Positions 1-35,508 of a stretch of DNA of 35,508 nt are shown in pieces. The stretch is taken from assembly GCA_019119165.1 (NCBI GenBank), contig DWXO01000069.1:1-35508 (forward strand), written 5' to 3'. The notes beneath the pieces were generated by a model. It was given only the letters and a program-made list of their open reading frames with translations, was not told the origin of the DNA and made no database searches. The stretch's first letter is position 1, and every line of letters starts with the position of its first letter. The position numbers were made by a program, and so were the translations under genes. The stretch is from Candidatus Flavonifractor intestinigallinarum. GTDB lineage: Bacteria; Bacillota; Clostridia; Oscillospirales; Oscillospiraceae.

Positions 1-318
1 TCCCTGGACAACATCGAGGAGACCGTCAAGACTATGCTGGACGCGGTGCAGCAGGGCCTGTACGACAAGGCCAAGAAGAACCTGGACGAGAACACCTACG
101 CCTGCGCCACCCTGGAGGAGGTCAAGGAGCGGATGTCCACCCAGGGCGGTTTTGCCAAGACCATGTGGTGCGGCGACGAGGCCTGCGAGCTCAAGATGAA
201 GGAGATCGCCGGCGTGTCCTCCCGCTGCATCCCCCTGGAGCAGGAGCACCTGGGCGACGTGTGCCCCGTCTGCGGCAAGCCCGCCAAGCACATGGTGTAC
301 TGGGGCGTGGCCTACTAA
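1..318 (+). CDS. proS: Prolyl-tRNA synthetase, C-terminal part (5' truncated by window)
   Basis: Only the last 105 codons are present; the frame is open from base 1 and stops at 316-318. The enzyme charges tRNA-Pro with proline in the cytosol. The fragment matches the C-terminal zinc-binding domain of the archaeal/eukaryotic-type (type 3) ProS. It shows the CGDEACE pair of cysteines, a later CPVCGKPAKH pair, and an ending in an aromatic residue (WGVAY), which is characteristic of this class, where the terminal Tyr is conserved. The helical stretch before it (VKERMSTQGGFAKTMWC) also fits. The gene ends at a strong hairpin shared with the convergent amidase gene. The class assignment is from recognition of the tail; the catalytic core lies outside the window. 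Confidence 0.9.
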   Translation, partial: SLDNIEETVKTMLDAVQQGLYDKAKKNLDENTYACATLEEVKERMSTQGGFAKTMWCGDEACELKMKEIAGVSSRCIPLEQEHLGDVCPVCGKPAKHMVYWGVAY

Positions 319-330
319 AAAACACAACAG

Positions 331-370
331 AAAGAGGACCCGGAGCGTGGCTCCGGGTCCTCTTTGTTTT
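331..370. terminator. Bidirectional terminator between proS and the amidase gene
   Basis: A perfect 16-bp stem (331-346 with 350-365) has a 3-base GTG loop. It is flanked by A-rich sequence on the left and a T run on the right, so it can terminate both convergent genes. Confidence 0.9.
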
Positions 371-1205
371 ATTCCTCCACGCCGTACCAGGCCAGCAGGG
401 ATTCCACCATGCCGTCCACAATCTTGGCCTGATACTCCGGGGTCTCCATGAGAGCGTCCTCCCGGGGATTGGTCATAAAGCCCATCTCAATGAACACGCA
501 GGGGATGGTGGAGAAGTTGAAGGCCGTCAGGTCGGAGCGCTGGACGGTGCCCAGGTTCTTGGCCCCCGTGTGCTCGCACACCGCCTCGATCATCAGCTCC
601 CCCAGCCGGGCGCTCTCCTCCACGATGGAGGGGGTGCCCAGCAGATCCCCGTAGGGCACCAGCACCATGGCCCCGTTATAGTCCGGGTCGGTCCAGCCGT
701 TGGCGTGGATGCTGATGTGTACGTCGGCCCCCGCCTCCTGGGCGATGCGGCACCGGTCGATGCCGCCCAGGGTGATCTCGGACACCTCCCGGGTCATCAC
801 CACCTGGGCTCCCAGCGCCTCCAGGGCGTCCCGGAGCTGGAGCCCCACCGCCAGGTTGAGCTGCTCCTCGGTCTGATTGGCTCCGGCGGTGCCGCCGCCG
901 AACAGGTATTTGGTCTCATCGGACAGGGGGGAGACCAGCTCCCGCTGGCCGGTGCCGGTCAGCGGGGTGACACAGTGGCCCGGGTCCACGCAGATCACCG
1001 CCCCCTCCAGCGGCAGCGGGGTGGGGGTGGGCTCCGGCGTGGGCGTGGGGGTGGGCTCCGGGGTTGGGGTGGGAGTAGGCTCAGCAGAGGGTGTCGCCAC
1101 AGGGGTGGGAGTGGAAGCCGGCTGTCCGCCCCCCGGTCCGGCACAGCCGGTACACAGCAGCGCCGCCAGCAGCGCCAGGCAGCACAGCCGTCTCACGCCC
1201 GCCAC
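369..1205 (-). CDS. N-acetylmuramoyl-L-alanine amidase (Amidase_3), lipoprotein
   Basis: A 278-residue protein predicted to cleave the amide bond between MurNAc and the stem peptide of peptidoglycan outside the cell. The N-terminus is a hydrophobic signal ending in LLCTGC, a lipobox with Cys rather than the usual Leu/Ala at -3, so lipidation at Cys21 is likely but not certain. Residues about 30-65 are a Thr-Pro/Glu-Pro repeat linker. The catalytic domain shows the Amidase_3 zinc ligands: VDPGH (His77), Glu in NQTEEQLN (about 113), SIHAN (His about 167), and the catalytic Glu in IEMGFMTN. The start is GTG at 1205, preceded by GGGAG inside the upstream gene and overlapping that gene's end by 13 bases, so translation is probably coupled. 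It is the last gene of a leftward set of three. Confidence 0.88.
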   Translation of the reverse strand: MAGVRRLCCLALLAALLCTGCAGPGGGQPASTPTPVATPSAEPTPTPTPEPTPTPTPEPTPTPLPLEGAVICVDPGHCVTPLTGTGQRELVSPLSDETKYLFGGGTAGANQTEEQLNLAVGLQLRDALEALGAQVVMTREVSEITLGGIDRCRIAQEAGADVHISIHANGWTDPDYNGAMVLVPYGDLLGTPSIVEESARLGELMIEAVCEHTGAKNLGTVQRSDLTAFNFSTIPCVFIEMGFMTNPREDALMETPEYQAKIVDGMVESLLAWYGVEE

Positions 1206-2266
1206 CCCATCTCCCGCTCGTAGGCCAGGATGGTCTCCAGGTTGGCCTGCTCGTAGGCATTGAACACGCTGGTGTCAAAGGTGGAGGCGTTGAGTCCCTC
1301 CACCGGCACATACCAGCTCTGGCGGTTAAAGTAGTCCTGAAGCTCCTGGCTGGAGAACTGATAGCCGTACCGGGCGTAGATCTCGTTGCGGATCAGGATT
1401 ACCTCTTCCTTGGTGAAGGGGGCCAGCTCGCTCTTGTCAATATACCGGCTGTCAGTGGGCAGCAGGTAGCCCTCGGTGGCCGTGGCTGGATCGTCGCCGT
1501 CCTGGTTGCCCAGCAGCTCCAGCCAGATGTCACCCCAGCCCGCCGCCGCGGCCTGGCTGTAGGTAAAGCCGTAGTAGGTCCACTCATGCAGTTTCTCGTC
1601 GTACCAGTAGGCCTCGTAAGAGGAGCCGCTGTCGGAGCTGCCGTTGACATAGAGGTTCATCCACTCCTGCAGCCTGCCCTGGTCCCAGGCCTCCCGGAAG
1701 GTGATGCCCTCAATGCGGGCGGTGAGCAGCTTGTCCATGTCCAGCTGAAGGGGATAGCCGCTCTGATTCTGGCCGGGGGTCTGGAGGGACTGGTCGTCCT
1801 CCTCCGGCGGCACGCTCTCAGAGGGCTGAGGCTCCAGCGTGGCGGAGGGGCTGGGAGTGGCCTGGGCCTCCGGCGTGGAGGAGGGCTTCAAGCTGGTCAT
1901 GGCCATCACCAGAGCCACCACCGCGCCGATCACCAGTACGCACAGCACCACCACCAGCGCGATGTAGCCGCCGCTCCGCCGGGGCTTTCTCTCCTCGGGC
2001 TGGGACTCCATGGGTTCCACCGGGTCCTGCCAGACAGGCTCCTCCCGCTTGGGCGGCTCAGGCGCTTTGGGCGGCTCCACGGGAGCCTGCCGGACGGGTT
2101 CCTCCCGCTTGGGCGGCTCGGGCGCTTTGGGCGGCTCCACGGGAGCCTGCCGGACAGGCTGCTCCGCCTGGGGCGGCTGGCTGTTGGACCGGCCGGTGGG
2201 CTTGCCGCACTTGTAGCAGAAGGAAGCGGTGTCCGCCAGCTTGGTCCCGCAGTATTTACAAAACAT
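1193..2266 (-). CDS. Zinc-ribbon membrane protein with extracellular YARHG domain
   Basis: 357 residues. The N-terminus carries a four-Cys zinc ribbon (Cys3, 6, 17, 20; CKYCG...CYKCG). A Pro/Glu/Lys-rich stretch at about 33-95 includes two copies of a 20-residue repeat. A single membrane helix lies at about 100-123 (IALVVVLCVLVIGAVVALVM), followed by a Ser/Pro/Thr-rich spacer. The C-terminal YARHG domain (about 275-350) is recognisable by LIRNEIYARYGYQF. YARHG domains are extracellular modules of Gram-positive proteins with a proposed cell-wall or ligand-binding role. The Lys/Arg-rich stretch before the helix predicts N-in/C-out topology. The start ATG has AAAGGAG upstream. It is 36 bp from the mutarotase gene upstream and overlaps the amidase downstream. 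It shares its architecture with the five-protein array at 19-25 kb. The precise function is unknown. Confidence 0.8.
   Translation of the reverse strand: MFCKYCGTKLADTASFCYKCGKPTGRSNSQPPQAEQPVRQAPVEPPKAPEPPKREEPVRQAPVEPPKAPEPPKREEPVWQDPVEPMESQPEERKPRRSGGYIALVVVLCVLVIGAVVALVMAMTSLKPSSTPEAQATPSPSATLEPQPSESVPPEEDDQSLQTPGQNQSGYPLQLDMDKLLTARIEGITFREAWDQGRLQEWMNLYVNGSSDSGSSYEAYWYDEKLHEWTYYGFTYSQAAAAGWGDIWLELLGNQDGDDPATATEGYLLPTDSRYIDKSELAPFTKEEVILIRNEIYARYGYQFSSQELQDYFNRQSWYVPVEGLNASTFDTSVFNAYEQANLETILAYEREMGWRA
2041..2160. repeat. 60-bp tandem repeat, two copies
   Basis: 2041-2100 and 2101-2160 differ at only three positions by eye. They lie in frame in the zinc-ribbon/YARHG gene and encode two copies of the Pro-rich segment APVEPPKAPEPPKREEPV. 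A weaker third partial copy lies at about 2010-2040. In-frame slippage of this repeat would change linker length without a frameshift. Confidence 0.9.
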
Positions 2267-2302
2267 AGCTCAGAAACTCCTTTCTGTGGAATGGAACGAA
2301 AC

Positions 2303-3181
2303 TCAGAGGGTGTCCACCTGATAGCTCAGGGTGCGGCTCTCGCCGGGGGCCAGGGTGATGCAGTAGGCCTTGTCGGCCAGCTCCGGGCCCTCCCCCGCCA
2401 CGGCGGACATCCCATGCCAGGGCTCGATGCACAGATAGGGGGCCGCCTTGCCCGGCATGGACCACAGGGCCAGCAGCGGGAAGTCGTGGAAGCGCACCCG
2501 CACGCCCTTGCCGGTCTTTTTGCTGTGCAGCTCCACCTGCCGGGACTTGAGACCCTCAAAGATCAGGGTGTCCATCTCGTCAAAGTATTTGTAGTCCAGG
2601 GGCAGCACGTCTGCGTCCTCCAGACAGGGCCGGGTGCGGCCCCGGTCCACCCCGTTAGCGTCGGGCACCAGGGTGGGGCAGGTCTCTTTCTGCGCAAAGC
2701 GCACCTCGTAGTCGGTAAAGGCCTCCCCCTCCTCCAGCGGGCAGCGGAAGCCGGTGTGGGCCCCCAGACAGAAGGGCATGGGCTTGTCCCCCGTGTTGGT
2801 CACGGTGACAGAGGTAACAAAGCCGGTGTCGGTGAGCTGCTGGCGCACCGTCAGCTGAAAGGGATAGGGATAGAGGGCCAGGGTGTCGCCGCTCTCCCGC
2901 AGCTCCAGCTCCGCCCAGTCCTTCCCCTGCCCCACTACGGAGAATTCGCTGGTACGGGCAAAGCCGTGGCGGTTCATGGAGACCTCTTTTCCCTCAATGT
3001 GGACCTTGCCGTCCTTCAAACCGCCCACAATGGGGAAGAGCAGAGGATTGCGCCCCGGCCAGTAGGCCGGATCTCCCGTCCAGATGTATTCCAGGCCGTT
3101 TTCGTCCCGATAGGACACCAGCTCGCCGCCGTGGGTGGCCACCCTTGCGGTCCGCCCGCCCCGTTTCAGTTCCAGTTCCAT
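2303..3181 (-). CDS. Aldose 1-epimerase family protein (LacX/YeaD-like)
   Basis: 292 residues, the usual length for the galactose-mutarotase-like superfamily, whose members interconvert alpha and beta anomers of hexoses or hexose phosphates in the cytosol. Family signs are NPLLFPIVGGLKDGKV near residues 45-60, RHGFAR near 71-76, the putative catalytic His in LGAHTGFRCPL near 142, and the putative catalytic Glu in LCIEPWHGM near 258. The sequence resembles the LacX subgroup more than classical GalM, so the substrate is uncertain. ATG at 3181 is chosen over GTG at 3184 because AAGGAGG then sits 8 bases upstream. It is the first gene of the leftward mutarotase/YARHG/amidase set and has a good sigma-A promoter at 3211-3239. 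Confidence 0.82.
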   Translation of the reverse strand: MELELKRGGRTARVATHGGELVSYRDENGLEYIWTGDPAYWPGRNPLLFPIVGGLKDGKVHIEGKEVSMNRHGFARTSEFSVVGQGKDWAELELRESGDTLALYPYPFQLTVRQQLTDTGFVTSVTVTNTGDKPMPFCLGAHTGFRCPLEEGEAFTDYEVRFAQKETCPTLVPDANGVDRGRTRPCLEDADVLPLDYKYFDEMDTLIFEGLKSRQVELHSKKTGKGVRVRFHDFPLLALWSMPGKAAPYLCIEPWHGMSAVAGEGPELADKAYCITLAPGESRTLSYQVDTL

Positions 3182-3210
3182 CACAGTCGCCTCCTTGTGT
3201 TGCTATCTGC

Positions 3211-3239
3211 ATTATACCGGCCCTTTTCCTTCATTGCAA
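3211..3239 (-). promoter_or_regulatory. Sigma-A-type promoter of the mutarotase operon
   Basis: On the reverse strand, TTGCAA (3239-3234), a 17-bp spacer and a consensus TATAAT (3216-3211) precede the gene. Confidence 0.75.
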
Positions 3240-3250
3240 GGCCGCGATGT

Positions 3251-3279
3251 TTGACATATGGCCGGTTCGGGGATAAAAT
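3251..3279 (+). promoter_or_regulatory. Sigma-A-type promoter of the TIGR04255 gene
   Basis: A consensus TTGACA (3251-3256) and TAAAAT (3274-3279) are separated by 17 bp. The promoter lies 34 bases before the start codon and is divergent from the mutarotase promoter. Confidence 0.78.
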
Positions 3280-3313
3280 AAGAGAGACTTTAAAATAGGA
3301 AGGAGCAGCCCCT

Positions 3314-4120
3314 ATGCTGTTTGCACCATACGAGCGCGTTCATTATGCCCGTTCCCCTCTGGTGGAGGTCATCTGCCAGCTCCGCTTCCCCACCATCCTG
3401 TCCATCGGCGCCAACGAGCCCGCCGCCTTTCAGGAGGCCATCCGGAAGGACTTCCCCAAGTATATGACCCGGCAGGAGCAGCTGCCCCCCAAGGTGGTGA
3501 AGAAGGGCAACGCCACCGCCCTGGAGCCTCAGAAGCCCATCACCAACTACCATTTCATCTCGGAGGACGGCCGCTGGAAGATCAACCTGACCCAGAACTT
3601 CATCGCCCTGTCCACCCTGTCCTATCAGCGGTGGGAGGACTTTGCCATCCGGCTGGACCAGGCCCTGGCCCAGTTTATCCAGATCTATCAGCCCGCCTAC
3701 TTTGAGCGCATCGGCCTGCGGTACGTCAACGCTATCTCCCGCAAGGTCCTGGGCCTGGAGGATCAGCTGTGGGACGATCTGATCCAGAGCCAGTATATCG
3801 GCATTCTGGGCGAGCCCGACGTGGAGGAGAGCGAGATCGTCAAGTGCGCCCTGGATGTGGAGACCCCCCTGGTGGGCGGCTACCGCATGAAGCTCCATGC
3901 CGGTCCCGGCCTGGTGGGGGCCAACAACCCCCAGAACGCCAACCAGCCCAAGGAAACCCGGTTCATTCTGGACGGGGACTTCTCCGCCGCCGGTCAGGTC
4001 AACGCCGACGCCGTGCCTGAGAAGCTGGAGAAAATGCACCGCTTCGCCGTCTGCCTCTTCCGGGGCGCGGTGACCAACACCCTTCACGAGGCCATGGGCC
4101 CCACCCCCGTGGCCGAATGA
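3314..4120 (+). CDS. TIGR04255 family protein
   Basis: 268 residues. The N-terminal YARSPLVEVICQLRFP, the middle IALSTLSYQRWEDF and the following FERIGLRYVNAI are the hallmarks I associate with the sporadically distributed TIGR04255 family, whose biochemical role is not established. No signal peptide or membrane helix is seen, so it is probably cytosolic. The start ATG has AGGAAGGAG upstream and its own strong promoter. Its stop overlaps the ATG of the acetyltransferase gene (ATGA, 4117-4120), so the two are translationally coupled. Family members are sometimes found in accessory or defence-like contexts, but nothing adjacent shows that here. Confidence 0.72.
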   Translation: MLFAPYERVHYARSPLVEVICQLRFPTILSIGANEPAAFQEAIRKDFPKYMTRQEQLPPKVVKKGNATALEPQKPITNYHFISEDGRWKINLTQNFIALSTLSYQRWEDFAIRLDQALAQFIQIYQPAYFERIGLRYVNAISRKVLGLEDQLWDDLIQSQYIGILGEPDVEESEIVKCALDVETPLVGGYRMKLHAGPGLVGANNPQNANQPKETRFILDGDFSAAGQVNADAVPEKLEKMHRFAVCLFRGAVTNTLHEAMGPTPVAE

Positions 4121-4632
4121 CCGGGGAGGTGACCATCCGTCCCGCCCATCGGGAGGAACTGGAGGAGATCTGGGCCATGGTGGGCCGGGCGGTGGCCCAC
4201 ATGAACCAGCTGGGCAACCCCCAGTGGGGAGAGGACTACCCCACCCGGGACTTCTACGCCGGGGACATCGACCGGGGGGAGCTGTACGCCGCCGTCATGG
4301 ACGGCAAGCTGGCCGGTGTGGCCTGCATCAACACCGCTGAGTCCCCCGAGTACGACCCCCTGCCCTGGACCACCAGCCGCCCTGCCATGGTGATCCACCG
4401 CATGGCCATCGACCCCGCCTTCCAGCGCCATGGGGTGGGCTCCGCCCTCTTCGCCTTTGCCGAAGCGGAGGCCCGCCGCCGGGGCATTGCCGCCATGCGC
4501 ATCGACACCTATTCCCTCAACGACCGGATGCAGGCCCTGATTTGCAAGATGGGCTTTTCCAAGGTGGGGGAGATCCACCTCCACGGCCGTCCCCTCACCT
4601 ATCCCTGCTTTGAGAAGGCCCTTGCAATCTGA
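4117..4632 (+). CDS. GNAT family N-acetyltransferase
   Basis: 171 residues, the usual size of a single GNAT domain, which transfers an acetyl group from acetyl-CoA to an amine. The acetyl-CoA-binding motif A is visible as IDPAFQRHGVGSALFAFAEAEARRRG (about residues 100-125), with the pyrophosphate loop Q/RxxGxG/A as QRHGVG. It is followed by LNDRMQALICKMGFSKVGE, the usual motif B region ending in GF.xvG. It starts in the ATGA overlap with the TIGR04255 gene. The substrate cannot be read from the sequence. The -35 of the next operon's promoter lies within its last codons. Confidence 0.88.
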   Translation: MTGEVTIRPAHREELEEIWAMVGRAVAHMNQLGNPQWGEDYPTRDFYAGDIDRGELYAAVMDGKLAGVACINTAESPEYDPLPWTTSRPAMVIHRMAIDPAFQRHGVGSALFAFAEAEARRRGIAAMRIDTYSLNDRMQALICKMGFSKVGEIHLHGRPLTYPCFEKALAI

Positions 4633-4650
4633 GAAACCGGCGTCTATAAT
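4622..4650 (+). promoter_or_regulatory. Promoter of the NAD-salvage operon
   Basis: TTGCAA (4622-4627), overlapping the end of the GNAT gene, a 17-bp spacer and a consensus TATAAT (4645-4650) lie 36 bases before the nicotinamidase start. Confidence 0.75.
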
Positions 4651-4685
4651 AGACAGATGTCTTGACACCAAAAGGAGGAAGGGCC

Positions 4686-5222
4686 ATGAAACAGCTGCTG
4701 CTGGTGGTGGACTACCAGAAGGACTTTGTGGACGGCGCTCTGGGCTTTGCCGGGGCGGAAACTCTGGACGGCCCCATTGCGGAGAAGATTGCCGCCTATC
4801 ACGCCGCCGGGGACGACGTGGCCTTCACCCTGGACACCCACCAGGAAAACTACCTGGACACCCAGGAGGGGCGGAAGCTGCCGGTGCCCCACTGTCTGAT
4901 GAATTCCGAGGGCTGGCAGCTCTACGGCAAAACCGGACAGGCCATGGACAAGAGCCGGGATATGGTGGTGTGCAAACCCGCCTTCCCCTCCCTGTGGCTG
5001 GGGGGCTGGCTCAAGGGCCAGGGGTATGACCGCATCGAGATCGTGGGTCTGGTGTCCTACCTGTGCGTGCTGTCCAACGCCATCGTGGCCAAGGCCGCTC
5101 TGCCCGAGGCGGAGCTGGTGGTGGATGCTTCCTGCACCGCCGGGCCCGACCCCGTCCTCCACCACAACGTGCTGGACCTGATGGAGGCCCTGCAGATCAC
5201 GGTCATCAACCGGAAGGATTGA
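4686..5222 (+). CDS. pncA: Isochorismatase-family cysteine hydrolase, probable nicotinamidase
   Basis: 178 residues. The likely reaction is hydrolysis of nicotinamide to nicotinate and ammonia, the first step of NAD salvage. The family catalytic triad is visible: Asp in LLVVDYQKDFVDG (about residue 9), Lys in VVCKPAFPS (about 98), and Cys in GLVSYLCVLSNA (about 129). Metal-binding Asp/His residues are present in TLDTHQENY. The ATG at 4686 is chosen because AAAGGAGGAA precedes it; a longer reading starting with TTG at 4662 would swallow this site. The next gene, nicotinate phosphoribosyltransferase, starts 5 bases after the stop and uses the product, which is the main support for nicotinamidase over other isochorismatase-fold amidases. 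Confidence 0.82.
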   Translation: MKQLLLVVDYQKDFVDGALGFAGAETLDGPIAEKIAAYHAAGDDVAFTLDTHQENYLDTQEGRKLPVPHCLMNSEGWQLYGKTGQAMDKSRDMVVCKPAFPSLWLGGWLKGQGYDRIEIVGLVSYLCVLSNAIVAKAALPEAELVVDASCTAGPDPVLHHNVLDLMEALQITVINRKD

Positions 5223-5227
5223 TTGAG

Positions 5228-6676
5228 ATGAAAGAACACATGAACTACACCCTTCTCTGTGACTTCTATGAGCTCACCATGGGCAACGGCTACTTCCAGA
5301 CGCCGGGCTACACCGAGCAGATCTGTTATTTCGACGTCTTTTTCCGCAACGTGCCCGACGGAGGCGGCTTTGCCATTGCCGCCGGTCTGGAGCAGGTCAT
5401 CGACTATGTGGAGCGGCTCCACTTTGACGAGGAGGACATTGCCTACCTGCGGGGCAAGGGCTGCTTCTGTGAGGGCTTTTTGGAGTATCTGAAGAACTTC
5501 AAGTTCACCGGCGACATCTGGGCGGTACCCGAGGGCACCCCCATCTTCCCCCGGGAGCCCTTCCTCACCGTCCGGGCTCCCGCCATCGAGGCCCAGTTTA
5601 TCGAGACCTTCCTGCTGCTCACCCTGAACCACCAGTCCCTCATCGCCACCAAGACCAACCGCATTGTGCGGGCGGCGGACGGGCGGCCGGTGAGCGAGTT
5701 CGGCTCCCGCCGGGCCCAGGGCCCCGACGCCGCCATTCTGGGGGCCCGGGCCTCCTATATTGCCGGCTGCGCCGGCACCGCCTGCACCCTGGCCGACGAG
5801 GTGTACGGCTCCCCCGCCGGGGGCACCATGGCCCACTCCTGGGTCCAGATGTTCCCCGACGAGTATACCGCCTTTAAAACCTACTGCCAGCTCTACCCCC
5901 ACTCCGCCACCCTGCTGGTGGACACCTACAACGTGCTGAAATCCGGCGTGCCCAACGCTATCCGCGCCTTCAAGGAGGTGCTTCTCCCCCAGGGCATCAC
6001 CAACTGCGCCATCCGGCTGGACTCGGGCGATTTGACCTACCTGTCCCGGAAGGCCCGGCGGATGCTGGACGCGGCGGGGCTCACCGAGTGCAAGATCGTG
6101 GCCTCCAACTCCCTGGACGAGTATATCATCCGGGACCTGCTGCTCCAGGGGGCCCAGATCGACTCCTTCGGCGTGGGCGAGCGGCTCATTACCTCCAAGA
6201 GCGAGCCGGTGTTCGGCGGGGTGTACAAGCTGGCCGCCATTGAGGACAAAGAGGGAAACATCGTCCCCAAGATCAAGATCAGCGCCAACCCGGACAAGAT
6301 CACCAACCCCGGTTTCAAGAAGGTATACCGCCTCTTCGACAACGAGACGGGGAAGGCCTTTGCCGATCTCATCACCCTGTGGGATGAAAAAGTGGACGAG
6401 AGCAAGCCCCTGGAGCTCTTCGACCCCGACGCCACCTGGAAGCGCAGCGTGTTCACCAACTTTACCGCCAAAGAGCTGCTGGTGCCGGTGTTCCGCGGCG
6501 GCAAGCGGGTGTACGACTCCCCGCCCATCGCCGAGATGCGGGCCTGGTGCGCCGGGCAGATCGACCTGCTGTGGGACGAGGTAAAGCGGTTTGAGAACCC
6601 CCACAACTACTATGTAGACCTGTCCCAGAAGCTGTGGGATCTGAAGCAGAGCCTGCTGACCCGGGAAGGAAAATAA
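5228..6676 (+). CDS. pncB: Nicotinate phosphoribosyltransferase
   Basis: 482 residues, normal for the long Gram-positive NAPRT form. The enzyme joins nicotinate and PRPP to give nicotinate mononucleotide, with ATP hydrolysis. Recognisable motifs in order are LLCDFYELTMGNGY at the N-terminus, EFGSRRAQGPDAA (about 158-170), GTMAHSWVQMF (carrying the phosphorylatable His), IRLDSGDLTYLSRKAR and SNSLDEYIIRDLL followed by SFGVGERLITS. The ATG at 5228 is preceded by GGAAGG 10 bases upstream, within the end of pncA; MNYTLL at 5240 is an alternative. The gene ends in a strong hairpin. With pncA it forms a two-step nicotinamide-to-NaMN route. Confidence 0.93.
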   Translation: MKEHMNYTLLCDFYELTMGNGYFQTPGYTEQICYFDVFFRNVPDGGGFAIAAGLEQVIDYVERLHFDEEDIAYLRGKGCFCEGFLEYLKNFKFTGDIWAVPEGTPIFPREPFLTVRAPAIEAQFIETFLLLTLNHQSLIATKTNRIVRAADGRPVSEFGSRRAQGPDAAILGARASYIAGCAGTACTLADEVYGSPAGGTMAHSWVQMFPDEYTAFKTYCQLYPHSATLLVDTYNVLKSGVPNAIRAFKEVLLPQGITNCAIRLDSGDLTYLSRKARRMLDAAGLTECKIVASNSLDEYIIRDLLLQGAQIDSFGVGERLITSKSEPVFGGVYKLAAIEDKEGNIVPKIKISANPDKITNPGFKKVYRLFDNETGKAFADLITLWDEKVDESKPLELFDPDATWKRSVFTNFTAKELLVPVFRGGKRVYDSPPIAEMRAWCAGQIDLLWDEVKRFENPHNYYVDLSQKLWDLKQSLLTREGK

Positions 6677-6678
6677 GC

Positions 6679-6718
6679 AAACAGGACTGCCGCAAAATGT
6701 GCGGCAGTCCTGTTTTTT
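6679..6718. terminator. Bidirectional terminator between pncB and exonuclease III genes
   Basis: A 15-bp perfect stem (6680-6694 with 6700-6714) has loop AAATG. It is followed by T6 on the plus strand and has A-rich sequence on the other side. The two genes converge here. Confidence 0.9.
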
Positions 6719-6721
6719 GTC

Positions 6722-7474
6722 TTATTCCAGATCCAGCTCCACCGGGCAGTGGTCGCTGCCGGTGACGTCGGCGTGGATGATCTGGTCCTTTACCCGGGGC
6801 AGCAGGCGCTGAGACACGATGAAGTAGTCGATGCGCCACCCGGCGTTGTTCTTCCGGGCGTTGAAGCGGTAGCTCCACCAGGTATAGGCCCCGGTCTTGT
6901 CCGGGTAGAGAGCACGGAAGCTGTCGGCAAAGCCGCTGCCCAGCAGGACGGTCATTTTCTCCCGCTCCTGATCGGAGAAGCCGGCGTTGCCCCGGTTGGT
7001 CTTGGGGTTTTTCAGGTCAATCTCCTCATGGGCCACGTTGAGATCGCCGCACAGCACCACCGGCTTCTTCTGGTCCAGGGCCATCAGGTAGGCCCGGAAG
7101 TCGTCCTCCCACTGCATCCGGTAGTCAATGCGGGCCAGCTCGTTCTGGGCGTTGGGGGTGTAGCAGCACACCAGGTAGAAGTCCTCATACTCCGCCGTGA
7201 TCACCCGGCCCTCGGTGTCGTGCTCCGGGATTCCGATGCCATAGCTCACCGCCAGCGGCTCGGTCTTGGTGATCAGCGCGGTGCCGGAGTAACCCTTCTT
7301 CTCGGCGCTGTTCCAGTAGATGTGGTAGCCAGGCAGATCCAGCTCGATCTGGTGGGGCTGGAGCTTGGTCTCCTGGAGACAAAACGCGTCGGCGTCCATC
7401 TCCTTGAAAAAGTCCAGAAAACCCTTGCTCAGGCAGGCCCGCAGGCCGTTGACGTTCCAGGTGATCAGCTTCAT
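6722..7474 (-). CDS. xth: Exodeoxyribonuclease III / AP endonuclease
   Basis: 250 residues, typical of the ExoIII/ExoA branch of the EEP nuclease family. It incises DNA 5' of abasic sites and removes blocked 3' ends in base excision repair. The active-site motifs are intact: WNVNGLRA (N7), CLQETK (catalytic Glu), VVLCGDLNVAHEEIDL (Asp/Asn pair), WRIDYFIVS and the terminal GSDHCPV (Asp-His). The start at 7474 is supported by GAGAGGAGA upstream and by the ATGA overlap with the preceding small gene. It is the last of four leftward genes starting with lexA, so it is probably induced with the SOS response. Confidence 0.94.
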   Translation of the reverse strand: MKLITWNVNGLRACLSKGFLDFFKEMDADAFCLQETKLQPHQIELDLPGYHIYWNSAEKKGYSGTALITKTEPLAVSYGIGIPEHDTEGRVITAEYEDFYLVCCYTPNAQNELARIDYRMQWEDDFRAYLMALDQKKPVVLCGDLNVAHEEIDLKNPKTNRGNAGFSDQEREKMTVLLGSGFADSFRALYPDKTGAYTWWSYRFNARKNNAGWRIDYFIVSQRLLPRVKDQIIHADVTGSDHCPVELDLE

Positions 7475-7710
7475 GCGTCCGTCTCCTCTCTCCCCCAGGC
7501 GGTCAGATGGGGGAGGAATTTCAGCATAATGGGCAGATAGGTGGCCACAAAGACGGCCACCGCCCCCAGGGCCGCCCATTTCCGCAGCTTTTTGGGGGCG
7601 GCCAGCCCCAGCATGACCCCGGCGGCGCACAGGCACAGCTTCACCAGGGCCAGGTCCTTCCAGTTCATTTTGGCGATATAGGCGTCGGCAGCCGATAACA
7701 GCTTTTTCAT
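7471..7710 (-). CDS. Small membrane protein, unknown function
   Basis: 79 residues with two hydrophobic stretches (about 24-38, LVKLCLCAAGVMLGLA, and about 46-64, WAALGAVAVFVATYLPIML) separated by a basic KKLRK turn, so probably two membrane helices with a cytosolic positive loop. I do not recognise a characterised family; similar short proteins in related genomes are sometimes labelled permease-like without evidence. It overlaps both neighbours by ATGA (7707-7710 with the methyltransferase, 7471-7474 with exonuclease III), so it is translated with the lexA repair operon. GAGGGAAT lies upstream of its ATG. Confidence 0.72.
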   Translation of the reverse strand: MKKLLSAADAYIAKMNWKDLALVKLCLCAAGVMLGLAAPKKLRKWAALGAVAVFVATYLPIMLKFLPHLTAWGREETDA

Positions 7711-8162
7711 AGCATTCCCTCCAGTCGCAGCAGCCATTCCTTCAATTCCAATCCGCCGCCGTAGCCGGTGAGGGTCCCGTTGGCCCCCACCACCCGGTGG
7801 CAGGGCAGCAAAATAGGCAGGGGATTGCGGTGGTTGGCCTGGCCCACCGCCCGGCTGCCCCTGGGACAGCCCACCCGGCGGGCCAGCTCTCCATAAGTCA
7901 TCGTCCGGCCGTAGGGGATATCCGCCAGCGCGGACCACACCCGCTGTTGAAAGGGGGTGCCCTTGGGGGCCAGGGGCAGGTCAAAGGTCCGCCCCTCCCC
8001 TGCCAGATAGGCCAGCAGCTCCTTTTTGCCCCGGGCGAGCAGGGGCGTCTCCTCCCCCGCCGGTGGCATGGGGGAATTGGGCAGGTACAGGGCGGTGAGC
8101 GCGCCCCCCTCCTCTTCCAGGGCCATCCGGCCTACAGGGGTATCAAATACGATGCGGTCCAC
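7707..8162 (-). CDS. ogt: Methylated-DNA-[protein]-cysteine S-methyltransferase (Ogt/MGMT)
   Basis: 151 residues. A suicide DNA repair protein that transfers alkyl groups from O6-alkylguanine to its own Cys. The C-terminal DNA-binding/active-site domain is clear: FQQRVWSALADIPYGRTMTYGELARRVG (recognition helix region), RAVGQANHRNPLPILLPCHRVVG with the acceptor Cys in PCHRV, and GYGGGLELKEWLLRLEG at the end. The N-terminal domain is short, as in Ogt. The start is taken as GTG at 8162, just 1 base after the lexA stop; no strong Shine-Dalgarno is seen, so translation likely depends on coupling to lexA. It overlaps the small membrane protein by ATGA. Confidence 0.9.
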   Translation of the reverse strand: MDRIVFDTPVGRMALEEEGGALTALYLPNSPMPPAGEETPLLARGKKELLAYLAGEGRTFDLPLAPKGTPFQQRVWSALADIPYGRTMTYGELARRVGCPRGSRAVGQANHRNPLPILLPCHRVVGANGTLTGYGGGLELKEWLLRLEGML

Positions 8163-8163
8163 C

Positions 8164-8760
8164 TCAGTACCGCCGCACCACGGCGGTGACCTTGCCAAGA
8201 ATGGCGCAGCCCTCGCCATCGATGGGCTCATAGTCCGGGTTCTCCGGCATGAGCCACACATGGCCGTCCTTCCGGCGGAGGGTTTTCACGGTAGCCTCGT
8301 CCTCAAAGAGGGCCACCACGATCTCCCCGCTGTGGGCGTCGGCCTGCTGGTGGACGATCACCAGGTCCCCGGGCAGAATACCGGCGTACTTCATGGACTC
8401 TCCCCGCACCTTCAGGGCGAAATACTCCCCCGGCCGCCCGCCGGTGTCAAAGGTCAGGTAGTCCTCGATGCACTCCTGGGCCAGGATGGGGGACCCGGCG
8501 GCCACGCTGCCCACCACCGGCACCTTGTCCTCCTGGGCGGAGGCCTCCGGCTGGGCCACGGTGATGGAGCGGGTCTTGCCCTCCGCCTTGGTGATAAGCC
8601 CCGCCGACTCCAGCCCCTTCAGGTGGAAGTGGACGGTGGAGGGGGATTTCAGCCCCACATAGGCCCCGATCTCCCGGACGGAGGGGGGATAGCCGTGCTC
8701 CGCCGAGAAGGAAATGATATAGTCATAGATCTGCTGCTGCTTGGGCGAAAGCGTCTTCAT
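8164..8760 (-). CDS. lexA: LexA repressor / SOS protease
   Basis: 198 residues, the standard LexA length. The N-terminal winged helix is LSPKQQQIYDYIISFSAEHGYPPSVREIGAYVGLKSPSTVHFHLKGL in segments typical of LexA. The autocleavage site is Ala-Gly in VGSVAAGSPI. The catalytic Ser is in RGESMKYAGI and the catalytic Lys in EDEATVKTLRR. It represses SOS genes until RecA* triggers self-cleavage. The start at 8760 follows AAAGGAGGGT. A LexA box overlaps its -35, indicating autoregulation. Ogt, a small membrane protein and exonuclease III follow in tight overlap. Confidence 0.96.
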   Translation of the reverse strand: MKTLSPKQQQIYDYIISFSAEHGYPPSVREIGAYVGLKSPSTVHFHLKGLESAGLITKAEGKTRSITVAQPEASAQEDKVPVVGSVAAGSPILAQECIEDYLTFDTGGRPGEYFALKVRGESMKYAGILPGDLVIVHQQADAHSGEIVVALFEDEATVKTLRRKDGHVWLMPENPDYEPIDGEGCAILGKVTAVVRRY

Positions 8761-8796
8761 GGCAGACCCTCCTTTAGGTCGGTATTTTCCGCCTCC

Positions 8797-8836
8797 AGTA
8801 TACCATAATCCCCCCGGCATTGCAAACATTTGTTCT
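8797..8836 (-). promoter_or_regulatory. lexA promoter with overlapping LexA box
   Basis: On the reverse strand, TTGCAA (8825-8820), a 17-bp spacer and TATACT (8802-8797) form a promoter. The 14-mer at 8823-8836 (CAAACATTTGTTCT on the plus strand) matches the Gram-positive SOS box CGAACATATGTTCG at 11 of 14 positions by eye. It covers the -35 element, as expected for autorepression. Confidence 0.85.
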
Positions 8837-8852
8837 AAATTTACCCAAAATT

Positions 8853-9674
8853 CTACCCGGCAAGGTGGGCCGACAGCCGCAGCAGGTACTGGTCGTAGCC
8901 CTTGCCCGCCAGCTCGTCCAGCAACACGTCCTCCCAGAACAGCTCCCCCAGGGTCAGGCCGTGGGCGTCGGCCCAGTCCAGCAGCCGCCGGTAGCCCTCC
9001 CGCACGGTGTCGAAGCTGCCTGCGTGGAAGTAGGTCAGGTAGCGTCCCGCCGGGGCGGTGAGCAGCCGCACCCCCCGGATGGGCTTGTCCACCTGGGTGT
9101 AGCAGTAGGTATAGCCCTCCCAGTCCCCCCGCCGGGCGGCCTCCACCGGCAGGATGGCCCCCAGGGCGTAGGGGCTGGCCACCTGATGGGCCTCGCAGTA
9201 TTCCAGGTGGCGGGCCAGGATGTGGGCGTACTTGCCCGCGTCGGTGATGCCGGGGGCGGCGGTAGCCACATACCACCGCTGGGGCCACTCCTCCACCACC
9301 ACCTGGCCGGGCGGGACGGCCAGGGCCTGCCGGGTGAGATCCGCCTTCCGGCGGATGAGGGTCCGCAGCCGCCGCAGCCGGGACAGCTTCTCGGTCAGGG
9401 CTTGCTCCTCCGTCTCCAGCAGCTCCAGCAAGGCCTCCGGACTGCGCCGGTCCAGATAGGCCTTGATGTCGGCCAGGGGCATCCCCATCTCCTTGAGGAC
9501 GGAAATGACCTGAAACACCTCGATCTGTACCGGAGCATAGTAGCGGTAGCCGTTTTCCCCCCGGATGGCGGGGGAAAAAATGCCGATCTCATCGTAGTGG
9601 AACAGGGTGTGCTTGGTGACCCCGCACAGGGCGGCAAACGCCCCGGTGGTAAAGCGCATCTCCGTTTGATCCAT
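8853..9674 (-). CDS. MerR-family regulator with C-terminal ligand-binding (GyrI/BmrR-like) domain
   Basis: 273 residues. The N-terminal MerR winged helix is FTTGAFAALCGVTKHTLFHYDEIGIFSP followed by GENGYRYY (about residues 8-45). A coiled-coil dimerisation helix follows (about 75-115). The C-terminal half resembles the GyrI-like effector domain of BmrR-type multidrug sensors (RWYVATAAPG, YLTYFHAGSFDTV). It is divergent from a MATE transporter whose promoter has the 19-bp spacer that MerR proteins act on, so it very likely activates that pump in response to a drug-like ligand. The start ATG follows GGGAGG. Confidence 0.9.
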   Translation of the reverse strand: MDQTEMRFTTGAFAALCGVTKHTLFHYDEIGIFSPAIRGENGYRYYAPVQIEVFQVISVLKEMGMPLADIKAYLDRRSPEALLELLETEEQALTEKLSRLRRLRTLIRRKADLTRQALAVPPGQVVVEEWPQRWYVATAAPGITDAGKYAHILARHLEYCEAHQVASPYALGAILPVEAARRGDWEGYTYCYTQVDKPIRGVRLLTAPAGRYLTYFHAGSFDTVREGYRRLLDWADAHGLTLGELFWEDVLLDELAGKGYDQYLLRLSAHLAG

Positions 9675-9690
9675 GGCCCAAACCTCCCTC

Positions 9691-9721
9691 TTGACTCTCG
9701 GGTTACCCGATAGCTTATCAT
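9691..9721 (+). promoter_or_regulatory. MerR-type promoter of the MATE gene with palindromic operator
   Basis: TTGACT (9691-9696) and TATCAT (9716-9721) are separated by 19 bp instead of 17. A 13-bp palindrome TCGGGTTACCCGA (9698-9710) lies inside the spacer. This overlong spacer with a centred dyad is the signature of promoters that MerR-family activators untwist. Confidence 0.9.
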
Positions 9722-9768
9722 GATTTGTGCTGCTTGTAAACGCTTACTGGAACTGGAGGGAACAGGCC

Positions 9769-11109
9769 ATGAAAAACCGGTTGGATCAGGACTTTACCCT
9801 GGGCGGACTGCTCCGCTTTGCCCTGCCCACCACCATCATGATGCTGGTGACCTCCCTGTACACCATCGTGGACGGGGTGCTCACCTCCCGGCTGGTGGGA
9901 GAGAACGCCCTGGCCGCCATCAACATCGCCTATCCCGCCGTCAGCATCGTGCTGGCGGTGGGCATCATGCTGGGCACCGGCGGCAGCGCCGTGGTATCCC
10001 ACCGCATGGGCGCGGGGGACCTGGAGGGAGCCCGGCGTACCTTTGGCTTTCTGGCCGTGACGGCGGTGTGCGCCGGGGTGTTTTTCGCCCTGCTGGCCGT
10101 CCTTGGGGCGGAGCCTCTGGCCCGGCTGCTGGGGGCCAGCGACCTGCTGCTGGATGACGCCGCCTGCTACCTGCGGATTCTTCTGATGTTCTCCCCCATG
10201 GCCATGCTCCAGCTGCTCTTTGAGAGCTTCTTTGTGGCGGCGGGCAAGCCCGGCCTGGGGCTGGGGCTCACCATCGCCGCAGGGGTCACCAACGGCGTGC
10301 TGGACTGGCTGTATATGGGGCCGCTGCAAATGGGCATCGCCGGGGCCGCGGTGGCCACCGTCACCGGCTACTGCATCCCGGCGGTGTGCGGCGTGCTCTT
10401 CTTCCTCACCCGGAAGGAGGGGCTGCGCTTTGCCCGGCCCCGGCCCAACTGGCCTCTGCTGGGCAGGGCCTGCTTCAACGGCTCCTCCGAGATGGTAACC
10501 AACCTGTCCACCGCCGTCACCACCTTCTGCTTCAACGCCATTATGATGGAGCTGCTGGGGGAGCCGGGGGTGTCCGCCATCACCATTGTGCTCTACGCCC
10601 AGTTCCTGCTGGTGGCCCTGTTCCTGGGCTTCTCCATGGGGGTGGCCCCGGTGTTCAGCTTTAACCAGGGGGCGGAGCGGTACGACCGGCTGCGGGCCAC
10701 CTTCCGCCACTGCACCCGGTTCATCCTGTGCGCCGCCGTGGGCATCCTGGCCGCCGCCCTGCTCCTGGCCCCCGTCATCGTGGGGGTGTTCTCCCCCGCC
10801 GGTACCCAGGTCAACGCCCTGGCTCTGGAGGGCTTCCACCTCTTTGCCCCCACCTTCCTCCTTGCGGGGATCAACATTTTCGCCTCCGCCCTCTTCACCG
10901 CCCTGTCCGACGGGCGGACCTCCGCCCTTATCTCCTTCGCCCGCACCTTCGGCTTCCTCATGGCCGGGCTGCTCCTGCTGCCCCGGATCATCGGGGTCAC
11001 CGGGGTATGGATCGCGGTACCGGTGGCGGAGGCTGTCTCCTGCCTGCTGTCCATCGGCTTTCTGTGGCACTACCGGACTAAATTCGGCTACGGGGCCATT
11101 CCCGCATAG
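9769..11109 (+). CDS. MATE family efflux transporter
   Basis: 446 residues with about 12 hydrophobic segments, the usual length of a MATE cation/drug antiporter in the cytoplasmic membrane. The opening region (LLRFALPTTIMMLVTSLYTIVDGVLTSRLVG) and the symmetrical second half (GSSEMVTNLSTAVTTFCFNAIMM) fit the two six-helix bundles of the family. The ATG at 9769 is preceded by GGAGGG; an upstream in-frame TTG would add 14 poorly conserved residues. It is divergent from the MerR regulator and under a 19-bp-spacer promoter. The substrate cannot be told from sequence. A strong terminator follows. Confidence 0.92.
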   Translation: MKNRLDQDFTLGGLLRFALPTTIMMLVTSLYTIVDGVLTSRLVGENALAAINIAYPAVSIVLAVGIMLGTGGSAVVSHRMGAGDLEGARRTFGFLAVTAVCAGVFFALLAVLGAEPLARLLGASDLLLDDAACYLRILLMFSPMAMLQLLFESFFVAAGKPGLGLGLTIAAGVTNGVLDWLYMGPLQMGIAGAAVATVTGYCIPAVCGVLFFLTRKEGLRFARPRPNWPLLGRACFNGSSEMVTNLSTAVTTFCFNAIMMELLGEPGVSAITIVLYAQFLLVALFLGFSMGVAPVFSFNQGAERYDRLRATFRHCTRFILCAAVGILAAALLLAPVIVGVFSPAGTQVNALALEGFHLFAPTFLLAGINIFASALFTALSDGRTSALISFARTFGFLMAGLLLLPRIIGVTGVWIAVPVAEAVSCLLSIGFLWHYRTKFGYGAIPA

Positions 11110-11110
11110 C

Positions 11111-11145
11111 AAAAAGGCCGCCCAGATCGGGCGGCCTTTTTGTTA
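11111..11145. terminator. Bidirectional terminator between MATE and beta-CASP hydrolase genes
   Basis: A 13-bp perfect stem (11111-11123 with 11129-11141) has loop AGATC. Its A5 and T5 ends let it act for both convergent genes. Confidence 0.88.
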
Positions 11146-11151
11146 TGGGGT

Positions 11152-12747
11152 TCAGCGGTCCCACTTCTCGATAAGGGCCCGCAGCTGGTCGGCAAACTTG
11201 CCCAGGTCCTTGTTGGTGCCCCCCTTGTTGTGGGAGATCACCTCCATCAGCTTGCGGCCCACCTCCTCCAGCCGCTGGTAGGCGGGAGAGGCGCCGGGGG
11301 TAACGGCAGGCTTCTGCTCCGGCGGCAGGCCGGGGGCCAGCATCTTGTTGGCCAGCAGGTCGTAGACCTCCTCATAGTTGGGGGCGTGGGCGGCCAGCCC
11401 CATCTGGCGCAGGGTGTTGGCGTAAATCTCAGTAACCTCCGCGTCGCCGTGGACCACAAAGACCTGCCGGGGCTTGGGGTTGAAGCTTTCGATCCACCGC
11501 AGCAGGCCGTCCTTGTCGGCGTGGGAGGAGAGGCCGTGGAAGTTGACGATTTTGGCCCGGACGGCGATCTCCTCGCCGAAGAGCTTCACCGACGTGACCC
11601 CGTTGATGAGCCGGCGGCCCAGGCTGCCCTCGGCCTGGAAGCCCACAAAGACCACGGTACACTCGGGCCGCCACAGGTTATGTTTCAGATGGTGGCGGAT
11701 ACGGCCGGCGTCGCACATACCGGAGGCGGAGATAATGACCCTGGGGGTCTTGTCCTGGTTGAGGGCCCGGGACTCCTCGCTGGACTCGGTGATGGTGAGG
11801 CCGGGGAACTGGAAGAGGGCCCCTCCCTTCAGGGCGGCGATGGCCTCCTCGTCCAGATAGCCGTGGAGGTCGCCGGAGAAGATGCGGGTGGCCTCGCCCG
11901 CCAGGGGGGAGTCCACCACCACCTGGAAGTTGGGCACGCTCTTCACCAGCCCCTGCTCCTTCATTTCCCGCATGAAGTACAAAAGCTCCTGGGTGCGGCC
12001 CACGGCAAAGGAGGGGATAATCACGTTGCCCCCCTTGCCCAATGTCTCGTCAATGATGGCGGCCAGGTCGCCGGTGTAGTCCGGGTCCTGGGCCATGTCG
12101 TGGAGCCGGTCGCCGTAGGTGGACTCGGTGAGGACGTAGTCGGCCTCCCGGATGTACTCCGGGTCCCGGATGATGGGCTGGTCCCGGTTGCCGATGTCGC
12201 CGGAGAACACCACCTTCCGGGTCTCCTCCCCCTCGGTGAGCCACATCTCCACGCTGGCCGAGCCCAGCAGATGGCCCGCGTCCACAAAGCGCACCTTCAC
12301 CCCGTCCTCGATCTGCAGGCGGGTGCCGTACTCACAGGTGACGATGTGCTTGATGGCGGCCTCAGCGTCGGCCACGGTGTACAGGGGCTCCACCGGCTCG
12401 GCCCCGGCGCGCTTGCCCTTCTGGTTCTGCCACTGGGCGTCGCTCTCCTGGATGTGGGCCGAGTCCCGCAGCATAATGCTCAGCAGCTGCCCCGTCAGCC
12501 GGGTGCAGTAGATGTTGCCGGTAAAGCCCTGCTTCACCAGCAGGGGGATACGGCCGGAGTGGTCGATGTGGGCGTGGGTGACCACCACCGCGTCGATGTA
12601 CCCGGCGTTGAAGTCCAGCTCCTGGTTGTCCCGCTCGTCCCTGCCCTGCTGCAGGCCGCAGTCCACCAGGATCTTCTTCCCGCCGCACTCCACACAGTGG
12701 CAGCTGCCGGTGACGGCACGGGCTGCGCCGAAAAAGGTCAGTTTCAT
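11152..12747 (-). CDS. Metallo-beta-lactamase/beta-CASP RNA-processing-type hydrolase
   Basis: 531 residues. The N-terminal metallo-beta-lactamase fold has the zinc motif THAHIDHSG (about residue 60). Next come FVDAGHLLGSA, VVFSGDIG and VLTESTYGDR, typical of CPSF73-like enzymes. The beta-CASP cap includes SFAVGRTQELLYFM and ISASGMCDAGRIRHHL. The C-terminal RMMBL motif is IVNFHGLSSHADKDGLLRW, followed by VVHGD. Bacterial relatives are endonucleases or exonucleases acting on RNA; the exact substrate is unknown. The start at 12747 follows AAGGAGGTG. A promoter lies 33 bases upstream. A poorly conserved C-terminal extension of about 80 residues ends the protein. Confidence 0.9.
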   Translation of the reverse strand: MKLTFFGAARAVTGSCHCVECGGKKILVDCGLQQGRDERDNQELDFNAGYIDAVVVTHAHIDHSGRIPLLVKQGFTGNIYCTRLTGQLLSIMLRDSAHIQESDAQWQNQKGKRAGAEPVEPLYTVADAEAAIKHIVTCEYGTRLQIEDGVKVRFVDAGHLLGSASVEMWLTEGEETRKVVFSGDIGNRDQPIIRDPEYIREADYVLTESTYGDRLHDMAQDPDYTGDLAAIIDETLGKGGNVIIPSFAVGRTQELLYFMREMKEQGLVKSVPNFQVVVDSPLAGEATRIFSGDLHGYLDEEAIAALKGGALFQFPGLTITESSEESRALNQDKTPRVIISASGMCDAGRIRHHLKHNLWRPECTVVFVGFQAEGSLGRRLINGVTSVKLFGEEIAVRAKIVNFHGLSSHADKDGLLRWIESFNPKPRQVFVVHGDAEVTEIYANTLRQMGLAAHAPNYEEVYDLLANKMLAPGLPPEQKPAVTPGASPAYQRLEEVGRKLMEVISHNKGGTNKDLGKFADQLRALIEKWDR

Positions 12748-12779
12748 GGAGCACCTCCTTGTGCAGTTTCTACAAGGGT

Positions 12780-12808
12780 ATTGTACTCCCAAAACCCGCC
12801 GGTGTAAA
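12780..12808 (-). promoter_or_regulatory. Promoter of the beta-CASP hydrolase gene
   Basis: On the reverse strand, TTTACA (12808-12803), a 17-bp spacer and TACAAT (12785-12780) precede the gene. Confidence 0.65.
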
Positions 12809-12893
12809 TAGGGGAGTGTCCCCGTCGGCTGGGGATGCTTCCTTTCCTTTTTGGACGAAATCCGGTATAATACGGGGGAAAGGGCGTGAGTCA

Positions 12894-13820
12894 ATGGAGT
12901 TTTCCCAACTCAACTACTTCCGCACCGTGGCCCGGACGGGGAATATCTCCCAGGCGGCCCGGGAGCTGTTTGTCACCCAGCCCAACCTGAGCCGCTCCAT
13001 CGCCCGGCTGGAGGGGGAGCTGGGGGTCCCCCTCTTTGAGCACCGGAAGGGCAAGGTGGTACTCAACGAATATGGCCGGATCTTCCTCTCCGGGGTGGAG
13101 AACGCCTTCGGGGAGCTGAATACCTGCATCCAGACGGTGCAGCGGCTGTATGAAAACAACCAGAATATCCTCTCCCTGGGCTGCTCCATCGACGGCTTTC
13201 TCCCCGACATCCTCCAGCCCTTTTCCCGGGCCCACCCGGAGATCGGCATCCGCCAGTACCAGGGGGACGCTCCCCGGCTGGCCCAGCAGCTGGTGGAGCG
13301 CACCCTCACCCTGGCCGTCACCCCCTACCCCCTCAACCACAGCCTGCTCACCTTCCGCCTGCTGGGGGAGATGGATTATGGCCTGTTCGTCCATGGGGAT
13401 CACCCCCTGGCAAAGCGGTCCGTGGTGGAATTGAAGGCCCTGGCCGGTGAGAACCTGATCTGTGACGCCTCCCGGCTGGACGCCAAAACCCTCCGCTCCA
13501 TCTGCCGGGCCCGTGGCTTTGAGCCCACCCTGGCCTACGAGGTGGAGAGCACCAGCCTGGTCTACCGCCTGCTGGAGCAAAAGGCCGGGGTGGCCGTGAT
13601 GCCGGTATCCCAGATGCTGCGGCTGCGGGCCCTCTTCCCCGACAGTTCCATTCTGGTCATTCCCCTGGAGGAGGGGGTCCCCCCCGCCAGCCTGGGGGTG
13701 TCCTACCACAAGGGCTATCCCCTCACCGACGCGGCCAACGCCTTCATCCAATTTGCTATCGACTTGCTGGTGCAGGAGAAGGTGCGGATGGCCGCTGTAG
13801 GTATAACTTCAAAAGCATAA
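12894..13820 (+). CDS. LysR-family transcriptional regulator
   Basis: 308 residues, the standard LysR length. The N-terminal helix-turn-helix is LNYFRTVARTGNISQAARELFVTQPNLSRSIARLE (residues about 6-40), followed by ELGVPLFEH. The C-terminal part is a periplasmic-binding-like effector domain (ILSLGCSIDGFLPDIL, LAVTPYP, GLFVHGDHPLA). The ATG at 12894 follows GGGGGAAAGGG. A TATAAT lies at 12866-12871 without a good -35. It is immediately upstream of, and co-oriented with, two short-chain dehydrogenase genes that have their own promoter, so it may regulate them; the inducer is not evident. Confidence 0.9.
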   Translation: MEFSQLNYFRTVARTGNISQAARELFVTQPNLSRSIARLEGELGVPLFEHRKGKVVLNEYGRIFLSGVENAFGELNTCIQTVQRLYENNQNILSLGCSIDGFLPDILQPFSRAHPEIGIRQYQGDAPRLAQQLVERTLTLAVTPYPLNHSLLTFRLLGEMDYGLFVHGDHPLAKRSVVELKALAGENLICDASRLDAKTLRSICRARGFEPTLAYEVESTSLVYRLLEQKAGVAVMPVSQMLRLRALFPDSSILVIPLEEGVPPASLGVSYHKGYPLTDAANAFIQFAIDLLVQEKVRMAAVGITSKA

Positions 13821-13841
13821 CACTGCGCCGCAAGGGGCATT

Positions 13842-13869
13842 TTGAAAGTCCTCTCTGTTCCGCTATACT
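13842..13869 (+). promoter_or_regulatory. Promoter of the SDR gene pair
   Basis: TTGAAA (13842-13847), a 16-bp spacer and TATACT (13864-13869) lie between the LysR gene and the first SDR gene. Confidence 0.55.
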
Positions 13870-13904
13870 AAAGGTATCACAGCGGAATGGAGAGGATTTT
13901 CTCT

Positions 13905-14705
13905 ATGCCTGATTTGTATGATCCGGGTCTGTCCGGCAAGTCTGTTCTGGTCACCGGCGGCGGCACCGGCATCGGCCGGGCGGCTGCCCTGGCCCTGGGC
14001 AAACTGGGCGCCCGGGTGGCGGTGGTCACCGGCCACAGCGCCAGGGCCGGGGAGGAAACCGCCGCCCTGATCCGCCGGTCCGGCGGCGAGGCCTTTGCCC
14101 TCACCTGCGACATCACCGACGAGGACCAGGTGATCCGGATGGTGGCCGCCGTGGCGGAGCGGTACGGGCGGCTGGACTGCGCCTTCAACAACGCCGGGCT
14201 GGGTCCCGACGGGGTACGCATCCCCTACGGCCCCCTGGTGGAGCTGGACCTGGACACCTGGGAGAAGATCATGGCCGTCAACCTGCGGGGCACCTTCCTG
14301 TGCCTCAAGCATGAGCTGCTCCAGATGGAGCGGCAGGGGGGCGGCGGCTCCATCGTCAACAACGCCTCCATCGGCGGTCTGAAAATGTCCCCGGGGTACG
14401 GGGCCTACGGCCCCTCCAAGGCGGGGGTGGTGGCGCTCACCAGGCTGGCCGCCCTGGAGCACGCCCACAGCGGCATCCGGGTCAACGCGGTCTGTCCCGG
14501 GCCCACGGAGGGCACTCCCCTGATGGAAAACACCCTGCGTACCGACCCGGGCAAGGGGGCCAGACTGGAGGGGGAGATCATCCCTCTGGGCCGTCTGGGC
14601 ACCGCCGGGGACGTGGCGGAGGCGGTGGTGTGGCTGTGCTCCCCCCTGTCCCGGCACACCACCGGTCAGGCCCTCTCGGTGGACGGAGGGCTCCACATCA
14701 AGTAA
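13905..14705 (+). CDS. Short-chain dehydrogenase/reductase (SDR), first of a pair
   Basis: 266 residues, a classical SDR with NAD(P)-dependent oxidoreductase activity on an unknown alcohol or ketone. Visible motifs are the nucleotide-binding TGGGTGIG, DITDEDQV, FNNAGLG, the catalytic Ser in NNASIGG, the YGPSK catalytic Tyr/Lys, RVNAVCPGPTEG, and the C-terminal SVDGGLHIK. The ATG at 13905 is chosen because GGAGAGG lies 9 bases upstream; an earlier in-frame ATG at 13887 has no Shine-Dalgarno and itself contains that site. It is followed 46 bases on by a second SDR gene. Confidence 0.88.
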   Translation: MPDLYDPGLSGKSVLVTGGGTGIGRAAALALGKLGARVAVVTGHSARAGEETAALIRRSGGEAFALTCDITDEDQVIRMVAAVAERYGRLDCAFNNAGLGPDGVRIPYGPLVELDLDTWEKIMAVNLRGTFLCLKHELLQMERQGGGGSIVNNASIGGLKMSPGYGAYGPSKAGVVALTRLAALEHAHSGIRVNAVCPGPTEGTPLMENTLRTDPGKGARLEGEIIPLGRLGTAGDVAEAVVWLCSPLSRHTTGQALSVDGGLHIK

Positions 14706-14751
14706 ACACGGCGGCGGGGCCGCCCACAATAGAGAAAGGATGAACAACAGC

Positions 14752-15513
14752 ATGAAACGTCTGGAAGGAAAAGTCGCTATTATCACCGGCGCCAACGCCG
14801 GTATCGGCAAGGCCACCGCGGCCCTCTTTGCCCGTGAGGGGGCCAACCTGGTGCTGGCCGCCCGCCGGCTGGACAAGCTGAAGGAGGTGGAGGAGTACGC
14901 CGCCGCTCTGGGGGTGAAGGCCATCTCGGTATCCACCGATGTCAGCGTAGCCGCCGACTGCCGCCGGCTGGTGGACACCTGCGTGGAGACCTTCGGCCGG
15001 GTGGATATCCTGGTGAACAACGCCGGTATCGACGACAAGAATATGTCCATCACCAACTGCGACGAGGAGCTGTGGAACAAGGTCATCGCCGTGGATCAGA
15101 CCTCGGTGTACTACATGATGCGGGAGGCCCTGCGGTACATGGCCCCCGCCGGCTCCGGCTCCATCGTCAACATCTCCTCCATCGGCGCCACCCGCTCCAA
15201 CGCCGGTGTGTCCTACACCGCCGCCAAGATGGCGGTCATCGGCATGACCAAGAACGTGGCCATCCAGTTTGCCGGCAAGGGCATCCGGGTCAACGCCGTC
15301 TGCCCCGGCCCCACCCAGACCGACATCTTTGATCCCGCCAATCTGGCCACCTTCGACAACGAGTTCTGTCACCTGTGCGGCAAGCACTTTGACGGCTCCC
15401 TGCCCCGCACCCAGCCCGAGGATCAGGCCAACGCCATCCTCTTCTTCGCCAGCGACGAGTCCAAGGCCATCAACGGCGAGACCCTGGTGGTGGACTACGG
15501 CGCCACCATCTGA
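14752..15513 (+). CDS. Short-chain dehydrogenase/reductase (SDR), second of a pair
   Basis: 253 residues. A classical SDR: RLEGKVAIITGANAGIG at the N-terminus, DVSVAADC, ILVNNAGIDD, the catalytic Ser in NISSIGATR, the YTAAK catalytic pair, RVNAVCPGPTQTDIF and VVDYGATI at the end. The final VDGG of most SDRs is replaced by VDYG. The ATG at 14752 gives a normal SDR N-terminus, with AGAAAGGA about 11 bases upstream; the ATG at 14740 abuts that site and is unlikely. It resembles the preceding SDR in fold only, so the two probably act on different substrates or as successive steps. It ends in a 21-bp stem terminator. Confidence 0.88.
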   Translation: MKRLEGKVAIITGANAGIGKATAALFAREGANLVLAARRLDKLKEVEEYAAALGVKAISVSTDVSVAADCRRLVDTCVETFGRVDILVNNAGIDDKNMSITNCDEELWNKVIAVDQTSVYYMMREALRYMAPAGSGSIVNISSIGATRSNAGVSYTAAKMAVIGMTKNVAIQFAGKGIRVNAVCPGPTQTDIFDPANLATFDNEFCHLCGKHFDGSLPRTQPEDQANAILFFASDESKAINGETLVVDYGATI

Positions 15514-15532
15514 TCCCAACTTCTCCTCACAG

Positions 15533-15579
15533 AAAAGGCCCCGGCGGCAGACCGTTCTGGTCTGCCGCCGGGGCCTTTT
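15533..15579. terminator. Bidirectional terminator after the SDR pair
   Basis: A perfect 21-bp stem (15533-15553 with 15559-15579) has loop GTTCT and A4/T4 ends. It separates the SDR genes from the convergent SLH gene. Confidence 0.92.
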
Positions 15580-15606
15580 GTGGTGGAATGTTCGGATAAA
15601 GCACAG

Positions 15607-17745
15607 TCAGTTCATGGGCACCACTCGGATGGCCACGGCCACGGGGGTGCTGCCGCTGTAGATATAGCCCACGGATACCATGGTCTGAATGTTGGGGAAG
15701 CTGCCCAGGTTGTATACGTCGTAGGTGTAGCCGTAGCTGATGCCGCCCTGGCTGTTGGAGAAGCGGAAGCCATGGCCCTCCAGCATGGTGATATACAGAT
15801 CCATGACGCTGTTCCGGTTGCCGGACCCGCCGGGGATGTTGCTCAGGTTATACACATACATGGTGGCGTCCCCGTCGGGGTCCTCCTGCATGGTGGGCAC
15901 GCCAAACATGGCGCCGAAATCGGGCACATTGGGATACTTGCTGTAGGTGGCGTCCAGATCCATGTCGCCGGTATTGCCGCCGGAGGAGGACTGCTGATCG
16001 TCCTCGTCACCGTCGTCCCAGTCGCTGCCGCCATTGTCCCAGCCGCCGCTGGCGCCGCCGCCCAGGGTGATGGTGTAGCTGCCCCGGTCGCCCAGGTCGT
16101 CAATGATGCGGAAGTCGCCTCCCACGGTGGTGACGGTGGAGGGGGTGGGACCGCTGTACTCTCTCACTGACACCTTGACGTAGCCGGTGGAGTGGGCCAG
16201 GACGGGGTCGGACATGACGGTGCTGCTGTAGCTTCTGCCGTCGATGACCACGGTATCGTTCTGGACCATTATGGTAAAGTCGGTCTTGTTGCGGACCAGC
16301 AGGTAGACCTCAATCTCGCTGCCGTCGTCGGCGTAGGGGTATTTCTGAGTCTTGCCGTAGTAGACCTCCACGCTGCTGTCGCTGTACAGCTTCTCCTTGC
16401 CGCTGACGGTGGGCACAGTGTTGTCGGTCTTGCCGGTATAGAGATCGGTGGCGTCAAATTGGGCGTAGATGGTATCGGACCCGCTGCCCACGCCGCCGGG
16501 AATGATCCGGAGCTGGCCGCCCACCGTCTGGACGCTGTTCAGATTCACCAGGGAGGAATCATAGTTCTGGATGGTAACCGTGACGGTGCCGGTGGAATTG
16601 GCGGACACGTCGTCGCTCATCACCAGGTCGTTGAAGGTATAGCCATTGAGGCTCACCGCGTCGGCCTGGACGGCGATGGTGCGCCCGGTCTTGTTGGTCA
16701 CGTCCAGATAGAGCTCAGCCTCGCTGGAATCGTACTTGCTCTTCTGAACCTTGGAGAACTTGATGCTGACGTTGGAATCCTCATAGAGGGGCTGGGCGGA
16801 CAGGGCCCGCTTGGACACGGTGACGGTACAGGTGGCCTTGACGCCGCCGGAGGAGGCGGCGGTGATGACGGCGGTGCCGGGGTTCCCGGCGGCCACGGTG
16901 CCGTCGGAGGCCACGGTGGCCACGTTCTTGTTGGAGCTGGTCCAGGTCAGGCTCTCGGTGGCGTTGGCGGGGGTGACGGAGGCGGTGAGCTTGCCGCTCT
17001 CCCCCTGCTGAAGGGCCAGGGTGGTCTTGTCCAGGGTGATGGCGGTAACGGTCACCGGCTTCTCCTCCAGGGTCACCTGGCGGCGCTGGTCGGGCAGGGC
17101 CATGCGGGAGACGATGGTGGCCACCGAGGCCCGGTCAATGGGGGTCTCGGGCAGGAAGGTGCCGTACTTGTCGCTGCCGGTGAGGATGCCCGCTCGGTAG
17201 AGGGTGTAGATATCCTCATAATTGGCCGACCCGGCGGCCAGATCGGGGATGTCCCCGTCCTCGATGGTGTTGATGGCCTTCAGCTCGTCGGCGGGCAGGG
17301 CCTTCACCAGGATACCGGCAAACTGACGGCGGGTGGCGTTGGCGTTGTAGTCGGTGAACTGGCCCTTGGTGATGATGCCGTTTTCCACGGCGTAATCCAC
17401 ATACACCTGGTACCAGGGGTCGCCCTGCACAAAGTCGGCCTTGCCGGTGTGGTAGATGCTGTGGAGCCGGCAGGCCAGAGCCAGGGTGGAGCTGATGGTC
17501 AGGTTCTGGGTGGGCGAGAAGGTGTTGCCGCTGCTCCCCTTCACCAGATCCAGCTCATAGGCCTTCTGCACGCTCTCGGCGTACCAGCTGGAGGCGGCCA
17601 CGTCGGTAAATTTCCCGGCGGGATAGTCGTTGACCTTTTTAAAATAATCCATGCTGTCCGCCGCCAGCGCCGCCCCGGGCAGCAGAGATACGGACAGCAC
17701 CAGCGTCAGCGCCCCGGCGCAGATCTTTTTCCCAATGCGTTTCAT
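15607..17745 (-). CDS. Secreted SLH-domain protein with Ig-like and duplicated C-terminal domains
   Basis: 712 residues. A signal peptide ends at AALAA (about residue 30). Three SLH-like repeats follow at about 45-220 (FTDVAASSWYAESVQKAYEL; WYQVYVDYAVENGIIT; YEDIYTLYRAGILTG), which normally bind pyruvylated secondary wall polymers. A bacterial Ig-like (Big_2) domain lies at about 235-315 (VTAITLDKTTLALQQGESGKL, TWTSSNKNVATV). Two related domains of about 110 residues follow, each starting LYEDS/LYSDS and ending TVGGxxRII, then an Asp/Gly/Ser-rich linker and a unique C-terminal domain. The ATG at 17745 is used because GGGAGGAG lies upstream; an ATG 18 bases earlier overlaps that site. It follows the XRE gene by 31 bases, so they form one leftward operon. 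Confidence 0.85.
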   Translation of the reverse strand: MKRIGKKICAGALTLVLSVSLLPGAALAADSMDYFKKVNDYPAGKFTDVAASSWYAESVQKAYELDLVKGSSGNTFSPTQNLTISSTLALACRLHSIYHTGKADFVQGDPWYQVYVDYAVENGIITKGQFTDYNANATRRQFAGILVKALPADELKAINTIEDGDIPDLAAGSANYEDIYTLYRAGILTGSDKYGTFLPETPIDRASVATIVSRMALPDQRRQVTLEEKPVTVTAITLDKTTLALQQGESGKLTASVTPANATESLTWTSSNKNVATVASDGTVAAGNPGTAVITAASSGGVKATCTVTVSKRALSAQPLYEDSNVSIKFSKVQKSKYDSSEAELYLDVTNKTGRTIAVQADAVSLNGYTFNDLVMSDDVSANSTGTVTVTIQNYDSSLVNLNSVQTVGGQLRIIPGGVGSGSDTIYAQFDATDLYTGKTDNTVPTVSGKEKLYSDSSVEVYYGKTQKYPYADDGSEIEVYLLVRNKTDFTIMVQNDTVVIDGRSYSSTVMSDPVLAHSTGYVKVSVREYSGPTPSTVTTVGGDFRIIDDLGDRGSYTITLGGGASGGWDNGGSDWDDGDEDDQQSSSGGNTGDMDLDATYSKYPNVPDFGAMFGVPTMQEDPDGDATMYVYNLSNIPGGSGNRNSVMDLYITMLEGHGFRFSNSQGGISYGYTYDVYNLGSFPNIQTMVSVGYIYSGSTPVAVAIRVVPMN

Positions 17746-17776
17746 ACAGTCAGCTCCTCCCATCTTACGGATGGCT

Positions 17777-18202
17777 TCAATACAGCGTCTTTTCGTTCTC
17801 CGAAAACAGCTTGTCGTTGATCTCCCCCAGCTCCATGTGATGTACGATGCCGAAGCTGATGATGGCGTCCCGCTTCAGCCGGGGATAAAGGGGGGCGTAG
17901 CTGGCCTGCTTGAGCAGCCGCTGGGCCTCCTCCAGGGTGGTCTCCAGCCCCACACACAGGCAGAGCAGCCGGTCCCGGGAGGGATTGCGCCGGCCGGCAA
18001 AGACCTGGTGGAGATAGACCTCGCTCATCCCCGCCTTCCGGGCCAGGGCCGCCTTGGAAAAGTCCTTTTTCTCATATAACTCCGCCAGCAGCTCCGCAAT
18101 GCTCTGGTTGGCAAAGAAGGGCTGATTGTCGTGGAGATAAGAGTCAATGTTGGCCTCGCTCATCAGATCATGGCTCAGATCGCCCGTGGTCTTATTTTCC
18201 AA
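17777..18202 (-). CDS. XRE-like helix-turn-helix regulator
   Basis: 141 residues. A cytosolic DNA-binding protein with one helix-turn-helix at about 45-95 (SIAELLAELYEKKDFSKAALARKAGMSEVYLHQVFAGRRNPSRDRLL), the standard Cro/CI pattern. The C-terminal 45 residues (LKRDAIISFGIVHH) form a helical extension seen in clostridial homologues near kinases, as far as I recall. The start is TTG at 18202, with GGGAG 8 bases upstream; a GTG nine bases earlier lies too close to that site. It is upstream of the SLH gene and divergent from the kinase operon, so it is the natural candidate to control both arms. TTGTA/TACAA dyads lie in the shared intergenic region. Confidence 0.8.
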   Translation of the reverse strand: MENKTTGDLSHDLMSEANIDSYLHDNQPFFANQSIAELLAELYEKKDFSKAALARKAGMSEVYLHQVFAGRRNPSRDRLLCLCVGLETTLEEAQRLLKQASYAPLYPRLKRDAIISFGIVHHMELGEINDKLFSENEKTLY

Positions 18203-18247
18203 TCCTATCACTCCCTTTACTTTCAAATGGAAATCGTTTATACTAAA

Positions 18248-18297
18248 TTTACAACAATTTGTACCTGGATACAATATGCCCACTGCATAGTGTACAA
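18248..18297. promoter_or_regulatory. Divergent control region: kinase-operon promoter and TTGTA/TACAA dyads
   Basis: A plausible plus-strand promoter is TTTACA (18248-18253), a 16-bp spacer and TACAAT (18270-18275). Four TTGTA/TACAA cores lie at 18250-18254, 18259-18263, 18270-18274 and 18293-18297. The first pair forms TACAA-N4-TTGTA and the middle pair TTGTA-N6-TACAA. They overlap the promoter and are candidate operators for the XRE protein (inference). Confidence 0.5.
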
Positions 18298-18309
18298 GGT
18301 TTTTCAGGG

Positions 18310-19017
18310 GTGATTTCTATTTATACCTGGCTGTCAAATGCGCTTCAGGAAGAGTATGAGCTGGTCCGGATCTTAAAGGAAAGCCCCCGGGGCAGCGTAC
18401 AGCTCATCCGGCACAACGCCACCGGCAGGCGTCTGATCCTGCGCCGTTTCACCGGCAATCCGGAAGTCTACCGAAAGCTGCTGGACTACACCTGTCCCAA
18501 CCTGCCCACCGTGTACGAGGTGGCGGTAGAGGGAAGCAAGGTCCTGACGCTGGAGGAATTTGTGGAGGGCGACACCATGGGCTTCCTGCTGCAGGAGGCC
18601 CTCTTTTCACCGGAGGAGACCCGGAAGATCGTCCGGCAGGTGTGCAAGGCCCTGTGGGTCCTCCACTCCATCGGCGCCGTCCACCGGGACGTGAAGCCGG
18701 AGAACATCATCCTCCGGGGGGATGAGGCGGTACTCATTGATTTTGACGCCGCTCGTTTACATAAGCCGGAGCACGACAATGACACCCAGATCCTGGGCAC
18801 CACCGGCTTTGCCGCCCCGGAGCAGTACGGCCTGTCCCAGTCGGACATCCGCACCGATATCTACTCCCTGGGGGTACTCATCAACGTGATGCTCACCGGC
18901 CAGCACCCCTCCAAAAAGCTGGCGGGGGGCAAAATGGGCCGCATTGTGGACCGCTGCACCCACGTCAACCCCCAGCACCGCTACCGCAATGTGCTGCGGC
19001 TGATGGAGGTCCTGTGA
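18310..19017 (+). CDS. Short Ser/Thr protein kinase-like protein
   Basis: 235 residues, a single cytosolic kinase-like domain with no membrane helix. Visible motifs are the catalytic loop VHRDVKPEN (Asp127, Lys129, Asn132), LIDFDAA in place of DFG (Asp144 kept), GTTGFAAPEQYG in the activation segment (APE), and DIYSLGVLINVMLTG. The glycine-rich loop is poorly formed (ESPRGSV), and the usual beta3 Lys appears as Arg in LILRRF (45-46). ATP binding may therefore be atypical; an alignment is needed to be sure. The C-lobe is short. The start is GTG at 18310, with AAGG upstream. The next gene starts 2 bases after its stop with GGAGGT inside the kinase gene, so it is coupled to the zinc-ribbon array. 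Confidence 0.82.
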   Translation: MISIYTWLSNALQEEYELVRILKESPRGSVQLIRHNATGRRLILRRFTGNPEVYRKLLDYTCPNLPTVYEVAVEGSKVLTLEEFVEGDTMGFLLQEALFSPEETRKIVRQVCKALWVLHSIGAVHRDVKPENIILRGDEAVLIDFDAARLHKPEHDNDTQILGTTGFAAPEQYGLSQSDIRTDIYSLGVLINVMLTGQHPSKKLAGGKMGRIVDRCTHVNPQHRYRNVLRLMEVL

Positions 19018-19018
19018 C

Positions 19019-20287
19019 ATGACCGGCGGGACCAGGCCCTGCCCTGTCTGCGGCGCCACCCTCCCCAGCGAGGCCTCCTTCTGCCCCCACTGTATGGAAC
19101 CCCTCCGCCCCCGGCGGGAGGCGGAGTTTCCCATCCGCCGGTGGGTGAAGCCTCTGCGGCGGGTCCTTTTTCTGCTGGTGCTGGCCGCCCTGGCGGCGGC
19201 TGTCTTTTTGCTGTATCAGGCCGTTACCCCCCACACATATGACGGCTGGGGGGAGCTGACCTACCACCTGAACGACAACGACTACCGTCTGGCGGTCACC
19301 TTCCGCAATGACGCTGTTCCGGAGCCGGAATACACCGTCCAGACCGTCCAGGACTGGAACTACGACCGAGCCGCCAAGCTCTTTGTGACCCATGTGGACA
19401 CCGGCGCCGACGCCGGGCAGGTCTTCCGCCAGCAGGTCGAGACTATCCAGGTCCAGGTGACCCAGGCCCAGGACAACCCCTCCCCCATCACCTGGCAGCA
19501 GCCCACCTATCAGGGCGATCCCGCCACCGAAGGGACGGCCCTCTCGCCGCTCTTTTTTGACGGTCAGAGCCGGGGGGAGGCGGAGATTCAGTGGACCCTC
19601 CGCATGAAGAACGGGGACACCCTCCTGCTGCGGCACAAGATGGTGATCGAGCCGGTGGATGTGGTGGACTACACCCCGGCGGACTGCGACATGGACACCA
19701 TCGAGGACCTCCAGGCCCTGGTGGATCAAATCCAGGCGGAGGTCCCCCTGCCCACGGTAGTACGGATCAATCTGCCCCCCGTCCACTACGAAGGGGGTCT
19801 CACCATCACCGGGCGTCCCATCAACCTGTACGGCACCGTGGATGACAAGAAGATGCGCACCGCTTTTCTGGGCCCGGTGACGGTGGACGTGGACCAGGGC
19901 CCCCAGTGCTTCATCGAGAACATCGACTTCCGGGGCAGCGGCTCGGGCACCGGCCTCACCGTGGAGGCCGACGGCCGGGTGCAGGACTGCCTCTTCACCG
20001 GCTGGGACACCGGCCTGCTGGTGGGCGGGGACGACTGGGCCGACCCCACCGGGTGCTGGTTCGAGGACAACGGCGTGGGCTTCCGCTTTGACAGCGTGGG
20101 AGACTACGTCAACGGCACCATGCTGGAGGGCAACACCTTCCGCAACAACGGCACCGCCGTGGAGCTGCTCCGGATGCCCGGGGCCAGGACCCTCTACTTC
20201 AACGGCTGCGTGTTCTCCGGCAACGGCACCGATCTCTCCAACCCTGCCAACCATCCCACCTATCTCTCCCGGGCCACCTTTGAATGA
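19019..20287 (+). CDS. Zinc-ribbon membrane protein with extracellular beta-helix-like domain (array gene 1)
   Basis: 422 residues. A cytosolic four-Cys zinc ribbon (CPVCG at 8-12, CPHC at 22-25), an Arg/Pro-rich stretch, one membrane helix at about 49-68, then an extracellular part of about 350 residues. The first extracellular half has a beta-rich segment with MKNGDTLLLRHK; the helix DMDTIEDLQALVDQIQAEVP then leads into LPPVHYEGGLTI and short Gly/Asn-rich turns (GSGTGL, CLFTGWDTG, GFRFDSVGDY, RNNGTAVEL) typical of a right-handed parallel beta-helix. No enzyme motif is recognised. Positive residues before the helix predict N-in/C-out topology. GGAGGT lies 8 bases before the ATG. It is first of five tandem genes behind the kinase. 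Confidence 0.8.
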   Translation: MTGGTRPCPVCGATLPSEASFCPHCMEPLRPRREAEFPIRRWVKPLRRVLFLLVLAALAAAVFLLYQAVTPHTYDGWGELTYHLNDNDYRLAVTFRNDAVPEPEYTVQTVQDWNYDRAAKLFVTHVDTGADAGQVFRQQVETIQVQVTQAQDNPSPITWQQPTYQGDPATEGTALSPLFFDGQSRGEAEIQWTLRMKNGDTLLLRHKMVIEPVDVVDYTPADCDMDTIEDLQALVDQIQAEVPLPTVVRINLPPVHYEGGLTITGRPINLYGTVDDKKMRTAFLGPVTVDVDQGPQCFIENIDFRGSGSGTGLTVEADGRVQDCLFTGWDTGLLVGGDDWADPTGCWFEDNGVGFRFDSVGDYVNGTMLEGNTFRNNGTAVELLRMPGARTLYFNGCVFSGNGTDLSNPANHPTYLSRATFE

Positions 20288-20301
20288 GGGAGGCGAGTGC
20301 T

Positions 20302-21558
20302 ATGAATCCACGCTGCCCTCACTGCGGCGCGCCTCTCCCGGCGGGGGCCTCCTTCTGTCCCCACTGCGCCCAAAACCTCCGCACCCGGCGAGAGATGGAC
20401 ACACCCGTCCGCCGGTGGCTGAAGCCTTTCAAGCAGACTCTTCTGCTGCTGGTGCTGGCCGCCCTTGGCTGGGCTGGCTGGCTGGTGTATGACGCCCTTG
20501 CCCCGAACGTATATGAGGCCTGGGGGGAGCTGACCTACAACCTGAACGGCAACGACTATCACCTGTTCCTCACCTGCCGCACCGACGCCGTCCCCGAGGC
20601 GGCCCACACCATGCAGGTGGAGGACGGCGGGGTCTACGACCGGGTCTCCCGGCTGTTCGTCACCCATGTGGACTCCGGCCAGGACGCGGGGCGGGCCTTT
20701 TCCAACCAGATGGATCAGTTCCAGACCCGGGTGATCCAGCCGCCGGACAGCCCCTCCCCGGTGGTCTGCTCCCTGCCCATAGATCCCAATGACCCCTATG
20801 ACGGCCTGGCCCTGACCACCCTGGATTTTACCGGCCGCAGTCAGGGGCCGGTGGAGGTGGAGTGGACCATCACCATGAAAAACGGAGACACCATCTTTCT
20901 CCGCCAGAAGCTCGACTTCCAGAGGGTGGACACCGCCCACTACTACCCGGAGGACTACGATATGGACACCATTGAGGACCTCCAGGCCCTGGTGGACCAG
21001 ATTCAGGCGGAGGTCCCCCTGTCCACGGTGGTACGGATTCACCTGCCGCCGGTGACCTACGAGGGCGGCCTCACCATCCACCGGCGGGGGATAAACCTGT
21101 CCGGCTCCACCGACGGGCAGGGCCGGCGCACCACCTTCTTAGGGCCGGTGGTGCTTGCGCCGGAGGAGGACCCGCTGTGTGATGTGGAACACATCGACTT
21201 TGTGGGGAACGGCACCGGCACCGGCCTCACCGTGGCCGCCCAGTACCGGGTGCTGGACTGCTCCTTCACCGGCTGGGACATCGGCCTGCTGGTGGGCGGG
21301 GAGGCCTGGGCCAACCCCAAAGACTGCCTCTTTACCGACAACGACATCGGCTTCCGCTTCGACAGCGGCGGAGATTACTGCAATTACACCGATTTTACCA
21401 ACAATACCTTCCGGAACAACACGGTGGCGGTGGACCTTTTGCGGGTGCCCGGCCTCAGAACCATCGACTTTACCGGCTGCCTGTTTGACGGCAACGTGGC
21501 TACCATCCTCAACCCCAACGCCCATGCCATTGATACCGGAGGCGCTACCTTTACATGA
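20302..21558 (+). CDS. Zinc-ribbon membrane protein with extracellular beta-helix-like domain (array gene 2)
   Basis: 418 residues and the closest relative of array gene 1. The zinc ribbon is at Cys5, 8, 19, 22 and the membrane helix at about 47-66. The extracellular part has MKNGDTIFLRQK, the near-identical helix DMDTIEDLQALVDQIQAEVP, LPPVTYEGGLTI, GTGTGL, CSFTGWDIGLLVGGE and GFRFDSGGDY. The matching DNA is also very similar, pointing to a fairly recent duplication. The ATG at 20302 follows GAGGGAGG 7 bases upstream; an ATG at 20284 overlapping the previous stop lacks a site of its own. No catalytic residues are evident. It may bind surface glycans or proteins (inference from fold only). Confidence 0.8.
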   Translation: MNPRCPHCGAPLPAGASFCPHCAQNLRTRREMDTPVRRWLKPFKQTLLLLVLAALGWAGWLVYDALAPNVYEAWGELTYNLNGNDYHLFLTCRTDAVPEAAHTMQVEDGGVYDRVSRLFVTHVDSGQDAGRAFSNQMDQFQTRVIQPPDSPSPVVCSLPIDPNDPYDGLALTTLDFTGRSQGPVEVEWTITMKNGDTIFLRQKLDFQRVDTAHYYPEDYDMDTIEDLQALVDQIQAEVPLSTVVRIHLPPVTYEGGLTIHRRGINLSGSTDGQGRRTTFLGPVVLAPEEDPLCDVEHIDFVGNGTGTGLTVAAQYRVLDCSFTGWDIGLLVGGEAWANPKDCLFTDNDIGFRFDSGGDYCNYTDFTNNTFRNNTVAVDLLRVPGLRTIDFTGCLFDGNVATILNPNAHAIDTGGATFT

Positions 21559-22493
21559 AAGAAATGATCCCTATGGAACACAAATGCCCTCACTGCGGTG
21601 CAGTTCTGCCGGAGGAGTCCTCCTTCTGCCCCCACTGCGCCCAGAGCCTCCGTACCCGGGAGGCGGCCCCCGTTCCCGCCCACCTGTGGCGGAAGGGCTT
21701 GAAATGGGTGCTGGCTCTGGCCATCGTGGCGGCGGCCGTCCTGGTGGGCTGGGCGCTGCTCCATGAGCCTCCCACCGGACTCCCCGCCGGGGAGACCACA
21801 CCGGTGGTCTTTCAGGAGGACGAGGACGGCATGGTGACGGTCACCCCCGAATATCTGGAGGAGTTCTTCCCCACCCTCACCTGCATTGACTTCGGCACCA
21901 CCATCAAGACCAGTGATAACATCGACGACTATCTGGTGGACAGCTTCCAGATGGCCACGCTGGTGTCCTCCCGTGGCGCCGAAAGCGCCGTGGGGGAGCG
22001 GGGAATGTACAGCGCCGGCAGCGACTCCAACAACCGGGTGGCTCTGCTGATCTTTGACGACAACACCCACCTGATGGGCTACTTCATCGGCTCCCCCACC
22101 AGCCTGGGAGACGGCAAGTGGCAGATGGACGTGGTGAACTGCGACTACGACTTCACCCCCCTCTACGAGGAGGAACTGGCCGCCTTTGAGGGCAGCTGGG
22201 AGGACGATTTCTCCACCTACATCCCGCCGGAGGAGATCCCCTCCTCCGGGGCGGTGTGGTTCCTGAAGGGCTACAACACCGGCCGGGGCCCGGTCCTTCG
22301 GGAGGACGACGCCCAGATCTACGCTCTGTGGCACACCCTCCACAGCCCGGAGCTGGAGCGCCAGTGCCGGGAGATTGAGCGGCTGGAGGAGTCCCTGCCC
22401 CGTGAGGACCGGTGGATGTGCTACCTGCTGTTGGATCAGGACTACAACCTGCTGGGCTACACCATACTGGATTACCAGGGGAACGGAGGATAA
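21555..22493 (+). CDS. Zinc-ribbon membrane protein with a different extracellular domain (array gene 3)
   Basis: 312 residues. The N-terminus matches the array (CPHCG at 11-15, CPHC at 25-28, membrane helix about 50-69). The extracellular part is shorter and not beta-helix-like: it has FFPTLTCIDFGTTIKTSDNIDDY, VALLIFDDNTHLMGYFIG and a C-terminal helical stretch LERQCREIERLEESLPREDRWMCYLLLDQD. I do not recognise the domain. The start is given as ATG at 21555, overlapping the previous stop (ATGA), with GGAGG 12 bases upstream; ATG at 21573 would align better with its paralogues, which begin MEHKCPHCG. The gene ends 3 bases before the next start. Confidence 0.78.
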   Translation: MKEMIPMEHKCPHCGAVLPEESSFCPHCAQSLRTREAAPVPAHLWRKGLKWVLALAIVAAAVLVGWALLHEPPTGLPAGETTPVVFQEDEDGMVTVTPEYLEEFFPTLTCIDFGTTIKTSDNIDDYLVDSFQMATLVSSRGAESAVGERGMYSAGSDSNNRVALLIFDDNTHLMGYFIGSPTSLGDGKWQMDVVNCDYDFTPLYEEELAAFEGSWEDDFSTYIPPEEIPSSGAVWFLKGYNTGRGPVLREDDAQIYALWHTLHSPELERQCREIERLEESLPREDRWMCYLLLDQDYNLLGYTILDYQGNGG

Positions 22494-22496
22494 GAG

Positions 22497-23732
22497 ATGG
22501 AGCACAAATGCCCCCACTGCGGCGCGGACCTGCCGGAAAACGCCGGTTTCTGCCCCCACTGTGCCACCGACCTCCACCCCCGGAAACAGGCCAAAACCGC
22601 CAACCCCCTGCTGAAAAAGCTGCTGCTTGGGCTGCTGGCTCTGGCGGTGCTGGCTGCCGCGGGGTTTGGACTGTGGCTGGCCTTCGCCCCTAAGACCTAC
22701 GACGGTTACGGGGAGGTCCGCTACGGGGACTATCAGCTCCTGCTCACCCAGAACGTGGACCGCTACATCCCCGTGCCGGAGATGGCCATTCCCGGGGAGC
22801 CGGAGGGCCAGTACCGAGTCCCCTCCCGGCTGTTTATCAACGACAGCACCGGCAGCGACGTCTCCGACGCCTTCCTGGCGGAGATGGAGGAGGTCAGCGC
22901 GGCCTTCATCGGCCAGGAGGACAGCCCCTCCCCCTTCCAATGCTCCCAGCCCGCCTACAACGAGGGGGTGCCTGAGTGCCCCCTCATCTCCCTCATCGAC
23001 TTCACCGGGGAGAGCGGCAAGGCGGAGCTGGTATGGACCTTCCAAATGAAAAACGGAGACACCATCTACCTCCGGCAGACCTATGAGGTCGTTCCCATCC
23101 CGGTGTACGACTACTACCCGGAGGACTACCCCATGGACACGGCGGAGAAGCTCCAGGCCCTCATCGACACCATTGGCGACCAAGTGAACGACCCGGTGGC
23201 GGTCATCAACCTCTACCTGCCCCCGGTGACCTACGAGGGCGGTATCACCATCCAGAGCCGGAGCATGAACCTGTACGGCTCCGCCGACGAAGCCGGAAAC
23301 CGCACCACCTTCACCGGCCCCGTCCAGGTGGTGGCCCCTCACGGCGAGATTGCCTATCTCCAGGACATCGATTTTGTGGGGAGGGGCAGCGGCACCGGTC
23401 TCTCCGGCTCCGGTTCCTTCCGGGCCACCAACTGCACCTTCACCGGCTGGGACACCGGGGTATACGCCTACGGCACCAGCTGGGTCAACGTCATCGGCTG
23501 CACCTTCCAAAGCAACGGCATCGGCTTCCACTTCGACAGCACGGGAGACTACGCCAACCACTCCATGTACAACGACAACCGCTTTTTTGGCAACGATGTG
23601 GCGGTGCGGCTGGACAACGTACCCACCGACATAACCCTCAACTTCCAGGGCTCCATCTTCCGGGCCAACGCCCAGAGCATCCTCAACCTCTGCGACCAAC
23701 CCCTGGATCTGTCCCAGGCCACCTTTGAGTAA
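22497..23732 (+). CDS. Zinc-ribbon membrane protein with extracellular beta-helix-like domain (array gene 4)
   Basis: 411 residues. The zinc ribbon is at Cys5, 8, 19, 22 (MEHKCPHCGADLPENAGFC), followed by a Lys-rich segment and a membrane helix at about 43-66. The extracellular part has the shared MKNGDTIYLRQ, PMDTAEKLQALIDTI helix, LPPVTYEGGITI, GSGTGLSGSGS, CTFTGWDTGVYAYG, GFHFDSTGDY and DVAVRLDNVPTDITLNF. It is nearest to array gene 5: the cytosolic ends are almost identical and both carry NVPTDITL. GGAGGA precedes the ATG. No enzymatic motif is recognised. Confidence 0.8.
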   Translation: MEHKCPHCGADLPENAGFCPHCATDLHPRKQAKTANPLLKKLLLGLLALAVLAAAGFGLWLAFAPKTYDGYGEVRYGDYQLLLTQNVDRYIPVPEMAIPGEPEGQYRVPSRLFINDSTGSDVSDAFLAEMEEVSAAFIGQEDSPSPFQCSQPAYNEGVPECPLISLIDFTGESGKAELVWTFQMKNGDTIYLRQTYEVVPIPVYDYYPEDYPMDTAEKLQALIDTIGDQVNDPVAVINLYLPPVTYEGGITIQSRSMNLYGSADEAGNRTTFTGPVQVVAPHGEIAYLQDIDFVGRGSGTGLSGSGSFRATNCTFTGWDTGVYAYGTSWVNVIGCTFQSNGIGFHFDSTGDYANHSMYNDNRFFGNDVAVRLDNVPTDITLNFQGSIFRANAQSILNLCDQPLDLSQATFE

Positions 23733-23746
23733 AGGAGAATCCCACC

Positions 23747-25018
23747 ATGGAACGCAAATGTCCCCACTGCGGCGCGGACCTGCCGGAAAACGCCGCCTTC
23801 TGTCCCCACTGTGCCAAGGATATCCACCCCCGGAAACAGGCAAAAACCGCCACCCCCCTGCTGAAAAAGCTGCTGGTGGGCCTGCTGATCCTGGCGGTGG
23901 CCGCCGCCATAGGCGGGGCAGTCTGGTACTGTAACCGGCCCTATGCGCCCCAGGAATTTGACGCGCTGGGCGAGGTGTACTACGAGAGCGGGGACAAGAC
24001 CTACCAGCTGCTGGTGGCCTGGCCCAACGACCGCTGCGCCCCCGCCCCCGACATCTACCAGCAGGGTTCCCCCGACGAGCAGTACCGCTGGCCCTCCCGG
24101 TGGTACGTCAACGACGCCGCCACCGGCGCCGACGCCTGGGCGGAATTTGAGCCCCTGGTGGAGCAGGTCACGGTAGAGGTGGTCCCCGATGAAAACGCCG
24201 CCGATCCCCTTACCGCCGGGGAGCCCAGCCACCAGGAGGACTACTCCCCCGATGCCGCCATGGTGTGCTCCCTGGACTTCACCGGCAATTCCGGGGAGTC
24301 CCAGATCGTCTGGACCGTCCAGATGAAGAACGGGGACGTGATCCGGGTCCGCCAGAACATCCACGTCACCGCCATCATCACCCACGAGTATCACTGGGAG
24401 GACACTCCCATGGACACCGTGGAGGACCTCCAGGCCCTGCTGGATCAGACCGCCCGGGACCTCGCCCCCTCCGATCTGGTGTACATCTACCTGCCGCCGG
24501 TGACCTATGAGGGGGATCTGACGCTGAGCCGCTCCTACGAGTTCTACGGCTGCACCGACCAGGGGGCGGACCGCACCACCCTCAAGGGTTCCATAACCAT
24601 GGACGGCAGCGCCAGCTTCTACTGGATCAACTACTTCTACGACATGGATTTCGTTGGGGACGGCACCAACACCGGCATCATCGCCCCCACCAAGGTCTGG
24701 GCCATCGGCTGCTCCTTTACCGGCTACAAGACCGGCTTCCAGTCCCAGGGGGAGGCCTGGATCAATGTGACCGAGTGTACCTTTATGGAGAACGAGGTGG
24801 GCCTCCACTTCAACGCCACCGGCCAGTCCGCCTCGGACAGCCGCTACCACGACAACCAGTTTATCAACAACGGCACCGCCGTGCTGATGGAGAACGTACC
24901 CACCGACATTACCCTGGACTTTGCAGGCACCGTGTTCTCCGGCAACGATACCGACGTGGACAACCAGTGTGACCATCCCATCGACCTGTCCAACGCCGTT
25001 TTTGATCCGGAAGGCTGA
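23747..25018 (+). CDS. Zinc-ribbon membrane protein with extracellular beta-helix-like domain (array gene 5)
   Basis: 423 residues. The zinc ribbon (Cys5, 8, 19, 22) and juxtamembrane region match array gene 4 almost residue for residue; the membrane helix is at about 43-62. The extracellular domain keeps MKNGDVIRVRQN, PMDTVEDLQALLDQT, LPPVTYEGDLTL, GTNTGI, CSFTGYKTGF, GLHFNATGQS and NNGTAVLMENVPTDITLDF but is otherwise more divergent, with an added aromatic stretch (SFYWINYFYDMDFVG). The ATG follows AAAGGAG. The operon ends directly after it with a 16-bp stem terminator. Confidence 0.8.
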   Translation: MERKCPHCGADLPENAAFCPHCAKDIHPRKQAKTATPLLKKLLVGLLILAVAAAIGGAVWYCNRPYAPQEFDALGEVYYESGDKTYQLLVAWPNDRCAPAPDIYQQGSPDEQYRWPSRWYVNDAATGADAWAEFEPLVEQVTVEVVPDENAADPLTAGEPSHQEDYSPDAAMVCSLDFTGNSGESQIVWTVQMKNGDVIRVRQNIHVTAIITHEYHWEDTPMDTVEDLQALLDQTARDLAPSDLVYIYLPPVTYEGDLTLSRSYEFYGCTDQGADRTTLKGSITMDGSASFYWINYFYDMDFVGDGTNTGIIAPTKVWAIGCSFTGYKTGFQSQGEAWINVTECTFMENEVGLHFNATGQSASDSRYHDNQFINNGTAVLMENVPTDITLDFAGTVFSGNDTDVDNQCDHPIDLSNAVFDPEG

Positions 25019-25025
25019 ACATATG

Positions 25026-25063
25026 AAAAAGGTGGCGCCGCATAAAAGCGGCGCCACCTTTTT
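25026..25063 (+). terminator. Terminator of the kinase/zinc-ribbon operon
   Basis: A perfect 16-bp stem (25026-25041 with 25048-25063) has loop ATAAAA and ends in T5. The A5 on the other side may let it serve the leftward direction too. Confidence 0.9.
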
Positions 25064-25068
25064 GCTGC

Positions 25069-25103
25069 GCTGCTGCCGGATTTGAACCGGCGGCCTTATC
25101 CTT
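25069..25103 (-). repeat. tRNA T-arm-like direct repeat, left copy
   Basis: On the reverse strand this holds a 5-bp stem GCCGG/CCGGC around TTCAAAT (hairpin 25075-25091), which is a canonical T-arm, followed by AGCAGC. A D-loop-like string CAGTTGGCAGAG lies further upstream on the same strand (25150-25139), but the spacing to the T-arm is about 20 bases too long for an intact tRNA. It is a probable tRNA remnant or att-like site. A partner copy lies at 31751-31786 in the same orientation. Confidence 0.6.
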
Positions 25104-25170
25104 GTAGTTTTTCATTCGTCTGAACTGCATCCATAGCTCTCTGCCAACTGCTGTGGCGGCAGACCGGCCA

Positions 25171-26232
25171 TTAACCGTACGTCCGCTTGTCCCTCCAGGC
25201 AGGCGTAACCCAGACAGACTGCTGGGAGCTGCTGGTTCCAGTGGTTTCCGTCTCGGCAGTCTGTGTCATCAACTGGGCAATCAACTCCGCCACATCGGAA
25301 ATGGGGATCGCATAGCCCATGCCCTCTACATCCGTGTCCGACAGCTTGGCGGTGTTGATGCCGATCAGCTGCCCATCCAGATTCAGCAGGGCTCCGCCGC
25401 TGTTGCCCGGGTTGATGGCAGCGTCCGTCTGAATATAGGTGGAGGTTGTTCCGCTTTCATTGGTCAGGCTGCGGTTCAGCGCGCTGACAATGCCGGTGGT
25501 GACGGACTGTCCATAGCCCAGAGCGTTGCCGATGGCCACCACCTGTTCTCCCACCTCCAGCGCATCCGAGTCGCCCACGGCGATAACCGAGATTTGAGAG
25601 AGGGTGTCGGAGGACAGGTCGGACAGCGCGATTTTCAGAACCGCCAGATCCACCGTCTCGTCAGCGCCGCACAGCTGGGCCTCATAGACGGAATTGTCCA
25701 CAAAACTCACGGACAGGGTGGTTGCGTCCTCCACCACATGGGCGTTGGTCACGATGTAAAGATAGGCGCCGTCATTGGCGATGATGATACCGGACCCGCA
25801 GCTGGTGGTCTCCTCCAACTGGGTCTGTCCCGCGCCGTTGGGCCCGAATCGATTAAAATAGCTCTGAACTTCCTGTACAGAAATATTGGTAATGGCCACC
25901 ACACTGGGCAAAGCGGCGGCGGCAATATCCGATACATCCATACCATATCGAGCGGTGGAGTAGGAGGTGCTGGCCAGGCTGGTCACCACCGCTCCGCTGG
26001 AGGAAAGGCTTTCCGCCGCAACAACATCCGACTCCTGGGGGAACAGCTGACTGACGCCATAGAAGGCGCCGGCAGAGATCCCTCCGAACAAGGCTGCGCT
26101 CAGCACCAGAGACATCAGGCGCTTGCACGGGTTCAGACGCTTGCGCTGCGGGCATCTCCTTTGGGGAAAAAGCTGCTGGGGCAGGTTCCCTTCTGTTTCA
26201 GGCCAAGTGTTCCTATCATTTCTGTTATCCAT
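25171..26232 (-). CDS. HtrA/DegP-like trypsin-type serine protease lacking a PDZ domain
   Basis: 353 residues. A cytosolic N-terminus of about 38 residues is followed by one membrane helix (about 40-62, LVLSAALFGGISAGAFYGV), so the protease faces outward. The chymotrypsin-like S1C domain has the full triad: His in IVTNAHVVE, Asp in VDLAVLKI and Ser in NPGNSGGALLN. After YAIPISDVAELIAQLM, where HtrA proteins normally continue into PDZ, only a Thr/Ser-rich tail of about 35 residues remains. The gene stops about 70 bases from the T-arm-like repeat. The ATG at 26232 follows AAAGGAG. It lies 79 bp downstream of the histidine kinase, so the two-component system likely controls it. It could handle misfolded or surface proteins. 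Confidence 0.88.
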   Translation of the reverse strand: MDNRNDRNTWPETEGNLPQQLFPQRRCPQRKRLNPCKRLMSLVLSAALFGGISAGAFYGVSQLFPQESDVVAAESLSSSGAVVTSLASTSYSTARYGMDVSDIAAAALPSVVAITNISVQEVQSYFNRFGPNGAGQTQLEETTSCGSGIIIANDGAYLYIVTNAHVVEDATTLSVSFVDNSVYEAQLCGADETVDLAVLKIALSDLSSDTLSQISVIAVGDSDALEVGEQVVAIGNALGYGQSVTTGIVSALNRSLTNESGTTSTYIQTDAAINPGNSGGALLNLDGQLIGINTAKLSDTDVEGMGYAIPISDVAELIAQLMTQTAETETTGTSSSQQSVWVTPAWRDKRTYG

Positions 26233-26311
26233 AAGGCAGGCTCCTTTCCGACGGGCATTGTGTTTGCTTCTGCCTTTAGGATAAGGGCGCAACCATAATT
26301 ATAATTAAAAA

Positions 26312-27583
26312 TCACCCAGGTAAATAGATCATAAATGTCAGCGTCCGTCCATCTGGACTTTCCGCCCGGATCTTTCCCTTATGGGCCAGTACAATGCTCC
26401 TGGCAATGGACAGCCCCAGGCCGTAGCCGCCTGTCTGGCTGCTGCGGGACTGGTCCGTGCGGTAAAAGCGGTCAAACAGGTGGGGCAGCTTATCCTGCTC
26501 AATGGGTTGGGCGGCGGTGTTGGAAACCGTCAGAAGGAGCGTTCGCCCCTGTTTCTCCAGCCTCAGCTTCAGCCGTCCACCGGCGGGGGAATATTTCAGC
26601 GCATTGTCCAGCAGGATGGACAAAAGCTGGCGGATGGCCTTCTCGTCCCCGGTGCAGGAGAGCATGGGCTGAATGTGGAGGGAGAATTCCTTCTCTTGGC
26701 TTTTGGCGAGGGCCTGGAAGGACTGGGCCATCTCCTCGGCCACATCGGAGATGGGAAAGTCGATAAGCGCCAGCTTGGGCTGCTCCTCCTCCATGCGGGA
26801 GAGGTAGATAAGGTCGTTGGTCAGGCCGGTCAGCCGTTGGGCCTGGCGGCGGATGTCGGAAATCCACTGGTTTTCACCGCACTCCATCTCCGCCAGATCA
26901 GCGTCGGCGCTGATGATGGTCATGGGGGTCTTTAGCTCATGCCCGGCGTCGGTGATAAATTGCTTTTGCTTTTCATAGCTCTCCGCCACCGGCCGGACGA
27001 TGCGTTTGGACAGGATCAGCAGCAGCACAAGGACTGCCAGCAGCCCCAACAGCGCCAGCAGCACACTGGCCAGCAGCGTCATGCGGAAAGAGGAGAGGCT
27101 CCTGCCGCAGTCCAGAAAAATAATCAGGACGCCCCGCTCGTTCTCGCACTGAAGATAGCGATAATTTCCCCAAAAGCCGGAACTGCGCCCGGAAAGAAAT
27201 ACATTCTGGGCATAAACCGCCGCCTCCGCCTCGTCCACCGCGGCAATCTGCCCCGTGTCGGTCTGGAGTACCTGACCATCCTCGCCCAGCAGCACAGAGA
27301 AGAAGCGGGATTCATAGGGGGTCTCGGGGGACATCCCCCTCTGACCAAACGGGTCTTTCTTTGCCTTCGGAGCGCTGTCCGGCTGGGTGGTTCCAGGGGG
27401 CTGTCCGTCATGGTTCTTGGGAAAGGCTCCGTTGTTGGCGTCCAGCAGGGTCAGAATGTTGTCCGCATCGGCCACCACTTTATGATAGCTCATCAGGTTC
27501 ACGCCGCCAAGGATCACCGTCAGAACAATGGCCAAGGAGATCATACAGGCAACGATGAACTTGCGTCTCAGACGTCCGATCAT
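26312..27583 (-). CDS. Sensor histidine kinase
   Basis: 423 residues. There are two membrane helices (about 8-30 and about 165-190) around an extracellular sensor of about 130 residues containing a low-complexity Pro/Lys/Asp stretch. The cytosolic HisKA domain carries the phosphoacceptor in ITDAGHELKTPM, the N box is LLDNALKYSP, and the G box is GGYGLGLSIARSIV. It autophosphorylates and passes phosphate to the regulator encoded upstream. The start at 27583 overlaps the regulator's stop by ATGA. The signal it senses is unknown; the neighbouring envelope protease and surface module suggest an envelope signal. Confidence 0.92.
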   Translation of the reverse strand: MIGRLRRKFIVACMISLAIVLTVILGGVNLMSYHKVVADADNILTLLDANNGAFPKNHDGQPPGTTQPDSAPKAKKDPFGQRGMSPETPYESRFFSVLLGEDGQVLQTDTGQIAAVDEAEAAVYAQNVFLSGRSSGFWGNYRYLQCENERGVLIIFLDCGRSLSSFRMTLLASVLLALLGLLAVLVLLLILSKRIVRPVAESYEKQKQFITDAGHELKTPMTIISADADLAEMECGENQWISDIRRQAQRLTGLTNDLIYLSRMEEEQPKLALIDFPISDVAEEMAQSFQALAKSQEKEFSLHIQPMLSCTGDEKAIRQLLSILLDNALKYSPAGGRLKLRLEKQGRTLLLTVSNTAAQPIEQDKLPHLFDRFYRTDQSRSSQTGGYGLGLSIARSIVLAHKGKIRAESPDGRTLTFMIYLPG

Positions 27584-28257
27584 GTCCGTTCCTCCAGAGA
27601 ATACCCGGCGTTCCGGGTGGCTTTGATCTGAATGTCTGCCTGGAGGGCGACCAGCTTTTTCCGCAGATAGGAGATGTAGACCCACACCACATTCAGCTCC
27701 ACCTCGCTGTCATAGCCCCAGATCCGCTCCAGAAACCGTTCGGTGGGAATGAGCTGCCGTGGGTTGCGGAGCAGCAGCTCCATCATCTGGTATTCCTTAT
27801 TGGCCAGCCGGAAGCTGCCGTGGGGCGAGGAGAGCTCAAAGGTGGCCTGATCCAGGGTAATGTTGCCCAGGGTGAGGCGGCTGGTCATCTGATTTCCGGT
27901 CTGGCTTCGGGTCATGGCCCGGATCCGGGCCATGAGCTCCGCGGTGGAAAAGGGCTTGGTCAGATAGTCGTTGGCCCCCATGTCCAGACCGGTCACCTTG
28001 TCCTCCACTTCCGACTTGGCGGTGAGCATCAGCACCGGAATGGGATTGCCCTGCTGCCGCAGCCGCCGCAGTACCTCCAGGCCGTCCAGCTTGGGCATCA
28101 TAATATCCAAAATCAAGGCGTCATAGTTGCCGCCATCCAGAAAATCCAGGGCCTCCTGGCCGTCATACACCGCATCCACGGAATAATTGCTTTTCTCCAG
28201 CAGAGCGGAAACGGCTCTGGACAGGGAACGCTCATCCTCCGCCAGCAAAATTCGCAT
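27580..28257 (-). CDS. OmpR/PhoB-family response regulator
   Basis: 225 residues. The receiver domain (1-115) has the acidic pocket LLAEDE, the phosphoacceptor Asp51 in LILDIMMPKLDG, LTAKSEVEDKV and the conserved Lys in DYLTKPFS. The C-terminal winged helix (about 130-225) has the usual LANKEYQMMELLLRNP and VWVYISYLRKKL. GAAGG lies 8 bases before the ATG. It heads the leftward set regulator/kinase/protease and is divergent from the VTC module across a 223-bp AT-richer gap, in which it could bind to control both directions (inference). Confidence 0.94.
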   Translation of the reverse strand: MRILLAEDERSLSRAVSALLEKSNYSVDAVYDGQEALDFLDGGNYDALILDIMMPKLDGLEVLRRLRQQGNPIPVLMLTAKSEVEDKVTGLDMGANDYLTKPFSTAELMARIRAMTRSQTGNQMTSRLTLGNITLDQATFELSSPHGSFRLANKEYQMMELLLRNPRQLIPTERFLERIWGYDSEVELNVVWVYISYLRKKLVALQADIQIKATRNAGYSLEERT

Positions 28258-28480
28258 GGTATCGCCTTCTCTCTTTTATGCTATGGTACGGACATTGTAA
28301 TGCTCCCGCCTTAACTCTAATTAAAATCATAGCACAGGTCACAAAAACTGTCATCTGTTCTCCAGAAACATAGCTGTGGGTTTCCAATTCGTTCACAGAA
28401 AAAATACGCCGCCTTTAAAGTCCAGTTATGGTTGGGTTTTTACACTGGCTTTACAAGTTCATGAAAAGGAGGCCCCGCCA
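28258..28480. other. Divergent intergenic region between response regulator and VTC genes
   Basis: 223 bp, more AT-rich than the flanks. I see no convincing sigma-A promoter in either direction. It contains TAATTAAAATCAT (28318-28330), which resembles ATAATTAAAAATCA near 26300-26314 upstream of the protease gene. It is a candidate site for the response regulator, offered tentatively. Confidence 0.35.
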
Positions 28481-29197
28481 ATGAAAAATCAGATGATCTT
28501 TCAGCGGTATGAATTCAAATATTTGATGGATACTTGCCAGCTGCAGGCCGTACTGGCCGCCATGGAGCCCCATATGGTACCGGACGAATACAGCCACAGC
28601 TCCATCCGCAACCTGTACCTGGATACCTCGAACTTTCGGCTCATTCGCCGCAGCCTGGAGAAACCGGTCTATAAGGAGAAGCTGCGGATACGCAGCTACG
28701 GCCGTGCGGGCGGGGAGGAAAAGGTCTTTGTGGAGCTGAAGAAGAAGTACCGCTCGGTGGTGTATAAGCGCCGTATCTCCATGCCCCAGGAGCAGGCGCT
28801 GGGGTGCGTGGCCGGGACGGAGCTCTGGCCCGATAACCAGATCGGGACGGAGCTGGCCTATGCCGCCGACTTTTACAAAACCCTGCGCCCTGCCGTGTTT
28901 CTCTCCTATGAGCGGGATTCCTTCCGCGGCGTGGAGGACGAGGATTTCCGGGTGACCTTTGACCGGGAGATCCGCTACCGCCAGGAGGCGCTGACCCTGG
29001 ATTCCGACACCTGGGGCATCCCCCTTCTTGCCCCCGGCCAGGTGCTGATGGAGCTGAAGGTGGCCGGAGGGATCCCCCTCTGGATGGCCCATGTGCTGTC
29101 GGAGCAGGGGATTTTTAAAACGTCCTTCTCCAAATACGGCACCGCCTATGAAGATATCCTGCTGCGCGGCCAGAGAGGAGAACGAAAATATGCTTGA
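28481..29197 (+). CDS. VTC-domain polyphosphate polymerase-like protein
   Basis: 238 residues, a single VTC domain in the cytosol, related to the catalytic tunnel of yeast Vtc4, which makes polyphosphate from ATP. The tunnel residues are visible: RYEFKYLM (Glu11, Lys13), NLYLDT, KLRIRSYG (Arg pair), FVELKKKY and VVYKRR, FLSYERDSF, RVTFDREIRYR and VLMELKVAG (Glu/Lys). Their retention suggests catalysis. The ATG at 28481 follows AAAAGGAGG. It overlaps the DUF4956 gene by 8 bases, so the products probably form a membrane complex. Whether the product is polyphosphate or a protein modification is not settled for bacterial members. Confidence 0.88.
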   Translation: MKNQMIFQRYEFKYLMDTCQLQAVLAAMEPHMVPDEYSHSSIRNLYLDTSNFRLIRRSLEKPVYKEKLRIRSYGRAGGEEKVFVELKKKYRSVVYKRRISMPQEQALGCVAGTELWPDNQIGTELAYAADFYKTLRPAVFLSYERDSFRGVEDEDFRVTFDREIRYRQEALTLDSDTWGIPLLAPGQVLMELKVAGGIPLWMAHVLSEQGIFKTSFSKYGTAYEDILLRGQRGERKYA

Positions 29198-29885
29198 TAC
29201 CTTGTTTCGCGGACTGTTTGACACCACGCTCACCGTTACCATTGCCCCCGGCGCCTTCCTGCTGTGCGTGGGCGTGTCCCTGCTGCTGGGCCTGCTGCTG
29301 TGCGGCATGACCATGTGGCATTCCCGGTTCAGCCGGAGCCTGATGGTCACTCTGGCCATTCTGCCCGCTGTGGTATGCGTGGTCATTATGATGGTCAACG
29401 GCAATGTGGGCACCGGCGTGGCGGTGGCCGGCGCCTTCAATCTGGTGCGGTTCCGCTCCGCGCCCGGCTCCGCGCGGGAAATCGCGGCTTTGTTTGTGGC
29501 CATGGGAACCGGTCTTATCACCGGTATGGGCTATCTGGGCTACGGCGTTTTGTTTACCCTGATCCTGGGTGCGGCTATGATGCTCTACAATGCCGTCAGC
29601 CTCCGCTCCAGAGCGGTCAGCGCGACGGAGCGCACGCTGCACATCACCATTCCGGAGGATCTGGATTACACCGGGGTCTTTGAGCCCGTCCTGTCCAAAT
29701 ACACCCGTCAGTATTCCCTCACCCAGGTGAAAACCACCAACATGGGCAGTCTGTTCAAGCTGACCTACGACCTGACTTTGAAAAATCCCGACCAGGAAAA
29801 GAACTTGATCGACCAGCTCCGGCTGCGCAACGGGAACCTGGAGATCTCTCTGGGGCACCAGGACAATGCTGTGGCCACGCTGTAA
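29190..29885 (+). CDS. DUF4956 membrane protein
   Basis: 231 residues with about four to five hydrophobic segments in the first 135 residues (from FLLCVGVSLLLGLLLCG to LFTLILGAAMMLY) and a soluble C-terminal part of about 95 residues with an ACT-like beta-alpha feel (LHITIPEDLDYTGVF). The conserved DUF4956 core GAFNLVRFRSAPGSAREIA, between membrane segments, is present. No function is established; it usually sits next to VTC-domain genes, as here. The ATG overlaps the end of the VTC gene and has GAGAGGAG upstream. I infer a membrane partner or channel for the polymer made by the VTC protein. Confidence 0.87.
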   Translation: MLDTLFRGLFDTTLTVTIAPGAFLLCVGVSLLLGLLLCGMTMWHSRFSRSLMVTLAILPAVVCVVIMMVNGNVGTGVAVAGAFNLVRFRSAPGSAREIAALFVAMGTGLITGMGYLGYGVLFTLILGAAMMLYNAVSLRSRAVSATERTLHITIPEDLDYTGVFEPVLSKYTRQYSLTQVKTTNMGSLFKLTYDLTLKNPDQEKNLIDQLRLRNGNLEISLGHQDNAVATL

Positions 29886-29902
29886 AAGGAGACGATTTCG
29901 TC

Positions 29903-31564
29903 ATGAAAAGAAAAAAGTATAAAAACACCGCCATTGCGCTGTGTACCTTGATGGCGCTCGCCGGCTGCGGCGCGCAGGCCTCGGGAGAAGCCTCCTCCGT
30001 TCCAGACCCTTCCCCCTCCCAGGAGGCGGCGGTTACCACAGCTTCCACCATAGATACCGCCACGATCTTCAGCGACCGGGATCTGGAGGGAACTTACGAC
30101 GAGAGCGCGGCCATTGCCATCCAGCTCAGCGGAGACAGCGCCGCCTGCGACTCCGATGCCGTCACCATAGAGGGCAGCCGGATCACCATAGGGGCGGAGG
30201 GTGTATATGTTCTCTCCGGCACCCTCGCCGACGGCCAGATCGTGGTAAACGCCGGAGAGACCGACAAGGTACAGCTGGTTCTGGCCGGCGCGGATATCAC
30301 CAGCAGCACCTCCGCCGCCATCTATGCCCTGGAAGCGGATAAGGTCTTTGTCACCCTGGCGGAGGGGACGGAAAATACCCTGACCAACGGCGGGGCGTAT
30401 GTGGCCATCGACGACAACAACATCGACGCTGTGATCTTCGCCAAGACCGACCTGACCCTCAACGGCTCCGGCAGTCTGACCATCAACGCCCAGGCGGGGC
30501 ACGGGGTGGTGTCCAAGGATGACCTGGTCATTACCGGCGGCAGCTATACCATTACCGCCGCCAGCCACGGCCTCTCCGGCAAGGACAGCATTGCCATCGC
30601 CGACGGCGCCTTTTCCATCACCTCGGGCAAGGACGGCATCCACGCGGAAAATACGGATGATCTTTCCCTGGGCACCCTCTACATTACCAACGGCAGCTAC
30701 ACCATTACCGCCCAGGGGGACGCTGTCAGCGCCCAGGGAGCCCTGCAAATCGACGGCGGTACCTTTGACCTGTATACGGGAGAAGGCAGCGCCAGCGTGG
30801 ACATGGCCACCAGCGATGTTAGCCAGATGGGCGGCTCACGGGGTGGAATGGACGCTCAGACAGAAGTGACTGCCACAGCGACGGAAGAGGACACGGTCAG
30901 CCAGAAGGGCATCAAAGGCGAGAGCACCTACACCATTAACGGCGGTGTTTTCACCATCGACAGTGCCGACGACTGCCTCCATGCAGGGGGCGCGATGACC
31001 CTTGCCGCCGGGGAGTTTACCCTGAGCAGCGGCGATGACGCCGTTCACTGTGACGACGCCCTTACCATCCAGAGCGGCGCCTTCACCATTCCCTACTGCT
31101 ACGAGGGCATCGAGGGCTTGTCCATCACCATTGAGGACGGCACCTTTGACATCACCTCCAGCGACGACGGCCTCAACGCGGCCGGCGGCACGGACAGCTC
31201 CGGCTTCGGCGGCTTCGGCGGACAGCCGCAGGATACCTTTACCGCCGACTCCGACAGCTTTATCACCATCAACGGCGGTACCTTTACCATTGTCTCCTCC
31301 GGTGATTGTATTGATTCCAACGGCGCTTTGACCATCAATGGCGGAACCCTGGATCTCACCTGCAACGGCAGCGGCAATACAACCATGGACTGTGACGGCA
31401 CCTACGCCAACAACGGCGGCAATATTACCACCAATGACGGTTCGGAGGTCAATCCAGGCCAGATGGGCGGCGGTAAGGGCGGCGCTCAGTCTGGAGGAGC
31501 GCGGCAGGATGGCACAAATGGCGGCGGGCGGCCCGATGGACAGACCCTTCCCGCCACCTCCTGA
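29903..31564 (+). CDS. Cthe_2159-type carbohydrate-binding beta-helix lipoprotein
   Basis: 553 residues. A lipoprotein signal ends at MALAGC (Cys22). The body is a long series of beta-strand repeats of the type ITINGGxFTI, LVITGGSYTITAASHGLSGKDSI and DGIHAENTDD, typical of the Cthe_2159 family (carbohydrate-binding domain), whose C. thermocellum member is a calcium-containing parallel beta-helix that binds acidic and cellulosic polysaccharides. Acidic turns such as SSDDGLNAAGG fit calcium sites. The last about 40 residues are Gly-rich and disordered. It lies 17 bp after DUF4956 and ends in a 20-bp stem terminator. It is probably the cell-surface component of the VTC/DUF4956 module. Confidence 0.87.
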   Translation: MKRKKYKNTAIALCTLMALAGCGAQASGEASSVPDPSPSQEAAVTTASTIDTATIFSDRDLEGTYDESAAIAIQLSGDSAACDSDAVTIEGSRITIGAEGVYVLSGTLADGQIVVNAGETDKVQLVLAGADITSSTSAAIYALEADKVFVTLAEGTENTLTNGGAYVAIDDNNIDAVIFAKTDLTLNGSGSLTINAQAGHGVVSKDDLVITGGSYTITAASHGLSGKDSIAIADGAFSITSGKDGIHAENTDDLSLGTLYITNGSYTITAQGDAVSAQGALQIDGGTFDLYTGEGSASVDMATSDVSQMGGSRGGMDAQTEVTATATEEDTVSQKGIKGESTYTINGGVFTIDSADDCLHAGGAMTLAAGEFTLSSGDDAVHCDDALTIQSGAFTIPYCYEGIEGLSITIEDGTFDITSSDDGLNAAGGTDSSGFGGFGGQPQDTFTADSDSFITINGGTFTIVSSGDCIDSNGALTINGGTLDLTCNGSGNTTMDCDGTYANNGGNITTNDGSEVNPGQMGGGKGGAQSGGARQDGTNGGGRPDGQTLPATS

Positions 31565-31601
31565 AGCTGCTCTATCGTTCCATCGGATACGTCTGCCTTA
31601 T

Positions 31602-31650
31602 AAAGCGGGCGAGGTATAGGACAATTTCCTATACCTCGCCCGCTTTTGGC
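31602..31650 (+). terminator. Terminator of the VTC/DUF4956/beta-helix operon
   Basis: A perfect 20-bp stem (31602-31621 with 31627-31646) has loop CAATT and a T4 tail. Confidence 0.9.
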
Positions 31651-31750
31651 CGAACAGTAAAAACACGTTACCGCTTATTATTGTATCGGCAATAAATCAC
31701 ACCAACAAAGAAAACCTCTCAAATCCGAAAATTTAAGCGGTTTTCGTGGA

Positions 31751-31786
31751 GCTGCTAGCCAGATTTTAACTGGCGGCCTCATCCTT
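31751..31786 (-). repeat. tRNA T-arm-like direct repeat, right copy
   Basis: It matches 25069-25103 at 31 of 35 positions by eye plus one inserted base, in the same orientation. The hairpin (31758-31774) has stem GCCAG/CTGGC around TTAAAAT on the reverse strand. Relative to the left copy, one G-C pair has become A-T on both sides, so pairing is kept. It lies in the 298-bp gap before the next operon. That gap holds no gene I can support, but has a weak candidate promoter TTGACT-17-TACGCT at 31803-31831. Confidence 0.6.
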
Positions 31787-31862
31787 ATTCTCTATGACAT
31801 CCTTGACTGGAATCCTTCTTTGTGTTACGCTTTTTACATCATTAAATTTAACAGGTGTATAT

Positions 31863-32276
31863 ATGACTAATATTCCAAATCACATTTCCACTCAAGTAGA
31901 ACTGCACTTTTCCGACTATTACCACCATTTCAAAGAGTTTCAGATCTCTCCAGCATACCGCCCCTACTGGGACAAGTGCATGGAGGCGGCCCAGGACCGG
32001 GAGCTGCTCTCTCATATCATGTTCTGCAATGATTTGTTTCATATCCCGCCGGTCAAGACCTTTCTGCTCTACTATGAGCAGGACTTTGTATCCATCACCG
32101 GGCGAGAGAACGCCGCCCTGGAGCTCTTTGTGAAAAAGGCCATCGGGGCCTTCTGGGGCATGGTGTTCAAATTTGTTTTGGGGTATCAGGGCCAGGAGAG
32201 TGTATCAGTCTCTCTGAACCAGAAATTTTTTGTGCGGACGGCAACCTACTTTAAAGATCCCGTACAGAAAAAATAG
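31863..32276 (+). CDS. Hypothetical protein, first gene of the accessory operon
   Basis: 137 residues, no recognised family. The protein is rich in aromatic residues and His (FSDYYHHFKEF, YRPYWDKC, FHIPPVKTFLLYYEQDF), with a C-terminal helix KKAIGAFWGMVFKFVLGYQG. No signal peptide is seen with the ATG at 31863, which has a weak AGGTG upstream; a longer reading from 31794 would add a hydrophobic stretch made from the intergenic DNA and seems unlikely. Base composition is less GC-rich than the first 30 kb, and the next gene follows by 15 bp with a good AGGAGG. Its position suggests a role with the nuclease-like and metallo-hydrolase genes that follow. Confidence 0.6.
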   Translation: MTNIPNHISTQVELHFSDYYHHFKEFQISPAYRPYWDKCMEAAQDRELLSHIMFCNDLFHIPPVKTFLLYYEQDFVSITGRENAALELFVKKAIGAFWGMVFKFVLGYQGQESVSVSLNQKFFVRTATYFKDPVQKK

Positions 32277-32291
32277 GAGGCGTATCTGCAG

Positions 32292-32981
32292 ATGAGAACG
32301 AAATACAGCAGGGAAGAAATCCTAAACCGGGTAGAAGAAGCAGCCAAAACAATGACCACCTTTTACCAGCAGCCCTTTGTCAACTACAGAGGCACACTTC
32401 TCGGAGAGAAAGAATATGACACAGAAGTAGTCGCGTCCTATCTGTTGGAACACCCTCACCTGTGGGATCAGATCCCCACCATCACCCGCAGCTCCTATCG
32501 TGTGGCAGGCCACGATGGGATTGCACAAAATCCAGACTCCAATCAGGCGGAAGCCCATTTGGCTTATGCCTTGGCTAATCGCCAGATCCCTGGGCTTGGC
32601 ACCATACTGGATTATCAGGTTCCCTTAAAGCGTTCGCTGCACGACAATGCGGGTAAAATCGATCTGATCGCCGATGACGGTACTATTATATACCTCTTGG
32701 AGCTGAAACAGGGCGCCAGCAGCGAGACGCTGCTGCGGTGTGTGCTGGAAATTCTGACTTACTGGCATACCGTAGACCACAGCAAATTGATCGAGAGTTT
32801 TCTTGGTAACGCAGTTTGCCGAACCGTGGTGCCCGCTGTATTGCTCCCGGAGGTATGCAGAGCATATCAGGAACTGGAGGAGTTAAAGCAAGGAAAGCGG
32901 CCCCAGTTAGCGGCTTTGATGGCGCAGCATGGCGTACGGGCCTTTGTGCTGGACTCCTCCCTGAACTGCCGCCATGCCTAA
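32292..32981 (+). CDS. PD-(D/E)XK nuclease-like protein
   Basis: 229 residues. Residues 80-145 show a PD-(D/E)XK arrangement: a Glu in the helix SNQAEAHLAYAL (Glu87), Asp124 in GKIDLI, then after a turn LLELKQ with Glu137-x-Lys139, followed by a helix (TLLRCVLEILTYW). These are the metal-binding and catalytic residues of the superfamily, which includes restriction, repair and defence nucleases. I cannot name a subfamily. No membrane segment is seen. The N-terminal 75 residues (VNYRGTLLGEKEYDTEVVASYLLEHP) may bind substrate. The start follows AGGAGG by 11 bases. It overlaps the next gene by 8 bases, so it is made together with the metallo-hydrolase. Confidence 0.65.
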   Translation: MRTKYSREEILNRVEEAAKTMTTFYQQPFVNYRGTLLGEKEYDTEVVASYLLEHPHLWDQIPTITRSSYRVAGHDGIAQNPDSNQAEAHLAYALANRQIPGLGTILDYQVPLKRSLHDNAGKIDLIADDGTIIYLLELKQGASSETLLRCVLEILTYWHTVDHSKLIESFLGNAVCRTVVPAVLLPEVCRAYQELEELKQGKRPQLAALMAQHGVRAFVLDSSLNCRHA

Positions 32982-34188
32982 ATTGACCGTCCACCGGGGC
33001 GCCCGCCAGATCGGCGGATGCGTCACCGAACTACGCACCTCCACCACCCGCATTGTGATTGACATGGGCAGCCCTCTCCCTGGGCCAGAAGGAACCGCAC
33101 CGGAGACAGCCCTTTCCCTTTCCGGCGTCACCACCCCGGGAGAGCCCTGTGACGGGGTGTTCTTCACTCACAATCATGGGGATCATATTGGGCAAATCGG
33201 CTGTATTTTACCGGAAGTCCCTCTATTTCTGGGAGAGACTGCCCAGGATGTGGCGTTGACACTCTACCACCGCCTGGCCCGTCATGACGTGGAGGGCTGC
33301 GCCCCCATTCTGGCCGCTTTGGAACGGGCCAATACGTTTCACCCCGGCGTACCGCTGACGGTAGGCGACCTGCGTATCACTCCATTGCTGGTGGATCACT
33401 CCGCTTTTGACGCCTATATGTTCTTGATCGAGGGAGAAGGGCTCCGCATACTCCATACCGGAGATTTCCGAAATCACGGTCCCCGGGGGAAAGCGCTGTA
33501 TCCCGTTTTGCGCCGCTATGTGGGCCAGGTGGACTGGCTGATTTGTGAAGGCACTACCCTCTCCCGTTCGCCCCACCCCATAATGACAGAGCGAGCGTTA
33601 GGTCGCCGCGCTCAGACAATCATCCAGAAGCACCGCCATGTCTTTGTACTGTGCTCCTCCACCAATATTGATCGAATCGCCGTCTTTACCCATAGTACAC
33701 CCCGCAGCCGTCCTGTGGTATGCGACGGATATCAGAAGGAGATTTTGAACCGGGTAGAGCTCCGCAACGGAGACAAAAGCCCATTTTACCGGTTTGACCG
33801 GGTGATCCCCTATTCCAGTCGGAATCGCAAGCTGCTGAACTGGATGGCTGACCAGGGCTTTCTCATGTTTGTCCGGGCCAATGACCGGTTCCGTCAGCGC
33901 ATGGAATCCTATCGAAACGACTGTGTGGTTCTCTATTCCATGTGGAGCGGATATCTGGATGGGCCTTGCGCAAATCCTGACCTGGCTCAATTCCTGGACG
34001 GCTTTCCCGTGATCCGCCTGCACACCAGCGGCCACGCAGAACACGCGACATTGCGTGAGGTCTGCCGTATTTTGCAGCCCCGCCGCGGCATCATCCCCAT
34101 CCACGGAGATCAACCGGAGGTATTTCGCAGTCTGGCACCGTCCTGCCGGGTGACTTGCTTCAAAGATGGGGAAATGCTGACTTTATAA
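32974..34188 (+). CDS. RNase J-like MBL-fold metallo-hydrolase
   Basis: 404 residues. The zinc motif FTHNHGDHIGQIG (His66, His68, Asp70, His71) is intact, with VDHSAFDAY (His142), ILHTGDFR (His161, Asp164), a beta-CASP-like region (VLCSSTNIDRI, IPYSSRNRKLL), RLHTSGHAEHATL and IIPIHGDQPE near the end. The order matches RNase J/beta-CASP nucleases, but the protein is shorter than RNase J (about 550 residues) and lacks its C-terminal domain. It is likely a nucleic-acid hydrolase. The ATG at 32974 overlaps the previous gene by 8 bases, without a clear Shine-Dalgarno, so coupling is expected. The ADP-ribosylglycohydrolase gene follows by 20 bp. Confidence 0.82.
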   Translation: MPKLTVHRGARQIGGCVTELRTSTTRIVIDMGSPLPGPEGTAPETALSLSGVTTPGEPCDGVFFTHNHGDHIGQIGCILPEVPLFLGETAQDVALTLYHRLARHDVEGCAPILAALERANTFHPGVPLTVGDLRITPLLVDHSAFDAYMFLIEGEGLRILHTGDFRNHGPRGKALYPVLRRYVGQVDWLICEGTTLSRSPHPIMTERALGRRAQTIIQKHRHVFVLCSSTNIDRIAVFTHSTPRSRPVVCDGYQKEILNRVELRNGDKSPFYRFDRVIPYSSRNRKLLNWMADQGFLMFVRANDRFRQRMESYRNDCVVLYSMWSGYLDGPCANPDLAQFLDGFPVIRLHTSGHAEHATLREVCRILQPRRGIIPIHGDQPEVFRSLAPSCRVTCFKDGEMLTL

Positions 34189-34208
34189 CCAAGAAAAGGA
34201 GAATGACC

Positions 34209-35372
34209 ATGGACCGTTTAGACCGATACCGGGGCTGCCTGCTGGGAGGCGCAGCCGGGGATGCTCTGGGCTACCCGGTGGAGTTTGATTCCAGAGCCGC
34301 TATTCTGTCGGCCTATGGCCCGCAGGGGATTACCGATTATGCACTTACTGACGGCATCGCCCAGATCTCTGATGATACTCAAATGACCCTTTTTACCGCC
34401 AACGCCCTGTTGTTTGCCGACACCCGCAGGCGCATCGGCGCGCCGGGTGGAACTATCGAAGGGGCAACAATGGCCTGCTATCAGGACTGGCTGCGTACTC
34501 AGCAGGAACCGTACCCTCAGCCAGCTGGAGACTACACTTCCTGGCTGGCCCATGTTCCGGAATTGTACCATCGTCGGGCACCGGGAACCACCTGTCTGAC
34601 CGCCATTCACCAGGGAGCAAACGGGACCATAGGTCGTCCCATCAACCAGAGCAAGGGCTGCGGCGGAATCATGCGAGTAGCTCCCATCGGACTCTATACC
34701 AAGCATCCGGAAACGGCAGGCCTGCTGGCCGCCCAGAATGCCGCTATGACCCATGGCCATGAATTAGGCTATATTCCCGCCGGTATACTGGGCTACTGCG
34801 TCAGTACCCTCTCCCATGAAGAAAACACCTCCCTTTTGACTGCAATCCAAGCCAGTATGAATTGGGCAGCAAGGCAATTCTCCACCGCCAAGCATTTGCC
34901 CGAACTGACCGCCCTGGTAGAGCGAGCAATCAGTCTGGCTACTTCAACTCTGCCGGACGAGGAGTCCATTCGGATGCTTGGGGAAGGTTGGGTGGGAGAA
35001 GAAACCCTTGCCATCGCAGTCTATTGTGCCCTAAAATATGAGCACGACTTTGACCGTGCCCTGATTGCGGCAGTAAACCACGACGGCGACAGCGACTCCA
35101 CCGGGGCCGCAACAGGAAATCTGTTGGGGGCTTACCTGGGTCTTTCTGGTATTCCCCAGAAATATCAGCACGCTTTGGAACTGAGGAAGGTCATCTTGGA
35201 ACTTGCGGATGATTTATACCACGGCTGCCCTGTGGGTTACGGGCGGCAGCCAATCGTCTCTATAGTGGGAACGCCTCTCGCAGAGCCGCAGCCAGAAACT
35301 TCAGAAGATGCTATATGGGATGCCAAATATCGTACGGCCATCTATCGTCCCTCGGCTACAACTATCCTTTAA
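34209..35372 (+). CDS. ADP-ribosylglycohydrolase family protein (DraG/ARH)
   Basis: 387 residues. An all-helical DraG/ARH hydrolase that removes ADP-ribose from proteins, nucleic acids or small molecules using two Mg ions. Motifs are GCLLGGAAGDALGYPVEF at the N-terminus, ISDDTQMTLFTA (metal-binding Asp55, Asp56, Thr57), and the C-terminal NHDGDSDSTGAATGNLLGA (Asp and Thr ligands). The ATG at 34209 follows AAAGGAG by 6 bases. It is the last gene of the four-gene operon. No ADP-ribosyltransferase is encoded in the window, so its target is unclear. The C-terminal tail of about 50 residues after GCPVGYG is not part of the usual fold. An ARH beside two nuclease-like genes suggests a possible nucleic-acid ADP-ribosylation link (inference). 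Confidence 0.9.
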   Translation: MDRLDRYRGCLLGGAAGDALGYPVEFDSRAAILSAYGPQGITDYALTDGIAQISDDTQMTLFTANALLFADTRRRIGAPGGTIEGATMACYQDWLRTQQEPYPQPAGDYTSWLAHVPELYHRRAPGTTCLTAIHQGANGTIGRPINQSKGCGGIMRVAPIGLYTKHPETAGLLAAQNAAMTHGHELGYIPAGILGYCVSTLSHEENTSLLTAIQASMNWAARQFSTAKHLPELTALVERAISLATSTLPDEESIRMLGEGWVGEETLAIAVYCALKYEHDFDRALIAAVNHDGDSDSTGAATGNLLGAYLGLSGIPQKYQHALELRKVILELADDLYHGCPVGYGRQPIVSIVGTPLAEPQPETSEDAIWDAKYRTAIYRPSATTIL

Positions 35373-35388
35373 GGCAGAATGAACACAT

Positions 35389-35471
35389 CCACCAGCGAAG
35401 CTGGTGGTTGTCACTATGCGGGCATAGCCCTTTGTTCCTCGCAGACGCGTGCAACGCGTAATACGGTCTGC
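35389..35471. other. Run of hairpins at the window edge; possible IS200/IS605 end or structured RNA
   Basis: No gene is seen after 35372. CCACCAGC-GAA-GCTGGTGG (35389-35407) is a perfect 8-bp hairpin. TATGC-GG-GCATA (35415-35426) overlaps an alternative GGGC-ATA-GCCC. GCAGAC (35441-35446) pairs with GTCTGC (35466-35471) around two copies of ACGCGT. Closely spaced hairpins of this kind mark the ends of IS200/IS605-type elements and their guide-RNA regions. No transposase is within the window, so the assignment is tentative. Confidence 0.4.
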
Positions 35472-35508
35472 CAGCTGCGTAAGGACTGTTACTTGCCGCC
35501 CGTAAACG

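Follow-up and report, generated by a model that had tools for sequence, protein, structure and literature searches.

The locus described here raises the question of what a small kinase, encoded in front of a row of five membrane proteins, senses and to what it reports. The window, that is, the whole stretch of 35,508 nucleotides of Candidatus Flavonifractor intestinigallinarum that was analyzed, contains on its forward strand the gene of an atypical small Ser/Thr protein kinase (18310..19017; PF00069, E=6.7e-28). Its start codon, a GTG at 18310, is preceded by CAGGGG, and its stop is at 19017. The kinase gene is followed on the same strand by the genes Z1 (19019..20287), Z2 (20284..21558, with a likelier start at 20302), Z3 (21555..22493), Z4 (22497..23732), and Z5 (23747..25018), the last member of the array. 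The original prediction had read this as a kinase followed, almost without gaps, by five proteins that carry a zinc ribbon and one membrane helix. The open reading frames and the domain matches confirm the array and its coordinates, and the spacings of −4 to 14 bp (1, −4, −4, 3, and 14 bp from the kinase through Z5) confirm the near absence of gaps. Because the arrangement of a kinase and then a ribbon protein recurs in other genomes, it is not a product of chance. The array is part of a larger module that includes a divergent XRE-type regulator, a proposed operator, and a putative surface-protein regulon; the original prediction recognized the kinase/ribbon part and missed the regulator, its putative operator, and the regulon. 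A literature search, in which subscription journals were thinly covered, found no description of the module.

The CxxC..CxxC ribbon and the single helix are present in the sequences of all five proteins, as had been predicted. The ribbon model PF13240 scores above its cut-off in four of them, Z1 reaching 22.4 vs 25 bits, and the four Cys in two CxxC pairs are complete in 75/76 rows of the ribbon-protein alignment (A4), which holds 72/74 clustered locus sequences plus four of the window (the N-truncated L177 and L199 were left out). In Z1, Z2, Z4, and Z5 the helix is followed by a beta-sandwich and a beta-helix, and the ectodomain motifs quoted in the prediction can be found there. Z3 has a different ectodomain, which gave no match in the PDB at E<=0.001. 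The Pfam Beta_helix model is above its cut-off for Z4 alone (30.0 vs 25.9 bits), below it for Z1 and Z2, and does not list Z5. The AF2 model, which covers Z4 only (mean pLDDT 93.3), consists of the ribbon, a helix at 38–62, the beta-sandwich (about 66–205), and a right-handed beta-helix (about 216–411), so that the proposed beta-helix-like ectodomain is borne out for Z4 by both the Pfam score and the model. A cadherin that came up as a relative of Z4 by sequence profile (E=0.014) was not trusted.

Are these proteins, then, a set of variable receptors? According to one explanation, the kinase communicates with the constant ribbons, while diversification of the ectodomains serves the sensing of different ligands, with no transcription factor involved. 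Over 31 same-locus paralog pairs, the ribbon is indeed the best-conserved segment, with an identity of 0.62 vs 0.38 for the sandwich and 0.45 for the beta-helix, and there are up to five tandem copies per locus. The earlier description of near-constant ribbons and diverging ectodomains holds only in part, and the juxtamembrane region plus helix (0.32) is less conserved than the ectodomain. Moreover, the count gave a single copy in 37/72 kinase loci, an XRE gene accompanies the kinase, and the paralogs group largely by array position: in the tree, from which nine loci judged to be near-copies or cut were left out, the position label changes 3 times for first, 3 for mid, and 2 for last members, compared to about 15 changes in shuffles, which test clustering only. 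Since the clades are largely position-specific, fast diversification of the ectodomains is not supported; to judge by the sequences, the set has a long history and a kept order, and is closer to a group of fixed subunits. We consider this explanation quite improbable. The idea of juxtamembrane phosphosites was also dropped, because Ser/Thr does not exceed 0.28 in any alignment column between residue 26 (Z4 numbering) and the helix; within the ribbon, columns 17 and 25 show 0.66 and 0.45.

The gene of the XRE/Cro-type regulator (17777..18202, reverse strand, TTG start; HTH_31, 3.3e-9) diverges from that of the kinase, and 13 bp downstream of it, on its own strand, lies the gene of an SLH and Ig-like (Big_2) surface protein (15607..17763; SLH 1.4e-15, Big_2 1.7e-13). 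The regulator has an N-terminal KxT-DL and a C-terminal NEKTL tail. Strong matches of the XRE protein (>200 bits) and of the kinase (>300 bits), with limits chosen after the scores were seen, fall in the same 26/150 family genomes; under looser limits the sets diverge, with XRE in 42 genomes and the kinase in 32. The kinase is present in 72/80 XRE loci. In 68 of these no contig end cuts it, and in 68/68 it has a ribbon/beta-helix protein as its neighbour (L167 and L182 being assigned by reading, and L171 having the order swapped). Among the eight XRE loci without a kinase, L180 and L190 begin at a contig end and L134 has only 0.8 kb upstream, the remaining five having 1.9 kb or more of upstream sequence. 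The kinase and ribbon genes therefore recur together as one conserved module, as had been proposed for checking, which makes a link between kinase and ribbon likely; that the cytosolic ends touch the kinase, one of the two partners that the prediction had named, we infer. Neither homologues scattered without the kinase nor an ectodomain belonging to an unrelated family with an assigned role, the outcomes named at the outset as contrary to the prediction, were found. As for the regulator, its tail Thr was ruled out as an obligatory phosphosite, because it is Ala in 7/86 proteins, four of which have the kinase in their locus; it is Pro in 4, and one is not readable. T6, S60, and S75 are as constant or more so, but the two serines are located within the HTH or close to it.

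The pairing of an XRE protein with a kinase could also belong to a defence or toxin–antitoxin-like system, of which HipBA and the PD-T4-6 kinase are examples, and the membrane proteins would then be accessory. PADLOC models of PD-T4-6 (best 1.4e-31) and a PHROG kinase family (2.4e-33) match the kinase, and the PADLOC capH model matches the XRE protein weakly (2e-5). However, these matches cover the general kinase fold, no PADLOC model matches any of the five ribbon proteins, the inheritance is syntenic and keeps position, and the box described below reaches surface-protein genes. The kinase also differs from that of HipBA in having no HipA-type domain, the HipA family being absent among its Pfam and NCBIfam matches. 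A defence system was thus rejected, the kinase and HTH matches being generic only, and we think this option very improbable.

Between the XRE and kinase genes lies a 23-bp dyad, ACAATATGC-N5-GCATAGTGT (18271..18293), which we propose as the box that the XRE protein binds. It is near-invariant, with two or fewer mismatches in 58/62 intergenic regions that have both genes within 250 bp (the consensus was derived from these same loci, the sites elsewhere being independent), whereas shuffles never came under 4. By sequence, the promoter of the XRE gene has its −35, TTGTAT (18269..18274, reverse strand), overlapping the operator, and its −10, TAAATT, at 18246..18251 (reverse strand). That of the kinase operon has its −35, TTTACT, at 18216..18221 and its −10, TATACT, at 18239..18244 (forward strand), so that the −10 boxes of the two facing promoters abut. 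Promoter geometry was evaluated in the 58/62 regions with two or fewer mismatches and sufficient length. At the XRE promoter, as at those of the SLH, lipoprotein, and other exported-protein genes described below, the centre of the dyad is at about −43, and the −35 that it overlaps is a fixed 17 bp from the −10; the kinase-operon promoter has a 17-bp spacer in 52/62 loci, and there the dyad comes after the inferred start site, at about +20 to +42. Folding of the dyad as an RNA hairpin within the leader of the kinase transcript was also considered, and it was rejected because the box also stands upstream of the promoters of other genes, where it would not be part of their transcripts.

Regulators of the lambda cI type bind a dyad overlapping or adjoining the −35 at about −42, control their own promoter, and block an opposing one. 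The XRE regulator resembles them in its cI-like HTH, its −35-overlapping dyad, and the proposed control of its own promoter and block of the opposing one, and it differs in its linkage to a kinase, its putative surface-protein regulon, and the absence of a peptidase domain among the domains found. The fixed distance of the operator upstream of the promoter (overlapping the −35, spacer of 17 to the −10) is that of a cI-like class II activator, although a repressor site overlapping the −35 would look alike. From this geometry, activation at the targets seems the better guess, with repression keeping a substantial share.

The box is also found outside the cassettes. The composite pattern of box plus −10 occurs at 75 sites in 26/26 XRE genomes, a figure that includes the 26 sites at cassettes; the fair comparison is 20/26 XRE genomes, with 49 sites beyond the cassettes, vs 3/26 XRE-less genomes, with 3 sites (controls chosen by us, with no XRE match at 1e-15). 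The reversed pattern gave 3 matches in XRE genomes. Six of the XRE genomes have no composite site beyond the cassette, G089 among them having the dyad elsewhere. At 27 dyad-only sites, a −10 (4/6 or better) at a spacer of 16–18 was found 26 times on the XRE side and once on the opposite side, the shuffle background being 43/540. Signal-peptide-like ORFs lie on the XRE side of 19 of these sites (4 ORF-less by rule) and on the other side of 3 (10 ORF-less), or 19/23 vs 3/17 where an ORF is present (Fisher 7e-5, genome relatedness ignored). This count leaves out site L270:6320, the cassette's own, and uses a lax predictor that called 64/198 neighbouring genes positive. By rule, an exported or membrane product is behind 30/49 composite sites, one of which (L276) is wrong; on reading the 19 others, six seem to have an exported or membrane-bound product and three a cytosolic one, three precede ribbon proteins, and the remaining seven either lack a clear product or resemble chance matches. 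SLH domains are present in 6/10 scanned targets, which were hand-picked; from one target analysis, L276, L282, L289, L296, and L297 were left out beforehand. The genome of the window itself has a second box, 115 bp upstream of the gene of another SLH/Big_2 protein. These sites suggest a putative regulon of the XRE regulator that is made up of SLH proteins, lipoproteins, and further exported products.

The kinase has 235 amino acids and no membrane helix was found in it. Its best PDB profile matches are PknB and StkP, and it shares the fold of the PASTA kinases PknB/PrkC; unlike PknB/Stk1, it has no PASTA domain (by Pfam) and no helix, and it scores 97 vs a cut-off of 450 bits in NCBIfam. The β3 Lys of VAIK is replaced by Arg, the G-loop carries a Lys, HRD is kept, and DFD replaces DFG. 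Among 84 distinct cassette kinases, 82 have the β3 Arg, the other two having His, and the G-loop Lys is likewise found in 82. The DFD motif is present in 45/45 kinases of an alignment (A6) of the window kinase with 44/48 clustered ones (the four left out include L160, whose contig, as L046 in the other collection, reads HRDVEPEN), and in 21/22 of another set, L055 having DLG. E52, an acidic residue near the place of the αC Glu, one residue off and in a part where the alignment is unsure, is found in 40 of the 45 kinases. Because of the Arg in place of the β3 Lys, the kinase may be inactive. One study describes DYD bacterial Ser/Thr (pseudo)kinases, which share with ours the β3 Arg, the kept HRD, and an Asp at the third position of the DFG motif, and POMK, where a G-loop Lys, as in our kinases, goes with DLD (PMC12599244). 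Compared with the DYD kinases of that text, the cassette kinases have the third-position Asp in common and not the Tyr, mostly keep an acidic residue near αC (the alignment being unsure) where the αC Glu is absent in the former, and have no membrane helix whereas the former are membrane-associated (PMC12599244). The exception is the G140 (L216) kinase, which forms one protein with a membrane helix and an outer region, the sole such case among the cassette kinases inspected; that region gave no homology match to the ectodomains of the ribbon proteins.

How these parts work together can be approached from two sides. We think it reasonably probable that they form a trans-envelope module: the XRE regulator would control a regulon of surface proteins, and its input would come from the kinase plus ribbon receptors. 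The regulator would bind the dyad upstream of its own gene and of SLH, lipoprotein, and other exported-protein genes; at the kinase–receptor operon the bound protein would block transcription, because the dyad lies after the start site. The ribbon proteins would span the membrane, their ribbons facing the cytosol and their ectodomains the exterior; they would recruit the small kinase and convey the state of the wall or surface, with wall polysaccharide as a putative ligand. The kinase would then alter the XRE regulator, either phosphorylating it or binding to it, its activity and its substrate being, like the whole input step, presumed here. The sequences speak for this reading through gene linkage, the conserved box, the fixed promoter geometry, the co-occurrence of box and XRE gene, the mostly exported targets, and the predicted protein architecture, which for Z4 comes from a confident model. 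The kinase of G140, with its own helix and outer region, also counts in favour of this reading.

Seen from the other side, the ribbon/beta-helix proteins would be effectors that bind or scaffold wall glycan, with the kinase tuning them and the XRE protein merely coordinating their expression with that of surface proteins. TcaA has an N-terminal ribbon, one helix, and outer domains, a layout that our proteins share, together with a link to the cell envelope. TcaA is a zinc-ribbon protein of Staphylococcus encoded in the tcaRAB operon, which responds to glycopeptides; unlike the genes found here, the other genes of that operon encode a MarR regulator and an MFS transporter (PMC10611510). The NCBIfam TcaA model scores Z5 at 12.4 vs a cut-off of 550 bits. 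The effector role would also fit the Foldseek results for Z4, the PDB relatives of which are partial matches only, the weak ones including glycan-handling beta-helices, e.g., the Sf6 tailspike, and the further ribbon proteins behind the box outside cassettes (L262, L275, and L279). On the other hand, the position of the box at the kinase operon is opposite to that at the surface genes, as expected of a control arm, and the strong kinase and XRE matches are inseparable in 26 genomes, so we judge the effector role rather unlikely. The trans-envelope module may also be drawn more boldly, as a new signalling class, in which ordered, ribbon-anchored beta-helix subunits dock a kinase with a relocated G-loop lysine, the kinase flips a cI-like XRE switch, and the facing promoters force a choice between the receptors and an SLH/lipoprotein surface-coat programme; this version we regard as tentative and rather doubtful.

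To our knowledge, little is known about how gut Oscillospiraceae choose the surface proteins that they display. WNK and POMK are active despite an altered VAIK Lys, and the module offers a natural test case for whether bacterial kinases with Arg in place of this Lys are active or serve for binding only. It also yields a candidate regulator, a short DNA box with which the candidate targets in a genome can be listed, a set of receptors, and an unusual kinase. Thus, the locus suggests an undescribed way in which a probable gut bacterium senses the outside and adjusts its cell surface.

The kinase gene begins at 18310 with a GTG start codon, where the original prediction had placed it, and its product carries a kinase domain (Pfam, 6.7e-28). 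It is followed by five ribbon membrane protein genes, with intergenic gaps of 1, -4, -4, 3 and 14 bp. Zn_Ribbon_1 was over its cut-off in four of the five proteins (Pfam), and none of them reached the cut-off of any NCBIfam model. A further N-terminal four-Cys ribbon protein (MFCKYCGTKL...) is encoded on the reverse strand at 1193-2266, distant from the array. The window is a single contig, and the nearest named relatives of its genome are Flavonifractor and other Oscillospiraceae.

The module extends beyond the predicted kinase-ribbon array, as the gene of an XRE regulator (17777-18202, reverse strand) belongs to it too. A homolog of the ribbon protein Z2 was found in 25 of 150 family genomes; gene calling in the window plus 26 fetched loci gave 22 XRE and 22 kinase genes, the two generally lying in divergent orientation. 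In profile searches, XRE matches above 200 bits and kinase matches above 300 bits occurred in an identical set of 26 of the 150 genomes, both limits having been chosen after the scores were seen. At the searches' own limits XRE was present in 42 genomes and the kinase in 32, and the kinase genomes outside the XRE list were two (G127 and G134). The 26 genomes include 24 of the 25 that bear Z2, the exception, G065, having a 26-bit match. At the order level (295 genomes), XRE was found in 10 genomes (1e-40) and a ribbon/beta-helix protein in eight (1e-20), all of them within those 10.

A scan of named genomes gave 80 XRE loci, the best of 231 relatives; 72 have a kinase and eight do not. Two of the latter begin at a contig end (L180, L190), and L134 has only 0.8 kb upstream, the kinase of its look-alike L129 being 3.2 kb off; L146, L157, L162, L164 and L198 present at least 1.9 kb without a kinase, L157 and L162 coming from the same genome. 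The kinase is truncated by a contig end in L125, L133, L184 and L192. Kinase and ribbon genes recur together in this set: a ribbon protein adjoins the kinase in all 68 loci with an uncut kinase. The chain count overlooked the ribbon proteins of L167 and L182, which are visible on reading the loci, and the gene order is swapped in L171. One ribbon copy was counted in 37 loci, two in 12, three in one, four in 11 and five in four, these numbers being lower bounds owing to contig ends. Two XRE genes are interleaved with ribbon proteins and kinase in L172, L174, L176 and L181, and L170 and L196 likewise have two. A larger second kinase with a CYNCF..CPxCGFDL ribbon often stands behind XRE on the same strand (L144, L146, L150, L180, L185, L186, L188); in L041 its neighbours include a trypsin-like gene as well as one that reads as phosphatase-like. 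As a wider theme, in the divergent relatives L214 (8209-9297) and L215 (6662-7873) a helix-bearing kinase is paired with a different ribbon protein (TKLCKHCKT..), both near an XRE-like gene.

The gap between the XRE and kinase genes contains a dyad, ACAATATGC-N5-GCATAGTGT, at 18271-18293, which is kept with at most two mismatches in 58 of 62 such gaps and is the proposed XRE operator; composition shuffles of the gaps never had fewer than four mismatches. In 57 of the 62 loci the kinase is preceded by a -35/-10 pair, and the spacer measures 17 bp in 52 (mean in shuffles, 0.35 of 62). The dyad overlaps the -35 element of the XRE promoter (18269-18274), whose -10 element (18246-18251) abuts that of the kinase promoter (18239-18244), the dyad lying 26 bp beyond the latter. 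From this layout we infer that the two promoters, set face to face, would exclude each other.

The same box is found elsewhere in the genomes. The genome of the window has a single further copy of the dyad, which differs at one position and is located 115 bp ahead of another gene for an SLH/Big_2 protein. An 18-base pattern, with two mismatches allowed, was matched in 22 of the 26 XRE genomes (one match for the backward-read control) and in two of 26 XRE-less genomes, once each. A -10 element (at least 4/6, spacer 16-18) stands on the XRE-like side of 26 of 27 sites outside cassettes and on the other side of one, compared with 43 of 540 in shuffles, and the mean -10 score is highest at exactly 17 bp. 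A signal-peptide-like ORF follows on the XRE-like side at 19 of the 27 sites (four having no ORF by the rule used) and on the opposite side at three (10 without), by a lax rule that is positive for 64 of 198 neighbouring genes. The composite pattern of dyad plus -10 was matched at 75 sites of the 26 XRE genomes; 26 of these lie at cassettes, and the remaining 49 are spread over 20 genomes (backward control, three matches). XRE-less genomes had three sites in three of 26 (control, none).

By rule, an exported or membrane product lies behind 30 of the 49 non-cassette sites, one of which (L276) is false, being a ribonucleotide-reductase-like frame by reading. Reading of the 19 rule-negative targets gave six that look exported or membrane-bound (L248, L259, L264, whose frame is short or broken, L265, L285, L291), three that look cytosolic (L258, L260, L289) and seven with no clear product or chance-like (L282, L287, L290, L292, L294, L296, L297). 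The other three (L262, L275, L279) are further long ribbon proteins behind a box, so the regulon may include ribbon proteins as well. SLH domains were found in six of 10 targets hand-picked for Pfam, and 16 of 37 target proteins, compared after five targets had been excluded, cluster with the SLH protein of the window in a single similarity group. An exported product is also frequent for the gene that follows XRE (about two dozen rows, by reading). A lipoprotein type with ...CGKSEAAKAVDDQIAAIGEVTLES... recurs both in that position and after boxes at other places (L125, L126, L133, L151, L160, L191, L200, L261, L263).

The AF2 model of Z4 (mean pLDDT 93.3, 76 sequences as input) consists of the ribbon, a helix (38-62), a beta-sandwich and a right-handed beta-helix. 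Foldseek gave only partial matches in the PDB, the sole one below E=0.001 being a sialyltransferase with TM 0.19; Sf6 tailspike reached a TM of about 0.3. Z3 has another ectodomain type, with a poorer model (pLDDT 80.9) and nothing in the PDB at E<=0.001. Diversified ectodomains for different ligands had been proposed; in a tree of 105 sequences with ribbons removed, copies cluster by array position, which speaks for the array members being fixed subunits and against rapid diversification. Label changes were three for first, three for mid and two for last copies, against about 15 with shuffled labels (none of 500 shuffles as low), the shuffles assessing clustering only. Z4 of the window falls with mid copies of other species and Z5 with their last copies; the third copy of L159 and the first copies of L172 and L176 depart from the grouping. 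The ribbon is the most conserved part within loci (identity 0.62), as had been noted, but sandwich (0.38) and beta-helix (0.45) are above juxtamembrane plus helix (0.32). A search for juxtamembrane phosphosites, as suggested before, revealed no conserved one, with Ser/Thr at most 0.28 in every column from residue 26 to the helix; in ribbon columns it reaches 0.66 (column 17) and 0.45 (column 25).

Arg takes the place of the VAIK Lys in 82 of 84 cassette kinases (His in two), and the G-loop carries a Lys in 82 (Arg in two). The catalytic Asp, Asn, DFD and APE are invariant in the 45 rows of the kinase alignment A6, and exceptions outside it are L046 (HRDVEPEN), L050 (KPGN) and L055 (DLG). Among divergent relatives, four with a beta-3 Lys lack the G-loop Lys, which two of four with a beta-3 Arg possess (the L197 kinase is split, and its fragment was left out); there is a weak hint that the lysine may have moved from beta-3 to the G-loop. 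A 2025 review (PMC12599244) describes the same Arg in DYD kinases of actinobacteria and firmicutes, and states that POMK, whose motif is DLD, relies on a Lys in the G-loop; WNK is presented as active with a Lys supplied by beta-2 (PMC4718504). The kinase of G140 forms a fusion with a helix and an outer region, the latter having no sequence similarity to the ribbon-protein ectodomains; L212 and L213 resemble this fusion by reading and were not flagged by the helix rule.

Since basic residues precede the helix, the ribbons would lie in the cytosol, where they may seat the predicted kinase. The ectodomain fold is common among glycan-handling proteins, and the ectodomains may signal the state of the wall or surface. 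The XRE regulator would provide the output: judged by position, it would either activate surface genes in the manner of cI or repress them by covering the -35, and it would act as a roadblock at the receptor operon. We favour activation over repression, because the register of the box to -35/-10 is constant (at 58 of the 58 own promoters retained for this comparison and at 26 of 27 other sites). We infer the sign of regulation, the ligand and the kinase step.

Except for the Z3 ectodomain, the folds of these protein families are known; neither their combination nor the box nor the regulon was found in the published literature searched. It is a tentative and rather unlikely proposal that ordered ribbon receptors dock a kinase using a relocated G-loop Lys and that this kinase flips a cI-like XRE switch, the abutting -10 elements setting a choice between receptor and surface coat. 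We rate the module as a form of kinase-to-transcription-factor control.
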